Positions 1-64,000 of a stretch of DNA of 64,000 nt are shown one piece after another (the stretch's first letter is position 1; every line of letters starts with the position of its first letter). The DNA is taken from positions 62,001-126,000 of the forward strand of contig JAHLKF010000015.1 of assembly GCA_025558075.1 (NCBI GenBank), given 5' to 3'. Made by a program: the position numbers and the translations under genes. The notes under the pieces were generated by a model. That model saw nothing but the letters and a program-made list of their open reading frames with translations. It made no database searches and was not told the DNA's origin. Source of the DNA: Gaertneriomyces semiglobifer. Lineage: Eukaryota; Chytridiomycota; Chytridiomycetes; Spizellomycetales; Spizellomycetaceae.

Positions 1-271
1 GAATGGAAAAAGGCCGCGTGAGCTGGAAGATGGCGGGTTAGATGGGATGAATGATGAGAGGTTTGCTCAGGGGCCATATGGCGACTTTGGGCCAATGGGA
101 CCGATGGGACATATGTATCCTCCGCCGGATTTCCCGCCATTCCCACCGGAGCACATGGGTGGACCACCATTCGACATGTACCACAGAAGAGGGATGCCAC
201 CGGGGCCTCCGATGCGGCGAGGCCCACCACCGCCAAGTGCTTACAGATACCCCCGTGGATACGAGGGATAA
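1..271 (+). CDS. 3' end of a Pro/Gly/Met-rich protein (partial)
   Basis: The frame is open from the left edge (first complete codon at base 2) to a TAA at 269-271, so this is the C-terminal 89 residues or so of a longer protein. The visible part begins with a short charged stretch containing KRPRELEDGG. It then becomes a low-complexity tail rich in Pro, Gly and Met, with repeats such as GPMGPMG and PPPDFPPFPPE and scattered Arg (RRG, YRYPRGYEG). Tails of this kind are common in RNA-binding and mRNP proteins, but nothing here identifies a family and I assign no function. The gene converges on TAF12. An internal ATG at 47 is in frame, but the open upstream frame argues it is not the start. Confidence 0.6.
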   Translation, partial: NGKRPRELEDGGLDGMNDERFAQGPYGDFGPMGPMGHMYPPPDFPPFPPEHMGGPPFDMYHRRGMPPGPPMRRGPPPPSAYRYPRGYEG

Positions 272-533
272 CCGACATACTCCTTAACGTTGTATATACA
301 TTAAATAATCCACCAATTATTTGGCCAGTAATCGCCACTAGCCGGCGTATAGGTTCGAGTCTGTCGGGATCCCATTCCATTGTTCATGCAATGGGGAAAG
401 AGATGCAGTGGAGGCGGTCCAGGATAGCGAGTGACTTCGACGTTATGCTGAAACGGATGCAGTCCTAGGCACAGCTACACGACATCGATCGGCTATGTGT
501 TTTGGCATGCGAGACACACGGTTGCTGGCGTTG

Positions 534-1969
534 TTACGCGGGCTCTTTCTTCGTTGCCCCTGCCTTTTTCGTAGCGCCAGACGTTGGCTGCGATGGTCGT
601 TTGCCATGTTTGATGGCATTCCGCACTCGTGTCACCCGCGCCTGATGTTCCTTTATTATCTCGGGATTTTTTATCGCGTCTCGCTCTGAATCCGACTCCT
701 CGCGCTCTCCAGTCTCGTTTCCGAATCCGGGGACCCGTATGCCCCAGTCCATCTCTGCGGAAATGACGAATCAGCTTTACCAGCCGTGAGATATAGTACC
801 ATGTACCCGCAACTGACCTAGTGGAAGACGGGCGTCTTTCACCTCGACGGTATCCGAGCCGCGATGTCGAGCTAATTGACACGCTCTTTCTGTCACCCTT
901 GAGATGAAATCGCCGGCCAATTCCAAGATCAACTATCAACCACAGCAGTCAGCGTCACATGATGCAGGTTCAAACTGTAATGACCCATGTTTGACTCACT
1001 TCTTCCACATCATTTTCAAGCACCTGTGACGGATCTATTTGCGTAACAACTTGTCGTACGCGCTCCTTGGTCACTAAAGGTGCCATGTCGGTTGGTGACG
1101 GTTCAGACGGTATCAAGTTGACAGAGCGTGGTGGTTGAAAGGCATGTGACATGGCACCAACGGTCAAGGGTGATGGTGAATGTCCTTTGGTATACCGTTG
1201 GCTGACAGGATTCAACGACAATGATGGTGAGGTAAGAATGCTTGCCGTCGACGTAGGCCCAGTGACCAAACCCGGCTGTGTTATTAATCCTAGGAGAAGT
1301 TCATAATAAATGAGTCTAAACGTGGCCGCAGCAGCGAGACATGGGAAAGCGTTCTGTCATACCAGGTCGCGGCGGAACGAAAGTACCCTTCGGCACAGAA
1401 TTTCGGGATTGCTCTGATAGAGAACCTTGTCGTATAGGTGTCGTTTGCGGTATTGTAGCAGCATTAATCTTGTGGTCGGCGGTCGGTATCGGCTGAGTCA
1501 GCGAGGGATAGGTGGGCTTCAAGCCTGGGGATCCATGTGGAGAGGTAACAGGTGATCCACCAGTAGAACCACCGGTTACAGCATACTGTTGCATGTAGAA
1601 CTGGAGGGCAGCCATATAAGTGTGATACTGCGGATGGGAAGGATTGTACGTAGTTGCAGGGTTTGTCGCGCCGGCTTGTGCTGCACCCTGAAGGATGGCA
1701 GCGGCCGATAGAGCAGGTGAGGCACTAGCAGCAGATTGGGCTAATGAGTTGCCGAGCACGAACGGTGGTTGAGCAGCTCCGTTTGTGGCCATCAGTAGAT
1801 TCGCTGCTGTTGAGGTGGTGGGCAATGTTGATGACGGTACAGGTGACGCAAGATTCGTCACCGTCGGCGGCCTACCAACGCTGGCCACTGAAGTCGAGCT
1901 ACTCGTTCTACTCATAGCTCTCCCTCGTCCTCTACCCCGTCCACGACCCGTCGTCGGCTGTTGAGACAT
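534..1969 (-). CDS. TAF12: TFIID/SAGA subunit TAF12 (histone-fold)
   Basis: Four exons: 1363-1969, 1000-1289, 818-932 and 534-754. Introns are 73, 67 and 63 nt, all GT-AG and in phase, giving about 410 residues. The N-terminal half is low complexity (RGRGRGRGR near the start, then Ser/Thr/Ala/Pro-rich), typical of fungal TAF12. The C-terminal half carries the histone fold across three exons: DVEELILELAGDFI, then ACQLARHRGSDTVEVKDARL, then the hallmark WGIRVPGFG. The order and spacing match human TAF12 (ACQLARHR..TLEVKDVQLHL...WIPGFG). TAF12 pairs with TAF4 in TFIID and with Ada1 in SAGA. The correct frames only emerge after splicing; exon 3 contains no Met and would be missed by a simple ORF scan. 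The identification is firm. Confidence 0.93.
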
Positions 1970-3611
1970 GGTTAAAAAGATCGTCGATCACGGCAGGCAA
2001 TATATTCCGACAGCGGGCTTCTTCCTGGGAGCAACAAAAGAGATGCCAGCCTGTCCTCCCCTACTCTAACCTTTGGCCTACATGCACAATCGCCGGCCCT
2101 CTCGTTCGTGCTAACGCCTGTTTTGTGAATTCGCCCAACGTTCCTCGAAAAGTTCCCAACTGTTCATTGTCCAACGATGAGTGGCACAGTCATGTATTAA
2201 CAACTGGCTTTTGGGAGCGAACTGCAATGCAGCTATTGCCAAACAGGATTATGGAACCTACGCATGCAGTGGGCCACCTCATTCAGCATCCATGTGTCCC
2301 TTTCTTCATGTCAAAACGTGATGTACTACAAGTTCAGACACCGGCATTGGATGGATGCTGGGAGGACTGTTCTCGACGATGAGCAACTGGCACTCCAGAT
2401 ACCGCTTTGCAGGTCCACTTTGAGGGTAAACTACCATCACCCATCGATGCTAACTGGTGCGAATTAGTGAGGGTGCCTTATGTGGTGAAATGAACCTTTG
2501 CATCGTGCAAGATTAGTTCCTCCTACTGGTCAAACCATGGGTGATCTCAGTGCAAACAATCCTTTCATAACGCCGATCTTGACGAATAGATGATCTCTCT
2601 AAGAACACAGACGGACCGTTCATGTTGGATGTTGCTCGTCAAGATATAGGCCGGTACTATGTGCTCTTCTTTTGAACGCTCTGCCAGTAAGGGTGTTAAA
2701 TTCACTTATTGATACCATGCTCTTACTGATAAGTCAGCTGATGCAGGACGATTCTGTCAAAACCAGCGAAGGTTCTCGCAGAGCAATGAGCATTTCATCG
2801 CAGACAGAGCAACCGTTCGTCGTCGTTGTATCACTGTATACTGTAGGCATCTGAGGTCGGGTCTTCATGTCGCTCAGAGCTCAGAGGGACATGAGGGCGT
2901 GTAAGTACTTTGCGATAAGGCCAATGCCACGCCTCTGTCTCAGACTGTCTGTTCGAGATGGCATGACCGGCGTCGATATCACTTGCCAAAACATGAACAT
3001 ATGCAGCCCTTCCCTCGCCATTGATCCTGATGTTCTTCGCTCAAGGAAGCAGAACTTCCTCCACATGGATCCAGCTCGAAGCGGCTGCTGTATGGCCCTA
3101 ACATCAGCTGACAATAACGGCAGCGCAAACTCGCTCCAACTGCCCATGTACTTCTTCTAAACCACATGTAGCATCCATTTAGTTGGCATGGTATGATACT
3201 TGTGTGCATAGGGTGGCATCGCACTTCTATTGGAGCCTTTAATGGTATCCGGTAACGATCACGTTCATTATGGACAGTCATCTGTTCTCGAAGGTGAAGA
3301 CATGGAACTCCTCTTTCACAACTTCAACCGGAACGAATGGAAGCAGGAGGCCGTTATTAGCTACGATCAGGCAATGCTGTTCTCTCTTATGCTTAGACCG
3401 ATACCGTAAGTAAAAGCTGCACGGACGACCATCCGCCCAACGACTATAACCGACACGCCGCGCGAAGCCAAACATACCGCACCACCAGCAACTGACCCCT
3501 CTTCCGCAAGCCGACCATTAAGTCGCCGCACACACACATAATCAGATATAAAAAGCCCTTCGGCGCCGGCGAGCTTGAGCGAGGCTTCACGAATCTCTTT
3601 ATTGTCCAGTC
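1970..3611. other. 1.6 kb without a convincing gene
   Basis: This stretch lies between the divergent TAF12 and panB genes and is longer than most spacers here. It holds only short overlapping ORFs on both strands. None could be extended by splicing into a recognisable protein. The least random is a minus-strand segment at 3278-3475 (see findings). The two flanking promoters must lie here. Confidence 0.5.
3547..3554 (+). promoter_or_regulatory. Candidate TATA box for panB
   Basis: TATAAAAA lies about 58 bp upstream of the panB ATG at 3612, inside an A/T-rich patch. The position is compatible with a core promoter with a short leader. The assignment rests on motif and distance only. Confidence 0.35.
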
Positions 3612-4948
3612 ATGACATCTGCGGGTCTCCTGTCGAGAAACATCCACCGGCATTCCCGATCTTGGGCTAACTGGGTGTCATCAGCCAGATATGCTACTTC
3701 TCACAGTAAGTTATCCAAGGCGGTGCATGCTGAAAGGTGCAGAAATGTGGCAGGGGCTACCCAGTTGATCTGGAGACGGTACAGTGCCTATTCTGCTCCT
3801 GCACAGACGCAAGCCGTGAAACGGTAAGAACATTCTGTTCTAACGTATGATGAGAACACCAATTCAAAATGGTTACTGTATAGCAAAGTGACCATTCAGA
3901 CGATACAGCAATTGCACCGAAAGAAGGAACCGATAACTGTGATGACAGCGCATGACTATCCGTCTGGTACCTACTGTGATCTAGCGGAAATGGAGATTTG
4001 CCTTGTGGGAGATTCGTTGGCAATGGTTGCTCTTGGGTACAACTCTACGAACGCAGTTACCTTCGATGTTAGTGTCATAGGTGTAGTCGTCCACCGCTCC
4101 GCTCTTTCGGCTACTTACATTCAGTTTCCGACCAGGAAATGTTGCATCACTGTCGTGCTGTCGCTCGTGGATGCAAGACGTCGTTCCTGGTAGGCGACAT
4201 GCCGTTTGGGACATATGAAACCAGCCCGGAGCAGGCTGTTACAAATGCTGTGCGCATGGTTCGCGAGGGACGCATGGAGGCCGTGAAACTGGAAGGAGGT
4301 GTAGAAATGGCACCAACGGTAGCCAAGATTACTTCAGTGGGCATTCCGGTTTTGGGACACATTGGCCTGACACCTCAACGTGCTTCTTCATTGGGTGGCT
4401 TCAAGGCGCAGGGTAAAACGTTGGAGAAGGTGTGCACTCGTACGTACGCATTAATGCGAACTCATCAAACACTAAAGCGTTTCACCTATGTATAGGCGAA
4501 ATCAATGCTGATGGACGCATTGGCACTGCAGAAGGCTGGGTGCTTTGCCATCGTCCTGGAAGCGGTTCCAGAAGCGGTAGCGACTTACATCACTGAGCAA
4601 TTATCCATTCCAACTATTGGTATTGGAGCGGGTCCCGGCTGTTCCGGCCAGGTCCTTGTTGCGCTGGACACATTGGGGGTCTACGACCGTCACGTTCCAA
4701 AGTAAGTGAGGTCCGCTATTATTGTAGCAAGCATGCATAACTCATTCTTGCTGGTCGACAGGTTCTGCAAGATCTATGCCAATGTTGGTCAAGTCAGTGT
4801 AGATGGCCTGAAAGCTTTTGCCAGTGAGGTAAAGTCCGGGGTCTTCCCAGAACCTGGCACCCATACGTACAAAATGGGCGCAGGCGAAGAGCAGAAGTTT
4901 TTGGAATGGGTAAAAACCCAAGAGGGGGCGTCCAAACCTAAGCACTGA
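3612..4948 (+). CDS. panB: 3-methyl-2-oxobutanoate hydroxymethyltransferase (PanB)
   Basis: Five exons: 3612-3823, 3884-4067, 4136-4429, 4496-4701 and 4762-4948 (360 residues). The enzyme transfers a hydroxymethyl group from methylene-tetrahydrofolate to 2-oxoisovalerate, making ketopantoate for pantothenate and coenzyme A. Family blocks appear in order: [19 protein letters not shown] (metal-binding Asp), [34 protein letters not shown] (catalytic Glu region), [15 protein letters not shown] and DRHVPKF. The first ~70 residues are rich in Arg, Ser and Ala with few acids and precede the family start, suggesting a mitochondrial targeting peptide, as in other fungi. Exon joins restore the conserved sequence exactly (for example TFD|EMLHH and LEK|AKSML). 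Intron donors include GTAAGA, GTTAGT and GTAAGT. Confidence 0.95.
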
Positions 4949-5107
4949 CACACTGACACAAAGTAAACCTCCATAGTCTAACTACGGTGCTTTCTGCGGG
5001 ATTCATAGAATAGTTGTTATGTTTAAGAGCATTCCATTTACAGATATTCATAAAAGAGGTAGTTGGTCTAAATGCTGCAAGAACTACAAAGCTTGAACTA
5101 GGATCGT

Positions 5108-6547
5108 TCACAGCTTGGCCTTCTTCTTTGCATCCTGCAATACTCCATCCAGCTTCATGGCTAGCATCATCTGGCCTTTGATTTTGATCTTTCCACCCAT
5201 AAACAACTTCTGTGCATTTGCCCTACCAGCAGCAAGTGCCACAAAATCAGTGTCGGAGACGTTAATAATAGCGTCCGGCTTTTTGGGTGATTCGCCAAGT
5301 CCAACTTCTCCAAGACCATTCTTCAGGTCGGCATACCATGATTGAGTGGCACCTGACGAATTGGTGATGTTGAATTGAAAGATCGCTTTGACCTTTTTCA
5401 CGCGATTTTGGCGATCAGCTTCAGAGTCAGCTTCGATTGCGGAGCGGAGGCCTTCGAAAACCTGACTAGCATGGAACCCGGCCACCGCAATGCCAGCAGG
5501 CGCAGGAGAGCTGGATGCCGCCGCGGCGTCAGAGGCTCCAGTGTTGACCAATTCAACTGCTGCGTTAGAAATGGCAAGGACATCACGCTCCACTACGCGA
5601 ACTTGGAAGATCACTTTGTTGCCCTCTTTCCACATCTCAGTCTGAAGGGTTTCTCCGGGGAACACATGCTTGCTGAAGCGAACCTTATAACAACAGCGTG
5701 TGAGGATTCCGTACTCTGATAGCATTTCCACATGACACACGAAGTAAGATACTCACCTTGATATTCTTGAATTGAGCGGGGTCGTTGTTGGCAAAGGCCT
5801 TGAGAACATGCTTCCCAGCAATGCCGAAGGAGCACAGACCATGCAAAATGGGCACCTCGAAACCACCGATCGCCGACATATTGGGGTCGATATGCAAGGG
5901 GTTGTAGTCCCCACTCAAACGGTACAATGCAGCTTGGTTTTCGGTGGTCTTCTCCTTCATGATCACATCAGGTGCCCGCTTTGGCGGTTCGTTGGTAGCA
6001 GTCGCCGCACCACGCTCCTTGGGACTTTTGTTGCCCACACCCTTTGTACCACGGATGAAGTTGGAAAACTCGTTGTAGAAGACGAGATTCCCATCGCTAT
6101 CTCTGGTCTCAGTACCCGTCACAACGATGCAGCCTTTGCCCTTGTCAACAATGTCGACAATTTTGCCAGTAGTAGTGAGCCTTCCCGATGTAGGGATAGG
6201 TCGCTCCAGTTGCAGGAATTGCTCTCCGTGCAAAAGCAGCATCTATCATATTGCCCAATACAAGAGGATATCCCACGTCAAACTCTCTAATAACACAGGT
6301 TCACAAGACGAAAACTTACGGGGTTGAAGTTCGGGATAATGTCCCCGAAGGGTGTTCCCATCATGGTATCGAAGCTCGGCACTACCCCAAAGGTAGGCAG
6401 AGCAGAAAAGTCTTCCGAATTCTCATAAACATACTTGAGATCCTCCCGTTGGCAGCCTAGGCCGAGAGCATACAAGATCACATCTCGCTCAGCGTACGAG
6501 TATTCGTTGGGGCCGAATGTAAGCTTAAAGGGGTCTTCACTGGTCAT
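5108..6547 (-). CDS. Peroxisomal enoyl-CoA hydratase 2 with SCP2 domain
   Basis: Three exons: 6320-6547, 5757-6242 and 5108-5683 (429 residues). The protein matches the second half of peroxisomal multifunctional enzyme type 2 (HSD17B4). First comes a hot-dog hydratase 2 domain starting near [15 protein letters not shown], with [26 protein letters not shown] (catalytic Asp and His in [10 protein letters not shown]), [10 protein letters not shown] and [13 protein letters not shown]. After an Ala/Ser/Pro linker comes a sterol carrier protein 2 domain (about residue 315 to the end). The last three residues are AKL, a type 1 peroxisomal targeting signal. It should hydrate trans-2-enoyl-CoA to (3R)-hydroxyacyl-CoA. 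The short-chain dehydrogenase domains that normally precede this module are absent. The start is the first ATG and matches the usual domain boundary. Confidence 0.93.
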
Positions 6548-6860
6548 CGTATTGTGTTCTCTGTGGTTGTGATAATTCAGTTAGCTTGAAGGTAATGCCT
6601 GGTGGTTGTAGCAACGTTCAGATCAAAAGCCTTGGAAAGAAGCCCGGCGATGACCGGGAGACGAAAGTGTCACGCGCGCAGTGGTCATCGCGCCGGAACA
6701 ACAACGGAGCATAAAGAATTATGGAAATGCATAATAGACTGGCGACATAACAGATTGTTCCTGCAAATGTATTCGTAGACGCTCTACAACTACAATAGCA
6801 ACTATTCGCTATGCTTCAGTTTTGTTACCTGGCTTTGTAAGGGGCGCGATCTAACAAATC

Positions 6861-9800
6861 TCACGTCCTTGCCGGATACGAGCTGCCGCCATAACCCCCT
6901 GGCACAGGGACGTGAGGTGGGTAACCCGCGCCAACTGGTGGCGCACGACCAGCGCCCACAGGGTATTGTCCTGGTTGTGGTTGCGGAGGTCGGGTTCGAC
7001 TTTGGGCCGATTGCGCCCTGCGAGCCTCGTCCTGTTTGAAGTAACCGAGGAGATCATCCACCCGTTCGAAGCGCTTCTTTCTAAACCAGAAGCCTTTATG
7101 GTCCACGCGAACGAGATCTTTGAAAGGCCGGCTTTGCGGATGCTTGTACACTAGGTAAAAATCCCCGGGTTTATCCATAGCGAGCACGAACCCATATGCA
7201 GATCTTCGGGTCGAATTACACTGTTCTTCAACATGCTTGTCTGTTGATGGAAAGTCAGGTCATCAGGTTATCACAGCACAGGACAATGACGAATATACAT
7301 ACACATCGCCTGTGTGTCCTTCTTTTGAAATTTGGGATGCGCCATTAGCGACTGCACTCGTCGACGTGTCGGCTCAATGTATTCGGCTACGATTTGATCG
7401 ATCTCATGATATTTCTCATCCGCGACGACCAAGGTTTTCCCTAAAGCCCACTCATTGTCTTTGTGCAGCTCCTTCACATCTAAATGGAAGCAACTCAGCA
7501 AAAGAGCGACGGTTAATGTTTCTAATGTTTGAAGCACGTACCTATATGCTGGCAAACCCCTTCTTCCACCTTCCAGGTAATAGCAAAGTGGTCGTTACCT
7601 TGGGTGGAGGGTCGGATGACAATCGAGCCAACGGCTTTGTCCGCCAGGTATTGCTGCACACTGCGATAATCCAGTTGCTTGAAATACGGATGTTGAATGA
7701 TCCGCGCTTGCTTATTTTTGGATTTACGAACTTGTACTACTCGCGCTCATGAGTTGAAGGAAAACCAAATGCGGAATACAGAAGCACGTACCATTGCGCT
7801 GAGCTGCCAGGTAATCTTCTTCTCGATGACGGTCAAATCGCGGGTCTACAGGTACAGCTCCATTACATCTGCGAGGATCAACGTCCCTCAGCGAAAGCTC
7901 CACGGTCATTTTATCTTTTTCCACCCTCAGGACTTTCGCCTGTACTAGAGTGTCTTCTCTGAAAGCTTCCTGCAGCGACTCTGCCCGATAACGATCCAGG
8001 GGAACGTTCCGAATATGTATAAGCCCATCCAAGCCCGATTGCAAGCGACATTTAAGGATACGGTCAGACACTCGGACGATTTGAACTGAGTGTATGCTAT
8101 CTTCCGCTAAAGACTCGTCAGTTTCATTCGTCAACATCGTGAAAATTTCACTCTCGCTGGCAGCGCGGAAACTTTCGCGTCGCTCTGCATAAGGCGCCAT
8201 CAACTCTTGCATGATATCATCTAGCACCATCTTCTTCTTCTCGTTCGTCCTGCGCTCAAGCTCCTCCGCAAAATCATCCAGCGCCAAGTGCGCCAGCTTT
8301 TCTATATCATCACTTTCCATCAATTCAGCAACGTGCATGGAGGGATTTTCTTCTTCCTCCACCGTAGCATCATCGTAGTCCAGAGCGTCGGCTGCCATCT
8401 TCCTCGCCAAGTCATAGTCTTCAGGGTGAATTCTCGTGTCGTCGAGAACATCCAGATTGGCGTACCGATCAGCAAAGTGTCGCGAGCGAATGCGAATGAA
8501 TGAAGAGCAATTCATGAACACGTGTTTCCCGCAGAGACCCTTTTTTACCAACTGAGAGCGCGCATCAATTTTTCCACCAGAGCGCACTATTTTTGTAATA
8601 AATGCCTGAGCTTTCCGCGGACCAAGTCCGGAAACGAATTGCAACGTGCCCGCCACATGTGGATGCTGTGCGGCAAAGTTGATATCTACGCCGCACGCAT
8701 TGACAACGTTGACGAACGCCTTCTCTAGCGCGCTTTTCAGTTTGTCCTGCGGAATCAAGTGTTGCAACGGATGCAACCGCAAATGCATAATATCGTCTTG
8801 GTGATTCCACAAGGTCGCAAACTCTGTCACCGGATCCTGCACACGACGAGCCAAAGAGACGCAGTATCGCACCAATGGGGGGAAGCTGCTATCTGGCATC
8901 TCGCGCATCCCCACCCTGGAGTTCATGTAAATTCGAGCAGCATCGTCTTCCACGAATACTATCCTGATCCCCTTCGCCAATCTGCCTTCCGCGACAGCTG
9001 TTTGCAAAATCTCCTCCAAAGCACGGTAAAGGACAGTCTTGGTATTGGGCTTAAACCCTGCTATCGCGATGACGTCCGGTTTGTGACGTGTAATAGTACC
9101 AATGAGAGACTCAGCGTCAGGCCCCCTAGGATCCATCCCACGCAAGCGTTCATACCGGTTCCACTGAAGCAATTCGCCGGTTTCCTTGACCATCGCGCTG
9201 AAGGCGGGTTGCTGCTCACCATCGCCCCAACTGATGGCTAAAACTTTCATCGGCCAATCGTCAAGGTCTGTATCATCTCCGCTGCGCTTGTAACCTGCCA
9301 TGTTGAGTCGCTTCTCCAAGGATTTCCGACATGCATCAGCCACGAAATTAGCGGCCGCCAATCCCAGCTGTTCCTTCTGACCCTTAACAATTTGTGGGAA
9401 CAATATCTCACGACAGGCTTGTTCAATCGCACGCCGACGCTCGTCGTTCCACTCTTTCACATACTCGTTGGTCTCGGGCGCAGTAACTTTCTCATGGATA
9501 TCTTTGAAAAACTCTGATTCCGCTGCGATGGTTATTTCAGTGGTAATCAGACCTTCTTCTTCTGCAGCAAGTATCTGCAGAAATTGACCGTCCCGAAAGT
9601 CAAATACATACTTGTCGGACAAATACTTAAACGGATAGTATGGGTGAGCGGGGTCAATTTCGACATTTCCTTTTTTGGTGGGTGTCACCGTTACCGAACT
9701 GTCTGAGGAGTAAACGCGCCGAACGAAAGCGCGAAATGTGGGATCCGCCGCAATTTCGGCAACAAGCATCATCCGCGCTGCACTCAGTACCTCTTCCGGT

Positions 9801-11524
9801 GTGGAGAATTGTCCTCCGACGAACTTCTTCGCTGCTTCCAACGGAGTTTCGTGAGGTTCTGGCCCTTGGATCGCATTTTTTGAGCTTTTTGCAACATGGC
9901 TGATAAGGCAATCAAACGCCTTGACAAACTCCCCAATTCCAGCCTTCCGAGCCACCTCGTAAGGAGTCTTCCGTCGAGAACGTTTGAAAACTTGCTTGCG
10001 ACTATGCTCCGCCCGCGCCAGTTCCTCCCCGTACTTCAGTTGAATGCATTGCAGCACGTCGGTCACTTCTTGTAGGGAGCTTGCTGCGGCCACAACTTCT
10101 TTCATGTATTCATCTTTTGTAGCCTCCTCAGATAGCGCCGCCACATCTCCCAGCAAGCCTTGCACACTACGCTTCTTACTTTCTAGTGCCAGGTATTGCT
10201 GATCCAAATCATAAATCATCCACAAGTCCGCAAGCGCCAGTTGGCCAGCAATGTAATCCTTACGATGTTGATAGATGAATGGCACCTCAAAAAACTGTCG
10301 TTCGCCTTGTGGGTTTTCGCCACGCATGAAATTCAGTACCCGAAAGATTGACTCGATCAATGGATGTTCCCTGCTTAACGGCATGTTGCGGATGTTCCGG
10401 CGTTCGAAGAAGTGGCGGCCAATCCATTTAGCTTCACTTTCCAGCTCCTCCGTCTCTCCCGGCGGAATGTCGCCGCGAAGTTGCATCCTCTCTGGTAAAT
10501 CTCGAACACGTATTTCCTCGTCTTTCTCGGTCAACAGTTTCTCGGCAATCTCGGTCGGTTCGTATACATCCGCCAGCTTGACCTCTTTGTCTCTCGCAAG
10601 CATCATATCATCGTCGTTTTCTTCAATATCTGCTAGATCAAGATCAGCGCGAGGAGCCAGCGCCCATCCATAGTCGTTCTCATAGTCGAACAGAAACTGG
10701 ACGTCTCGCCACTGCTCGTCAGTGATGCCAATGTTACGGGCAAGGTTCTGACCCAACGACGCCTTCTCTTTCCTTCTTTGAGCAAGTTTCTCGGCACGGT
10801 CTATCTCAGTGCCTTCACCCTCCTCGTCGTCGATAATGAAATCATCCAAATCGTCATCGTCGTAGAGATCTCGTTCGCGGTCGCCAGAGCGGTTATAGTC
10901 CTCCTCATCATCAGAAAATATCTTAGCAGCAGTATCCTCATCTTCATCCACCTTACGCCGTAATCTTTTGAAAGTCTTTCGCCCAGTGTTTTGTTCCAGC
11001 AGATCGAGATCATCTTCATCCAGGTCACTTTCACTATCAGAGACTGCCCTCTTCTTCTTTCGTTTTCGTTTGCGGCGCTTCTGATGTCCGCCAGTGTCAG
11101 ACCCTTCACCTTCATCTTCGGCATCATCCACAATAAACTGTTTGTCAGCCTCAGTCATCTCTTCATCTTCGGATTCTGACTCGTCCTCTTCGTCGCTATA
11201 TACGCCCACCCGGTTACGAGATGGTATTGCTGTATCCTCCCCAGACTCTCCATCATCATCCAGCGATACCTTTTGCTAACATGGGATGAAAGTGAGACCT
11301 TGGGAGTAAAACTTCGCATAACCAAAGCAAGCTCAAACAAACCTGTTTCCTGGGATGTTTCATGACATCTTGCTCCTGGTCGTCATCCATGGCGGGAGCC
11401 ACATCGTCCTCATCCATTCTATCATTGGTCTCATTATCGGCTAAACGTGTTTGGACGATTAAGTCTACAGTGAAGCCAAGTATAGCTGACGCTGAAACAT
11501 ACAAACTGCGTGATCCGACATCAT
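6861..11524 (-). CDS. SPT6: Transcription elongation factor Spt6
   Basis: Six exons: 11503-11524, 11343-11440, 7792-11275, 7542-7745, 7303-7479 and 6861-7240 (1454 residues, close to yeast Spt6 at 1451). Spt6 is a histone chaperone that travels with RNA polymerase II. The N-terminus is very acidic (DEEDESESEDEEM and similar runs). The core follows, with a YqgF-like region (KVLAISWGDGEQQ), helix-hairpin-helix motifs (FVSGLGPRKAQAF) and an S1 domain (GLDGLIHIRNVPL to MTVELSLRDVDP). The tandem SH2 region is spread over the last exons (RSVQQYLADKAVGSIVIRPS, then GFVLAMDKPGDFYLVYKH). The first exon encodes only seven residues before a GTATGT donor, so the exact N-terminus is the least certain part. 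The C-terminal tail is short and Pro/Gly/Gln-rich. Confidence 0.95.
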
Positions 11525-11860
11525 GTAATGATCAACCTTGTCCTCCCTGCTGTGAATTTAATCCAGAGCTTGGCATCTACCTGCGGTGTTTCTCCCCCGC
11601 TGCAGTCTAGTATGCCTGTGAAGTACTATTATGTGGGGATTGGATGTGTGCCCTGTTCGGTGAAAGGCCACGCGCCCTAACACTCGGCCATTATAAGTAA
11701 GTACATTGCTGAACTACTATTGAGAAACATTTTGCAGCGATGCATACGACGGGTTAGATGTTGAGAGCATTGGGGAAATGGAGTTAGGTCATCCGATGTA
11801 AGTAGTCTATGAACATAAAGCTGGCCTGCAGGTCACATCGTATGCCTGGCAGTCCAACTA
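11525..11860. other. Spacer with a tentative 38-residue spliced ORF
   Basis: The region lies between the Spt6 start and the PTPS stop. On the plus strand an ATG at 11644 can be joined across a 41-nt GTAAGT...TTTTGCAG segment (11697-11737) to a TAA at 11799-11801. This gives 38 residues with no recognised motif. The intron would be shorter than any other in the window, so it may be chance. The Spt6 promoter must also be here. Confidence 0.3.
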
Positions 11861-12375
11861 TCATTCTCCGCGGTATACCACAACATTTCTTTCGGTTTCT
11901 TCCAATCTCACTTCCCACAGCCTAACATCCCGAGCATCCGCCAGCTCCTTGATGCGACCTTCTAGGCTCTTCCATACAAACACGGCAATATTCTCAGCTG
12001 TCGACGCCTTATCTTTGAAGTAAGCCACATCGACGTCAAGGTTTCGGTGGTCCAAATGCGTCAAAACGTGTTTCAAAATAAGGTCTTTTAAAACTGTGAT
12101 GTTCAGGATCATTCCTGAGTGTGGGTCGATCTGTCTCAAAAGCTATAGATTAGACGTCACAAGCACCTTTGGCAGGCAGAATTGACACTCACATCTCCCT
12201 TGACGGTCACCTCGACCTTGTAGTTGTGCCCATGTCCACTTTTGTGATTACATTTTCCAAAAATTCGCAAATTATCCTCGTCAGAAAGTGATGGTGAGTG
12301 CAGGCGATGAGCAGCAGAGAAATGCTCTGTTCGTGTCAAATACGCTTTTGGCATGGCAGTCGTCGCGGATGGCAT
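11861..12375 (-). CDS. 6-pyruvoyl-tetrahydropterin synthase
   Basis: Two exons, 12193-12375 and 11861-12142 (154 residues, normal for the family), joined in phase 0 across a 50-nt intron (GTGAGT...CTATAG). The enzyme converts 7,8-dihydroneopterin triphosphate to 6-pyruvoyl-tetrahydropterin, the second step towards tetrahydrobiopterin. Zinc ligands and catalytic residues are visible: FSAAHRLHS (first His), [13 protein letters not shown] (catalytic Cys and two zinc-binding His) and LDHRNLD (His). The [11 protein letters not shown] motif near the C-terminus is also present. In eukaryotes this family mostly serves biopterin synthesis rather than queuosine synthesis, but the two are related, and I infer PTPS from the eukaryotic context. 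The start is the first in-frame ATG; an alternative start lies seven codons in. Confidence 0.9.
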
Positions 12376-12674
12376 GTGTGGGTCTACGTTGGGGCCTTTA
12401 CAGAAGCTATTGCACTGATTTTGTTGACAGCAGCTGGCAATGGTCAGGATATGGCGGCAATCACAAGACGCTGGTAAAGCATACGACGCTGCTTATGTTC
12501 CCATCCGTCAATGACCCCCATCTAGCAGGGGAACAATGAATGGCCCTCTTGGCATATCACTCGGCGCGTCACACAAATATAATTCAAAGAGTTCAACGAG
12601 GGGCAGTTAAAAGTACGTACAGCTTAGAAAGTAAGACCGCTCATACAAGTTCCCGTACCGGGACCTTTCGAGCT

Positions 12675-14120
12675 CTATTCTTTTTCGTGCGCTTCCATTA
12701 CGCCAACTCCAGGTACTTTCCAATATTTTCCTTTGCGAGCTCTCGCCTTCGCAACTGAAAACCCTATTACTCCTCCAACGACGACTACAGTGGCTAATCC
12801 TTTTTGCACAGTGAAACATTGTGCAGAATCCCTCGTACAAAAGAAGATGTGACTTAGTCCAAAAACAATTGCAGCTCGCAGAGCCTGCAGCACTCCAGTA
12901 GCGACAGCTCCTGTGCTCTCTAACAACTCAAAGTAGGTTGCACTGTGGCCCAACGAGGACAGAATGAGCGAAAAATACGCCAGCATCACCCGAGGATCAT
13001 TCAAAGGCATGGACTGGAGGGCAGGAAGCGAGATAGCCGCCATGATGACCATGCAAATTGCAGAGGCATACACTCCCACCCAGAAGCATTGATCTCGCGG
13101 CGTCATGTAAGATCTTGGGTTGGAAAGCATGTAATCATTGAGGGTATCTGTAAGTCAGAAAGGGAAATTGTCAGAACAGTGGTTATGGGTAACACATCAA
13201 GTGCAATAATGATCAACATACACACGCCAGAATACACGAAAGTTCCCAACACAGTAATGAGGGATCCGACCAACATTTTGTTTTCTGCGTTACAGCATGA
13301 GATATTTAGTTGTTCTGCGAATGGCATGAGCTGATAAAATGCAACTCACCAGACGAACTTTCCGGCCCTGTGCTCTTACCAATCGCGTTGATGGAAAGTC
13401 CAAACATAATAGCGAAGATCGATAGCCATTGACCCCCGTTTAAAGATCGCCGTAGGAACCAGCGTCCAAGGACCGCATTAAATACAATCAAGCTGGCGTA
13501 AATCACTTGGTACAACTGAATTAGAAAGGAATCAGTTGTTGATACTGCGAATATCGGCGGCAAGTAAGCCTCAACTTACTCCAGATCCAACAACAAATTG
13601 CCCCACTGTTAGAATTGCCATTCCTAGCACGTCCAACACGGCAACAGTGCACACACCCTTGTGCGCTACCTTTGATTCTGTTCTACCAAATTACAATCAG
13701 GAATTGAATCAGAACCTTCCTTTCGCGCTGATATCCAGGGCATCGACTGCAGTTTAAGAGTCATTCTGACTATGGTTCCAGCTTACCGATGTTGCGATCA
13801 GTGGCGTGGTCCGACGCTTGAGCGGGCAGGAAATAGACCGCTACCATCCCCAGGTAGGTAGTGAGCACTGTCATCAGAGAGTAACTGTTCGCCGCACCAC
13901 GGTAATGGAGCCACTGCGTCACCAGTGTAGTAAAGAATCCGGTTGCGAGAAAAATTGCCTTTAACAAGTTTGGATCAATTTGATTGAGAATACAAAATGA
14001 AAGTCGTCAGGGCCGGCCTCTAACCTGATTCCAGAGTACTCTCAACGAAGAGGTCGTAGGTGAAGCAGTGCCAATCTTCGGGTTCGTCTCAAGCCCGCTC
14101 GGAGTCATCTCCATATCCAT
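12675..14120 (-). CDS. Drug/metabolite transporter superfamily protein (SLC35F-like)
   Basis: Seven exons: 14025-14120, 13787-13958, 13716-13746, 13580-13682, 13350-13515, 13222-13284 and 12675-13147 (367 residues). All joins keep phase. The third exon is only 31 nt but is needed to keep the frame. The protein has about ten hydrophobic segments arranged as in DMT (EamA/nucleotide-sugar transporter) proteins. Segment one is LATGFFTTLVTQWLHY, similar in pattern to the start of SLC35F6. The central block QVIYASLIVFNAVLGRWFLR is the usual fourth-to-fifth helix region. The C-terminus is basic (AKARARKGKYW) and cytosolic by prediction. Substrate and membrane cannot be told from sequence. The start ATG lies before a hydrophilic 30-residue leader; a second ATG two codons in is possible. 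Confidence 0.75.
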
Positions 14121-15314
14121 CGCAGAATGATGTGATTGAACCATGGTATAAATCAGTTGAGGAAATCTTGCAGCCGGAGCACAAGATATCTGCAGCTATC
14201 TTTCGGTTTCGGTTCCAGCCATTTGGGTTTTCTCTGAAGAGAAGCCCAGCTTTGACTGTTGAGCTTTGCGAAGGTAAACGCGCCCGAAGCTTTCATTTAT
14301 TACTGCGCCTACAACAGGCACTTGCCAACGACCGCAGTTGTGGAAATGCTTGAGCTACTTGAACCCGGAAGCACTGTTATAGGACTCTACGTATGGGCAG
14401 CATGCCAGCTTGCGCGGCAACTCAAATCTTGAAGTTGCCTGGGCCTAGACACATCGCATCATGATCTCCCTGTAGAAATTCCCACCGCTGGACGCCCATA
14501 GCGAAACGTCAGAGCGGGGATGAGGAACCTTATCAGGCTAGTAACTAAGCAATCCGCAGATGAAAGAATGCGGAAACGGTATATCGTTATCGTTCGCGGA
14601 CGGTTGCGAAGGACATGACGGGTGGCCAGCATTAGCAAGAACCGCTTCAAATCAAAACCTGCGGGCTGATAGTCGGGTCATTAACCCAGACTGCGCTCGC
14701 AGGAAGTTGGCGAGAAGTTGTTATAGAGTGCGAATCGGCTGAAGGTAAGGGATCGTAACAGATACGGTCAATGATGTGCGGATAAGTGTTTGTCAGTAAG
14801 GACTTATTGTGAAGACCCAGTCGGCGGATCAGAATCACATTGAATCGGGAGGGGAATTAGAATGGGAGTAGAGGGTCCAGCTACAAGGCCTTGACCAGCA
14901 CGCAGGTCCGGCGGAATTGATTTTTGTTTGCAGACCGACTCCTTGACGTTTGCAGAAATGAGGTGTTTTGGCGCTCGGTGAATGGCGCTATGCGGATACG
15001 TCAGCCATAATTTGTGCACACCCCAGTCGATGATCGATGACTTTCTCCAGCGTGGCTCATTTGACGGTGTGCATGACAATAGGAAAACAGCGTGGGAATC
15101 GAGCATGCAGAATTGTCACTGGATGGAGAGTCACTGCACGTATTCAGCAGCCGCGATGCGTATCTCAACTTGTATGCAGGCCGCAGCATAACATGAGCGC
15201 TTCGGGCCGACAACAGATAACAAGGTCGTGCTTCATCAAATTATTTTAGCAGAAGTAATATAAGTACATATCTTTTTCACCCCCTGTACAATGATCTCAT
15301 CACGGCTCTGAAGC
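14121..15314. other. 1.2 kb spacer, no gene recognised
   Basis: The spacer lies upstream of the transporter gene and downstream of the coiled-coil protein gene. Only short ORFs (100 codons or fewer) occur, on both strands, and none shows a motif or convincing splice joins. I see no repeat or RNA gene. Confidence 0.5.
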
Positions 15315-18300
15315 CTATTTATTGGGTACATCAGATTGTGCGGCAGTCTGTAGTTTTCGCCCCGGAGGGGTCGGCGTTGCGGGTGCACTACTCGCAACTA
15401 CATTCCCAAAACCGGCAGATGGGTTTGCCCCTGGTGAGGCAAACATTGGTCCTTGCGCATTCACCATCATTCCACCATAGTTCATGGGGCCCATGAACGC
15501 CATCGGATACGGCATCCCTCCAAAAGGGGTTGCCATGGTCGGTCCGAGGTAACCTGATAGACCGTTAGCAGAAACGGGCGATTGCATAATGACTGCACCT
15601 GGCATCATTGCATATGGGTTCATTCCCGCCGGCGGGATCGTCGGCGCCGGCATCATCGGCACCATAGGTTGTGTAGAGACGGCGCTTACCGTCGGCTGCG
15701 GCGCATCCTGACCTGTTTGGCCGGAACGAGAGGCATCACTTGGAACACCATTGAACTCGGAATGTGACCCGTCAACGGCTGATGCTTCCTTGCCTACACT
15801 TGGAAGAAACTGCGCCAGCCAACGTGCTTTCATGTCTGCTGAAGCTCCCCCCATGTTTCCCCCGGGCCCAGGGATGTAACTAGGGTAGAACATCGGTTGA
15901 TACATCATGAAAGGGTACATTGGCGGCGCAACCATTGGGGGCGAAGTGTGCGTCTGTAGACCGCCAGAAGAAAGGACAACAGCAAGCGGGCTCTCCAGAG
16001 CTTCGGCAGTTATGGAGCGTTGACGAGCTGAGAGTACCGACGCGTCTAGCACATTGCTAGACGTCGCGGTAACTGGACTCTCAATCTTGACAGTGATTGT
16101 TGGATCTGGTAGGTCTAAGTAGTGCAATGTGTAATCAGCGTAGACTCGCGCACGTTGCACCTAAATGAAAACGCACTTGAGGAAGATACCGGCTCAGGAA
16201 CAGCTGTCTGTTCTGGCCGGGATGATTTTTCAAGCCTACTCCCTGCAGCAACCTCCTGCGGAGTGTTGGCAGATTCACGAATCTCACCATCCTCAATCTC
16301 TCCTTCTTCAAGTTCGTTGGCAATCAATCCACTAGCAGGTTGACTTCGCATCGGCGAAGAGGTTCTTGACTTTTGCTGGAGAAGCTGCTGTCGAAGCAAA
16401 GCCGCGCGGGCTTCGGCCGCCTCGGTAGACACATCGAATAGCTTGCTGTTTTCATCAGTTATTCGCTTAATGAAAGCATCCGCCTGTTGTGCGCTCGTCT
16501 GTTGATGTGGGACAATGCTGTTGACAGTCTTACCCTGTTGCCGTTTCTTTTCAATCTCCCGAAGTTCCTGCTGAGCTCTCTCCACGTGACGCGTCGCTTC
16601 CTCTAACCGCCGAGTAAGAGCATCGCCGGCCTTCTTCTCTGGAAGTTGACTCTTTGCAATCTCTTGTGCTTTTTTCTTCTCCTCCTGTTGCCTCCTCAAT
16701 TCGTCCTCCAGACGTCGTGCAACCTCCTGCGCTTGTCTCTTTTCCTCTTGTTGCCTGTTCAATTCCGCCTCCTGTGCTTTTCTCATTTCCTCTTGCTGCC
16801 TTTTCAGTTCCGCCTCCAGACGCCGGGCGGCCTCCTGTGCTTTTTTCTCCTCCTCTTGTTGCCTCTTCAGTTCCTCTTGACGTCGAGCAGCCTCTTGTGC
16901 TTTTCTTTTTTCCTCTTGTCGCCTTTTCAGTTCCGCCTCCAGACGCCGGGCAGCCTCCTGTGCCTTTTTTTCCTCCTCTTGTTGCCTCTTCAATTCCTCC
17001 TGACGTCTAGCAGCCTCCTCCGATTTTCTCTTCTCCTCTTGTTGCCTTTTCAGTTCCTCCTGACGTCTAGCAGCCTCCTGTGCCTTTCTCTTTTCCTCTT
17101 GTTGTCTTTTCAGTTCCGTTTCCAGACGCAGGGCAGCCACCTGTGCCTTTTTCTCTTCTTCCTGTTGCCTTTTCAGTTCCTCTTGACGTCGAGCGATTTC
17201 CTGTGCCTTTTTCTCCTCCTCTTGTTGCCTCTTCAACTCCTCCGCCTGACGTCTCGCATTGCCATTTACTTCCTCCTGTTGCCGTTTCGTCTCATTTTGT
17301 TTCTGAGCGGACTCCTCGACCTCTTTCTTCTCCTGTCGTCGCCTAGTTTCTTCCTGTTGGCGCCGGGCGGTGTCATCATCTTGTCGCGAAAGCTCGTCTT
17401 GTTGTGTTCTCATCTCGGTTTGGTTTTTGGCAATCGCCCGCCGCTTTCCTAACTCCTCCTGTGACTGAAGGTCAGTACCCCGTTACCGCCGTGTTCCCAT
17501 CACATTCATCCACTCACCATAAATGCTCTTTGAGATGGGGTTGGAACATGTTGCGTAGTGTTGCCGGATTGCTGCACCTTTAGTATAGCAGCTTTGCCTA
17601 ACTCGTCTAGTGTCTGTAGCTCCTGTTCAAGGGTCATTGCACCCTCAAAGGTTGATGCTACTTGCTTTTCAGTCGTGACATGAGATGCCCCTCTAAAAGG
17701 TTCAGAGGACCGCTGGTTTTGCCCAGAAGTGTTACTTAACGTCGGATGCGTACTAAGCGTTGTTGCGTTGTTGTTTCGCTCGAGTGATGTTGGCATGTTC
17801 GCCACTTGTGAAACGGCACTAGATGAACCATTCACCTCGGTTCCACCATCCGTTGGCGCATCCTCTTCAGTCACATTGCTGGTGCCTATCGCTAGCCATC
17901 TTTGTGTCCTAGACTGCAACCGTGCTATGACAGGCGAAGACACTGGCCGTCTGGGAGATGGCTTGAAAGTGAATTCATTAGGCAAAACAAAAGCCCCCGA
18001 AACAGCATCCGCTGATTCCTTTGATATGGACCCTATTTTTGCAGGCGAAACGGATCCGATCGGTCGGACTACGGAGGATGTTGTGCTCAATGGGTTTACT
18101 GCGATTCCGGACACCATCGGCTGCGTGGTGTTACTATCAAGCTTCCCCAGCGATATGGGTCGGGCACTGCTGTCAGACTTCGACTGTTGCCTGTTGATCG
18201 GGGCAGGAATTTGGAGCGTCCCTGTTGAGTAACCCACTCCATCTGCATCCTCGTCCTCATCATCGGATACAAGAGACCATGCTCGCACACCTACATCAGC

Positions 18301-19302
18301 CTCGCACGGGATCGGCGCAGGTGCGACACTCGCGACTGGTCCCTGCGCCTTTTGGGGAACTTCCCCACCTTTTCTCTTCTTTGAGGGCTGCGACGGGGAG
18401 ACTGTCTCTACGCGCTTGCGCTTACGTTCTATTGCAACTTGAAGCTCCTCAGTCCGTTTCTTCAACTTCGCAACTGTTTCATCTTCTTTTTGTAAAGACT
18501 CTTCCGCAGCAAGTAATGCTGCACGTAAATGTTGAATATCAGCAGAAGTTCGCTTTCTCTTTGACGTGATTTGCTCCAGCTGTTGTCGTGCAGTTTCGGC
18601 TTCCACCTCTAGTCGAGCAAGTATTTCTGCTGCACCAGGACTTGTGCCTTGTAGGTCCTGTGCTCCAGTATTATCAGTTACAGGTGACGGATTTGATGCC
18701 TCTTGGTCCGCCTGCGCCTTTTTCTTGCGCTTGCCTTTTCCGGATGGGGTGGATGGCTGGGATACTTGAAGTGCGGGCCCTACATCAGTGGTTTCAGGCG
18801 TGCTGATGGTCGGGGTTGATGGCCGTGACAGCGCAGGTTGAGCTTTGAGAGCCGCAACTACCGGCGCGGCAGCGCCGGGTGCTGACGTCAAAGAGCTTTT
18901 TGGGCCAGGTGCCGGAGTAGCAGGCTTGGTGGTAGCGAGTGAAAGGGAGTGTTGACGGTCGCGAAACGGTGGGAGGGATGATGCGGGAGGCCGGTTATGG
19001 GCTAGTTGACGTATTCCCACTGGAATTTCCGGAGTATTCTTCAGACCAGATCCAATATCTTGGTATTGCCGCCGCATAGTAGCGTCACGACATTCATCAG
19101 GAAATATCGAGTAGAAAATTTGTGCATCCGCGAGCCCCTGGTTCCGTAGCAGGGTGACCAAGGTGCGCAAATCATCTTGATGTTTGTTCCTTCCAGTGGC
19201 TATCAAGGTCTCGAGCAGCCCATGGAAACCAGAGTTCGATGGTCCCGTGTTCCCATCCGGTGCTCCTGCTACCGCTGTGTTCATTCTCGCGTTCCCCAGC
19301 AT
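15315..19302 (-). CDS. Large coiled-coil, low-complexity protein of unknown function
   Basis: Three exons: 17518-19302, 16177-17464 and 15315-16114, joined in phase (about 1290 residues). The N-terminal 120 residues look folded (LLETLIATGRNKHQDDLRTL and IFYSIFPDECRDA). A Ser/Thr/Pro-rich region follows, containing a short coiled coil and basic clusters (GKRKKKAQ, RKRKRVE). Exon 2 encodes a long, highly charged coiled coil made of near-identical 20-21 residue units of the type AARRQEELKRQQEEKRKAQE. The C-terminal 270 residues are Met/Pro/Gly/Tyr-rich, resembling prion-like tails. I recognise no family. The frame is open upstream of the chosen ATG to a TTG near 19437; the ATG at 19302 is the first Met. 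Possible roles are scaffold or RNP component, which is inference only. Confidence 0.75.
16640..17280 (-). repeat. Tandem coding repeats, about 57-63 bp units
   Basis: About ten degenerate copies of a unit encoding A-x-R-R-x-E-E-L-K-R-Q-Q-E-E-x-x-K-A-Q-E. Two subtypes alternate: one has RRQEELKRQQ (60 bp), the other RRLEAELKRQQ (63 bp). Several neighbouring copies are almost identical at the DNA level, which suggests recent expansion and a likely length polymorphism. Confidence 0.85.
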
Positions 19303-20009
19303 GTATGATTGATGAAGAATGATGCGAGCAGGCGAAAGCGGCCCCTCACAATCAGACCTGCATTCCCAAAAGCTATGTGAACCTTCGTTTCGAAATCGAT
19401 CCCAGAGACTTGAGAAAGTAAAACGTCCCAATGACAATTCGCTCCGAGCGCTACGAAGAGAATGTCAGCAGCAATTACTCGGATATTACCAGTGCCAGTT
19501 CACAACAATGCGATCGGCACCCGACAAACGGTGGAATTCAAAAATCTCAGCAATCACTACCAGGGCAACTGAGCAGATAGTTGTACCCAATTACACGCCC
19601 GACTACACTAACGTCGCCGCCGAGTAACTCCAAGCACCTATCAGCAAACCCCTGAGCCTTGGCCGTTCTTCAAAGTAGCCTCCGCCGTACTAACACAAGT
19701 TTCTCAAGAAACGCTCAAAATCGACGGCTTGCAATTCACAATTCAATTTAACATCTTGTCAGTGACTGTGCCGCTTCGTTTCGGTGCGGGGAGCTACTGT
19801 TGTTGCGACGCGCGAAAAGGCCTTAAAGATGCCAGTTGACAATGTCGACACTGTCGGTTGCTTGCGAGGAACTTGAAATCGAGGATTATTTCATTCAGCT
19901 GGCAATACAATGAATCATCTAAACCCGCTCATGTCCACTGCAGCATTGGAGTCAATTGAGTGGCATCCGTAGGTCTTTCAACAACCTGGATTATGTATAA
20001 CCTTTTTTA
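19303..20009. other. 0.7 kb spacer, no gene recognised
   Basis: The spacer lies between the start of the coiled-coil gene and the stop of DRC3, both on the minus strand. ORFs here are shadows of the upstream open frame. It should contain the promoter of the coiled-coil gene and the 3' region of DRC3. Confidence 0.5.
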
Positions 20010-21986
20010 TTAAGCACCCTCTTCTACACCCTCGATCTCCGACTGGCAACGCTCCAAAAATCCCACAATCTCACAGATGCGTTCTCTGTTTCGGGCAATT
20101 TCACGCTCATGCTCGCGTTGAAAAACAAGCTCTTGGTTTTTGGCAACGCCAGACACGAGGATGTCCTCCTGGTGATCAAACTTTCCCAGTCGAAAGTCAT
20201 GAGTGCTATTGATGGCATTAACGAGGGCATCTTTGTCGTTGATGAGCTAGACAATCATGGTTAGTCATTGTATGATGATGATGAATTTGGAGCAGCAAAC
20301 GCACATCACGCAGGGCATCGTCCATCTCTGCTTCTGTTAGTCCACCCTCCCGGCCTTCCTTCTCTCCTGTATCGCCTTTGATAAACCTTTCAACCGCCGC
20401 TACTACAGCCTCAGTCAACCTTTCATGAAACTCATTCTCAAGCTCCCGCAATCGAGCGAATGATGTCGCCCCCATTTCAGTAATTGTAGATGAAATTTCT
20501 GTATAGTTCCTCTCAAATTCCTTGAGGATGTCCTCAAACTGCTCTACAAGTGTCATTTCGCGTGATACCAGCTCATCAGATAAGACTGTGACTTCATCCT
20601 TCAAACGTTTGATCAAGTCGTTGACTTCGCCTTGGTGAGTGGTGTGGTGTATTCCCTGTAGCAACTACAAGCAATCCCGGAAATCAATGGCATCCTGAAA
20701 ACGGCCTTGCAATAACGAGTACGTACACGCTTCTTGACGCCCCCAAATGCTTTCAGTCTCTCCATGCACTCACCATCCACTTTTTCCCTCGCACTCTTCA
20801 AGCAGTCCATGAACATGCCTTCCTCTTCTTGCCGTTCTTTCACTCGCCGCAGAACAAAATTTTTCAGCTCGTTTATGACTACTTCACACTTTGTTTGGAA
20901 CTCATCGTGCAGGTCAGTGAAGGGGTCAGGGCTGATCAACGTAGCGAACAGGCGGAAATCCGGATCCTCAAACAAGGACGAGAAGAGAGTGTCGATGTTC
21001 TGAATGTGGGCCGACTAAATGACGAGATGTTAACTAATTCCTTGGTTTCGAACATAGACCCGTTATAACTCACCTCATATAACGCATCTAATTCCGCTTG
21101 CCTCTTGTCTTCACTTTTTTTGGCGGCGACAATCTTGTCCTCTTCTTCCTGTGCGATAATGTCGTCCACATACTGCTGCCGTGCCGCTGTAACCGATTCT
21201 GCGTCAACCAGCCGATAATCCAAGTACCGAAGCCCGCGAATATGTGCAAGCACATAGTTGCGATAAATCTGCTGTTTACAAATCTGATTTCCAGATAGGT
21301 TCAATACCCTCAGGTTTTCAAATCTTGCCAAGTAGATGACCTAGTAGGGAGTATGAGCAGGATCAAAACAAAAGGCGAGCGCTGCACGTTTGTACATTTT
21401 CCAAAACCGTAAGCCCATTGTTCCCTATCGACAGTACATTCAAATTCACAAGGTCATCGAGGTTCTCAATTTTTGTTATTCGGTTGTTGTGCAATGTCAA
21501 ATCCGTCAGTTTTGTTAACCCGTTCAACCCTTCGATTCTTGATATGTTGTTGAAGGACAGATCTAAACACCAGCAAATAGCGATAAGGCTCTAGGCTGTT
21601 AAAATCCAGCACACAAGTGCCCCTTAATAAGCTCTCTCACCAACCAAGCCATCGTAAATTCTTCAAGAAGCCTAGATTTTCGATCTTTTCAATGATATTA
21701 TTGTCCAGCTGAAGTTTTGTCAGATTTTCAAACATCCATAGATTATCGATCTTCAAGATATCTGTTGTACCATTCAGCAAGTTTTCTCGTCAGTGGTTTT
21801 GCAAAGGCTCACAGCAATTACTATTCCATTACTTTTGTAGTCCAACCGGAGAGACCTGACATCAATGGGATCTAGCCCTTCTTTTCTTGCAACATCGGCA
21901 ATTTCAGAAAGCACCTGCTCATTTATGGCTTTTTTGAGTAGGTCCTCGTCAATAACTGTGGGTTCAATCGCATTATAAGTGCTCAT
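20010..21986 (-). CDS. DRC3: Dynein regulatory complex subunit 3 (DRC3/LRRC48)
   Basis: Seven exons: 21833-21986, 21645-21761, 21396-21562, 21074-21340, 20727-21014, 20305-20664 and 20010-20246 (529 residues; human DRC3 has 523). DRC3 is part of the nexin-dynein regulatory complex between outer doublets of motile cilia. After splicing, the N-terminus aligns throughout with human DRC3: [49 protein letters not shown] and [13 protein letters not shown]. Leucine-rich repeats follow up to an LRR cap ([16 protein letters not shown]). A long coiled coil ends in [20 protein letters not shown], matching the human C-terminal DKD..VNA..SHD block. The last exon contains no Met. Intron 2 uses a GTTGGT donor, supported by exact restoration of the LRR. 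The gene implies a flagellated life stage. Confidence 0.94.
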
Positions 21987-22257
21987 TGTTTTGGAGGATT
22001 AAAGACCCCGTCCGCTCTTGTTGAGTTTAATAGCAGGCGCAATTGCCACAGCTTCGTCGTTGAAGTGACGTCTCCTACTCCCAATGAAGTAGATCAGAGA
22101 TTGGCTTGAAGACCAAGGTTTCGTTGTCATATAATCGCTCTGGCGAACGAGAAAGCGCGTTCGGCCAGATGATGTAAGCAAGTCCGACGCAAAGATATCC
22201 TGACGCGTCCCGCGAAAGTCGGCGAACACCCGCCATAACATATCCGTAAATTCAGAG

Positions 22258-23541
22258 ATGACCCGCCTCCATTGGATCTTTGCTGTCAGCTTGTCAGTTT
22301 TATCTGGTTATGGTAGGAATTGCATGAGTGCCATCAGCAAACATTCGGCTTGCAAATTTATTCTAATTGTACAATCGGCTTCGCAGCCGGGGCCACAAAT
22401 TGTCCGTCATGCGTACCGGTTCCGGGACTCAATAAATGCGATATTACTACGTCTTGTACTGGTGTTCCCATGTTGGACGGCAGTACAGATTTCTTTTGCG
22501 CATGCAGGCCCGGTTTCAAGGTTGGCCCAAGAAGCAGGATACAGCACCTTTTGATGCAACCCACTAATAAGATCTGCGCAGGCAGATGCAAAAGATAAAG
22601 ATGTGGACACTCATTGGAGAGTTGCCTGGAAAATAGGAGGACATGAACACAGAGTGTTCGTGCGACCGGGAGTTACATGTAACACTGGTACGTAACCATC
22701 TTTTGTGCTTGCGTTACATGTTGATCCGCATATTCAAGGATTACAATTTCCCGCGTAGTATGCTCTTCAAAGTCTACGAGTAGAGACTTATGCAGTAAGT
22801 TCCAATTGACCAATGATGAAATAGCATCATGCATGTCTCTCGTTCCTAATGTGGTCGGGTTTCACAGATGAGGTTGCGCTCGCTGACCTGGCACAATGTG
22901 CCGCCCCACAACCACTCCCTTCCAGCACCTCGGCCACCGACGCAACATTTTCAATTGCCTCAACAGAAACAAGCACCCCCGCAGACGTAGTGCCAACAGT
23001 TGAGACTGCTGTCACCGGCAGTACAGCCATTGAACCGGAGACAACGGTCCCTACCGAGATCTCAACTCCAGTTAGCAGTACTCAATCTCATTCGCCAACA
23101 GTTGAGGTGACCACCAATGTCCCCTCTACCTCCATTGTTATTGAGACAGAGGCGACCACGGTGGCTGTCACGACCGCCACCATGACTGCATCTGCCACTG
23201 TCGAAACGTTCCCTCCCGTCCCGACTGTGAACTCATACTGTGACGTCTGCTCGGACATTGCAGAATCTGTAAGGGCGTGTCACCCATCTACCATCTGTGT
23301 TTTCACTCCACTTTCGCGGTATTGCGCATGTCGCGCCGGATATAAGGCCAGCGACGATAATTGGGACGTCAGTAATCAGTGGCGTTTCATTTTGTCTGAA
23401 TACTCGGGGAGCCAGCCAAGTGAAGAGGATCTTGCGTTCATTGACAGAGTATTCGTAAGTCCCGGCAGAAGTTGCGAGGTGCTTTGCGACCGTCCGGGAT
23501 GTGCGGAAGTAATCGGCAGTATTTGCGGTGTGAATCCTTGA
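22258..23541 (+). CDS. Secreted protein with two Cys-rich modules around a Thr/Ser linker
   Basis: Five exons: 22258-22312, 22387-22520, 22582-22687, 22759-22794 and 22868-23541 (334 residues). The start is a signal peptide (MTRLHWIFAVSLSVLSG). The first Cys-rich module runs CPSCVPVPGLNKCDITTSC, FFCACRPGFK, then HEHRVFVRPGVTCNT. A linker of about 120 residues is almost entirely Thr, Ser, Val, Pro and Glu and is probably O-glycosylated. The second module repeats the pattern: YCDVCSDIAESVRACH, CVFTPLSRYCACRAGYKASD, then a QWRF...RVFVSPGRSCEVLC segment. The CACRxGYK/FK spacing resembles EGF-like folds. Such proteins suggest a wall or surface role, but I cannot name a family. The first intron donor could be GTAGGA (chosen) or GTTATG six bases earlier; both keep phase. 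Confidence 0.8.
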
Positions 23542-23635
23542 AGGACATGATGCATTTCAGCATGAGTATTGTGAAGACTACGAGAATTGTGTATTACCAA
23601 TATAGTACAATCATGGGTCCGCCCATTGGTAAAAT

Positions 23636-25021
23636 TTACTGAAGACTTAACCACTCCCCACTTTGAACATTGGCGACGAGCTTTGACAGCACCCCAGCGC
23701 CTTTGACGAAGTCTTCTTCTTCAAGATAAATCTGCCCGCTAATTCTGACCCACCATTCGTCCCGGTAAGAAAAGATAGACAGGAATGTATCAAACGAATC
23801 CATCTGCTCCAACAGCCACGACGCCACACGACCTCGATGACTGCCCACCTCCGAGGAAGAAAGTGGAAGACGAATGTTATGCATGGCGATGTCGGCACTG
23901 GGAAACATGATCTCCGTTCCAAGCTTCTTCGCCAAAATCTCTGCACCGCGTTTGGCAATATCGTTGGAGTACCTCATGATCTTATCCTCCCCACCAATTC
24001 TTTCACGAAAGGCCAGGGCTGCTGGCACTGACAAGTAATTACTTGAGTCAATTGTGCCAACAAAATCCCACATTCGAGCCCATTTATCGGCCTCGTCCCC
24101 TTTGTCGGACATCGAATTCGTGGGGATACCATCTACAGCCTTGGGTTCCCATCCCCAGCTTGTAGGTAAGGTACTGCGAATCATACCTCTGCATCTGTCT
24201 GCAACATACAACATGGCGCATCCACGCGGAGCATAGCCCCACTTGTGAATGTTGCTCGTAAAGAAATCGGGATCCAGAGAGCGAAGATCCAAAGGAATTT
24301 GTCCAACGCCGTGGGCTGCATCAATACACGATAATATGCCGAGCTCCCTGCAGCGTTTCACGAGTTTCTCAAAAGGTAAGCGGCAGGCTGGGAGCGACGT
24401 GATCGTGTCAAAAACAGCAACCTTGGCACCTTTCGAGGCTTCCTTTTCGAACGCGGCGAGTATATCATCGTCATTCGCCGGCAGCCTGATTTCAATCTTG
24501 ACTGCGACTGCGCCAGTGGTTTCCGCAATGTACAGAACTGTATTGCCACATGCCCCGTAAATGAAATCAAAGTAAAGAACTCGGTCCCCAGGTGTAAGGC
24601 TTAGTCCCCGAAGGACCGTGTTGACGCCAGACGTTGCATTGGGAACGTAGACGATGGATTCTTTAGAGCAATTCACCACACGAGCTACAGCGGCACGGGA
24701 ACGGGCGAGAAGATGAGGTACATTGAAGCGAATGAAAGTGTCAGGTCGACGCTCGGATAGGGACCGGTAAGCGCTTGCCACCTGAGTGACCGCCAGCGGA
24801 CAAGTGCCAAACGATCCTGCATGTTGTCAAGTATGAGTTGCCTCCGAGATACCAAGATCTCAAGCGTCTGAGCAAATACACCGACCATGATTCAAGTTTA
24901 ACCACCCCTCGTCCAAACCAAAGTATTTCCTCATCCCATGTCCAAACTGGGGGTTCGGTTCGACGTTTTTCAAGGCATCGGTTTCAATTTGCCCCGGGTC
25001 GATTGTTCGTATGGTCCGCAT
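23636..25021 (-). CDS. Class V PLP-dependent aminotransferase (isopenicillin N epimerase-like)
   Basis: Two exons, 24886-25021 and 23636-24816 (438 residues). The splice joins LNLNHG|SFGTCP, restoring the usual N-terminal motif of the NifS/isopenicillin N epimerase-like branch. Fold-type I features are in order: NATSGVNTVLRGL (phosphate-binding loop), FDTITSLPACRLP, a cofactor Asp in CIDAAHGVGQIPLDL, and the Schiff-base lysine in SNIHKWGYAPRG. The C-terminal domain ends with FSYRDEWWVRISGQIYLEEEDF. Related fungal proteins include cysteine desulfhydrase-like and epimerase-like enzymes. The substrate is not predictable here, and no penicillin cluster is nearby. There is no obvious targeting sequence. 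It converges on the secreted-protein gene with a 94 bp gap. Confidence 0.88.
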
Positions 25022-25856
25022 GGCTGACTGTCCGTTAACGCTGAACGAATCTGCAGGCAGGGCGAAACCAGAGACTCTTATACTCGAGTGCGCTGCTGTA
25101 CACAGACACCACGTCTACCGACGTATCAGTAACTTGCTCACTGTCCCTCCTCATGATGCCTTGATTGATGGGAAGCCCATGGTTGTTCTGGGCATGGAGC
25201 AGACCTAATCACGGCGGGCATGCCTCCGATGGAGTGAACTACATATACACCACCAGCCCACGGAGGTTTCAATTCTTGTCGTATCATCGTCCGCGGCAAG
25301 CGCATTATTCAGCGGTGTCATTCGACTAACCTGCAACATTTGGGGTCTTTACGACAGCATCCGCCGACAGCGCAGCCTGCCGCCCCCAACAATCAAGTGC
25401 TTGTTGGGACTCTGGCTGCATGCGAGCTGGATCCGTTTTGCTGCTCATATCTCGCCGGTTGGCGTTTTAGACCCGCTCGCGTGCGCCATTACCGATTCAC
25501 ACTGCGGGGAAGCCATTAACTACCGAGATGGTTGAGAGGAACTCGGCAGCGAATACGGGCAGATGGGCTGCTGGTTAGTGCATGTGCACTGGAACATCAG
25601 TTACGTGGCCATATGTCGACGAGGTTGTGTCAGACTTTTGGTCTGGCTGATAATCAAGCACACAATTGCTGAAGCCATCGGATGAGTTGTCAGGTTCCTA
25701 CTCAGTTCAGACAGGCAGCCGCTATAGCTACGTTTGTCCTATCGCCTTGTCACGATAAAAGAAACGGGTAATTCTTCGAAACCCTGTAAGCCAGTGCATT
25801 GGTTCGCCAACAGATTTTGATTCGCTGTTCACGCCAAAAGGCATCTATCAAAACTA
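25022..25856. other. 0.8 kb spacer, no gene recognised
   Basis: The spacer lies between the aminotransferase start and the UVDE stop, both on the minus strand. It holds no ORF above about 65 codons, no RNA gene and no repeat that I can see. Confidence 0.5.
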
Positions 25857-27548
25857 TCACTTAACTAATCTGCTACTTCTGCGCAATCCTAACCCGTCTT
25901 CGGCAGCTGGTTTCGAGTGGGCAAGCTCCGTCTCAACCAGAACAGCCTTAATAATGACATGTTCGCCAACACTTGACTTGGCTGCCTTTGAGTCGTTCAT
26001 GCTTTTGGCCTTTTTCCTTTTCGTCGGCCGGGTCAAGGTACCAATATCCACCATGTCCTCGAGCGATATGCCATCCTCGACCTCTTTCTCAATACCCTTT
26101 GAGCGTTTCTTCTTCCTTGATGGTGCAATTTCATCAACTTCCAGTTCGATGGACTCAACCTGCTCCTCGTAGCTGACAGTCATTTTCCGTCTACCGCTTT
26201 TTCTAGGCTTAATCTGTTCATCTACCATCGCTTCCTCGTCCTCGCCGACAGCAACCGTTTTCTTCGACCGTTTTTTCGATTTGTTGACCGTATCTCGCAA
26301 AAGTACGTCTCCATCATCCTCCACGTTCGCGACAGCCTTCTTCGCTCTCTTTTTCTTTGCTGGCTTATTTCCGGTTTCACCCTCGGCATCACTCTCATCA
26401 TCTTCAACTGCATTCGGTAACACCTTCTTCGTCGCTCTCTTGGCCAGCTTTGCCAGTTCCTTCTGCCGCTCGGCATCTACCGGCAATCCTTCATCAACCT
26501 GCCACCCCAATACTCTCATCAACCCCAAAACTGCCATTTCCTTGTCCTTGGCTTCAATCATTAAATCTACATCAGGCTCACATGGCGGCATCTGCACGAC
26601 CCGATCACTATGTGCTCGCCTCTGCATGGGAGTTACCGCACCAGGCCTGCCCTCGGAATAGTGCTGCTTAACTTTAATCCCTCGGGCGTGCCATATCGCG
26701 TTGATGCGAGGGATGTAGTCCAAAGTGGGAAGCGATGAAGGAAGGATACTGTCATGATGCCAATCCAAAACCAGAGGAATTTGAAACTTTTCACACGTTG
26801 GAAGCAGATCTTCTACAGAGTAGCAGATCTCATCATTTTCAAGAACTACTCGCTTCTGAATGTGTGGTGGAACAGTTGCCCAATTCTCGTGAAATCGAGC
26901 GATAGTAGCTGGTTTGTCGCCATAAACACCGCCCATGTGGATGATCAAAACAGAATCCTGATCCGCTCCCAAAAGATCCAAGATCTGGCAATGATACTCT
27001 AGATCGCGTATGGCGTTACGCACGACTTCTGGTCGTGGGCTTGCCAGCTGCGTAAACTGCCCTGGATGCATGGTCAGCCTATGCCCCAGTCGTCTTGCAA
27101 CTTCTCCAACTTCTTTAAGAACCTCTTTGGCACCAGGAACATCCGCAATGTTGTATCCATGAACCTCATGACTAGCAAATGGAAACATTTCGGAACTCAA
27201 TCTCAAAAATCGAATGTTATGTGCTTCGTTCCAGTGAAGCATTGGAATGATGTCCTTGGCATTCTGAACTCCAAGGGCATGCGCATGCGAAACTCCGTTT
27301 TGAACTATGGTGGCCATGCGACAGGTACGCGATTGAAAGATTGGAGGTTGTTGTGCACGAAGCACAGTATTGAGGCAAGCATACCCAAGGCGACCACGGA
27401 ATTGCTGAGATGGCTGAGGCGGCATCACTGGCTCCGGCATCGTAATGAGTGTGTGGGTATAAGTTTGATAGCAGCGAGGGTGCAACTGTATGCGTAGTGA
27501 CCAGGCCGAATATAATCTCGTTGTCCTCACTAACAGCTTCATAAACAT
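25857..27548 (-). CDS. UVE1: UV-damage endonuclease (UVDE/Uve1)
   Basis: Single exon, 563 residues. UVDE nicks DNA 5' to cyclobutane dimers, 6-4 photoproducts and other lesions, starting an alternative excision repair path known from S. pombe and Neurospora. The TIM-barrel core starts at RLGYACLN. Metal-site signatures are present: LRLSSEMFPFASH, MHPGQFTQLASP, IIHMGGVYGDK, VVLENDE, LVLDWHHD and a Lys/His site in KVKQHYSEGRPG. The first 36 residues (MFMKLLVRTTRLYSAW...) are basic, without acids, and precede a second Met, so dual mitochondrial and nuclear targeting is plausible, as in S. pombe. The C-terminal 170 residues are hydrophilic with lysine-rich nuclear-localisation-like clusters (PAKKKRAKKA, KKRSKKT, KRKKAK). 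Lack of introns is unusual for this window. Confidence 0.95.
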   Translation of the reverse strand: MFMKLLVRTTRLYSAWSLRIQLHPRCYQTYTHTLITMPEPVMPPQPSQQFRGRLGYACLNTVLRAQQPPIFQSRTCRMATIVQNGVSHAHALGVQNAKDIIPMLHWNEAHNIRFLRLSSEMFPFASHEVHGYNIADVPGAKEVLKEVGEVARRLGHRLTMHPGQFTQLASPRPEVVRNAIRDLEYHCQILDLLGADQDSVLIIHMGGVYGDKPATIARFHENWATVPPHIQKRVVLENDEICYSVEDLLPTCEKFQIPLVLDWHHDSILPSSLPTLDYIPRINAIWHARGIKVKQHYSEGRPGAVTPMQRRAHSDRVVQMPPCEPDVDLMIEAKDKEMAVLGLMRVLGWQVDEGLPVDAERQKELAKLAKRATKKVLPNAVEDDESDAEGETGNKPAKKKRAKKAVANVEDDGDVLLRDTVNKSKKRSKKTVAVGEDEEAMVDEQIKPRKSGRRKMTVSYEEQVESIELEVDEIAPSRKKKRSKGIEKEVEDGISLEDMVDIGTLTRPTKRKKAKSMNDSKAAKSSVGEHVIIKAVLVETELAHSKPAAEDGLGLRRSSRLVK

Positions 27549-28898
27549 GCAACTCTGCAGCTATCCATGCGAACCGAGCATCAGCAACTTTATACGAGTG
27601 TGGTCGTCGTGATGAGCCTCTATGGCTAGCTTGCTTCCGTCGTGGATGACAAAGATGAGGCATTGCACGTAAAAGCCAAACCCAACAAAAAGCTGGTTGT
27701 GCCGAAAGAAGCCGCCGTTCGTTCGTTTCGTTGGGATGAGTAAACGCGTAAAGGCATCGGCGATCGGGACGATTATGTCATCTGTGGCGCAGGTGTGGCT
27801 GGGCGAGCGCGCGTGGCCCTACCCCCAGTTCCTCCGCTCTACGCTCAACACGCACTTGAAGCTTTCTATCTTTGAAGTCGGCCATCGAAGGACATGTACA
27901 CTGCTCGTAGAGACGACGGTACGGTGAATACCCTTGCTTGCCGCACTAAGCGCTTCTATCCCTTCTCCCCGTATCTCTTGTTGTTTGGTCGCCCGTGTCG
28001 TTCTGTGATCCTTGGGTGAAACGTTCATCTGTGCGGCGGGATGCAGGAACTGGTGTGAGCCTTTACGCAAGCGTTTCGATTTCCCAGCATCTTACTCTAT
28101 GTAAGGCAAAGCTTGCGATGCATCTCACTGAATGGGCCAAGCGTATGAACCCAGGTGGTTCTGAAGAATTTCTCCACGTTATTCAGTCTGCCAATCAGCT
28201 TGGAAATCTGCTGAATTTGGATGCTGGTACTTGCTTCAACAACTTTCTGCACGTCAATGCCTCCCTTGCCTATACCTTTCTTTTTCACTGTACTCGCTCG
28301 CACAGAGAATTCAAGCAAATCGTCTTCGGATCTCATGAGCGTCGTACAATGGCAAGGTGACGGCCCAAACTGAATATGTGCTGCAGCAGGTGAGGATGAC
28401 AGGAGGAACAGGCGAGGGAGGGGCGTATGCTTATAATTACTAGCGCCGCAGCTTGGTGGCCGAGTTTGAGCGGCAGTACTTTTGCGTCCGAAGGCCTTCA
28501 GTGATATTCCCGACCTGTTTCCTTGCTATACTGGAGCCGGTGCCTCGCATTGCGTGATCCAGCTAAGGATCTGAGATTGAGGCCGCGCAGTATGGAAGTA
28601 GGCGAAGGGCTAAAGGGTATGCATGTAGCGGTTACGAGGCGGTCCTCGAGGCAGACGAGGCACCCAGTAACAGGCTACTTTGCACAGAGGTAAACTTGAA
28701 TGCTGGCAAGCCTGATCTGCGCCAATGACCAGATGTAATCTGCATGGATTGGCACTGGCCAGCAAAGCGTATACATTCTGTGTGGTCTGTATCAAACGGG
28801 GAAGTAAAAGATGAACAGCGGGGTTTAAAATAATTGCCTGCAGCCGCTGAATTTCATGCAACCCACGACGTTAGCGGCAGCGACTGGAAGTAGTAATT
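27549..28898. other. 1.35 kb spacer with only weak ORFs
   Basis: The spacer lies between the UVDE and ICMT-like starts, which are divergent. The longest ORFs are 121 codons (plus strand, 27995-28360) and 79 codons (minus strand, 28097-28336), and they overlap in antisense. The minus-strand one is helix-like (VQKVVEASTSIQIQQISKLI) but matches nothing I know. No RNA gene was recognised. Both promoters must be here. Confidence 0.4.
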
Positions 28899-29678
28899 AT
28901 GATGGAGACGTTACTGCAGCAGTACCTGCCCAGCGGCATCTCTTATAATGCTCTCCTCCAACCACTGGCATCTGTGGTTTTGACTCTTGCCTTTCTTAAG
29001 GTCCTCAATCCCCCAACGTCGATTGCAGACACAACCGCCGACAAGAATGCACCTCGGTCGTCATCGAAGGGTGACAGTGCTCCTGTAGCGAAGGCCCCCA
29101 AAGATCTTGTGGGAACTCTCATCGCAAACCCCAAAACCTTCCCGTACCTCATCACCGTTGTCAACATTATCTTCCCTCTGTTCAGTGCGGCATGGGTCTA
29201 CCACTTCTTATTCAACCCACCTACCTTCCATCGACCCACCTTTGCCGAAATTCGCCAGTCGCCTTCTCTCGTCCTTGACAATTTGTTTGCTGAAGTCGAT
29301 TCGGAAATGGAATGGTCGAAAGACCGTCTTATCGCCTGTTACACCTGTCTGATGGGTGCGGCTCTCCGTTATTGGGCGTACCAAACGCTCCAGGCATTCT
29401 TTACTTTCAGGATATCCATTCAGAAAGATCACCGCCTTATTACAAACGGGCCGTACAAGATGTTGAGGCATCCTTCGTACACAGGCTTGCTGATGATTGT
29501 TCCATCCTATATCACCTTCCATGCCCTCCCTGCCGGCGTTCATATCGTCACGGTGATTTCTGTCATTCTGGTGGTCATCAGGATCAAACAGGAAGAACGC
29601 ATGCTGGAGGAGGCTTTCGGTGATGAGTGGACACAATATGCGAAGACAAGATGGCGCCTGCTTGCCGGCTTGTACTAG
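28899..29678 (+). CDS. Isoprenylcysteine carboxyl methyltransferase-like membrane protein
   Basis: Single exon, 259 residues. The C-terminal half carries the ICMT/PEMT-type membrane methyltransferase signature: LRYWAYQTLQAFFTF, DHRLITNGPYKMLRHPSYTG (SAM-binding His/Pro-Tyr region), and the terminal RIKQEERMLEEAFGDEW and YAKTRWRLL (paired Glu and Arg typical of the family). Hydrophobic helices lie near residues 15-35, 77-100, 150-170 and 190-225, consistent with an ER multi-pass protein. The 40-residue Ser/Lys/Ala-rich loop after the first helix is unusual. True Ste14/ICMT methylates prenylated C-termini such as those of Ras and a-factor. This protein could be that enzyme or one of the ICMT-like paralogues common in fungi. 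Two consecutive ATGs open the frame; the first is used. Confidence 0.85.
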   Translation: MMETLLQQYLPSGISYNALLQPLASVVLTLAFLKVLNPPTSIADTTADKNAPRSSSKGDSAPVAKAPKDLVGTLIANPKTFPYLITVVNIIFPLFSAAWVYHFLFNPPTFHRPTFAEIRQSPSLVLDNLFAEVDSEMEWSKDRLIACYTCLMGAALRYWAYQTLQAFFTFRISIQKDHRLITNGPYKMLRHPSYTGLLMIVPSYITFHALPAGVHIVTVISVILVVIRIKQEERMLEEAFGDEWTQYAKTRWRLLAGLY

Positions 29679-29819
29679 GCTAGTTATCGCCTTTAATTAC
29701 CAGAATCATTTATCCACATAGATAGCAGGCATAGTGCTCTGAATACCATGACTCCAGCAGGGAGCCATTCTTGGCAGCGAGGCCACCTACATCTTCAATA
29801 CAACAAAGCTATATGAAAG

Positions 29820-32444
29820 CTATCTTAATTGAGTGTGGCGCAAAATGGATTCGTCGGCTGGCGGTAAAGGCCCTGGTCCGCCCATGAATGCTGGAGGTTC
29901 CAACCACTGTTAGAAAGCGTGACAATTGCACAGTACTGAGATGTGGGAGTACTAACCAGGAAATGGCCTCACAGGGACGCCATGCACAGCAAAAGGGGGC
30001 GGCGGGTACATTCCAGGAACCAGATGTTGCGGCGGGAAATGTGGCCCGGGTCCTGGTAGTTGCGGAAACACATGAGGCGGTGGGACAAATGGTGGAGGCC
30101 TTCCTGGTACAAATTGCGGTCCCTCAACATTTATACCGGAACGAAGCACAGGGCCGTTCTGGAAGTAAATCTAGTCAGCTCCAGAGCCAAGGCCAACCTG
30201 CATTACTCAAACCTTACATTATCCCGAGGCATCCGGAATTGCGGCTCAATGGGGATGAATGGACGCCCAGGGCCGTACATCAGAGGGTTCTGCTGGAATC
30301 CCGGATCTATATATGGGGAGTACACAGTGAGCAAGCAACATTAGAACTTAAGGAGAATGAGCGTAACATACCTCCGTCAACCGTTTCGTGTGGCCCTGAA
30401 GGGTATTTGGAGGACATGAATCTCTCACTGTGGATAGGGTTGTGATTTTTCTTCGCTTTGCTTGCCGCTTGTATCATTGCGCTCAACTGAGTACTGGGAT
30501 CGTCGGGAAGACAACTGTTCATGGTACTTTGATACAGTGATGGGCTTTCACTACGGCTTTCACCCGACACACCTCGCGGTGCATGACCGGGTTGTTCCGG
30601 CTGACGGTTACTGAAAGCATCAGGGGCATGTCCCATTTGCCTCTTTTCGTACAGGTTTTCCATCGACGATTGCTCCCCTCCTTGCGCGCGATTTGTAAGA
30701 TGAGGCTCAGGCACTGCCCCTCCCCTTCCAATACCAAAGAAAGCCAACTTTTCCATAACTTTCGTTATGCCCGCTCTGTCCTCTTCCGAGGGAGTTGCAG
30801 GAGCAGACGGGGACGGCCTCATGCTCAAGTCATTCGGATGTCTGGACGAGGTTCGTGCTGAATGAGTTGCTGCCGCTGTGTCAACACCTTGGCGGGTCAT
30901 ATATTGTTGTTCATCCACGAAGGCGTCGCCTATGAAGTTTCTGGCGTTCGTGGATTTCGATGCACTCAATTGAAACCCTGATCCCGCCGCAGTAACTGAT
31001 CCAAAAAGTTCCGAGACTCCAATACGCATCATTGGGCCAGGCGGTTCGCTAACGTGTCCTTCAGTCCCTGCCAAAGCGGGAGCTGCGTCCGAGGCCTGAT
31101 TCCAGAACTTGGCAAATTTGGATCCAGTTGTTTTGGTCATCGAGGTTTCGCCAGGACTAGGTACAGGGTTGGAAAGTTTTGGATCGAAGAAGAGATCATC
31201 CAGTTTGTTAAGCTTCATCTGCCCGCTCAAAAAAGCGTCCACTTGATCGCCCACCAGGTTCTCAGATGCATTTGGCTGATGGGAACCAGCTTGGAATGAT
31301 TCAGTTCTATTAGAGCGCGCAGCCATCGAAGAGGGAGCGGGGGGCTGCAAGCCAAGACGAGCCGCTTCTTGCATGCGCATCTGCGCCTTGAATCGCTGGA
31401 TATCATCTTCTCCTGCACTTGGGTCAACATCAATCCCTGTAGCTGACGATGAACCATCGAACTTTAACGGGCCTGTGTCAGTCATCCACTCAGGCTGAGA
31501 ATCCCGGTTTCTCCGCTGATTGTACACTGCGGGCCGGATATCGTTGCCGGATTTGCCGCTTAACGGCCGCGAAGATGTTCCTACGCATGTATGTTTTAGA
31601 TTTTGAATTTCTTTAGAAGGAGACCGCATAAAGTGTCTCACCCTCGTTTCTATCTCGCCAAGAGCCACGCTCGTCTTTGCGGTTACGTCCATCGACGGTT
31701 GCAATCGGAGCTGACGGCTTCTGCTGGTCACGGGGTCCAGGCTTATACGCAGGCCGCTCACGATCCGGATGAGTGAATGGTGCTTTGCCTTCGGGGTCAT
31801 CGGTAGTACTGTTGGCAAACTTGAATCCGCCTTGTTTTGATGCCATACGCTCAGCGACGGAGTACTATTGAAGTGTATATACCATCAACACCCAGAACAT
31901 CGGGCCGGCACGATAATAAGCTTACTTTGGGCTGTCTTAAAGTTTCGTTCTTTTCGTTCTGTCTGCTTTCCTTCACAACATCAGCTTCTGGGTCGATTTT
32001 ATTCGCCCGGGAAGATGCGAAGCTCATTTTAGGTGGACCAAAGACAATGTTGCGGTCTGCAAATGGAGGAGGTTCAGTGAATGAAAAAGCAGTGATGGTT
32101 CCAAAGAGAAGGAGGATCACCTGTAGTGCGTGCGGGAGCTCGCTGTACACCCACTACTTCCCCATCCTCTACTTTTTCGATATTGGCATCGGATCGCCTT
32201 CGGGACTTGTTTGGCTCATGTGAATCATTCTTCCAATCTTTTGGGTTTCCATTTCGTGGCGGTCCATTGTTGCTAGAAACACATAAACTTTAACACCCAG
32301 ATGCATGCGAACGCAGTCTCGCAGATGCCCGTACTTTAAAAGCTCAGCAATGTCGGGCAGGCCTTCCGGTCTCTCCACAAGCGGACTCTCCTGCAGCTGC
32401 AGTAATTGCTTCCTCGAGTAGCGGATGATGCCGGAGCCACCCAT
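29820..32444 (-). CDS. eIF4E transporter (4E-T/EIF4ENIF1)-like protein
   Basis: Eight exons: 32335-32444, 32121-32272, 31926-32056, 31642-31864, 30372-31580, 30218-30306, 29957-30158 and 29820-29890 (728 residues, all joins in phase). Residues 9-15 read YSRKQLL, the canonical eIF4E-binding form Y-x4-L-hydrophobic, at the same N-terminal place as YTKEELL in human 4E-T. Further on is SQPEWMTDTGP, matching the EPEWF segment of 4E-T, then a disordered Ser/Pro/Asn-rich region. The C-terminal part is Pro/Gly/Phe-rich (PGRPPPFVPPP). 4E-T proteins link eIF4E to decapping factors in P-bodies and repress translation. The assignment rests on short motifs plus architecture, so moderate confidence is right. 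The frame only becomes continuous after removing seven introns of 59-77 nt. Confidence 0.75.
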
Positions 32445-33259
32445 GACAGGCGAGCCTCTGCTACAAACAGTGTCCCCTCACGCTTCCGCAGTGGTATGGC
32501 CCAGTAAGGATGTCGATCACAGGAATAGCTGGGATGCGACGACTCAATAAGCAATGAACTGTGGATATACAGAAGCCTGATGAATCAAGTTGAGGAAGAC
32601 GAGACGACGAACGCTGAGTGTTATGTACAATGTTCCCAAATGTTATGTCCGTGACCCAGTCAATAATTACTCGTTGGCCTTCTGACTGCACTTAATACAC
32701 GGGTGCGAGGCTTACAACGAACAACGCAACCGCCAACCGCAACGACAGCGGCAGCAGCGTTCGATTCGAGCAGAGATGAGCGAGGAAGGCGGGCTCTTCA
32801 TAAGCCTGGCTGTGTAAGATGTGGTCAAGGGCCTAGCTAGTTATTAGTGCACGGTACTGTTTATACAAAGTGTGCCCATCACACACAGTAGGCTACCAGC
32901 ATCATTGCTATCGTGATGGAGGTTGAACTTGACAATCATTGTAGGCCCATCGTTGTGTTTTCGGAAAGGCGGCTTGGATGTAACCACACGTGCCGCTAGC
33001 AGTTAAACTTGCTACTGTGATGCTACTAGTAGATAGAGGGAGTATTCACTAGCTGCATGAACAGCAGAGGGACGACATCCTCAGTTTCGCAACGAGGGAT
33101 ACCACTCTGATGAATTGAAGTGCGATGGCAAGTTGAACTATGCATCTCTTTATTCTTCCCGTACAGTGTAAGCGCCATACTCTCCTGAAGGGGTTTTGCA
33201 TATCTGGCGACATTCGTATATTGCCTATTGATAACAACTGACTGTAAAGAGTCATCGAA
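32445..33259. other. 0.8 kb spacer upstream of 4E-T-like gene and tRNA
   Basis: Short ORFs only; no motif recognised. It holds the promoter region of the 4E-T-like gene on the minus strand. Confidence 0.5.
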
Positions 33260-33332
33260 GGGGAATTAGCTCAAATGGTAGAGCGCTCGCTTAGCATGCG
33301 AGAGGCACGGGGATCAATGCCCCGATTCTCCA
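33260..33332 (+). tRNA. tRNA-Ala (anticodon AGC)
   Basis: A full cloverleaf can be folded. The acceptor arm GGGGAAT pairs with ATTCTCC and includes a G3:U70 wobble pair, the main identity signal of alanine tRNA. The D-arm is TAGCTCAAATGGTAGAGC (A box). The anticodon stem CTCGC/GCGAG holds the loop TTAGCAT, with anticodon AGC. The T-arm is CGGGGATCAATGCCCCG (B box GATCAATGC). The discriminator is A. There is no intron and CCA is not encoded. Confidence 0.96.
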
Positions 33333-33337
33333 CTTTC

Positions 33338-33343
33338 TTTTTT
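33338..33343 (+). terminator. RNA polymerase III T-run terminator
   Basis: Six consecutive T residues begin 6 nt after the tRNA-Ala discriminator base, followed by a second run of five. This is the normal Pol III stop. Confidence 0.8.
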
Positions 33344-33479
33344 GCTTTTTGTATTTTTGGAACCCATCTCAATTGATAAGATGAATTACATCAGCCATTC
33401 GGGAGCCGTTTGCCGCCTGGCATTTGAGAATGGGAGAAGGGGAGACTGCAAAGTCCGTTACCGGTTATACGTCGAGGCA

Positions 33480-35714
33480 ATGAACGGCAGGTCTTCTGGG
33501 AGGGATAGCGCTGGTAACACTCCACCTATGCCTCGTGCTGGTGGAGGCGTGCGGAGACAGGCAAGCTTCGCCTCCGATGACTCTGGTCCCACTCTCTCAA
33601 CCGCATCATCGAGGAGACGACGAGACGAGACCATTCGAAAGAATGCCGAAAAGGTTACGTCGGGAGCAAGCATGCCTGCGAGCACCGGCAGCGGTGGTGG
33701 ACCGAGGAATTCCACTAGTCGCGCTGGCGGCCGCCCAGCAGGAGTTTCGCGTGCGCCGTCGAACCCATCCTTACGACAACAAGCGACAACAACAACAACA
33801 ACATCGAGGACTGGGCCACTAAGGAGGACCCCTTCCACAACATCCGCTGCAAAAGCGGTCTCTGCATCGTCAACAGCAGCTGGCCGTCGCGCAGCTGCTG
33901 GCCCGGGCGCCACCAAAGCGGGACAGGCACTCGCTCCTGCGCGAGTTGCCCCAGCTGCACCCGGAACCGTCTCTAGCATGAACCCAGAACCGGCCGTTGC
34001 GCTGCACGCTAACGCAAAGGTGTTTGAGGCTGCCGCCTACATGGCCGCCAAACGAACTGACTCTGTTCTCGTCGTCGGAGATCAAGGCCAGTTGATGGGA
34101 ATTTTAACAGATAAGGATCTCGCCTACCGCGTTGTGGCAGAGAATATGGATCCAAAAACGACGCCTGTCTCCGAGGTCATGACTGCCAACCCGGTCAGTG
34201 TGACGACCTCAAGTAATGCAACAGAGGCCCTCAACAAAATGGTCGCGGGGCGGTTCCGCCATCTCCCCGTGGTCGAAAGTGACGATGAATCCAGCGATGA
34301 TGGCGAACCTGTAAAGCAAGGAAGGGCCGCAAGTGCCATCAAAAGCGACATGACATCTGGCGACTACAGGTCTACCACAGGCACCGGTTCTGGTGGCGTA
34401 GTAGGTGTGCTCGACATCACTCGATGTCTTTACGAAGCACTTGAAAAGCTAGATCGCGCCTACGAGTCATCACGTCGTCTGAATGAAGCATTGGAAGGCG
34501 TTGAGCGAGAATGGTCCATCCGTAGCGGTTCCATCGGACGTTATGCGGAAGTTCTCCGTGACCAGCTCGCATGTCCCGACCTTGCCGGGTTGCTTGCCTC
34601 CCAGAGCTCCAGTCCTGCTGTGGTTGGTCTTCGCACCACTGTTCTGGACGCTACCAAAGAAATGCGCGACAGCCGGGAAACTGCAGTGCTGGTATTTGAC
34701 ACGGACCCGCAAGGACAAACAGGAGGTCTCGGAAGCCTGGCTGGCATTTTTACCAGCAAGGACCTGGTACTACGTGTACTAGCCGCCGGACTCGACCCTG
34801 CTGTTACTACAGTTGTTCGGGTTATGACGCCACATCCCGAATCGGTCACTGGTGCCACGCCAGTGGTGGATGCGCTCCGGAAAATGCACGCGGGCAGATA
34901 TTTACATCTCCCTGTCGTGGATGAATTGGGAGTTGTTGAAGGCATGGTAGATGTTCTAAAGCTTACCTACACCACACTCAACCAAATGACTACTATTCAA
35001 GGCGAGCCGGGTGAAGGACCCGTCTGGAAGCGTTTTTGGGATTCAACCCTCAATCCAGTCGACATGACTGGAGACGAAAATCCAGAAACAACCGGGAGCT
35101 CCCTGAGCGATCATGATTACATGCCCAACGATGACAGTACTGTTGCGCCCGACGATTCTGCTAGCGTATTCCCATCGCGTTACCGGCCACATCCTGCTGA
35201 CCACTCTCACCCGGCCTCGCACCTCTCTGGTTCAGCTGCAGGGTCTGGTACATCTCCCATGTTATCAGCATTGGGCGAACATCTGTATGTCTACAAATTC
35301 AAAGACAGCACCACTGGACGGGCACATCGCTTCACACACACATTTGATAGCCTCGAGAGCTTGAAACGAATCGTTGCCAGTAGGATATCTGTTCCCGATG
35401 ATGCCGCACCGACCCTTGACTTATCATACGTTGATGAGGATGAAGACTACGTGCGATTGGAGACAGATCAGGATCTCCAGGATGCAGTTTTGATGGCACG
35501 CGCAGGTGGATGGGGACGCCTCACACTTAGCGTTGACCATCAGCGGTATACCAGAGAATTGGAAGCTTTGAACCAACTTGCGGGGCGAGTGACCGGTGAC
35601 GAGGAGCGTGTCTTACGCAAGAAGAAAGAAAAGGAAACCTATATGGCTCCAATATTGATGGGAAGCGGGCTTGCAGTTGTTTGTGCGTTCTTATTAGGCA
35701 AGTCGTTCCGATAA
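33480..35714 (+). CDS. CBS-PB1 domain protein with C-terminal anchor (Mug70-like)
   Basis: Single exon, 744 residues from the ATG at 33480. The disordered N-terminus is rich in Ser, Ala and Arg. Two CBS pairs follow: about residues 173-330 (DSVLVVGDQGQLMGILTDKD, RFRHLPVVESDD) and 385-500 (LAGIFTSKDLVLRVLAAGLD, GRYLHLPVVDE). A PB1 domain lies near residues 600-690 (YVYKFKD...RFTHTFDSLESLKR, YVDEDEDYVRLETDQDLQDA, an OPCA-type motif). A single hydrophobic tail (APILMGSGLAVVCAFLLGKSF) suggests tail anchoring. This order matches S. pombe Mug70 and its fungal relatives, whose function is poorly known; CBS pairs usually sense adenine nucleotides. The frame is open back to an ATG at 33381, only 49 bp after the tRNA, so I prefer the downstream start. 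Confidence 0.88.
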   Translation: MNGRSSGRDSAGNTPPMPRAGGGVRRQASFASDDSGPTLSTASSRRRRDETIRKNAEKVTSGASMPASTGSGGGPRNSTSRAGGRPAGVSRAPSNPSLRQQATTTTTTSRTGPLRRTPSTTSAAKAVSASSTAAGRRAAAGPGATKAGQALAPARVAPAAPGTVSSMNPEPAVALHANAKVFEAAAYMAAKRTDSVLVVGDQGQLMGILTDKDLAYRVVAENMDPKTTPVSEVMTANPVSVTTSSNATEALNKMVAGRFRHLPVVESDDESSDDGEPVKQGRAASAIKSDMTSGDYRSTTGTGSGGVVGVLDITRCLYEALEKLDRAYESSRRLNEALEGVEREWSIRSGSIGRYAEVLRDQLACPDLAGLLASQSSSPAVVGLRTTVLDATKEMRDSRETAVLVFDTDPQGQTGGLGSLAGIFTSKDLVLRVLAAGLDPAVTTVVRVMTPHPESVTGATPVVDALRKMHAGRYLHLPVVDELGVVEGMVDVLKLTYTTLNQMTTIQGEPGEGPVWKRFWDSTLNPVDMTGDENPETTGSSLSDHDYMPNDDSTVAPDDSASVFPSRYRPHPADHSHPASHLSGSAAGSGTSPMLSALGEHLYVYKFKDSTTGRAHRFTHTFDSLESLKRIVASRISVPDDAAPTLDLSYVDEDEDYVRLETDQDLQDAVLMARAGGWGRLTLSVDHQRYTRELEALNQLAGRVTGDEERVLRKKKEKETYMAPILMGSGLAVVCAFLLGKSFR

Positions 35715-35898
35715 ACTGGCGTACTATTCCTATTTGGGTCTGGATTTTTGGTTAGAATGATCTGTAGGGCTGCACATATCTACTTCTAGAATAGCGATAG
35801 ATACTACTGTAGGCGAGAGTTGGAAATACAATATATCCCGCATTTACCTTGCTAAATTCCTTTCATGCTAGGCATATCCGTTCATCAGATGGGACCGA

Positions 35899-36752
35899 TT
35901 AGAGGTCAGTGAAGACGTCCTCTTCTTCGGTCTCATCCAGGAAGTCGTTCCAAGCCGTTGATGTCAATGAAGGCGCACGTGGCGCCCGCGGTGTCGCGGA
36001 TGGATCGTATAGAATGGAAGGTGGATTCGGTGGTGAGGTGTGCTTCTTTGGTGGAACGTATGGATAGTCAGCCAAGCGTCCAGGTCGCGGTGATGAAGCT
36101 GGGGCGGCCCCGTTGTCTGCGGGGAGTTCCCGCGACTTTCGTATGGATGATGGGGCCATTATATCAAGGCTTGTATGCTCAAAGGATGCACAGGCAGGGC
36201 GTGTGTTCAAACTCAATGCAGATGTTGAAGGTTTCTTGCGCAGAGCGCTAAACATGTTTCCTTTACGGCCGCTCCGGGCCGCCGGTAGTTCAACGATCGC
36301 ATCCGCCACACGTTTCGTCGGGCGTTCTGATACGTTTCCAATGCTCTGACGCTTGCCTGATCGTCTACCCGTCAGTAGCTGCTGGTCTGGACTTGGCAAT
36401 GTATCCCCATCATCCGCGTGTGGCTCGTCCTCAACATAAAGGCTCCAGTCAGGTTTGGGCACATTTGATATCGGCAAGGCATGTCTTTCCTCAGCGACCT
36501 TCTCCGGCGAGCGTTCATTAGCACTACTATTGAGACGATCTGCCATAATTTGCTGCTGGATCTGCTCGGTGACCTCTATTTTACGTGCATTGAGCTGCTG
36601 CACCGCCTTCCGGCAATCGGACGCTGCGGAGGACGCAAAGAAGACCTACTAGAGATCGGTTAAACCTAGCGGAAACAAATTCAACCTTAAGCGAATTGAA
36701 AGGCGAGCAACTAACTCTTTGCAGACTTTGCTTGGAGCCGCATACTGTACAT
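35899..36752 (-). CDS. Uncharacterised Ser/Pro-rich protein
   Basis: Two exons in my model, 36716-36752 and 35899-36623 (253 residues). The first codes for MYSMRLQAKSAK and joins in phase 1 across a 92-nt GTTAGT...CGCAG intron. A short coiled-coil-like stretch follows (QQLNARKIEVTEQIQQQI). The rest is disordered: acidic patches, basic Ser-Pro clusters and a Tyr/Pro segment (LADYPYVPPKKHTSPPNPP). It ends in a very acidic tail (FLDETEEEDVFTDL). I recognise no family. The second exon is a clear 234-codon ORF, but the first exon is inferred from one splice-site pair and could be different. It converges on the Mug70-like gene and diverges from Zim17. Confidence 0.6.
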
Positions 36753-37012
36753 GTCCACTTTTTCGACTTTTTCTCCTACACACGCCAGGGAATCGATGGG
36801 TGAGACAATGTAATAAATATGGGCTGGTCGAACAGCAAGCATGGCATTACCTGTTGGACTTGATACAGGCGACAGGCGTCAGAGTAGCATTGGAGTACTT
36901 GAAAAGAAGGCATGGGTTCTATCAAGGGAACGGGGTTTCTGAGCGTTCGCGCTTGACAAAATCGAGTCAACGCAGCTGGTTCAGATCTTGCTCTACTTTT
37001 GAAATAACCAAG

Positions 37013-37630
37013 ATGAGCACACAACTAGTTCGCCAATTAGCAAGGTGCTGCCTCAAGTCCTCAGGTGCAGCGTCTCCTGCTGTACGTCGTCATGTCGGAC
37101 TTGCAGTACCTGCGATTAGAGCCCATTCCGCTGCCTCCAGGCTTGCCAGAGCTCACCGCTGCTTCGGCTCTACACCTTGTTCTCACGACAAGCAAGCAGA
37201 TGTCGGCTCAACCACACCATTAGGGCAAATCGACCCCAAGATGATCATTGGTTTCACATGTAAAGTCTGCAACCACCGACAACACAAGTACATGTCAAAA
37301 AAAGCCTACACAAAAGGTGTTGTTCTCATCCGTTGCGACGGCTGCAAGAACCTTCATTTGATTGCCGATAACCTTGGCTGGTACGACTCTCAAAAGCCAC
37401 CAGGAACCATTGAACAGATTATGGAAAGTAAGGGGCAGAAGGTGCACAGGGCTAGAGTTGCCACACCTACGGCGCAGTTACCCGACGATCCTGCTGAGAT
37501 TGCTAAGATGCATGAGGCCGATTTGTTGAATGAGGATAACGGGATGCTAGAGTTTCTTGCCAAAGAACAGGCGCAGGATGGACAACGTACGGCTGAGGAC
37601 AAGGGTGCGGAAAAGGAGAGTAAGCCCTAG
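37013..37630 (+). CDS. ZIM17: Mitochondrial Hsp70-escort protein Zim17/Tim15 (DNL zinc finger)
   Basis: Single exon, 205 residues. The DNL-type zinc finger is complete: FTCKVCNHRQHKYMSKKAY, then VVLIRCDGCKNLHLIADNLGWY (two CxxC pairs and the Asp-Asn-Leu signature). Zim17/Hep1 keeps mitochondrial Hsp70 (Ssc1) soluble and active in protein import. The first ~65 residues are rich in Arg, Ala, Ser and His with almost no acids, a clear matrix-targeting presequence. The C-terminal 70 residues are acidic and less conserved. The frame extends upstream of the chosen ATG to about 36719, but that part reads as noise, and the presequence character starts exactly at MSTQLVRQLARC. Confidence 0.94.
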   Translation: MSTQLVRQLARCCLKSSGAASPAVRRHVGLAVPAIRAHSAASRLARAHRCFGSTPCSHDKQADVGSTTPLGQIDPKMIIGFTCKVCNHRQHKYMSKKAYTKGVVLIRCDGCKNLHLIADNLGWYDSQKPPGTIEQIMESKGQKVHRARVATPTAQLPDDPAEIAKMHEADLLNEDNGMLEFLAKEQAQDGQRTAEDKGAEKESKP

Positions 37631-37887
37631 TAACTGAATCATCCACTGAGGCACACGCGCACGCCAGCCAGTATGCAGGCCAGCTCTCTCTTTCGATCAA
37701 TAAAAAGTTCCCTCCATTCTCGTCGATTGAGCGGGGTTTCTGGTCACTGCAGGTTTCAACCCACGACATCACGCATACAGCCGTGTTGAGTGAAGACAAT
37801 GTACAATGCCTAAAATAAGATGATTCCCGCCCATCGACAGATATTATCTACACTTGGATCTGCAGCATGCGAAATGAGTCGCAACTA

Positions 37888-39150
37888 TTAGCGTCGCAAC
37901 CCGTGCACCATCGTGTGACGTCGCTGACTCCGCCAAAGCACTACAGTGGAGAAGATGCACATGCCATACCTTCGAACGGCATTAGCATAGAGAAACCGTT
38001 GTAACGTTGGCAGCGTCTTACCATGTAATTGCGTACGACAAATGATTGTTACTGAAGTTGGTGAACAAACGCCTGGTGGCCGGGTAATCGCCAGTCGCTA
38101 GACCTCTATTAATGTCGGAATCTAAACCAGAAAGTTCAACACGGTGATCGTATATGTCTGTAAGCACATGCACGTACCGCTCATCATCTCAATAAAAATA
38201 GGGTCAGCTCCGCTGTGTTTGCTCATTCCAGCAACATCCAGCCATATCCATGGCGCTTCACCTGTAGGAAGTGTATCAGCACATCTCTTTATCTTCCCCG
38301 TGCAACGTAAACTGCGTACCCGGCTTGTTCGCTGGCAGGCCTATCCGTGCCTAAATTACCGATGAGCATGAGCATGAACGTCGAGAGTTTCATATTCTCG
38401 AGGAACCACCAACCTCTTCTCCATTCCGCAAAACGCCTTCAATAGTCACTACACCTTCAACCTTTAGATAGAAAGAGTCAGTGCTTGGGACTGGAGGTAT
38501 TGTGTGATGCTCACAAACCTGATCTGCCCGGCGACTCTCGCCTTCAAGCTGTCGTGGTATCCACCCACGATTCACAAGAATGACAGAGCCATCTTCCAAC
38601 TTGAACGGTGTAATAACATAGTAGCCAATCGGCATAGCGCCACTGACCAGACCACCTCCTTTTGCCTCGTTGTCAGCACGAGTTCTCGGGCCAAGATGCA
38701 TTTCCTTGTCATGCAAAAAGGTGCCTTTCAGGAAGACTCGGCGATATTCATCAGCCGAGTGCTCTGTAATCCTAAGACATCATTGGTTCCAACAAGCACG
38801 AACATGAAACCGAAAAGATATGAACCTTTCATTGCGAACGAACGGGACAGCTGGCAGATGTAAACGCTCTTCCGTCCGTTTGATGAGATCCAACTTCCAC
38901 TGTAGGCGGTATACTTGCCAGCACCCGAGTCCAAACGTTGTCACAGGAATAAGCCAGAGCCAACCACCCAATGCAGGTTTCTTAGTTCCCGTCGACTGAG
39001 CGGAAAAGGAGGCCCACCGCTGCTGTCGAGTTCTCGCTGCTTTTTTTTGAAGCAAAAGTGACCGTCAGATGGGCGAGGCGTCATGCGTGCAACATTGCAG
39101 AGCAACCAACCTCGTATGAATGAGCATGATGACCTGTTGGTGAAAAACAT
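37888..39150 (-). CDS. SURF1: SURF1/Shy1, cytochrome c oxidase assembly factor
   Basis: Eight exons in my model: 39111-39150, 38840-39036, 38519-38761, 38414-38461, 38320-38350, 38178-38261, 38022-38121 and 37888-37969 (274 residues). SURF1 acts in the mitochondrial inner membrane, helping heme delivery to Cox1. Landmarks in order: presequence MFFTNRSSCSFIRARTRQQR, first membrane helix ending FGLGCWQVYRLQWK, DEYRRVFLKGTF, VNRGWIPR, SGADPIFIE, HLSYAITWYG, then the second helix. The last four exons have no Met or are tiny and were found only by following the family pattern. The join after exon 2 (GTTCGC donor, CAGAG acceptor) is the weakest. Two donors are GTTGGT. It diverges from the ArgRS-like gene across 106 bp. 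Confidence 0.88.
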
Positions 39151-39256
39151 CTTGCCGTTGAGGTTGTCGATGCAGCCGAAGGATCTGAACTTTTGGAACT
39201 CGTCGCGTTTTTTGAGGCCTTCGCCCAACGATTCGCCGTGACACACCTCCATTCAT

Positions 39257-41285
39257 ATGGCATACCAGTTCCGTGAGCGCATTGCCCAGCGGCTGGCAGA
39301 GCTCACTGGTTTGCCATCGGAGGACCTCTGTCGAGCTGTCGGAAATGGAAGAGGAGATTCAAACGAACAATACAGGGTATCGGCAGCCGCTCTCCGTGCG
39401 GTTGCGGGAAACAGCTCGCATCACCAGGATAGTACCTTGTTCGGCTTAGCTACTACTAGAGCCGATGATCTTGCCACAAGATTGGCTGACGCATGGCATG
39501 ATACTACCATTACTGCTGCGGCCTCCGGGCCGTTTGTCTTCTTCTCAGTCCCCACAACAGAATTTGTGTCCGCTACATTGTCTGCTATAGAGAATGGCCA
39601 TCACTTTTGTGGAACCTATCATTTAAAGCCTGTGGGTGACAAGGTTACGATTGTCTATGACTTTCCAGGCCTTGGCGAGGATTTTACGGGCTCACACTGG
39701 CGAGCGCTGGCAATGACATCTTTCAGCGTGAAGGCTTTGAAGTTACGAGGATGCCATAATATCATTACAAAATGCCGTATCAACATGTGGAACGCCAGCA
39801 CCGGTTAGTTGGCCTCTATGCACCGTCTCTACCAAAGATTTTACGAAGTCGAAGGAAGCCATACTTCGGAGCGGAAGCTAATCAGTAAATGGAACAGGTT
39901 GTATGTTGCTCTTGCATAGAAATAAGGATTCGAAGAGAAAGTTGCTCGACAATGCTCCAGCCTACTTGAGAGAATTACGACTGGAGGCTGTAGGATTGGC
40001 TGAAACGACTCCATCATTTTTGGGGGAAGCTACCGCCATAATGCGCGATCTGCAGAATCAGCAAACAGATGCTGTACAATTGTGGAGGGAGCTATGGGAT
40101 GCGTGGTCACTTGGCATGGAGAGAGATCTTCTTGCCGCGAACTTCATACTGAAGCCAACAACGGACGAACTCGAGCTTGGGCGCGTAGACCGGATCAGTG
40201 CTTTTTGTGATGCGCTGAAGTCGAATGAATGCATTTCGAATGGTCGAGTTGCCGGAGAGCTGGTGATGAATCTCCAAGAAGATCAGTCAGGAATTGCCGT
40301 GGTGATAAGGCCCCTGACTACCACCCCTGATATGGCTGACGTTGTTGTACCAACACCGGTGTTAATGGACGCTTTGACATTCCTTGAGAATCCGGATACA
40401 CCCCACTTGTGGGTTCGAGCTGCGACCAAGGCTTATGCACTGGGTCAGAGTCTTTGCGTAGCAAGGCGTACAAAATTGGACGGCATGGGAGATATATCCG
40501 AAGACATTTGGATTGATGTTCCATATGGTCTTGTAGATAAATTGGGAGTGGGGATAGAATCCGCCACTTCGCCAATCGCTTACATTCAACAAGCTGAGCT
40601 CAGTATGAAGAAGTTGTCGGTGAACGACGACCTCTGCGATGATGAGGAATTTGTTTTGGCAGACAGCTCTTTTGCTGACATTGATAAAGGAGTACAGAGC
40701 TGTGCTTATGTTGTTGAGGGCGAACCGCGCACTCCCCCATTCACGAAGGACCGGGTAGCCTGGTTCGTGGCGCACTCGGCTATAACCACTCAGATATTGC
40801 AGCGACCCCGGTCAAGATCGTTTACATTTTCCTGGGCTCCAATCATCAACCATGCCAGTGATAGTGGAGTTTTTCTGCAATACATTCATGCGAGGCTCTG
40901 CAAGTAAGTTTTTGTCACTCATTTCTTTGGGGCATTCAAGCGAACTGATGCATGCTCCAGCATTATGTTGAAATCTAGGACGCTACACAACCCGAAAGCG
41001 ATGGTGGATCCGCTTCTTCATTCATCGCAAGCGCTTTCACTCATAAAAACACTCTCCCGATATTCGGGTGTCTTCGCTGCCAGCATTAACTCTTTGGAAC
41101 CGAACCTCCTCCAGCAATACCTGGTAGATCTAGCATCACGAATCTCCAGCGCAAGCTATTCGCTACGGATTAAGGATCAGCCAGAAGACATTCGAGAAGC
41201 TCGCATGCGACTGTTCTCCTGCGCTAGAGTTATTTTATGTAGTGGCTTGCGATTGTTAGGTATCATACCAGCTACACGTATGTAG
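39257..41285 (+). CDS. Degenerate arginyl-tRNA synthetase-like protein with DALR domain
   Basis: Three exons: 39257-39803, 39898-40903 and 40961-41285 (625 residues). The overall layout follows class I ArgRS. There is an N-terminal domain, then VTIVYDFPGLGEDFTGSHWR where ArgRS normally has the P-F-H-x-G-H signature, then a GGCMLLLHRN stretch in place of WGTQFGMLL. A diverged core ends at WIDVPYGLVDKLG. The C-terminus is an intact DALR anticodon-binding domain (YIHARLCNIM to RLLGIIPATRM, the usual P-x-R-M end). The first HIGH histidine is replaced (F-T-G-S-H) and I see no KMSK-like loop. Aminoacylation is therefore unlikely, although the long ORF is clearly maintained. Animal DALRD3 is a comparable ArgRS-derived pseudoenzyme, but orthology is not shown here. 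Confidence 0.8.
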
Positions 41286-41632
41286 AAAGACCTTCTTCGT
41301 CTATGTCTGGTATGACACCCGCTCCCGCTCTGAAATACCCGGGTTCATACCGGCAGGTACGGCCGCAGAGGCAACCCTGATAGCTTAATGCAAATAGGAC
41401 TATAAGCTCCGTTAGACTCTGAACTTAACGCTCAGCTTCTGGCTACCGTATAAGCCCTGCATACACGATGTTTACATCCCAATGCTGAAGTTGGCCCTGC
41501 GTTCGTTCGTCTCGGTGCTCTCATCTCACAGCTTCAAGCTGATTGACCAACGCGTTCTACTTGTTTGGGGATCTCACAACGAAGCAACTTATACCCATCC
41601 TTGTACGTTTGATAACGGGAACTGTAGTAACG
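41286..41632. other. 0.35 kb spacer, no gene recognised
   Basis: The spacer lies between the ArgRS-like stop and the ATG of the next plus-strand gene. An ATG at 41482 opens a frame of 95 codons that overlaps the phosphatase start out of frame and shows no motif. Confidence 0.5.
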
Positions 41633-42311
41633 ATGCCGTCGAATCTCCAAGCAACTGTTATTCTAATCCGCCACGCCGAGAAGTTGAACTGGCGGTCAGG
41701 CCTAGCGCCTACGAAGGAGATGAAAGCACAGTACGTCGACGACCACACCCTATCTGCCAAAGGTCTTGAGCGATCTCATGCACTAGTTGGGTACTTTCAG
41801 TACCGAGAAGAAATGCAAGAGATTTTTCAAAGGTGTCCATTAGCCGCTATAATTGCGCAGGACGTTGACTCTTCGCGGGAGCCATGGGGAAGGAGTGAAA
41901 GGCCCAAGCAAACGATTGCCCCGTAAGTGAAACCTTTTTTTACCAGCGAAGTAAGTTTTCTAAGCAATACGGGGGTTTTTTTGCAGGCTAGCGTCAGTTA
42001 TGGCGACAAAGGGGGTTGAGGTACTTCTGTACACCAAAAAGCAGGTGGAAGACGTAGTCAGCGAACTGTTATCCGGCAAATTCAAAGGTCGTACAGTCAT
42101 CATTTCATGGGCACATCAACAGATGCCCGAGCTCGCCCAAGCGTTGGGAGTGTCTGCGAGTAGTGTGCCTAAATGGGAAAAGGGACGTTTTGATGTGACA
42201 TGGGTAGTGGAGCCGTCTGCGACGGGTGCGCCTGTGCTCAAGCAGTTTGCCCAAAGGTTGATGTACGGAGATAAAGACTCAATAATGCCCCTTGAAGATG
42301 CGAAGCAATAA
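41633..42311 (+). CDS. Histidine phosphatase superfamily protein
   Basis: Two exons, 41633-41922 and 41987-42311 (204 residues), joined in phase 2 across a GTAAGT...TTGCAG intron. The N-terminus has the phosphoglycerate-mutase-like catalytic signature in the variant ATVILIRHAEK (Arg-His-Ala instead of Arg-His-Gly). Later come LSAKGLERSHALVGYF, an RSERPKQTIAP stretch where the second core Arg region is expected, and IISWAHQQMPELAQALG with the second catalytic His. Proteins with RHAEK are common among small, uncharacterised fungal and bacterial phosphatases. The substrate is unknown. No signal peptide or membrane segment is present. Confidence 0.8.
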
Positions 42312-42446
42312 GTTGCCTAGGACTCAACTGCGAAAGGGGCGAAGTAGCTCCTGTCAGTCCCGTACACAGCAGATATTTCATGAAGTTTCAGCTTAATTAC
42401 ACTTGCTATACATGCATTCCTATTACTCCAACCTATGCACCACGTC

Positions 42447-44429
42447 CTAACGAAAATCAGCCGAGTGTCGGAAGAGGGAGTCCGTTATTGAACTGTTCTC
42501 GCCTTTTGTGGTGATTTTCATGCGAGCAACTTCCACTTCAAGTTTTTCAACATCTTCCGCCAACTTGGCTCTTTCGGTAAGCAGCATCCTGGAGGTAGCA
42601 CTCTGGGGTATCCGGCCGGGCGATGATGTCTGCCGTATCGAAGGATCCACTGGCGCCGCTACAACGTTGAATTTTCCAGTTGGAAGTGCCGGTAAGGTAA
42701 CATACCCGGCCGACGAGGCATGGACTGAGCGTATCCGCCGCAGGCCATCATTCTCGCGGCGGAGCCGCTGAATCTCATGTCGGAGCTCGGCAATTACGCG
42801 AACGTTCTCATCCACTTGAACAATGGGGCGATTTCTAATCTTTCTTGCTCGGGCCGCGTAACGGAGAGTTTTATAGGTTTCTCCCAAACTGCGCAATGAT
42901 GGCGCTATGCAAGCGATCATCATCGCGATTCCGCTACCGCCAAGCGAGTCAGCTAACAGCTGGGTTAACTTGGAATCTCGGAAAGGAATATGCCCACCAC
43001 GCGTGCGGCGATCAGACAATGCGGAAATGCAATTGCCTAAGCATCTCGTTGGTAAGTGCTGACACTAAGGTTCGCTGAGAAAATCTCACCTAGAGTCAGC
43101 AGGCTCTTGTTGATGTTTGAGGTTTCATCCAACGCTTTTCCTGTTGCCTTTGATTCGTTGACTCTTTCACTACCTATTGCTCAGTTGTACAATCAATAGT
43201 GAAATGATACTGAACACCAGCCATCCACACCTGCCAAGTCAACAAAACTGATTTTGCCGTATTTGATGTAGCGATCCTGTGATTGGGGGCCTTCGACATC
43301 CTTGCTGTCTAGGTAGACAGTGAATATGCTGTGGCTTCTGGAACTGTACTCGTTGAGGGCGTGAGCTCGTGTGGCGCGATTTCTTAATCCTGAGGGCACA
43401 TGTGCACCAGATTTAGCACAGATCTCACCTGGTTACTGCACATTATTGCGTAGCCTACCTTCTTGTATTACTGCGACGCAATCCTCCATGCTGTGACAAT
43501 CAATAACCAGCTGGTTCTCGACATAAAAGCCTCTCCTGCGGTTCCATCTCACAGTCAGGCTCTGAGTCTTTTCAGCAGCTAGCAGATCATGCACCTTTCT
43601 TTTGAGTTAAGTCTCCTAACTGCATACAAGTGCTCGACGTCCTAACCGTACCCGCTCGTTGTATATCTCCAAAAAGGTAAGCCGCATGCGATAGTGGAGG
43701 TGAGGCCTTGATGCTATTTGATGGAATACGAATGCCATTGCGCGCAAAATGAGTCCCCCATGCATTTCATTCACTTCTGCTCCTTGAGGCCCAGTACACG
43801 TGTAAGTCTTCCCACTCCCTGTTTGGCCAAAGGCGAACACTGTCGTAGCGTACCTAAGTTCTGAATGTCAAGGATTGCTGGCTTCGGCCCAAACCGCATG
43901 TGCTCACCCATCAAGGCTCTTCATGATAAGTTCCTTCACTCCGGACTCTTCAAAAAAAGCTGCTTGGCCGTAAGCTCCATCCAAAACGCGGTGGAAAGTC
44001 AACGTTCGCGGTTCGGCACTCGGTGCATTCACCTATTACACGACCGTTTCGTTGTTGGTCATTGATGACTACTTTAACAATCAGTGTACTACCTGACCTG
44101 AATAGTACGTCCGTCGGCATGACATGAAAGTACAACAGGATCTTGGTAGTTGTCATGATGATTCAGTGGTCGGATTCTCACTACGACTCGGATGTTCTCA
44201 TCAGGATTGTCACGTTGGCTTCCTGCGCTAGACTGGTGGCCCGCTGGGGTAGATGGGCAAACGCTGCCTACTTGACTTGAGCCAGTCTCGGGAAAAGAGT
44301 TGCTCCAAATAGATTCCGAATCACTGTGAGAAGGCCATGAGTTGGTTGCATTTTCGGGTCCCTGCTCAAAGGGATAGGACACGGGTTGCTGATCAAAGTA
44401 GGAATAGTCTGCGGGGTCGTTGGCATAGG

Positions 44430-44462
<33 letters not shown>

Positions 44463-44478
44463 AATTCCATTGATCCAT
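42447..44478 (-). CDS. Kinesin-like motor protein with polyQ N-terminus
   Basis: Seven exons: 44098-44478, 43908-44032, 43652-43853, 43459-43594, 43231-43389, 43090-43173 and 42447-43036 (558 residues). The N-terminal 100 residues are disordered and begin with a run of ten Gln. The motor follows: VRIRPLN (start), a P-loop GQTGSGKTYT, LEIYNERVHDLL, switch I in LNEYSSRSHSIF, switch II in VDLAGSERV, HIPFRDSKLTQLL and TLRYAARARKIRN. A short neck coiled coil (VIAELRHEIQRLRRENDGLR) and one more coil end the protein, with no cargo domain. N-terminal motor placement implies plus-end movement. The subfamily is unclear; a short kinesin-12 or orphan kinesin is possible. All motor residues needed for ATP hydrolysis appear intact. 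Confidence 0.92.
44432..44461 (+). repeat. CTG/CAG trinucleotide microsatellite (polyQ)
   Basis: An uninterrupted run of about nine CTG units on the plus strand reads as CAG on the coding strand and encodes most of the polyglutamine tract at the kinesin N-terminus. Pure CAG coding makes length variation between strains likely. Confidence 0.85.
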
Positions 44479-44979
44479 TTGGCAGTGACGGAGCTGTTAA
44501 ATCTGCCTGGCAGTCATCGCCTCTTCGTTCGTTCGTCCGTGCGTCGTCGTCGTTGTTGTTTAGTTGCGAGTGCCAATTAATCCAAATGCGCGTTGCGGAG
44601 TTTGCGTAAGGCTGTGTGTGTTATCGCTAACACGGCGTGCCTTGCGAAGCCAAACGCAAAACGTCGCAACGACGCAACAGCGAAGCCAAAACCACCGCCG
44701 TGAAGTTCATGAACCATCAACGAAAGCAGCTGCGGACAGCGGTGAAGGAAGTAAGCACGTAGAAAAAGGGGCTTGGGAATTGTCGTCAGTATAACTAGAA
44801 CCTGTTGCAAGACCTGCACGTCGAGTGAAACCCAGACAGCCAACGCATACCCCCTTTTCCACCTACTCCAACAGAAAACTGCCGACAGCTGGACGTACAT
44901 ATACATTGCTTCAGCGCAAGAGTAGGCGCTGTCCTGTGCTGATGCCTGGGAGTCGAACGTCCCTGCCATTCCTGGAACC
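44479..44979. other. 0.5 kb divergent promoter region
   Basis: The region lies between the kinesin and kelch-protein starts. It contains a run of TCGTTCGTTCGTCCGTGCG followed by CGTCGTCGTCG near 44524. ORFs in it are short and unconvincing. Confidence 0.5.
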
Positions 44980-47175
44980 ATGTCGGCCCTTGGACTTTTC
45001 GCCATCATCATCCTCTATCCGCATTCCTCAGTCTTCACTAGGGCACAGTTGAAAGATTCGACGAGTATCCCATACCGATGGGGCCACACCGCAATATCTG
45101 TGCCGGCTCTTTCCGACGCACGAAGCTCAGAAGTCATCGTTATAGGCGGAGTCGATAAGGCTACACCAAATTTGAATACGACCGTCGCCGTTCCTACCCT
45201 CCCAACATTGTCCTACACTCCGGATTCATCGCTTCTTTCTACGCTTTCCACATCAGGAGAGTATCCAGCAACGTTAGGGCACGCATGCACGTATGTTGCA
45301 AAAGACCGGTCCATTATTTGTATAGGCGGATACTCTTCGACAGAAACCGTGTTTGCACCTCGCTCACGACGGGGATTGCATAAATTCGTAGTGGATCGAG
45401 GAGAATGGACGGCACTCGCCATTGGTCAGTTCGTGAACGGCACAGGCGCTCCTGAGAACGACGTTGGGGTGGCAGACGCTGCGATCATCTTCGATGGAAC
45501 ACAACTTGTCGTCCTGGGTGGTCGCCGCAGTTGTTACACATGTCCGCCAGCTGGTACTGGGACTGTTGCGGTACAAGGGACCGCTGATGGAGGCCTGCGA
45601 GTTGTACATGATCCGTTAGATGGACTTTACGGGCATTGCGCTGCGTACCACGCGCCGAGCTCGACAACATACGTACTATTTGGTTCTGACCCTTCCAGTA
45701 TAACGCGAACGCTGACACTGACGGGCGAACTATCACTGACGACGGTGAACGTACGCATATCGGCTGGTGCCGACGACCCAAGACCGCGATTGTATCCGAC
45801 GTGTACATACTCTGAGTCAACGGAAACAATTTACATTTTTGGAGGACTGGCACTGGACAGTCAGGCAATGATGAATGATTTGTGGAGCTTCCATATTCCG
45901 ACACAGAAATACACCCAGATCAATACCTCGGGAAACCAACCCTCTCCCCGAACACATGCATCACTTGCCATTGCGTCGCAAACTCAAATATTGCTACACG
46001 GGGGGCTTAGGGCCGACGGTATTGCAGATCCAAATGTTTTTCTTGCATCCATCAATCCCGAAAGCGCTGGTAGATGGCAGACTCTAGAGGTGGTGAATAA
46101 TGGAACGGTGAACAGAGGCGACGGAGCAGGACTTTCGAATGACCCTGCTGTGAGTAAGTTCCTTACTATCGGTGTTCCTATTATCGTTTGCACCACTCTA
46201 GCCGTTACATTGGCGATTGCGTTTCTCTTATGGAGATTATGGAGGAAAACCAAACAGCGTGACGCAGAGATTGGTTCCAAGCCACGAGACCCGCATATGT
46301 TATATGCGCCAGCAACATCCATGGATCGATTCTCCAATGACTCGAACCGAACAGTTATCACATCGCCGCCTCGGTCATCTGTGGATGCCCCGGGCTCTAG
46401 TGGGTCGAATTCCCCTATCCCTCCTGCGAGACGTTCATCACGACCTCCAGTATGGTTGGATCAGGAGTTATCCTCGGTACCGAATGCGCAACTACCTCCA
46501 GTGCCTTCCTCAACTTTGCCAAACACCAAACAGCCCGATCAACGAGGATTGATATTTCCACCGCTTACCTCTCTGACACCCGCACCCGTGATCACACCAA
46601 AAGAAGCAAAGCGGCGAAAACGATCTTCGGCACTACCTCTCCTACCCCCAAACGTTCAAAGTCACCTTTCATCTCTTGACTTGTCTAAACCCTATCCAGC
46701 AAGACAAGCCCACTTCCCTACGCGCACTGATGAAATCGAGATTCAACCAGACGACCTTTGTACAGTGCGCAAAGTGTTTGCAGACGGATGGGTCAAAGGG
46801 TGTAACGTCTACAAGAGGACGCAGGGAATGTTTCCACTGGGTGTACTCAGGCTAGACGAATGGAATTTTGGTAACGTGCCTACTGTCATCAGCGATGTCG
46901 ATGGCTCAAGCAATTCTCAGGATAGTCAAAGGACGGTAAAATCACCAGCATCAACGACCTTGCTGCATCAGCTGGAAGATCTCGACTACGCGTTGTCGCA
47001 AGGACTCGAAATTGACATTCAGAATTACCTTGTGCAACGAAAACGACTCTTTTACTGGGCTGCCAACGATGGCGCGCTCGCGTCTCCCGGCTCATCACTG
47101 TCGCGGGACGATCATGGTACCAATATGGGCGGGTTGTACAGAAATCTGGAGATGCTCTGGAAGGATGGGACATGA
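44980..47175 (+). CDS. Type I membrane protein: kelch propeller, TM helix, cytosolic SH3
   Basis: Single exon, 731 residues. A hydrophobic N-terminus (LGLFAIIILYPHSSVFTRA) acts as signal peptide. The next ~350 residues are kelch-type repeats with recurring VIVIGG, SIICIGGYSS, LVVLGGRRSC, IYIFGGLALD and ILLHGGLRAD blades, plus several N-x-S/T sites. A single transmembrane helix (about residues 392-414, VPIIVCTTLAVTLAIAFLLW) is followed by a basic stop-transfer and a Pro/Ser-rich cytosolic stretch. An SH3 domain lies near residues 577-627 (ARQAHFPTRTDEIEIQPDD, VFADGWVKGCNVYKR, QGMFPLGVL). A short tail follows. This extracellular sensor plus SH3 adaptor layout suggests a surface receptor linked to actin or signalling, which is inference. 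No catalytic domain is present. Confidence 0.85.
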   Translation: MSALGLFAIIILYPHSSVFTRAQLKDSTSIPYRWGHTAISVPALSDARSSEVIVIGGVDKATPNLNTTVAVPTLPTLSYTPDSSLLSTLSTSGEYPATLGHACTYVAKDRSIICIGGYSSTETVFAPRSRRGLHKFVVDRGEWTALAIGQFVNGTGAPENDVGVADAAIIFDGTQLVVLGGRRSCYTCPPAGTGTVAVQGTADGGLRVVHDPLDGLYGHCAAYHAPSSTTYVLFGSDPSSITRTLTLTGELSLTTVNVRISAGADDPRPRLYPTCTYSESTETIYIFGGLALDSQAMMNDLWSFHIPTQKYTQINTSGNQPSPRTHASLAIASQTQILLHGGLRADGIADPNVFLASINPESAGRWQTLEVVNNGTVNRGDGAGLSNDPAVSKFLTIGVPIIVCTTLAVTLAIAFLLWRLWRKTKQRDAEIGSKPRDPHMLYAPATSMDRFSNDSNRTVITSPPRSSVDAPGSSGSNSPIPPARRSSRPPVWLDQELSSVPNAQLPPVPSSTLPNTKQPDQRGLIFPPLTSLTPAPVITPKEAKRRKRSSALPLLPPNVQSHLSSLDLSKPYPARQAHFPTRTDEIEIQPDDLCTVRKVFADGWVKGCNVYKRTQGMFPLGVLRLDEWNFGNVPTVISDVDGSSNSQDSQRTVKSPASTTLLHQLEDLDYALSQGLEIDIQNYLVQRKRLFYWAANDGALASPGSSLSRDDHGTNMGGLYRNLEMLWKDGT

Positions 47176-47368
47176 AGGCAGTACTGAAGCATTCGTGTAG
47201 AGCTGCAACATGTAGAATATTATAGGAATTACGAAAGTCCCCTATGTATTACTAGTATTTGGCGCTTCAAAAAGGATGCCAGCGCACCCAGCTGATTCGG
47301 TCAGCTAATACAATGATTTTGACGTGTCAAGATCCTTTTATTCATACAAACTCTCACTGCCCAATCCT

Positions 47369-49405
47369 CTAACGTTCAGCTCCTTCTTCAGCCTCCATTT
47401 GCTGGGGTTGTGCACCGCCACTAGGAGCGCTTTGCTTTTTCGATATTCCACTAACGATGTCATCTACTCGCAATAGCAAACATGCACTCTCTACAGCCGT
47501 CTTGATTGTCTGAGCTTTGACTGCAAACGGCTCCCAGACACCGTAAGAATGCATATCAACCACCTTGCCGCTTTCGCCGTCAATACCCCAACTGGCGTTG
47601 GATGCATCTGCATGCTTGGCCTAGCGGAAAAAACTACGATTAAACACGGAAGTCATATCCGAAATCCGTTAACGTTAACTTACTCTCAACTGGGTCAAGG
47701 TTTTAATAGCATTTCCTCCACAGTTTTGCACGAGGGTACGAGGAATAACCTCCAAAGCGGTCGCAACTGCCTTATACGGCCACTGTTGCACTCCAGAGAT
47801 ACTCTTTGCTTTTTCACCGAGTCTGACTGACAACGCCATTTCTGTCGCTCCACCACCGGGGCACAACCGTGGCTCAAACATCACATTCCGTGCGACACAC
47901 ATGGCATCTTGCAAGTTACGGTCAATTTCTTGCAACACATCTTTGCTGGGGCCGCGCAGTAAAATTGTGCATGCTTTGGGATCTTGGCACTTTTCGAGGA
48001 ACGTGAAATATTCGTCCCCAATCTTGCGCACTTCAAAAAGTCCGCACTTCGTGCCAACGTCACTATCCTTTAGGTCTTCAACCCGGTTGACGATGGTAGC
48101 TCCCGTGGCACGTGAAATACGGTGATTGTCGGTCTTCCGGACACGGCGGATCGCGGTAATGTTCGCTTTGACAAAGTAGTGCTGTGCAAGATCTAATATT
48201 CATATGATCAGCGTTTCGGTTGAAAAGAAGACGGTGGAAAGGATTCTTATACACACCGCTGACACCCTTTTCAGTAAACACGATATCCGGCTTCAACCGG
48301 ATGATTTGATCGCACATTTCTTTAATTTGTTCCTCCTCAATCTCCAAAAGACGAGCCCAGTGGGACTCATCTGTCACTTCCACATTTGTTTGTGATTCAC
48401 CCTTTTTGTATTCCAACGGACAATCAAGTAATACGACCCTGGGGTTCTCAATCCGCCTGCGCATTTTGGGATGTGTGACATCCTTGTTGACCATGATACC
48501 GTCCAAGACCCGGCAATCGTCAATTTCTCCACCGGGAATCTGGCAAATGCCCACCGTTAAGTAGGCGGCCATTGTTCGCGGCTGAAGGAAACCATACCTT
48601 TTCCACCCTGGCGTACCGCTTGATATCCACTTCTCGCTTCCCATCCACTTCGACGTTGACCGTCTTGACGGCATCATACGCCAGATTACACATCAAGTCG
48701 CTCCACCTGTTGACCATCTTCGTTCCGAGGGTGCTCTTGATGATTTTGAGCATTTCAGTCTTATCATTGACGTTCACTTCCACAGAGACATCCTTCAAAA
48801 TCTTCAATGCATCCTCCAAAGCGTGCTTGAAAGCGGCAATAATCGTGATGGGGTGGATGTTGCGTTCCAGGAAAGGGAGTGCAGACGCAAGTACTTCCCC
48901 AGCTGCATACGTAGTGAATAAGCACTTGCAGACCAAATTAATGCGGTAACCCTGCAACATAAAGGTCCGTACCAAGAATAATAACACTGGTAGTTCCATC
49001 GCCGACTTCCTCATCCTGAGTTCTACTCAACTCAATCATGCTCTTCGCTGCTGGGTGAGCAACCTCTACTTCTCTCAAAATAGCGTTTCCATCATTTGTC
49101 ATAACGATGCCACCCATAGGATCTAGCAGCATCTTCAACATGGCTCGTGGTCCAAGACACGTCCGAATGATATCTGCTATTGTCTGTGAAGTATGCGCAG
49201 TGTTACAAGGCGAATGGTCGAGTAAAACGCATACACGCTCCACACGTACCTTGGCTGCCTGGATATTGGAGAGCTGGGCCTTGCGACCCTGTTCCCGCTC
49301 CATATTGGCGTCTATTGAAAATGGAGTTGATTAGTCGTCGATTCACATAGTTGTATTTCCAGCAGTTTAGCGATACATACTCATGACCATTACCGGCACC
49401 TGCAT
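47369..49405 (-). CDS. CCT3: Chaperonin TCP-1 complex subunit gamma (CCT3)
   Basis: Seven exons: 49381-49405, 49250-49311, 48973-49183, 48598-48902, 48257-48539, 47684-48192 and 47369-47620 (548 residues, normal for CCT3). The first exon encodes only MQVPVMVM and joins to NANMEREQGRKAQLSN, matching the yeast Cct3 start. CCT3 is one of eight subunits of the cytosolic ring that folds actin and tubulin. Signatures include IRTCLGPRAMLKMLLDPMGG, the ATPase motif GDGTTSVIILAGE, CPGGGATEMALS and the gamma-specific IPGGEIDDCRVLDG. The C-terminus ends in a Gln/Glu-rich tail instead of the common Met/Gly tail. All joins keep phase. Confidence 0.96.
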
Positions 49406-49823
49406 CTTGCCGATTTCGTCTCGCGGGGTGGAAGGTGATAATGAAAGTTGGCTGTTGCGGGCTGCTGGTGTGGCTGCTACTAGCTGTGGAAGGGGGGTAT
49501 GTTCAAGACGTCTTGGTTCCTATTAACGGACGGATGTGATCTGAAGGCCATCGACGTCCGAATATCGCCAATAATTGGCACAATTGTCCAGGCGGTGTTA
49601 CCGTGGCAACAGCAAGTGACTCCATTTTGACTTGGGTCGATTTTTTTGGCGTTTTCCAGCAACGGAAACATTAACAGCTGTGGACAATGAATGCAAGGAC
49701 GGGGTGCAGCAGAAACGACGACAGAGCGATTATCAGAAAGCAGAGCGAGGGCGTACGGAGAGGTTGAGGAGAGGAGATTAGAAGAAGAAAGAACGCGAGA
49801 GAAACGAGTCTAATAGGCATATA
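49406..49823. other. 0.4 kb divergent promoter region
   Basis: The region lies between the CCT3 and Pxr1 starts. Only short ORFs are seen. The last 100 bp before the Pxr1 ATG are purine-rich on the plus strand. Confidence 0.5.
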
Positions 49824-51071
49824 ATGGGGCTCGCAGGCCCTAAGAACAAGCAACGGCTGGGGTTGGATCCCCAGAATAAGGCATGGGTTGGAGGTGAGGA
49901 TAGCCGTCGCTAGCAGCATTGACTCCTAGTAATCAACGTTGCTCATGATGTCGCACTTTTGTCAGACAAGTCAAAGTTCGGGTACAAGATGTTGCAGAAA
50001 ATGGGCTGGTCAGAAGGAACTGGTCTTGGTCTGCACGGACATGGCCAGACGGAACATGTAAAAGTGCGACTAAAGGAAGATACCTTAGGCGTGGGTGCCG
50101 AGAAGCGCTCGGGTGACAACTGGCTCGAAAATAACTCCGGATTTGAAGAGTTACTGAAAAAGCTCAATTCAGAGACGAATAGCAATGAGGGCAACGAGGG
50201 CGTGTCATCGGTAAAAGTAGAGGTGGAGGTCAGGGAAGTACGGGACGTAAGGAAGGTGGGACGGTTGTATCACCGTCAAAAGTTTTTGAGGAATAAGCTT
50301 GTCTCCAACTATGATCAAAAGGATCTGAGTATGATTTTGGGGGCCATTCCGGGGGCAGCCGCGGAGGTATCAGCATCGCCAACCCCTTCCAGCAAGGAAT
50401 CTAGTCCTGAAGCCACACCTACACCGCCATTAGATGATGATGCGGCTGCCAAAGACTTGGTGGGGTCGATGTTGACTACAGCTCCGACCAATGTACACGA
50501 CTATTTCAAAATGAAAATGGCGGCGCTAGGCCTGAGCAAGGAGAGCACGGATGCCACTTCGTCAAATGAGGACAGGGCAGCTCTGGGTCTAGGGGCTGTC
50601 GAGAACTCTGCAACGAACGCCGGCGACATAACTGAACATGCACAATCCACGAACGCACTATCCAGCAGCAAGTCATCTTCAAAGAAGGACAAATCATCAA
50701 AGAAGGACAAACGGAAGTCAGACAAGAAGTCTAGTAAACGATCAGAGTTAACTGATGCCAACAAGGATCTAGGTCAGGACGCAATATCGGATACCTTACC
50801 TGCACCTAAATCGCAAGCAACAGATGAATCTGTGAGCTCCAAAGACAAGAAGCGTAAACGAAAAGAGAAAGAAATTGGAACAGACCCTGTTTCCACATCC
50901 GAAGCTTCCCCAGAACAAGCAAGTTCCAGCGAAAAACCGAAAAAGAAGAAACGCAAAGGGATTGAGTCAAATGAGGGGTCGGACGTTACCAAATCTGAGA
51001 AGGATGGCAAAAAGAGGAAGGATAAGAAGAGTCGCGAATCCAAGAAATCTAAGAAGGCCAAAACCAAGTGA
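49824..51071 (+). CDS. PXR1: G-patch protein Pxr1/PINX1
   Basis: Two exons, 49824-49893 and 49966-51071 (391 residues). The first exon supplies MGLAGPKNKQRLGLDPQNKAW, the conserved Pxr1/PINX1 N-terminus, and joins in phase 1 to DKSKFGYKMLQKMGWSEG. The G-patch follows (GTGLGLHGHGQTEHVKVRLK, then TLGVGAEK), with the typical DNWLENNSGFEELLKKLN block. In yeast Pxr1/Gno1 activates the helicase Prp43 in rRNA processing; human PINX1 also inhibits telomerase. The C-terminal 200 residues are disordered with many Lys-Ser-Lys clusters ending in KKSKKAKTK, as in yeast KKE/D repeats, suitable for nucleolar targeting. An ORF scan alone starts too late, at the Met inside exon 2. Confidence 0.93.
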
Positions 51072-51375
51072 AGGGCACGTACATCGCTGCTTCCCTCAAC
51101 TGAGAGTGAACTGTGCCTGCAATTTTGTATCTTAACTTATTAACATTATTTTTGACGCTGGTTCCAAATCGTTGCGACTCTTGATCTGGGATTTGTATCC
51201 TTTTGGAAGACCTATACATTAATGGACTCTCTGGCATCTGACATCTGAAGGCCTAGGCGTGGAAAAGGTGCCTGAGGTCATATCATGCTAGCCTCATCAG
51301 CATCGCTCCATCTCGCAGTTCCACTCAGCACGCACCGCCTGTCTCGCTCTACGTTCATACGAGATCATTAAGAGA
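51072..51375. other. 0.3 kb convergent spacer
   Basis: The spacer is the 3' region shared by Pxr1 (plus) and Vps55 (minus). I see no gene. Confidence 0.5.
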
Positions 51376-51917
51376 TCAAATATACAGTTCGTCCTCTCTT
51401 TCCACAAAAAAATGCACATAGCCCAGTATTGTTCCGTAAACCATCAGTCCACCAGAGAACGACATTATCATAGCTTGCATTGTAATCTTCCCGGCGTGCG
51501 CTAACATTGCAGGTAGTCCTGGGAGCATGTGGCAATTCAATACAGGTCTTGCGAAATCAACCCGCATGACCAACTTACCGAAGCCTGATACAACGAAGAA
51601 GGACGTTATGAAATATCCGGTCTCGAGAACACCCCTAGTCGAGCACAATTGAGTGCCTTGATATTCGACATGGTAAATACCCATTGCACAACGTCAAGAA
51701 TCACCAACCTGAAATCCGACGAATCGCTCCAAATATCTCTTCCACCGCCTCCCGATGCAATTCTCTTGCATATCATATTAGGTATTGCTGCCAGCACGTA
51801 TGTCAACACGACCAGGAGTGGGAGCCAGTTGCCATACAGGGCGCACGATAGAATGACAAGGAGAATCCCGCTGGCCAATAGGAATGAAAGAAAGATGATG
51901 GTCTTCATGCCCGCCAT
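51376..51917 (-). CDS. VPS55: Vps55/LEPROT family endosomal membrane protein
   Basis: Three exons: 51709-51917, 51579-51634 and 51376-51518 (135 residues, standard length). Four hydrophobic helices are present. The start MAGMKTIIFLSFLLASG resembles the LEPROT start, and ILSCALYGNWLPLLVVLTYVL, AAIPNMIC, SDSSDFRGVLETGYF and a helix ending LGYVHFFV follow the Vps55 pattern (yeast: ILSCALF..YPL, APIPN, SDSSN). Vps55 works with Vps68 in late-endosome to vacuole transport. Intron 1 uses a GTTGGT donor. The gene diverges from SGF29 with only 129 bp between start codons. Confidence 0.92.
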
Positions 51918-52046
51918 GATGAAGTTCTTATAGGTTTATTATCGAGGCGCAGAGGTGTTGTCGGCTAGTGTTCTGATGTGCTGTTTTGGTTGCATGAAAG
52001 ATCGCGTTGTGGTTTTGGCTTTCTGGACCAGCGCACGAACTACGTT

Positions 52047-53438
52047 ATGGCACCGACAGTTGAAGAGTTGCACCACGCTCAAATAGAAAAGTTTGCTGCG
52101 TCTAATGTTGCAGTCGGGTTGAAGCGAAAGCTGGATTCTGAGTTCGATCATCTTCTTGACGTGGCACAGGCGGATTCAAGTTTACTTTCGACTTTGAAAT
52201 CCCGCGATGATGATGAGCAAAAGATCCTGAAGGTCGTCCGCAACTGGGCGCAAGCGCAACTTGAAAGGTTCGCCAGTCAATATGTCATGGTGTTAAACAT
52301 GCATGCTCAATGTTGTGTGGTTGTTTAGGGCGAATGTGCTCAACAAGGAGAGCATACTGCAGGAAGCACAACGCATTTGGGCCGCTGAGGATATGAAAAA
52401 TTTGCTGGAGGAGCATGTTGGTGCTGTACTAGATGGCCGGCTGTTGGAGGGTAAGTGCACTTTGCAAAAAAGTTTCCCTGTCTTTAGCTGACAGTACCCA
52501 TCCCAGCTGAAAATGTGCATGGCGGCCTCGGAACAACGAAAGTCGTCAAAACCGTCGCACCCACAAGCCGCCACGCACACGAACAATCCCAACTAACCGA
52601 GAAAGATTTGCGCTCCCGAAGGGTAAATGAAGAGACACCATCGGTCAGACATGAGTTGCGCTGTGAAGGGACGACGGGAGAACCTGATCCGATAATCAAT
52701 GAAGGTGGTTCTCAAAGCAGTACCAACAAGTATCAATCTAAGGAGCACTCAGAACCGCAATGGGGGCAAGAATTTGCCGTCGGGCAGAAGGTTACGGCGC
52801 TGGTGGAAACTGTGCGTAAGGATGACGAGGACGATATGCCTGTTGAGGTGGAGGTGCTTTACATAGTCCAAGTTTCTGCTTATGACCCCACGACTCAGGT
52901 GAGCTGGCGCGCTAGAGTTCGCGGGAATCATTGTAGGACTCATATGGGTCGATAGACATACTCCTGCATTGACCCCGAGCCCGATTCCGACCAGGACGAG
53001 CCCAGTGTGTGGAGAGTCCACCCTTGGAAGATGCTTGATTGGGAAAAGGCGCGAGAATCACGGCCTTTACGAACTGGAGATGCCGTCTGGGCCTTATTTC
53101 GCGATCAGAATGGGAAAGGCGAGCTTTCGACCGAATTTTTTGAGGCCGTCGTGGTGCGATTGTACAAAGTAAGTAACTGGTCAAGTTATGCTAAGCGTAA
53201 AACTAAGCATGATCCTGATCCGCAATTGTTGCAGAGCAAGGGCAAAGTTTCCGTGAAATACACCGACGGTGACACGGCCATACTTTCAGCAAATGAGATG
53301 TTCCTGCGATCCGAGCTGGAGAATCGGCTCAAGACAGAGCCCCGAATGAAACCTCCACAACGGTCTCGATCCCCATTTTCGACCAGTTCTGAACTGTCTG
53401 AAATTGCTCCGAGCTTTGCAGGGTCGGAATCGCCATGA
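52047..53438 (+). CDS. SGF29: SAGA-associated factor 29 (SGF29), tandem Tudor
   Basis: Five exons: 52047-52267, 52329-52450, 52507-52898, 52956-53168 and 53235-53438 (383 residues). The N-terminal third is helical, and the middle is disordered. The C-terminal region fits the SGF29 tandem Tudor domain, which reads H3K4me2/3 for SAGA. It starts with GQEFAVGQKVTALVETV, continues through VEVLYIVQVSAYDPTTQ, TYSCIDPEPDSDQDEP and VHPWKMLDW, and then the second Tudor with RTGDAVWALFRD, FEAVVVRLYK and KVSVKYTDGDTAILSANEMF. Introns fall between strands and all joins keep phase. The match is at domain level, not residue by residue, so the name is likely but not certain. A Ser-rich tail follows. Confidence 0.78.
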
Positions 53439-54079
53439 TGCTCTGGTACGAAGCGGGAACAGGTGGATGTTTTTTTTGGCCTATGCGTTCGCGCCTTGCG
53501 TTGCCTGCGGGACCGAACCACATTGCATTACCGGGAAACGGTAGTTTCGCTCACGTCTCCAACGGGCTTACCACAGAGGGCTTGTGAACCCTGCGCCATT
53601 AAGAGCGTTCAGAGCAGGAATTTCTTGGTCACTCAAGCACGGGGCTGTCGAACCTCACCAGCTGGTGACTTTTAGTAGGTCTCAGGGGACACGGCCGCGC
53701 TTTCAGGGCGTGCACCTTTCTGGTCACGCGGGTGATATCTGAAAAAAGCCATTGTGCGATTTAGACAGGTGTATCGACCATGTCTTATCTGCCGCTGCGC
53801 TCAATGAATACAAGCGTAGTGCTCAACGTCATTGTTAAAAGGTTTAAAAGGTTCTTATTATATCTAAGTCATCGTTGCAGCAAGGCATACTAGCCATATA
53901 ACACTTTCCAAACCTGTCACAGACATCAAATGCCACATTCCATGCCAATTGCGTTAGATTGACTGAATTCCAACCAGACCTGTCTATAGATGCCTGATTC
54001 GCACGCACCATGGGTAACCGTTAAACAAGGTCTACAAGCGAGGTCACTCCTCCTTCCTAGAAGCGGTCGCTTCCAGCCA
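53439..54079. other. 0.6 kb convergent spacer, no gene recognised
   Basis: The spacer lies between the stops of SGF29 and the acyltransferase. It has short ORFs only. An AT-rich segment near 53830-53880 could hold 3'-end signals. Confidence 0.5.
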
Positions 54080-56420
54080 TCACATGGTTGAGCGCCTATT
54101 TCTGACGTCTCCGCAATGGACCCCTTGAACCACACCTCGATATTCATCCTTGAACAAAAAGATGTCATCCGAAAACTCGCGTTCGTCAACAGCATCCCAT
54201 TGAATATCAATCGCGCCAAGATCAAAATTGGTGCCCCTACGCAACTTTTGCGCCATTCGCAGCCCATAATCCACATCTTCGGCGCGTACAATTCGCATTT
54301 GTTGGAAGTCTGGACCGTACATCTCTGGACCTAGTTCTGTATTTCACACGGAGGGTGAGTCCCAAGTTTACGACAGCATATCGGCTATTGTCACCAGACA
54401 TACCATCAACAGTTTGCGACAGGTATTGTTGGAGGTGTTCGCGCATGTCCCTCAACGGTTCCGCGGATGACCCCGAGAGGAAAGCAAGCCAGAGAGGAGG
54501 GATAGACTTGACAATATCCACGCCATGGTCATAACAGTGTATCGTAGCCCACGTAATAGTTGGGAGAACGCATGAGACCACTCCAGCTATGGCCATACTC
54601 CGTTCACGTCCATAATTGAATACCGCATACGCCATGACGAATGAACACAGCTGACATAGTCGTATGAATGAGCTAAAGGTCATCGCATCTATCCCTACTG
54701 CTAAAGAGGTCGCTTACCGTATAGAACGTAAGAAATATCGGAACCAGCGCGATAGTGGTCAGTACCTTCCAGGTAGCCACTACATCTTTGCCCCAAATCT
54801 TGACATTCGAACCCGCCTTTGCCTCTGACATATCAAACCCATTAGTCACGAATATGTTGAATGGCATGGACAAGGAAGACGTACCAGCCATTTTCCTGGA
54901 TGCAACTTTTCTGGCTGTGTGCCATATTGGGGCGGTAAGGAGGAAACTGCAACAATATCAGAAAGCCTTTTCATGGTGAAGTCTTATGACAGCATGAAAA
55001 CCTACCCCGGAAGTCCCACAATCGCAAAGATGATAAGTTCGGCCAATCTTGTAATGAGTCGGCTGAAGGCAACGAGTCGGCCAATGCCAGTCCGGTTGAC
55101 TTGGTGGTCGCGAATACCATAGTAGGACAGTAAACGATTGTACTCCATCACGCGCGTCGTAAGCTCCTGAACGCGCGGGTCCTTCTTGAAGCGAACGTAG
55201 CCCTCCGTTAGACGTCGTGATAGCTGCAAAGTTTGATCAAGATCGAGGTGTTTATGTGAAGGTTTGTAAAGTCGCCGAGCGGCTTGGACCACCATCAACG
55301 TCTCGTAGTCGGGTGCTGTCGTAGTGATGGCCTTCAGGCTAGTATAGATGGTATCCAGTAAAATTCCACATGCCTGCCGCTTTTGTTGACCACCAGCGGC
55401 GAACTGCTCGACAAGGTCGTAGGGTATCGTGATGGGGTCACCGAACTCGATAACTGCACGTGAACGGAACTTGAAGAGAAATGCGTTAAAGTCAGCAATA
55501 AAAAACTCAACAAAAGTATTCCAACTGAGAACGCGTACCCTGTCAGCATTAAAGTAGTTCAACCCCACAGGGACGATTTGGACATTCAGGTGCGGATGCT
55601 GCTGCATGGCACCCAACGCCATCAAAGTGACGCCAGCTTTTAAGGGCAAAAGTTCAGGGCGGTCGTGGGAGCCGCCTTCGGGAAAGATGCCGACGCATTC
55701 ACCCCTCTCAAGGCGGTCAATGACAGTTTGGAACATTTCCTGCTGATCCACATGTGGAACAATCTTGAATTCGGCACCGTCCTCAGTGGCAAGCAATTGA
55801 AGCGCTTCGTCATCCTCCACAGGCTTCTTCACCTTGAGCAGAACATCCGACATGATTTCAACCACGTCAAAGTGAAACTTGTGATTTCCTGTAGACACCT
55901 GAAGCAAACTGCGTGGTGTCAGCTCCTTGGTGAACGTCGCTGAAATGCAAGCCATCGTTAAGAGGGTGATATTTGACAGAACAATGAATATTGCTACTTA
56001 CTGTTTATTCCACGGATAAGATGATGGTCATTACTGTCAAGTTTGATGCTGCCCTGACCACGTTTCACGAGGTCCTGGGCACGAACAACGGGTACTGTTT
56101 CCCACAAGAAGGATCAATCAGCATGGAAAGCGGTCAAGCGGTCTCTCATCAACCATTTACTCACTTGATCCAAGAGCTCTCGCGGGTATCCCAATATGAG
56201 GTTTATCCATACTTTTCTTTGCGGCCAGAAAACCGACCTTTCGACCACAGTTGGTCATCAACATCAACGGATCAACGAATTGATTGGCATGAGGTGCGAC
56301 ACAGAATATAACAGGCCCAGCTTGAGGAATTTTGTGGGATCCTCTTGTTTTGACCTCACGGAAGAACCCGCGTAGCGCCAACGTAAAGAAAGCGACCAAC
56401 AGGTCGTAGATTCCGAACAT
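54080..56420 (-). CDS. Glycerol-3-phosphate O-acyltransferase (Sct1/Gpt2 type)
   Basis: Seven exons: 56165-56420, 56002-56094, 55006-55939, 54885-54946, 54718-54824, 54395-54650 and 54080-54330 (652 residues). The enzyme makes lysophosphatidic acid from glycerol-3-phosphate (and probably dihydroxyacetone phosphate) in the ER. PlsC motifs are clear: APHANQFVDPLML (block I His and Asp), IPARALGSIPVVRAQDLVKR (block II), FPEGGSHDRPELLPLKAG (block III) and VPVGLNYF (block IV). The fungal-specific C-terminal part follows, with two or three membrane helices, NVKIWGKDVVATWK, PLRDMREHL and the closing GPEMYGPDFQQMR. It is slightly shorter than the yeast enzymes because the acidic C-terminal tail is reduced. 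The splice into the last exon (GTGACA donor) is supported by that GPEMYG motif. Confidence 0.93.
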
Positions 56421-56969
56421 GATTGCGAGGGAGCCGAACAGCTAACTAATATGAATCTGTTAGCAAATCAGCGCATAATCTTGTCCACGGTGCTTTCGGT
56501 GGGGCCTTGGTCGTCTTTGTAGCGCTATTGTGAGAGAGCTGGCAAATGACCGCGATGATCAAACCCTTCCCGTCCCGTTTACGGACACTAACAGCTGCAA
56601 AAATAAAATGAGGCTGCCGGTCTATGTATGCCGCTATCGAACCTAGGCTAGCTATCCTGCCTGCCCTTTCCTCCTCGATCGTCGGTTCCGTGCAAGTGGG
56701 CGTGCTCTCTTTATATGCGTCCTGTTGCCGTCGCCCGCTCGCAACTCGGCGTTGGAGGCAGACACGCCGTGAATCCCCGAGTTACACACATTCCGGTAAC
56801 TTTTTGTCCAAAAACTCCAAAAGGGAGGTGGGGCTGCCCAAAATCCTGCACATTTCAAGCTGCCGATCGCCGTTGGATCGCAATCTGTCGAAAGAGGTGC
56901 CTTCGACGCTCGTGGTGTTAGCTGTCAGTGTTGGCTTCAGGCGGTGACGACAGGCGAGGATCGAGGAGA
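56421..56969. other. 0.55 kb divergent promoter region
   Basis: The region lies between the acyltransferase start and the next plus-strand gene. ORFs of up to 110 codons occur on both strands and overlap each other; none resembles a known protein. Confidence 0.45.
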
Positions 56970-57926
56970 ATGTCGTGGTGGAGTTTGGCTCTTTGGGTTG
57001 GAGTGCCTTGGGCGATAGGTAAAATACGAGCCTATCGTCAAAAGAATGCCATACAGCGAACCCCGAAACCGAAGACCGCATGGGACGCATACAGTCGATA
57101 TTTCCTTGTAGCACTTGCTCTTTATGAGCTACTGGCGTCCATGTGGCAAACAGACTTTGGGATGTGCCTCTGGTGTAGAGACCAGGACGATTACGCTATC
57201 CACATCTCACCTACCATCGGCTTATCATACGTAACAATGTTGGCCTGTGCAGGACTTGCGACATTGCATCAAGAGCGGGGTCATTGGCGGACGTATGCAG
57301 CGAGTATATTGGCTGCCATTGCGGGAGCAGAAGCCTACTACCTCTTCTATCTATCTACGAAAGTTGTGGATCTGCACGGGCAACCGGTGGACCAGTTTCA
57401 CTTGGCTGAGCGCTGGCGCAGGTGGGCATTTGCCGCTCTGGCGATCGTGCTGGCCATCTTCAGCGGGAATAATCAATGGACAGAGGAGGATACTCTGAAG
57501 GAGCTGGTGGCGAAGAACCATGTGATCTACAACAGGGCGCAGGCTACTCGACTGGCTAGGGCCGCTACACTTGGTGACAGTGTTCTTCGAAAGAAGTTTA
57601 TGGAGCATTACAAAGAGAAAGAGGCAGCTAATGAGGCCATCAATCGCGATCTCGAGTATAAGGTACTCTTTCCTTTTTGGCATATCAATGTTATCCCTGT
57701 CGCAATGTTGACATTGGTCTGATGGCACTGGTAGGAAGCTCGAGAGGTTGCTGCTCGCAAGTATAACCTGGCCAAGATGATGGAGGATACAGAAATACTT
57801 TGCGGCAAGATTGTTAAGACCGCTATTGACGAAGGAATCATTCGCACTGAACCGTCAGAGGAAGCGACCACTTCTAAAGAAGAGATCTCCAATAACAAAA
57901 ACGACCTCAAAAAATCACATAAGTAA
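56970..57926 (+). CDS. Uncharacterised multi-pass membrane protein
   Basis: Two exons, 56970-57662 and 57735-57926 (294 residues), joined in phase 0 (GTACTC donor, GGTAG acceptor). Five hydrophobic segments are visible: the N-terminus (SWWSLALWVGVPWAIG), YFLVALALYELLASMW, IGLSYVTMLACAGLATL, YAASILAAIAGAEAYYLFYL and WAFAALAIVLAIFSG. A short Cys motif (CLWC) sits in the first loop. After the last helix comes a charged, helical cytosolic tail (ELVAKNHVIYNRAQATRLAR...), ending Lys/Ser-rich. I recognise no family. A longer frame is open upstream to about 56928, but the ATG before SWW is the first with a sensible membrane start. Confidence 0.75.
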
Positions 57927-58120
57927 CGAAGTGCTGCGAAAACCGCGCCCGCCATCTGGAAGTCTGCTCTCAGTATATACCACTGTCTATCTGCGCTACG
58001 TAGAGGCGGCTACCAGAAATCGTGCGTGCGTCCGTTTCACTTATGTCTACCTATTACATTCGTGCGTCTTGTACGTTAATCTATTTAATAATGAATCTCA
58101 TCAGCGGCCGTCTAAGTATC

Positions 58121-59185
58121 CTACAAGTTATTTCTCGTGTCCGTGTGCTTCTTCCTTGCCATGCCGCAATGGGGCTGCCTTAAAGGCCCCAGACGTAGCA
58201 AAGTCTCTACATCGAGGAATTCCCCGCTCAACTCAATGACTCCTAAGACTCGTTCAGGTTTGGAAAGGTTGGTTAGCGCCATCTCGGATAATTTCATGGA
58301 AACGTCACTACATTGATGTCGTCCAAAAGCCGGTTGCCTACGTGTACGCTTTTGTTTTTGGCCGACGAGGAAGCGAGAGGAAGCCAAGCACGCAACCATC
58401 CTCTGAGTCAACGGTAACCGCTCAAAATACTCGAGTTTCTCATGTTCAAGAGTAGCCGTAGCACGTATCAGTCTCTCGGTTGAGGATGTGCTTCGAGCGG
58501 TTGGGAAACCTAAATCATCGCAATCGCTGTACGACTCATCCTGCATCAGCACTACCGCTTCGTCGATCACCTCCCAGGAACATTTTGGTCGTGACTGTTG
58601 CGGCAAGCATGTGATATCAGTTCTCAGTTTCAAAGATCTACCGGACAGATTCGAAGCCATCACCACAGTGTCTAATGCAGAGTACTCAGATAGCGAGTAA
58701 AGACTTCTCGAGGATGGTTCGCTTGGTTCATTGTCAGTCTGCTCCGACTTCAGGTCACTTTCCAAGATACCGCTCAGGGTTTGGCCATTATCATTGTTGA
58801 AGAACCATGATGAGACGTCGGGCATATCAAGAAATGAAGCGCTGGTATTGATGGGTAGTGTAACAACATCCGAAGGAGGATCATCGAACATCCCGGCTTT
58901 CAGGGGAGGTAAGGGGAACGGCAGTGGGGGCAAGGATATCGCGGAGACAGCTGATGAGACAGTACTTGTTCTCAGTATGTCGGCACGCTCGCGGCGTTCT
59001 GGAATCTCGCCTTTCCGAACCTCCGCCGGCAATGAATCCGCGTGTTTATCGCCATGGCGGAACCCGTTATAATTGCAGAAATCGCAATCAATTAGGCCAC
59101 AGCAGCCATCGTAGTTTCCCCTCAAAGCCTTCAAGACAGATTTTCTCATGGCGCCTGGCAAGTCGGTCATTCGACTAGCCTCCAT
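58121..59185 (-). CDS. Uncharacterised protein with an N-terminal Cys cluster
   Basis: Single exon, 354 residues from the first ATG at 59185. The frame is open to 59281, where a GTG occurs. Near the start is a cysteine group GCCGLIDCDFCNYNGFRHGDKH (C-C-x4-C-x2-C plus two His), which could bind a metal. The rest is Ser/Leu/Pro-rich with acidic stretches, and the C-terminus is basic (GMARKKHTDTRNN). No family is recognised. Because the frame continues upstream, an additional 5' exon is possible. The long uninterrupted frame on the minus strand, with only shorter antisense ORFs, supports a real gene. Confidence 0.6.
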   Translation of the reverse strand: MEASRMTDLPGAMRKSVLKALRGNYDGCCGLIDCDFCNYNGFRHGDKHADSLPAEVRKGEIPERRERADILRTSTVSSAVSAISLPPLPFPLPPLKAGMFDDPPSDVVTLPINTSASFLDMPDVSSWFFNNDNGQTLSGILESDLKSEQTDNEPSEPSSRSLYSLSEYSALDTVVMASNLSGRSLKLRTDITCLPQQSRPKCSWEVIDEAVVLMQDESYSDCDDLGFPTARSTSSTERLIRATATLEHEKLEYFERLPLTQRMVACLASSRFLVGQKQKRTRRQPAFGRHQCSDVSMKLSEMALTNLSKPERVLGVIELSGEFLDVETLLRLGPLRQPHCGMARKKHTDTRNNL

Positions 59186-59281
59186 GCCATATCCTGGGTA
59201 CAATTGCCACAGTTTCCCACGGGCTCCACCGAATATAGAGCAATGCTTCACAGCAGGCACCGCACTTGCCAGTAGTCGCAC

Positions 59282-59832
59282 TTCGAGCAGGGACTCACTG
59301 GACTACGATGATGATAGATAGTGAGTAGGTGGATTTGTGCTGGTGGCCGATGGAGCTGCGACCATGTTCTGTGGGCCAACGCGTACTACTTTCGACCTCA
59401 ACGATATCACCTCAAAGAAGTTGACAACTGTTTCTGAGCAACTGAGCAGCTTAAGAAAAAGGGGCTATTACTCTAAACCTATAGAAGTGCTAACAGTGTT
59501 CATTGGGTAGCCTACTGTGACATTGGCAACAGTGAGTTCCTCACGGCTCTGCGTGGTCTCGCGAAGATTTCCAAACGTCTCGGATACGAGATGACCAACT
59601 TGACCAACTTGACGGTGCTTGAAACTCGGATGTATTTAGATGTAGAATAGCACTCGGATAATTGTACATATAAGCCAGGTATCGCCTGAGTAACCGCTCT
59701 GGCAAGTCCTAATCCACGGGATTATTGACGCACGTTGAGACGTGGAACAAAGCGTCCATTACTGTGCGCGGATATGATTGCTTTAAGACTAGTATACATA
59801 GCTAGATACGAAAGCGCCAAAATTGGCATGGC
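59282..59832. other. 0.55 kb spacer, no gene recognised
   Basis: The spacer contains a small direct repeat (ACCAACTTG twice, 59593-59610) and otherwise only short ORFs. It should hold the promoter of the Cys-cluster gene. Confidence 0.5.
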
Positions 59833-60471
59833 TTAGTCGCCGGCAGCGTACCATCCGTATCCTTCAACCTTCTCACTAGCGCCGTCCACAGCAAACCATA
59901 GATAGTCGTGCCGTCCCCTCCAGTAGTAGACAAGGAAGTATGACTGTCCCGCTCCACTCGCGTTAACATCCGCTGGACTACCACCACCAATAATCGGTCC
60001 TGGCATCCCTGATGCGTCGATTGGGGGATCCGAGATAGCTCCCGGACCAGCAGACTGCAGTGGACCAACATTCGAGGCCCCAATCTTGGGTATAATCATA
60101 TCTGGTTTTCCCATTGTCTCAAGTACCTTCGTGGCGGGTGTACCTGCTTTACCAAGGGCCTCTCCAAGCCTCTCCATCACGCGATGCTTCTTTCCACCAT
60201 AACCGTCCACATCGGCGTCATGGTCGCCTCCACTAAAGTGGCCCTTCCGCTCACGCAGTGACTTGTAATCAACGGAGAGTAAAGCAAAGTCTTCGCCTGA
60301 CATAGCTATCGATGATGACGGGGATCGGGTTTTGAGACTGGTCACTGGAGGTAGAAAAGCGACGGCTAGTAGAAGCAAGCAAACGAAGACGCCAGTCGTC
60401 CAAAGCTTCAAACGACGGCGATATAACCTGACACTCGGCTTCGGTAACTGTGTAGTTTGCAACTTTGGCAT
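59833..60471 (-). CDS. Uncharacterised single-pass membrane protein
   Basis: Single exon, 212 residues from the ATG at 60471. A basic N-terminus (VRLYRRRLKLW) is followed by one membrane helix (TTGVFVCLLLLAVAFLPPV), the layout of a type II protein. The lumenal part is hydrophilic, then Pro/Gly-rich (GASNVGPLQSAGPGAIS). It ends in a compact aromatic block (SYFLVYYWRGRHDYLWFAVD, then GYGWYAAGD) that looks like the conserved core. I do not recognise it. The frame is open upstream to a TTG near 60516, so a longer form with a 5' exon cannot be excluded. Confidence 0.65.
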   Translation of the reverse strand: MPKLQTTQLPKPSVRLYRRRLKLWTTGVFVCLLLLAVAFLPPVTSLKTRSPSSSIAMSGEDFALLSVDYKSLRERKGHFSGGDHDADVDGYGGKKHRVMERLGEALGKAGTPATKVLETMGKPDMIIPKIGASNVGPLQSAGPGAISDPPIDASGMPGPIIGGGSPADVNASGAGQSYFLVYYWRGRHDYLWFAVDGASEKVEGYGWYAAGD

Positions 60472-62097
60472 GCAGAAGGTGAATCCTGTGGAGGTTGTAA
60501 GTGCGGCTGATGCCAAGAACCTTGGAACTCATCACCACCAACACGAGTGACATCAACGCGACGAACGCAGCGGTTATTGATCAAGCGCCGCTGTTAACAA
60601 TAGGTTAAGGCGGCACTGCAGCATGGAAGCCGCATGCAATGTGGAGCAAACGAGAACTGTCTTGGTAACAGCCTGAATTGAATGAGCACAAACTAACTAA
60701 ATTATAAAGCCACTGCATCATGTAAAGAAATGGCTTTTGGATGTGCTTGAAAGTAATTTTCTTGCGGGTGAGACACATGTTGGATCAGAGAGATGGCTTG
60801 CATGCGCTGCTTCTATCCCAAGGAATCCCGAAGCACACCAATGTAGCGATTACATTTCACGGCCGAAATGAAAACAGGCTGTCGACCATGCATGAATTTG
60901 AATCCCACCGGGTTCCCGTATGTGACTGCGTTTGGATTGGACGCTGGGTTTCGGCCTTGATCTCCCTTGCGTATGAATCGATAACGATAATGTATGTATT
61001 ACGCAAGCACAAAATTGGAACTCCGATCGCTGTCGCGACAAAAAGACGCTAAGAGTCGTTGCCAACGGACTTCTTTTCCTGCTCCCACCTGCGATGCGAA
61101 GCGGGGCGTGGTGAGTATGCAGTGATTCTTGTTGGCTAGGTCATTTTATTACCTCGATAGGATCTGTTCGTCAGTGAATTGTTTGGAAGATTGAATGCGT
61201 TGTTCTAGCTGGTGACCGTTTGAAAACCATCATCAGTATGCTTTTCCACTGTGTGTAAGTAATAAAATAACCAGTATCTGCAAGTTACCTCGGCGGCAGC
61301 CACTCGCCGGGTGTATTGGTGCATGGCTATATGACAGCATAAAGGTTTGTGATTTTCCTACTTCGATTTGCGTACGGCAGAAATTCATAAAGCCCGTACC
61401 ATAGCCAGCGTAAACCCCTCCTGTGCCTAGTAGGACCAACTAAACAGACCGTCAGAAACTTCACCACCACAAAGTTACCATCAATCGTAATGTTTCAACC
61501 GACCATGACTCTTCTGCTCCACATGATAGCGTTCCTTTCGTTGCAAATCTATTTTTGACAAGTGAGCGGAGTTTTAGTCGTTACGAGTTGGCTGCAGGAC
61601 ATACATTCGAGATCCACTGCCACACTTTGACAAGGCGCAAGGACAGAAACCTTCTCCCACAGCGCAGTGCTCTACCCGTAGCGTCCACAGCTATTCGTTA
61701 CTGTCGCTGTTGCTTCACAGCGAGGATCTTATAAAGCGCCGCTCTACGCCCAAATTTCACAGTTTTAGGGTTCCGTGTCGTTCTTGCGAGACAGAACACG
61801 CCCAACACAAGCAAAAGGCCCCAAAAATACTGCTATACGCTTTTCCCGACGACACACAACGCAGCGCAGCCAGCGAACACTAACAAGTACCCTCGGTTCC
61901 ACGGTTAGCTCACGCAGTCTCAGAGCCTGCTGGACGGTCGGAGTGGCTTGCACTGGATCGTGGTGTTACGCTTCCTTCGAGGTGTGTAGTGTTCAGCGCT
62001 GCTCCCTACACCGAAAGCAGCTTCCTGATTTTGCTTGGTCCAGTTCCGCGTAATCTCTACGGCCCGCACAGATTCTTATTATACGAGGAACTTTCGG
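60472..62097. other. 1.6 kb spacer with one tentative micro-ORF
   Basis: Mostly short ORFs. On the minus strand, exons 61504-61524, 61376-61439 and 61286-61326 can be joined in phase. They give a 41-residue product with one hydrophobic helix (VMLVLLGTGGVYAGYGTGFM) ending in TAA. Introns would be 64 and 49 nt with donors GTCGGT and GTACGC. It resembles small mitochondrial membrane subunits in size only. No RNA gene was recognised. A plus-strand ORF at 60741-61052 has no features. Confidence 0.35.
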
Positions 62098-64000
62098 ATG
62101 TCAACCGAGAGTGCGTCCCACCCGCAAAACACTACAAAGGGCGTTCGGCGCTCAACGCGCCAAGTGAATACGCCCAACTACAAGGTACGTTCAAGTGATC
62201 CACGAGAAAGCCGTTGATGCAGAAGGCACTGTCGGGAGGATGCTCTTTCTCATTCGGGTCTACCTTCATTGTTATCCAGATGGTAGATGATGCGGAGGAC
62301 TTGGATTATGCCAACATCGTAGGCAGAGAACTTTCTGCCAAGGCAACCATAGCTGGCTGGAGCTCCGGTACACTCACCCGTCGCAGAAGCTCAGGCGAGC
62401 CTATCAAGAAAGTTATGGAACCAATCAGGAGAAACAGTGAGCAGGACCAATGGGAGGCATCTGGCGACGCAAATCGAAAACGCAAATCCGAAGACGATGA
62501 CGCTGACAACTCCCGGGATTCTTCAAGAAATAGTTACACCAATGGTCTACAGATGGAGTCGGAGTTTGAGCACGGAGCCTACGAAGTTGACGATCGGAGG
62601 CTGTCCGGTGGTCGAAGTTCTAAACGCCAGAAAACGAAGGAGACCAACCTCCCAGATTTGGATATGGATATAAACGGCAGCACTAACTCGCAGCCTCCGT
62701 CGCCAACTCCAGACACGCCAAACATTTCCCCGACCATTGCGCCCAGCAGTCACTTAACCCTGCCCTACGGAGACAGCGATATACGAGGTTGGTGGATGGG
62801 TTATATCAGTGAGCGCATTATGGTTTGACTTCTGACGCACATTGTGTTCGATTCATGTCGCGAATGTAGCCCAGAAGCGAGCTTCCCGTGCAGGGAGAGT
62901 CTCGCCGACCTCAACATCCGCACAAGCGTCCGCCACAGCGTCCCCAACCCGTTCCAAACCCGCCGGTCGGGTTTTAGGGCGTAGTAAGGCCAGATCAGCT
63001 GCTACTAATAACGATTCATCAACCACCACCACTACGCGCCGTACACGGCGATCCACAGCTGCCGCCTCCAGCGCCGCTGCAGCCGCTAAACCAGCCACTT
63101 TGAAACCGCCTCGAGCAAGGCCTTCGGTATCCTATTTAAGAGAAGGTATTTTAAGCGATCTTTACACTGGCATGGAACAGGATCGGCCACAGGGGCCGAG
63201 AACAGTTGCCGAAGTTGAGATGGATTATGGTAGCGTATAGCGTCTGTTTTTGCCCTGCTTCTTCGTGCTTTACGTGCTCACAGGTACTGTTTGCCCCATG
63301 TAGTCATGCCGTTCAATGAAATATTCACGGATGGCGATAGCAGACCTACCTTGCACAGAAAGCAAATACTCAGGTTTGCCAAGAGCGACATGCAAAAGAT
63401 ATATGCCAGTCGTGGCAAAGTAAAGACTCTACGGGACCGCCGGATCCAACTAGAATTGGAAGCTATAGACATTGAAGAAGAACAAATCCGCAGAGGTATT
63501 TTGACAGGACCTGCTTTATTGGCTGGTAACATTTGCTCACGTTTTGAGGCATGGTAGGAACTCATCCATGTTTCGTCGAGCTGGATGAGAATTATGATGA
63601 GCGGCATCAACATAACGCAAACAAGCTGCGTCTCGAGATTGAAGCAGCCAAGACTGCACTGGATGGTGTTATAGATCAAGCGAACCAAGATTTTGTTGTA
63701 AGTAGTCTCATAGCGCTTTATCCCAGAATTCCTGTGAAAGCGCCGGATCTGACATGTTTTCGTAACGATTTGTAGATTCGGAGAGGTGATTGGCGACGGA
63801 AGCTCATAGAGGAGATACAACGGGATATGCGTCAGTTACAATATGAGAAGCGAAAGTTTGATGAGATGTCCATATGCCCGCATGGTAAGTCTTGCGCACC
63901 CTTGCCACCGGAAACGGAAGCCAAGCTAATTGAATCATATGAAAACGTTGCCAACAGAAGAAACTCCCGCTACTACCCTCGTAAAGCGCAAGCGGATAGA
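62098..64000 (+). CDS. Sds3-like subunit of Sin3/Rpd3 histone deacetylase complex (partial)
   Basis: Seven exons seen, the last running off the right edge: 62098-62184, 62280-62787, 62870-63229, 63304-63495, 63558-63697, 63776-63884 and 63958 onward (partial). The N-terminal 300 residues are disordered, with basic clusters (RKRKSED, RSSKRQKTK) and Thr/Ala/Arg runs. The next part is helical: RDRRIQLELEAIDIEEEQIR leads into GTHPCFVELDENYDERHQH, the Sds3-type start of the coiled coil (fungal Sds3 proteins have GTHPE at this point). Then come QANQDFVIRRGDWRRKLIEE and LQYEKRKFDEM. Sds3 holds the Sin3-Rpd3L complex together. Dep1/BRMS1-like relatives share this coil, so the exact paralogue is open. 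Intron 2 uses a GTTGGT donor. Confidence 0.7.

Follow-up and report, generated by a model that had tools for sequence, protein, structure and literature searches.

An arginyl-tRNA synthetase-derived protein with eroded catalytic signatures in the chytrid Gaertneriomyces semiglobifer: a predicted pseudoenzyme and putative tRNA-Arg adaptor

DALRD3 is the vertebrate cofactor of METTL2 for m3C32 on tRNA-Arg(UCU) and tRNA-Arg(CCU). Its N-terminal part is described in PMC7237682 as having no recognizable motifs, and Lentini et al. raise two options for its origin, one of them duplication and decay. We compared arginyl-tRNA synthetase (ArgRS) with DALRD3 sequences taken from 120 of 689 matches (mammalian wherever an organism was given; 23 in the profile and 5 in the trees). 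The 23-row profile aligned with 42 ArgRS over DALRD3 positions 78–541 (E 9.4e-15), a 3-row ArgRS profile matched the C-terminal half only (positions 300–538, E 1e-7), and the HIGH and KMSK equivalents of DALRD3 are eroded in the ArgRS alignment. These alignments suggest that the N-terminal part of DALRD3 is an eroded ArgRS body, and the long profile match favours the duplication-and-decay origin.

The window analysed here, a 64,000-nucleotide stretch of contig JAHLKF010000015.1 from G. semiglobifer (a chytrid of the Spizellomycetales; 20.86 Mb in 66 contigs), carries a gene that, judged from its sequence, encodes a full-length ArgRS-like protein with a dismantled active site. Like DALRD3, this protein combines a C-terminal DALR_1 domain with an ArgRS-derived body devoid of catalytic signatures, and its genome, like those of mammals, has a METTL2-like gene besides an intact ArgRS. 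Unlike a close relative of DALRD3, it shows very weak direct similarity to it (hhalign E 0.03 over 57 columns; BLASTP 24.6 bits), and it lies closer to catalytic ArgRS (E 2.2e-25) than DALRD3 does (9.4e-15). PF26758, a precomputed domain of the DALRD3 matches, is not listed among those of either Gaertneriomyces entry; our own Pfam scan gave no such match even with DALRD3. With yeast cytosolic ArgRS (1bs2, 1f7u) the protein shares the whole fold, the DALR domain and the C-terminal RLLGxxPxxRM, whereas active-site and presumed arginine-pocket residues are replaced and residues 399–465 stand where the MSTR loop sits. NrtL (NF045898), another ArgS-related protein with an anticodon-binding end, matches only weakly, at 29 bits (far below the cut-off of 340) for a model of 327 positions against 625 residues here. 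A search of open-licence papers returned no report of a fungal ArgRS pseudoenzyme; such a full-length protein would make it testable whether ArgRS-to-adaptor conversion happened more than once, or before animals.

Gene model and homology to ArgRS

The spliced product (Table 1) equals the NCBI predicted hypothetical protein of G. semiglobifer, with 100% identity over 100% of its length. Two other readings of intron 1 were rejected: an in-frame acceptor at 39960 removes an ArgRS-alignable stretch and conflicts with the NCBI protein, and reading the intron as coding (frame 0, LASMHRLYQRF...) requires readthrough of a stop codon and concerns a segment that the NCBI protein skips.

Table 1. Coordinates of the ArgRS-like gene within the window, and of the intact ArgRS gene elsewhere in the genome
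Feature	Position	Strand	Description
ArgRS-like gene	39257-41285	+	3 exons, 2 introns; spliced product of 625 aa
Exon 1	39257..39803	+	N-terminal ArgRS domain, then the beginning of the degenerate catalytic fold; 100% match to NCBI protein
Intron 1	39804..39897	+	94 nt, GTTAGT...CAG; reading frame and NCBI protein match
Exon 2	39898..40903	+	Remainder of the degenerate catalytic domain, then the stem helices and the beginning of the DALR domain
Intron 2	40904..40960	+	57 nt, GTAAGT...CAG; reading frame and NCBI protein
Exon 3	40961..41285	+	PF05746 match
HIGH-equivalent	39668..39703	+	Residues 138-149 GLGEDFTGSHWR; yeast ArgRS NIAKPFHAGHLR; alignments
DWGTQFG-equivalent	39785..39902	+	Residues 177-184 MWNASTGC, split by intron 1; alignments
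Segment replacing KMSK/MSTR loop	40545..40745	+	Residues 399-465; alignment and structure model
Stem helices	40746..40874	+	Residues 466-508; alignment and structure model
DALR domain	40875..41282	+	Residues 509-625, across intron 2; end RLLGIIPATRM
Intact ArgRS	G000:C1:364050-365813	-	608-codon open frame on a 1.96 Mb contig

Homology to ArgRS is far above chance. The nearest solved relative in the PDB is yeast ArgRS (phmmer, E 4.1e-19), and the class I ArgRS resemblance from end to end, as it was first described, is confirmed by hhalign against a 42-row ArgRS profile over positions 4–626 (E 2.2e-25); a 3-row profile matched positions 86–624 (E 7.8e-16). Fetched ArgRS loci passed a length and frame filter in 75 of 80 cases (5 dropped), and both the 42-row profile and the trees (32 fetched ArgRS) used subsets picked for spread. 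The domain scores are split along the protein: DALR_1 (PF05746) reaches 73.7 bits against a curated cut-off of 22.3, covering 117 of 117 positions, while the catalytic-domain model PF00750 stays below its cut-off (11.8 versus 23.3 bits). The argS equivalog TIGR00456 gives 99.1 bits, against a cut-off of 261.65 and 494.4 for the genome's other ArgRS. The Pfam scan of the protein found no domain besides DALR.

A SURF1-like gene (PF02104; 38390–39064, minus strand) and the ArgRS-like gene are arranged head to head, with roughly 190 bp between the 5′-most detected piece of the former and the start codon of the latter at 39257. On the 3′ side, open frames at 41543–42311 (plus strand) carry an ILIRHAEK motif and look histidine-phosphatase-like by eye; the first of these pieces had no Pfam match at E up to 1. 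Further neighbours are a DNL zinc-finger protein (36653–37627, plus strand) and a kinesin motor fragment (42447–43064, minus strand).

Loss of catalytic residues

The HIGH-equivalent reads 144-TGSH-147, with the first His and the Gly gone and the last His retained, and the GDWGTQFG-equivalent, 176-NMWNASTGC-184, keeps the Trp of GDWG but neither its Asp nor its two Gly. No KMSK equivalent is visible in the alignment; the longer segment that occupies its place includes poorly predicted residues (426–460, pLDDT < 50). The original prediction had called these signatures eroded, and its replaced first His and absent KMSK loop stand, whereas the WGTQFG region is not quite the 'GGC stretch' it named; the alignment yielded no set of HIGH and KMSK equivalents in place.

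Among 48 columns conserved at ≥85% in 78 ArgRS, the protein retains 22, compared with 41 in the genome's own ArgRS (itself one of the 78 rows). Retention is 4/6 in the N-terminal region (one being the initiator Met), 5/14 and 3/13 in the two catalytic halves, 2/5 in the stem and 8/8 in the DALR domain, and two of the 48 columns, outside all region counts, are gaps in the protein. Alignment with yeast ArgRS gives E148V, S151F, N153G, K156E, H159T, G161S, D191M, G193N, Y347V, D351P, Q375K and R411A, with the second His of HIGH and E294 shared. All six positions that we take to form the arginine pocket of yeast ArgRS are replaced. Superposition of the predicted structure on yeast ArgRS (1bs2, 1f7u) aligned 555 residues at 3.3 A; this model, built from 80 rows, leans toward ArgRS because 78 of those rows are ArgRS. 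A first model from 6 sequences (pLDDT 50) was set aside.

Measured against a catalytic ArgRS, the protein thus has neither the HIGH and KMSK-type signatures nor the presumed arginine-pocket residues, and it is very probably a pseudoenzyme. The earlier claim to this effect is well backed by the loss of motifs and presumed pocket residues, by the presence of another, intact ArgRS in the genome and by the full-length counterpart predicted for a second species. A divergent, still active mitochondrial ArgRS is a highly improbable reading: in its favour, the nearest solved relative belongs to the fungal mitochondrial type, the genome search revealed no second ArgRS of the yeast type and the last His of HIGH persists, but the presumed arginine-pocket, HIGH, GDWG and KMSK-equivalent residues are all replaced together and the genome holds another, intact ArgRS.

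The anticodon-binding end and apparent retention in a second species

Within its Pfam border (509–625) the DALR domain retains the fold and all eight conserved columns, a count that depends on where the border is placed because the altered conserved columns 503, 507 and 508 of the stem directly precede it. Y491, R495, R581 and M607 are shared with yeast ArgRS. Among the residues that we take to be anticodon contacts of the yeast enzyme, Y491, R495 and M607 are unchanged, and Y488F, Y565S, W569R and R501L are changed. The 'intact anticodon-binding domain' of the original prediction therefore holds for the fold and the eight columns but not for columns 503, 507 and 508 and several presumed contacts; the ArgRS ending R-L-L-G-I-x-P-x-R-M that it noted is present as RLLGIIPATRM. 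The protein probably binds tRNA-Arg, putatively by the anticodon arm.

Gaertneriomyces sp. JEL0708 has a 626-residue predicted protein, named 'Arginyl-tRNA synthetase', that is 91% identical over the full length (BLASTP identity 568/626). A MAFFT alignment of the two proteins (626 columns) shows 56 substitutions and a single indel of one residue, with the fewest differences in the DALR domain (5/117) and stem (2/43) and the most frequent in residues 399–465 (12/67). No orthologue outside Gaertneriomyces appeared among the scored candidates (7,996 sharing most words with the full-length query and 352 for the DALR-region query), so that the gene is known from two species of one genus. The ArgRS-like pseudoenzyme is apparently retained in both, a suggestive pattern.

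A decaying, non-functional gene that has yet to acquire stop codons is an improbable alternative. It would suit the very long branch to ArgRS (4.45–4.9 changes per site), the occurrence in only two species and the status of the JEL0708 open frame as a prediction, hence no independent proof. It fits poorly with an open frame and two GT-AG introns here and a predicted 626-residue product there, with divergence that is uneven and lowest in the stem and DALR domain, and with a DALR domain whose conserved columns persist, and a model that still folds, despite several changes per site. For 57 amino-acid changes, 3.0–3.3 stops would be expected under neutrality and none was seen (P 0.04–0.05), which also counts against decay, though weakly, because the JEL0708 protein is a gene prediction and prediction avoids stops.

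The resident ArgRS and possible roles of the probable pseudoenzyme

A check for other ArgRS genes in the genome turned up a single intact one, of bacterial type. PF00750 matched one place genome-wide (contig C1), the DALR profile matched the C1 ArgRS and the window gene, and a yeast ArgRS query found no third locus, since its three matches lie in the C1 gene and in two of the window gene's exons. Among four ArgRS compared, the C1 enzyme scores highest with that of Neisseria (620 bits, 56% identity), ahead of those of Escherichia coli (520 bits), the human cytosol (403) and yeast (235), and a tree without human ArgRS places it with the Neisseria enzyme at 100/100. Its neighbourhood looks eukaryotic from the adjoining open frames, which match the MMR_HSR1 GTPase, TSR2 and TIP49 families, and the gene is a candidate horizontal replacement of a fungal ArgRS.

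According to PMC8318970, the position of yeast Q111 is the proposed A20 reader in bacterial ArgRS, fungi in general use a mitochondrial-type ArgRS, and the yeast type does not need A20. Aligned with Q111, the C1 enzyme has Asn and the ArgRS-like protein Phe. Because fungi generally use the mitochondrial type and the C1 enzyme is bacterial-type, a fungal-type ArgRS is detectable here only as the window protein, a statement that applies to a possibly incomplete assembly and to a weakly supported placement with yeast.

That placement comes from trees of 44, 39 and 42 rows. In the 44-row tree long branches paired one sequence, P0003, with DALRD3, and it was excluded from the other two; the window protein and DALRD3 each sit on a branch of 4.45–4.9 changes per site. 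The best tree joins the window protein with yeast ArgRS at weak support (59/87), a grouping that the free search on 39 rows missed; constraining it there improved the tree by 5.1 log units (p 0.80). Joining the window protein with its own genome's ArgRS (p 0.16) or, on 39 rows, with that enzyme and Neisseria ArgRS (p 0.13) was not rejected; nor, on 42 rows, was DALRD3 with yeast (p 0.23) or with the genome's own and Neisseria ArgRS (p 0.14). We infer that the window protein stems from the fungal (mitochondrial-type) ArgRS lineage. A union with DALRD3, represented by mammalian sequences only, was neither recovered nor rejected (p-AU 0.268). For the 'fungal DALRD3 counterpart' proposed earlier, the common ArgRS-derived body without catalytic signatures stands and a close direct match does not; the label is compatible with the data and unproven.

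The explanation that best covers these observations, plausible though far from assured, is a retained ArgRS-derived pseudoenzyme that binds tRNA-Arg and most likely serves as an adaptor to another enzyme. A copy of the fungal mitochondrial-type ArgRS would have lost catalysis and been kept, would still bind tRNA-Arg by the anticodon arm and would present a subset of tRNA-Arg to that enzyme; the loss of several presumed anticodon contacts and of columns 503, 507 and 508 speaks against such a role. In a more speculative scenario arginylation passed to a horizontally acquired bacterial ArgRS, and the fungal enzyme so displaced became a dead tRNA-Arg adaptor for a METTL2-type methyltransferase or for the incoming ArgRS, which by its type would look for A20; arrival and conversion would then be causally connected. 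The bacterial-type ArgRS alongside may make this genome a natural experiment in synthetase replacement.

A maintained pseudoenzyme might have another role altogether, for example as a sensor of arginine or tRNA charging, in the control of translation or as a structural component, which seems unlikely to us. Pseudo-synthetases with regulatory roles do exist, as in the HisRS-like domain of Gcn2, and the blocks outside the stem and DALR domain are also largely alike between the two species (82–93%). On the other side, the Pfam scan offers no further domain, and with all six presumed pocket residues replaced, the former pocket is unlikely to sense arginine directly.

The main rival to the adaptor explanation, again an unlikely one, makes the dead copy a cofactor of the bacterial-type ArgRS that binds tRNA-Arg and aids charging of those without A20. 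Pattern and 63-match scans gave at least 13 tRNA-Arg genes (ACG 7, UCU 2, CCG 2, CCU 1, UCG 1); by eye, the D-loops of the CCU, UCG and CCG genes appear to be without A20, both UCU genes have it and the seven ACG genes are ambiguous. A charging cofactor would agree with this distribution, with a single detected intact ArgRS that is Neisseria-like and has Asn at the A20-reading position, and with a dead copy whose nearest solved relative is of the A20-independent yeast type and which carries Phe there. Against it, the bacterial-type enzyme may itself have relaxed tRNA recognition, the position-20 rule is a trend with exceptions, and the D-loop assignments, made by eye, leave the ACG genes ambiguous.

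For the adaptor explanation, the leading candidate partner would be a METTL2/Trm140-type methyltransferase making m3C32 on tRNA-Arg(UCU) and (CCU), as DALRD3 does for METTL2, in which case the protein would be a fungal equivalent of DALRD3, of either independent or ancient origin. This putative m3C role is possible but doubtful, given that searches, profile comparison and trees show no specific kinship with DALRD3. C32 is present in 13 of 13 tRNA-Arg genes, partly by design of the search pattern, and discriminates nothing; U36 and A37 occur together only in the UCU and CCU genes among the 13. Of the METTL queries, that for METTL2B is provisional; the METTL6 query gave nine genome matches, a weak one on contig C7 (E 0.003) and eight divided between a METTL2-like gene (C26, 118487–119409) and a METTL6-like gene (C18). 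The METTL2-like gene and the candidate tRNA-Arg genes are compatible with an adaptor role, as permissive rather than diagnostic evidence.
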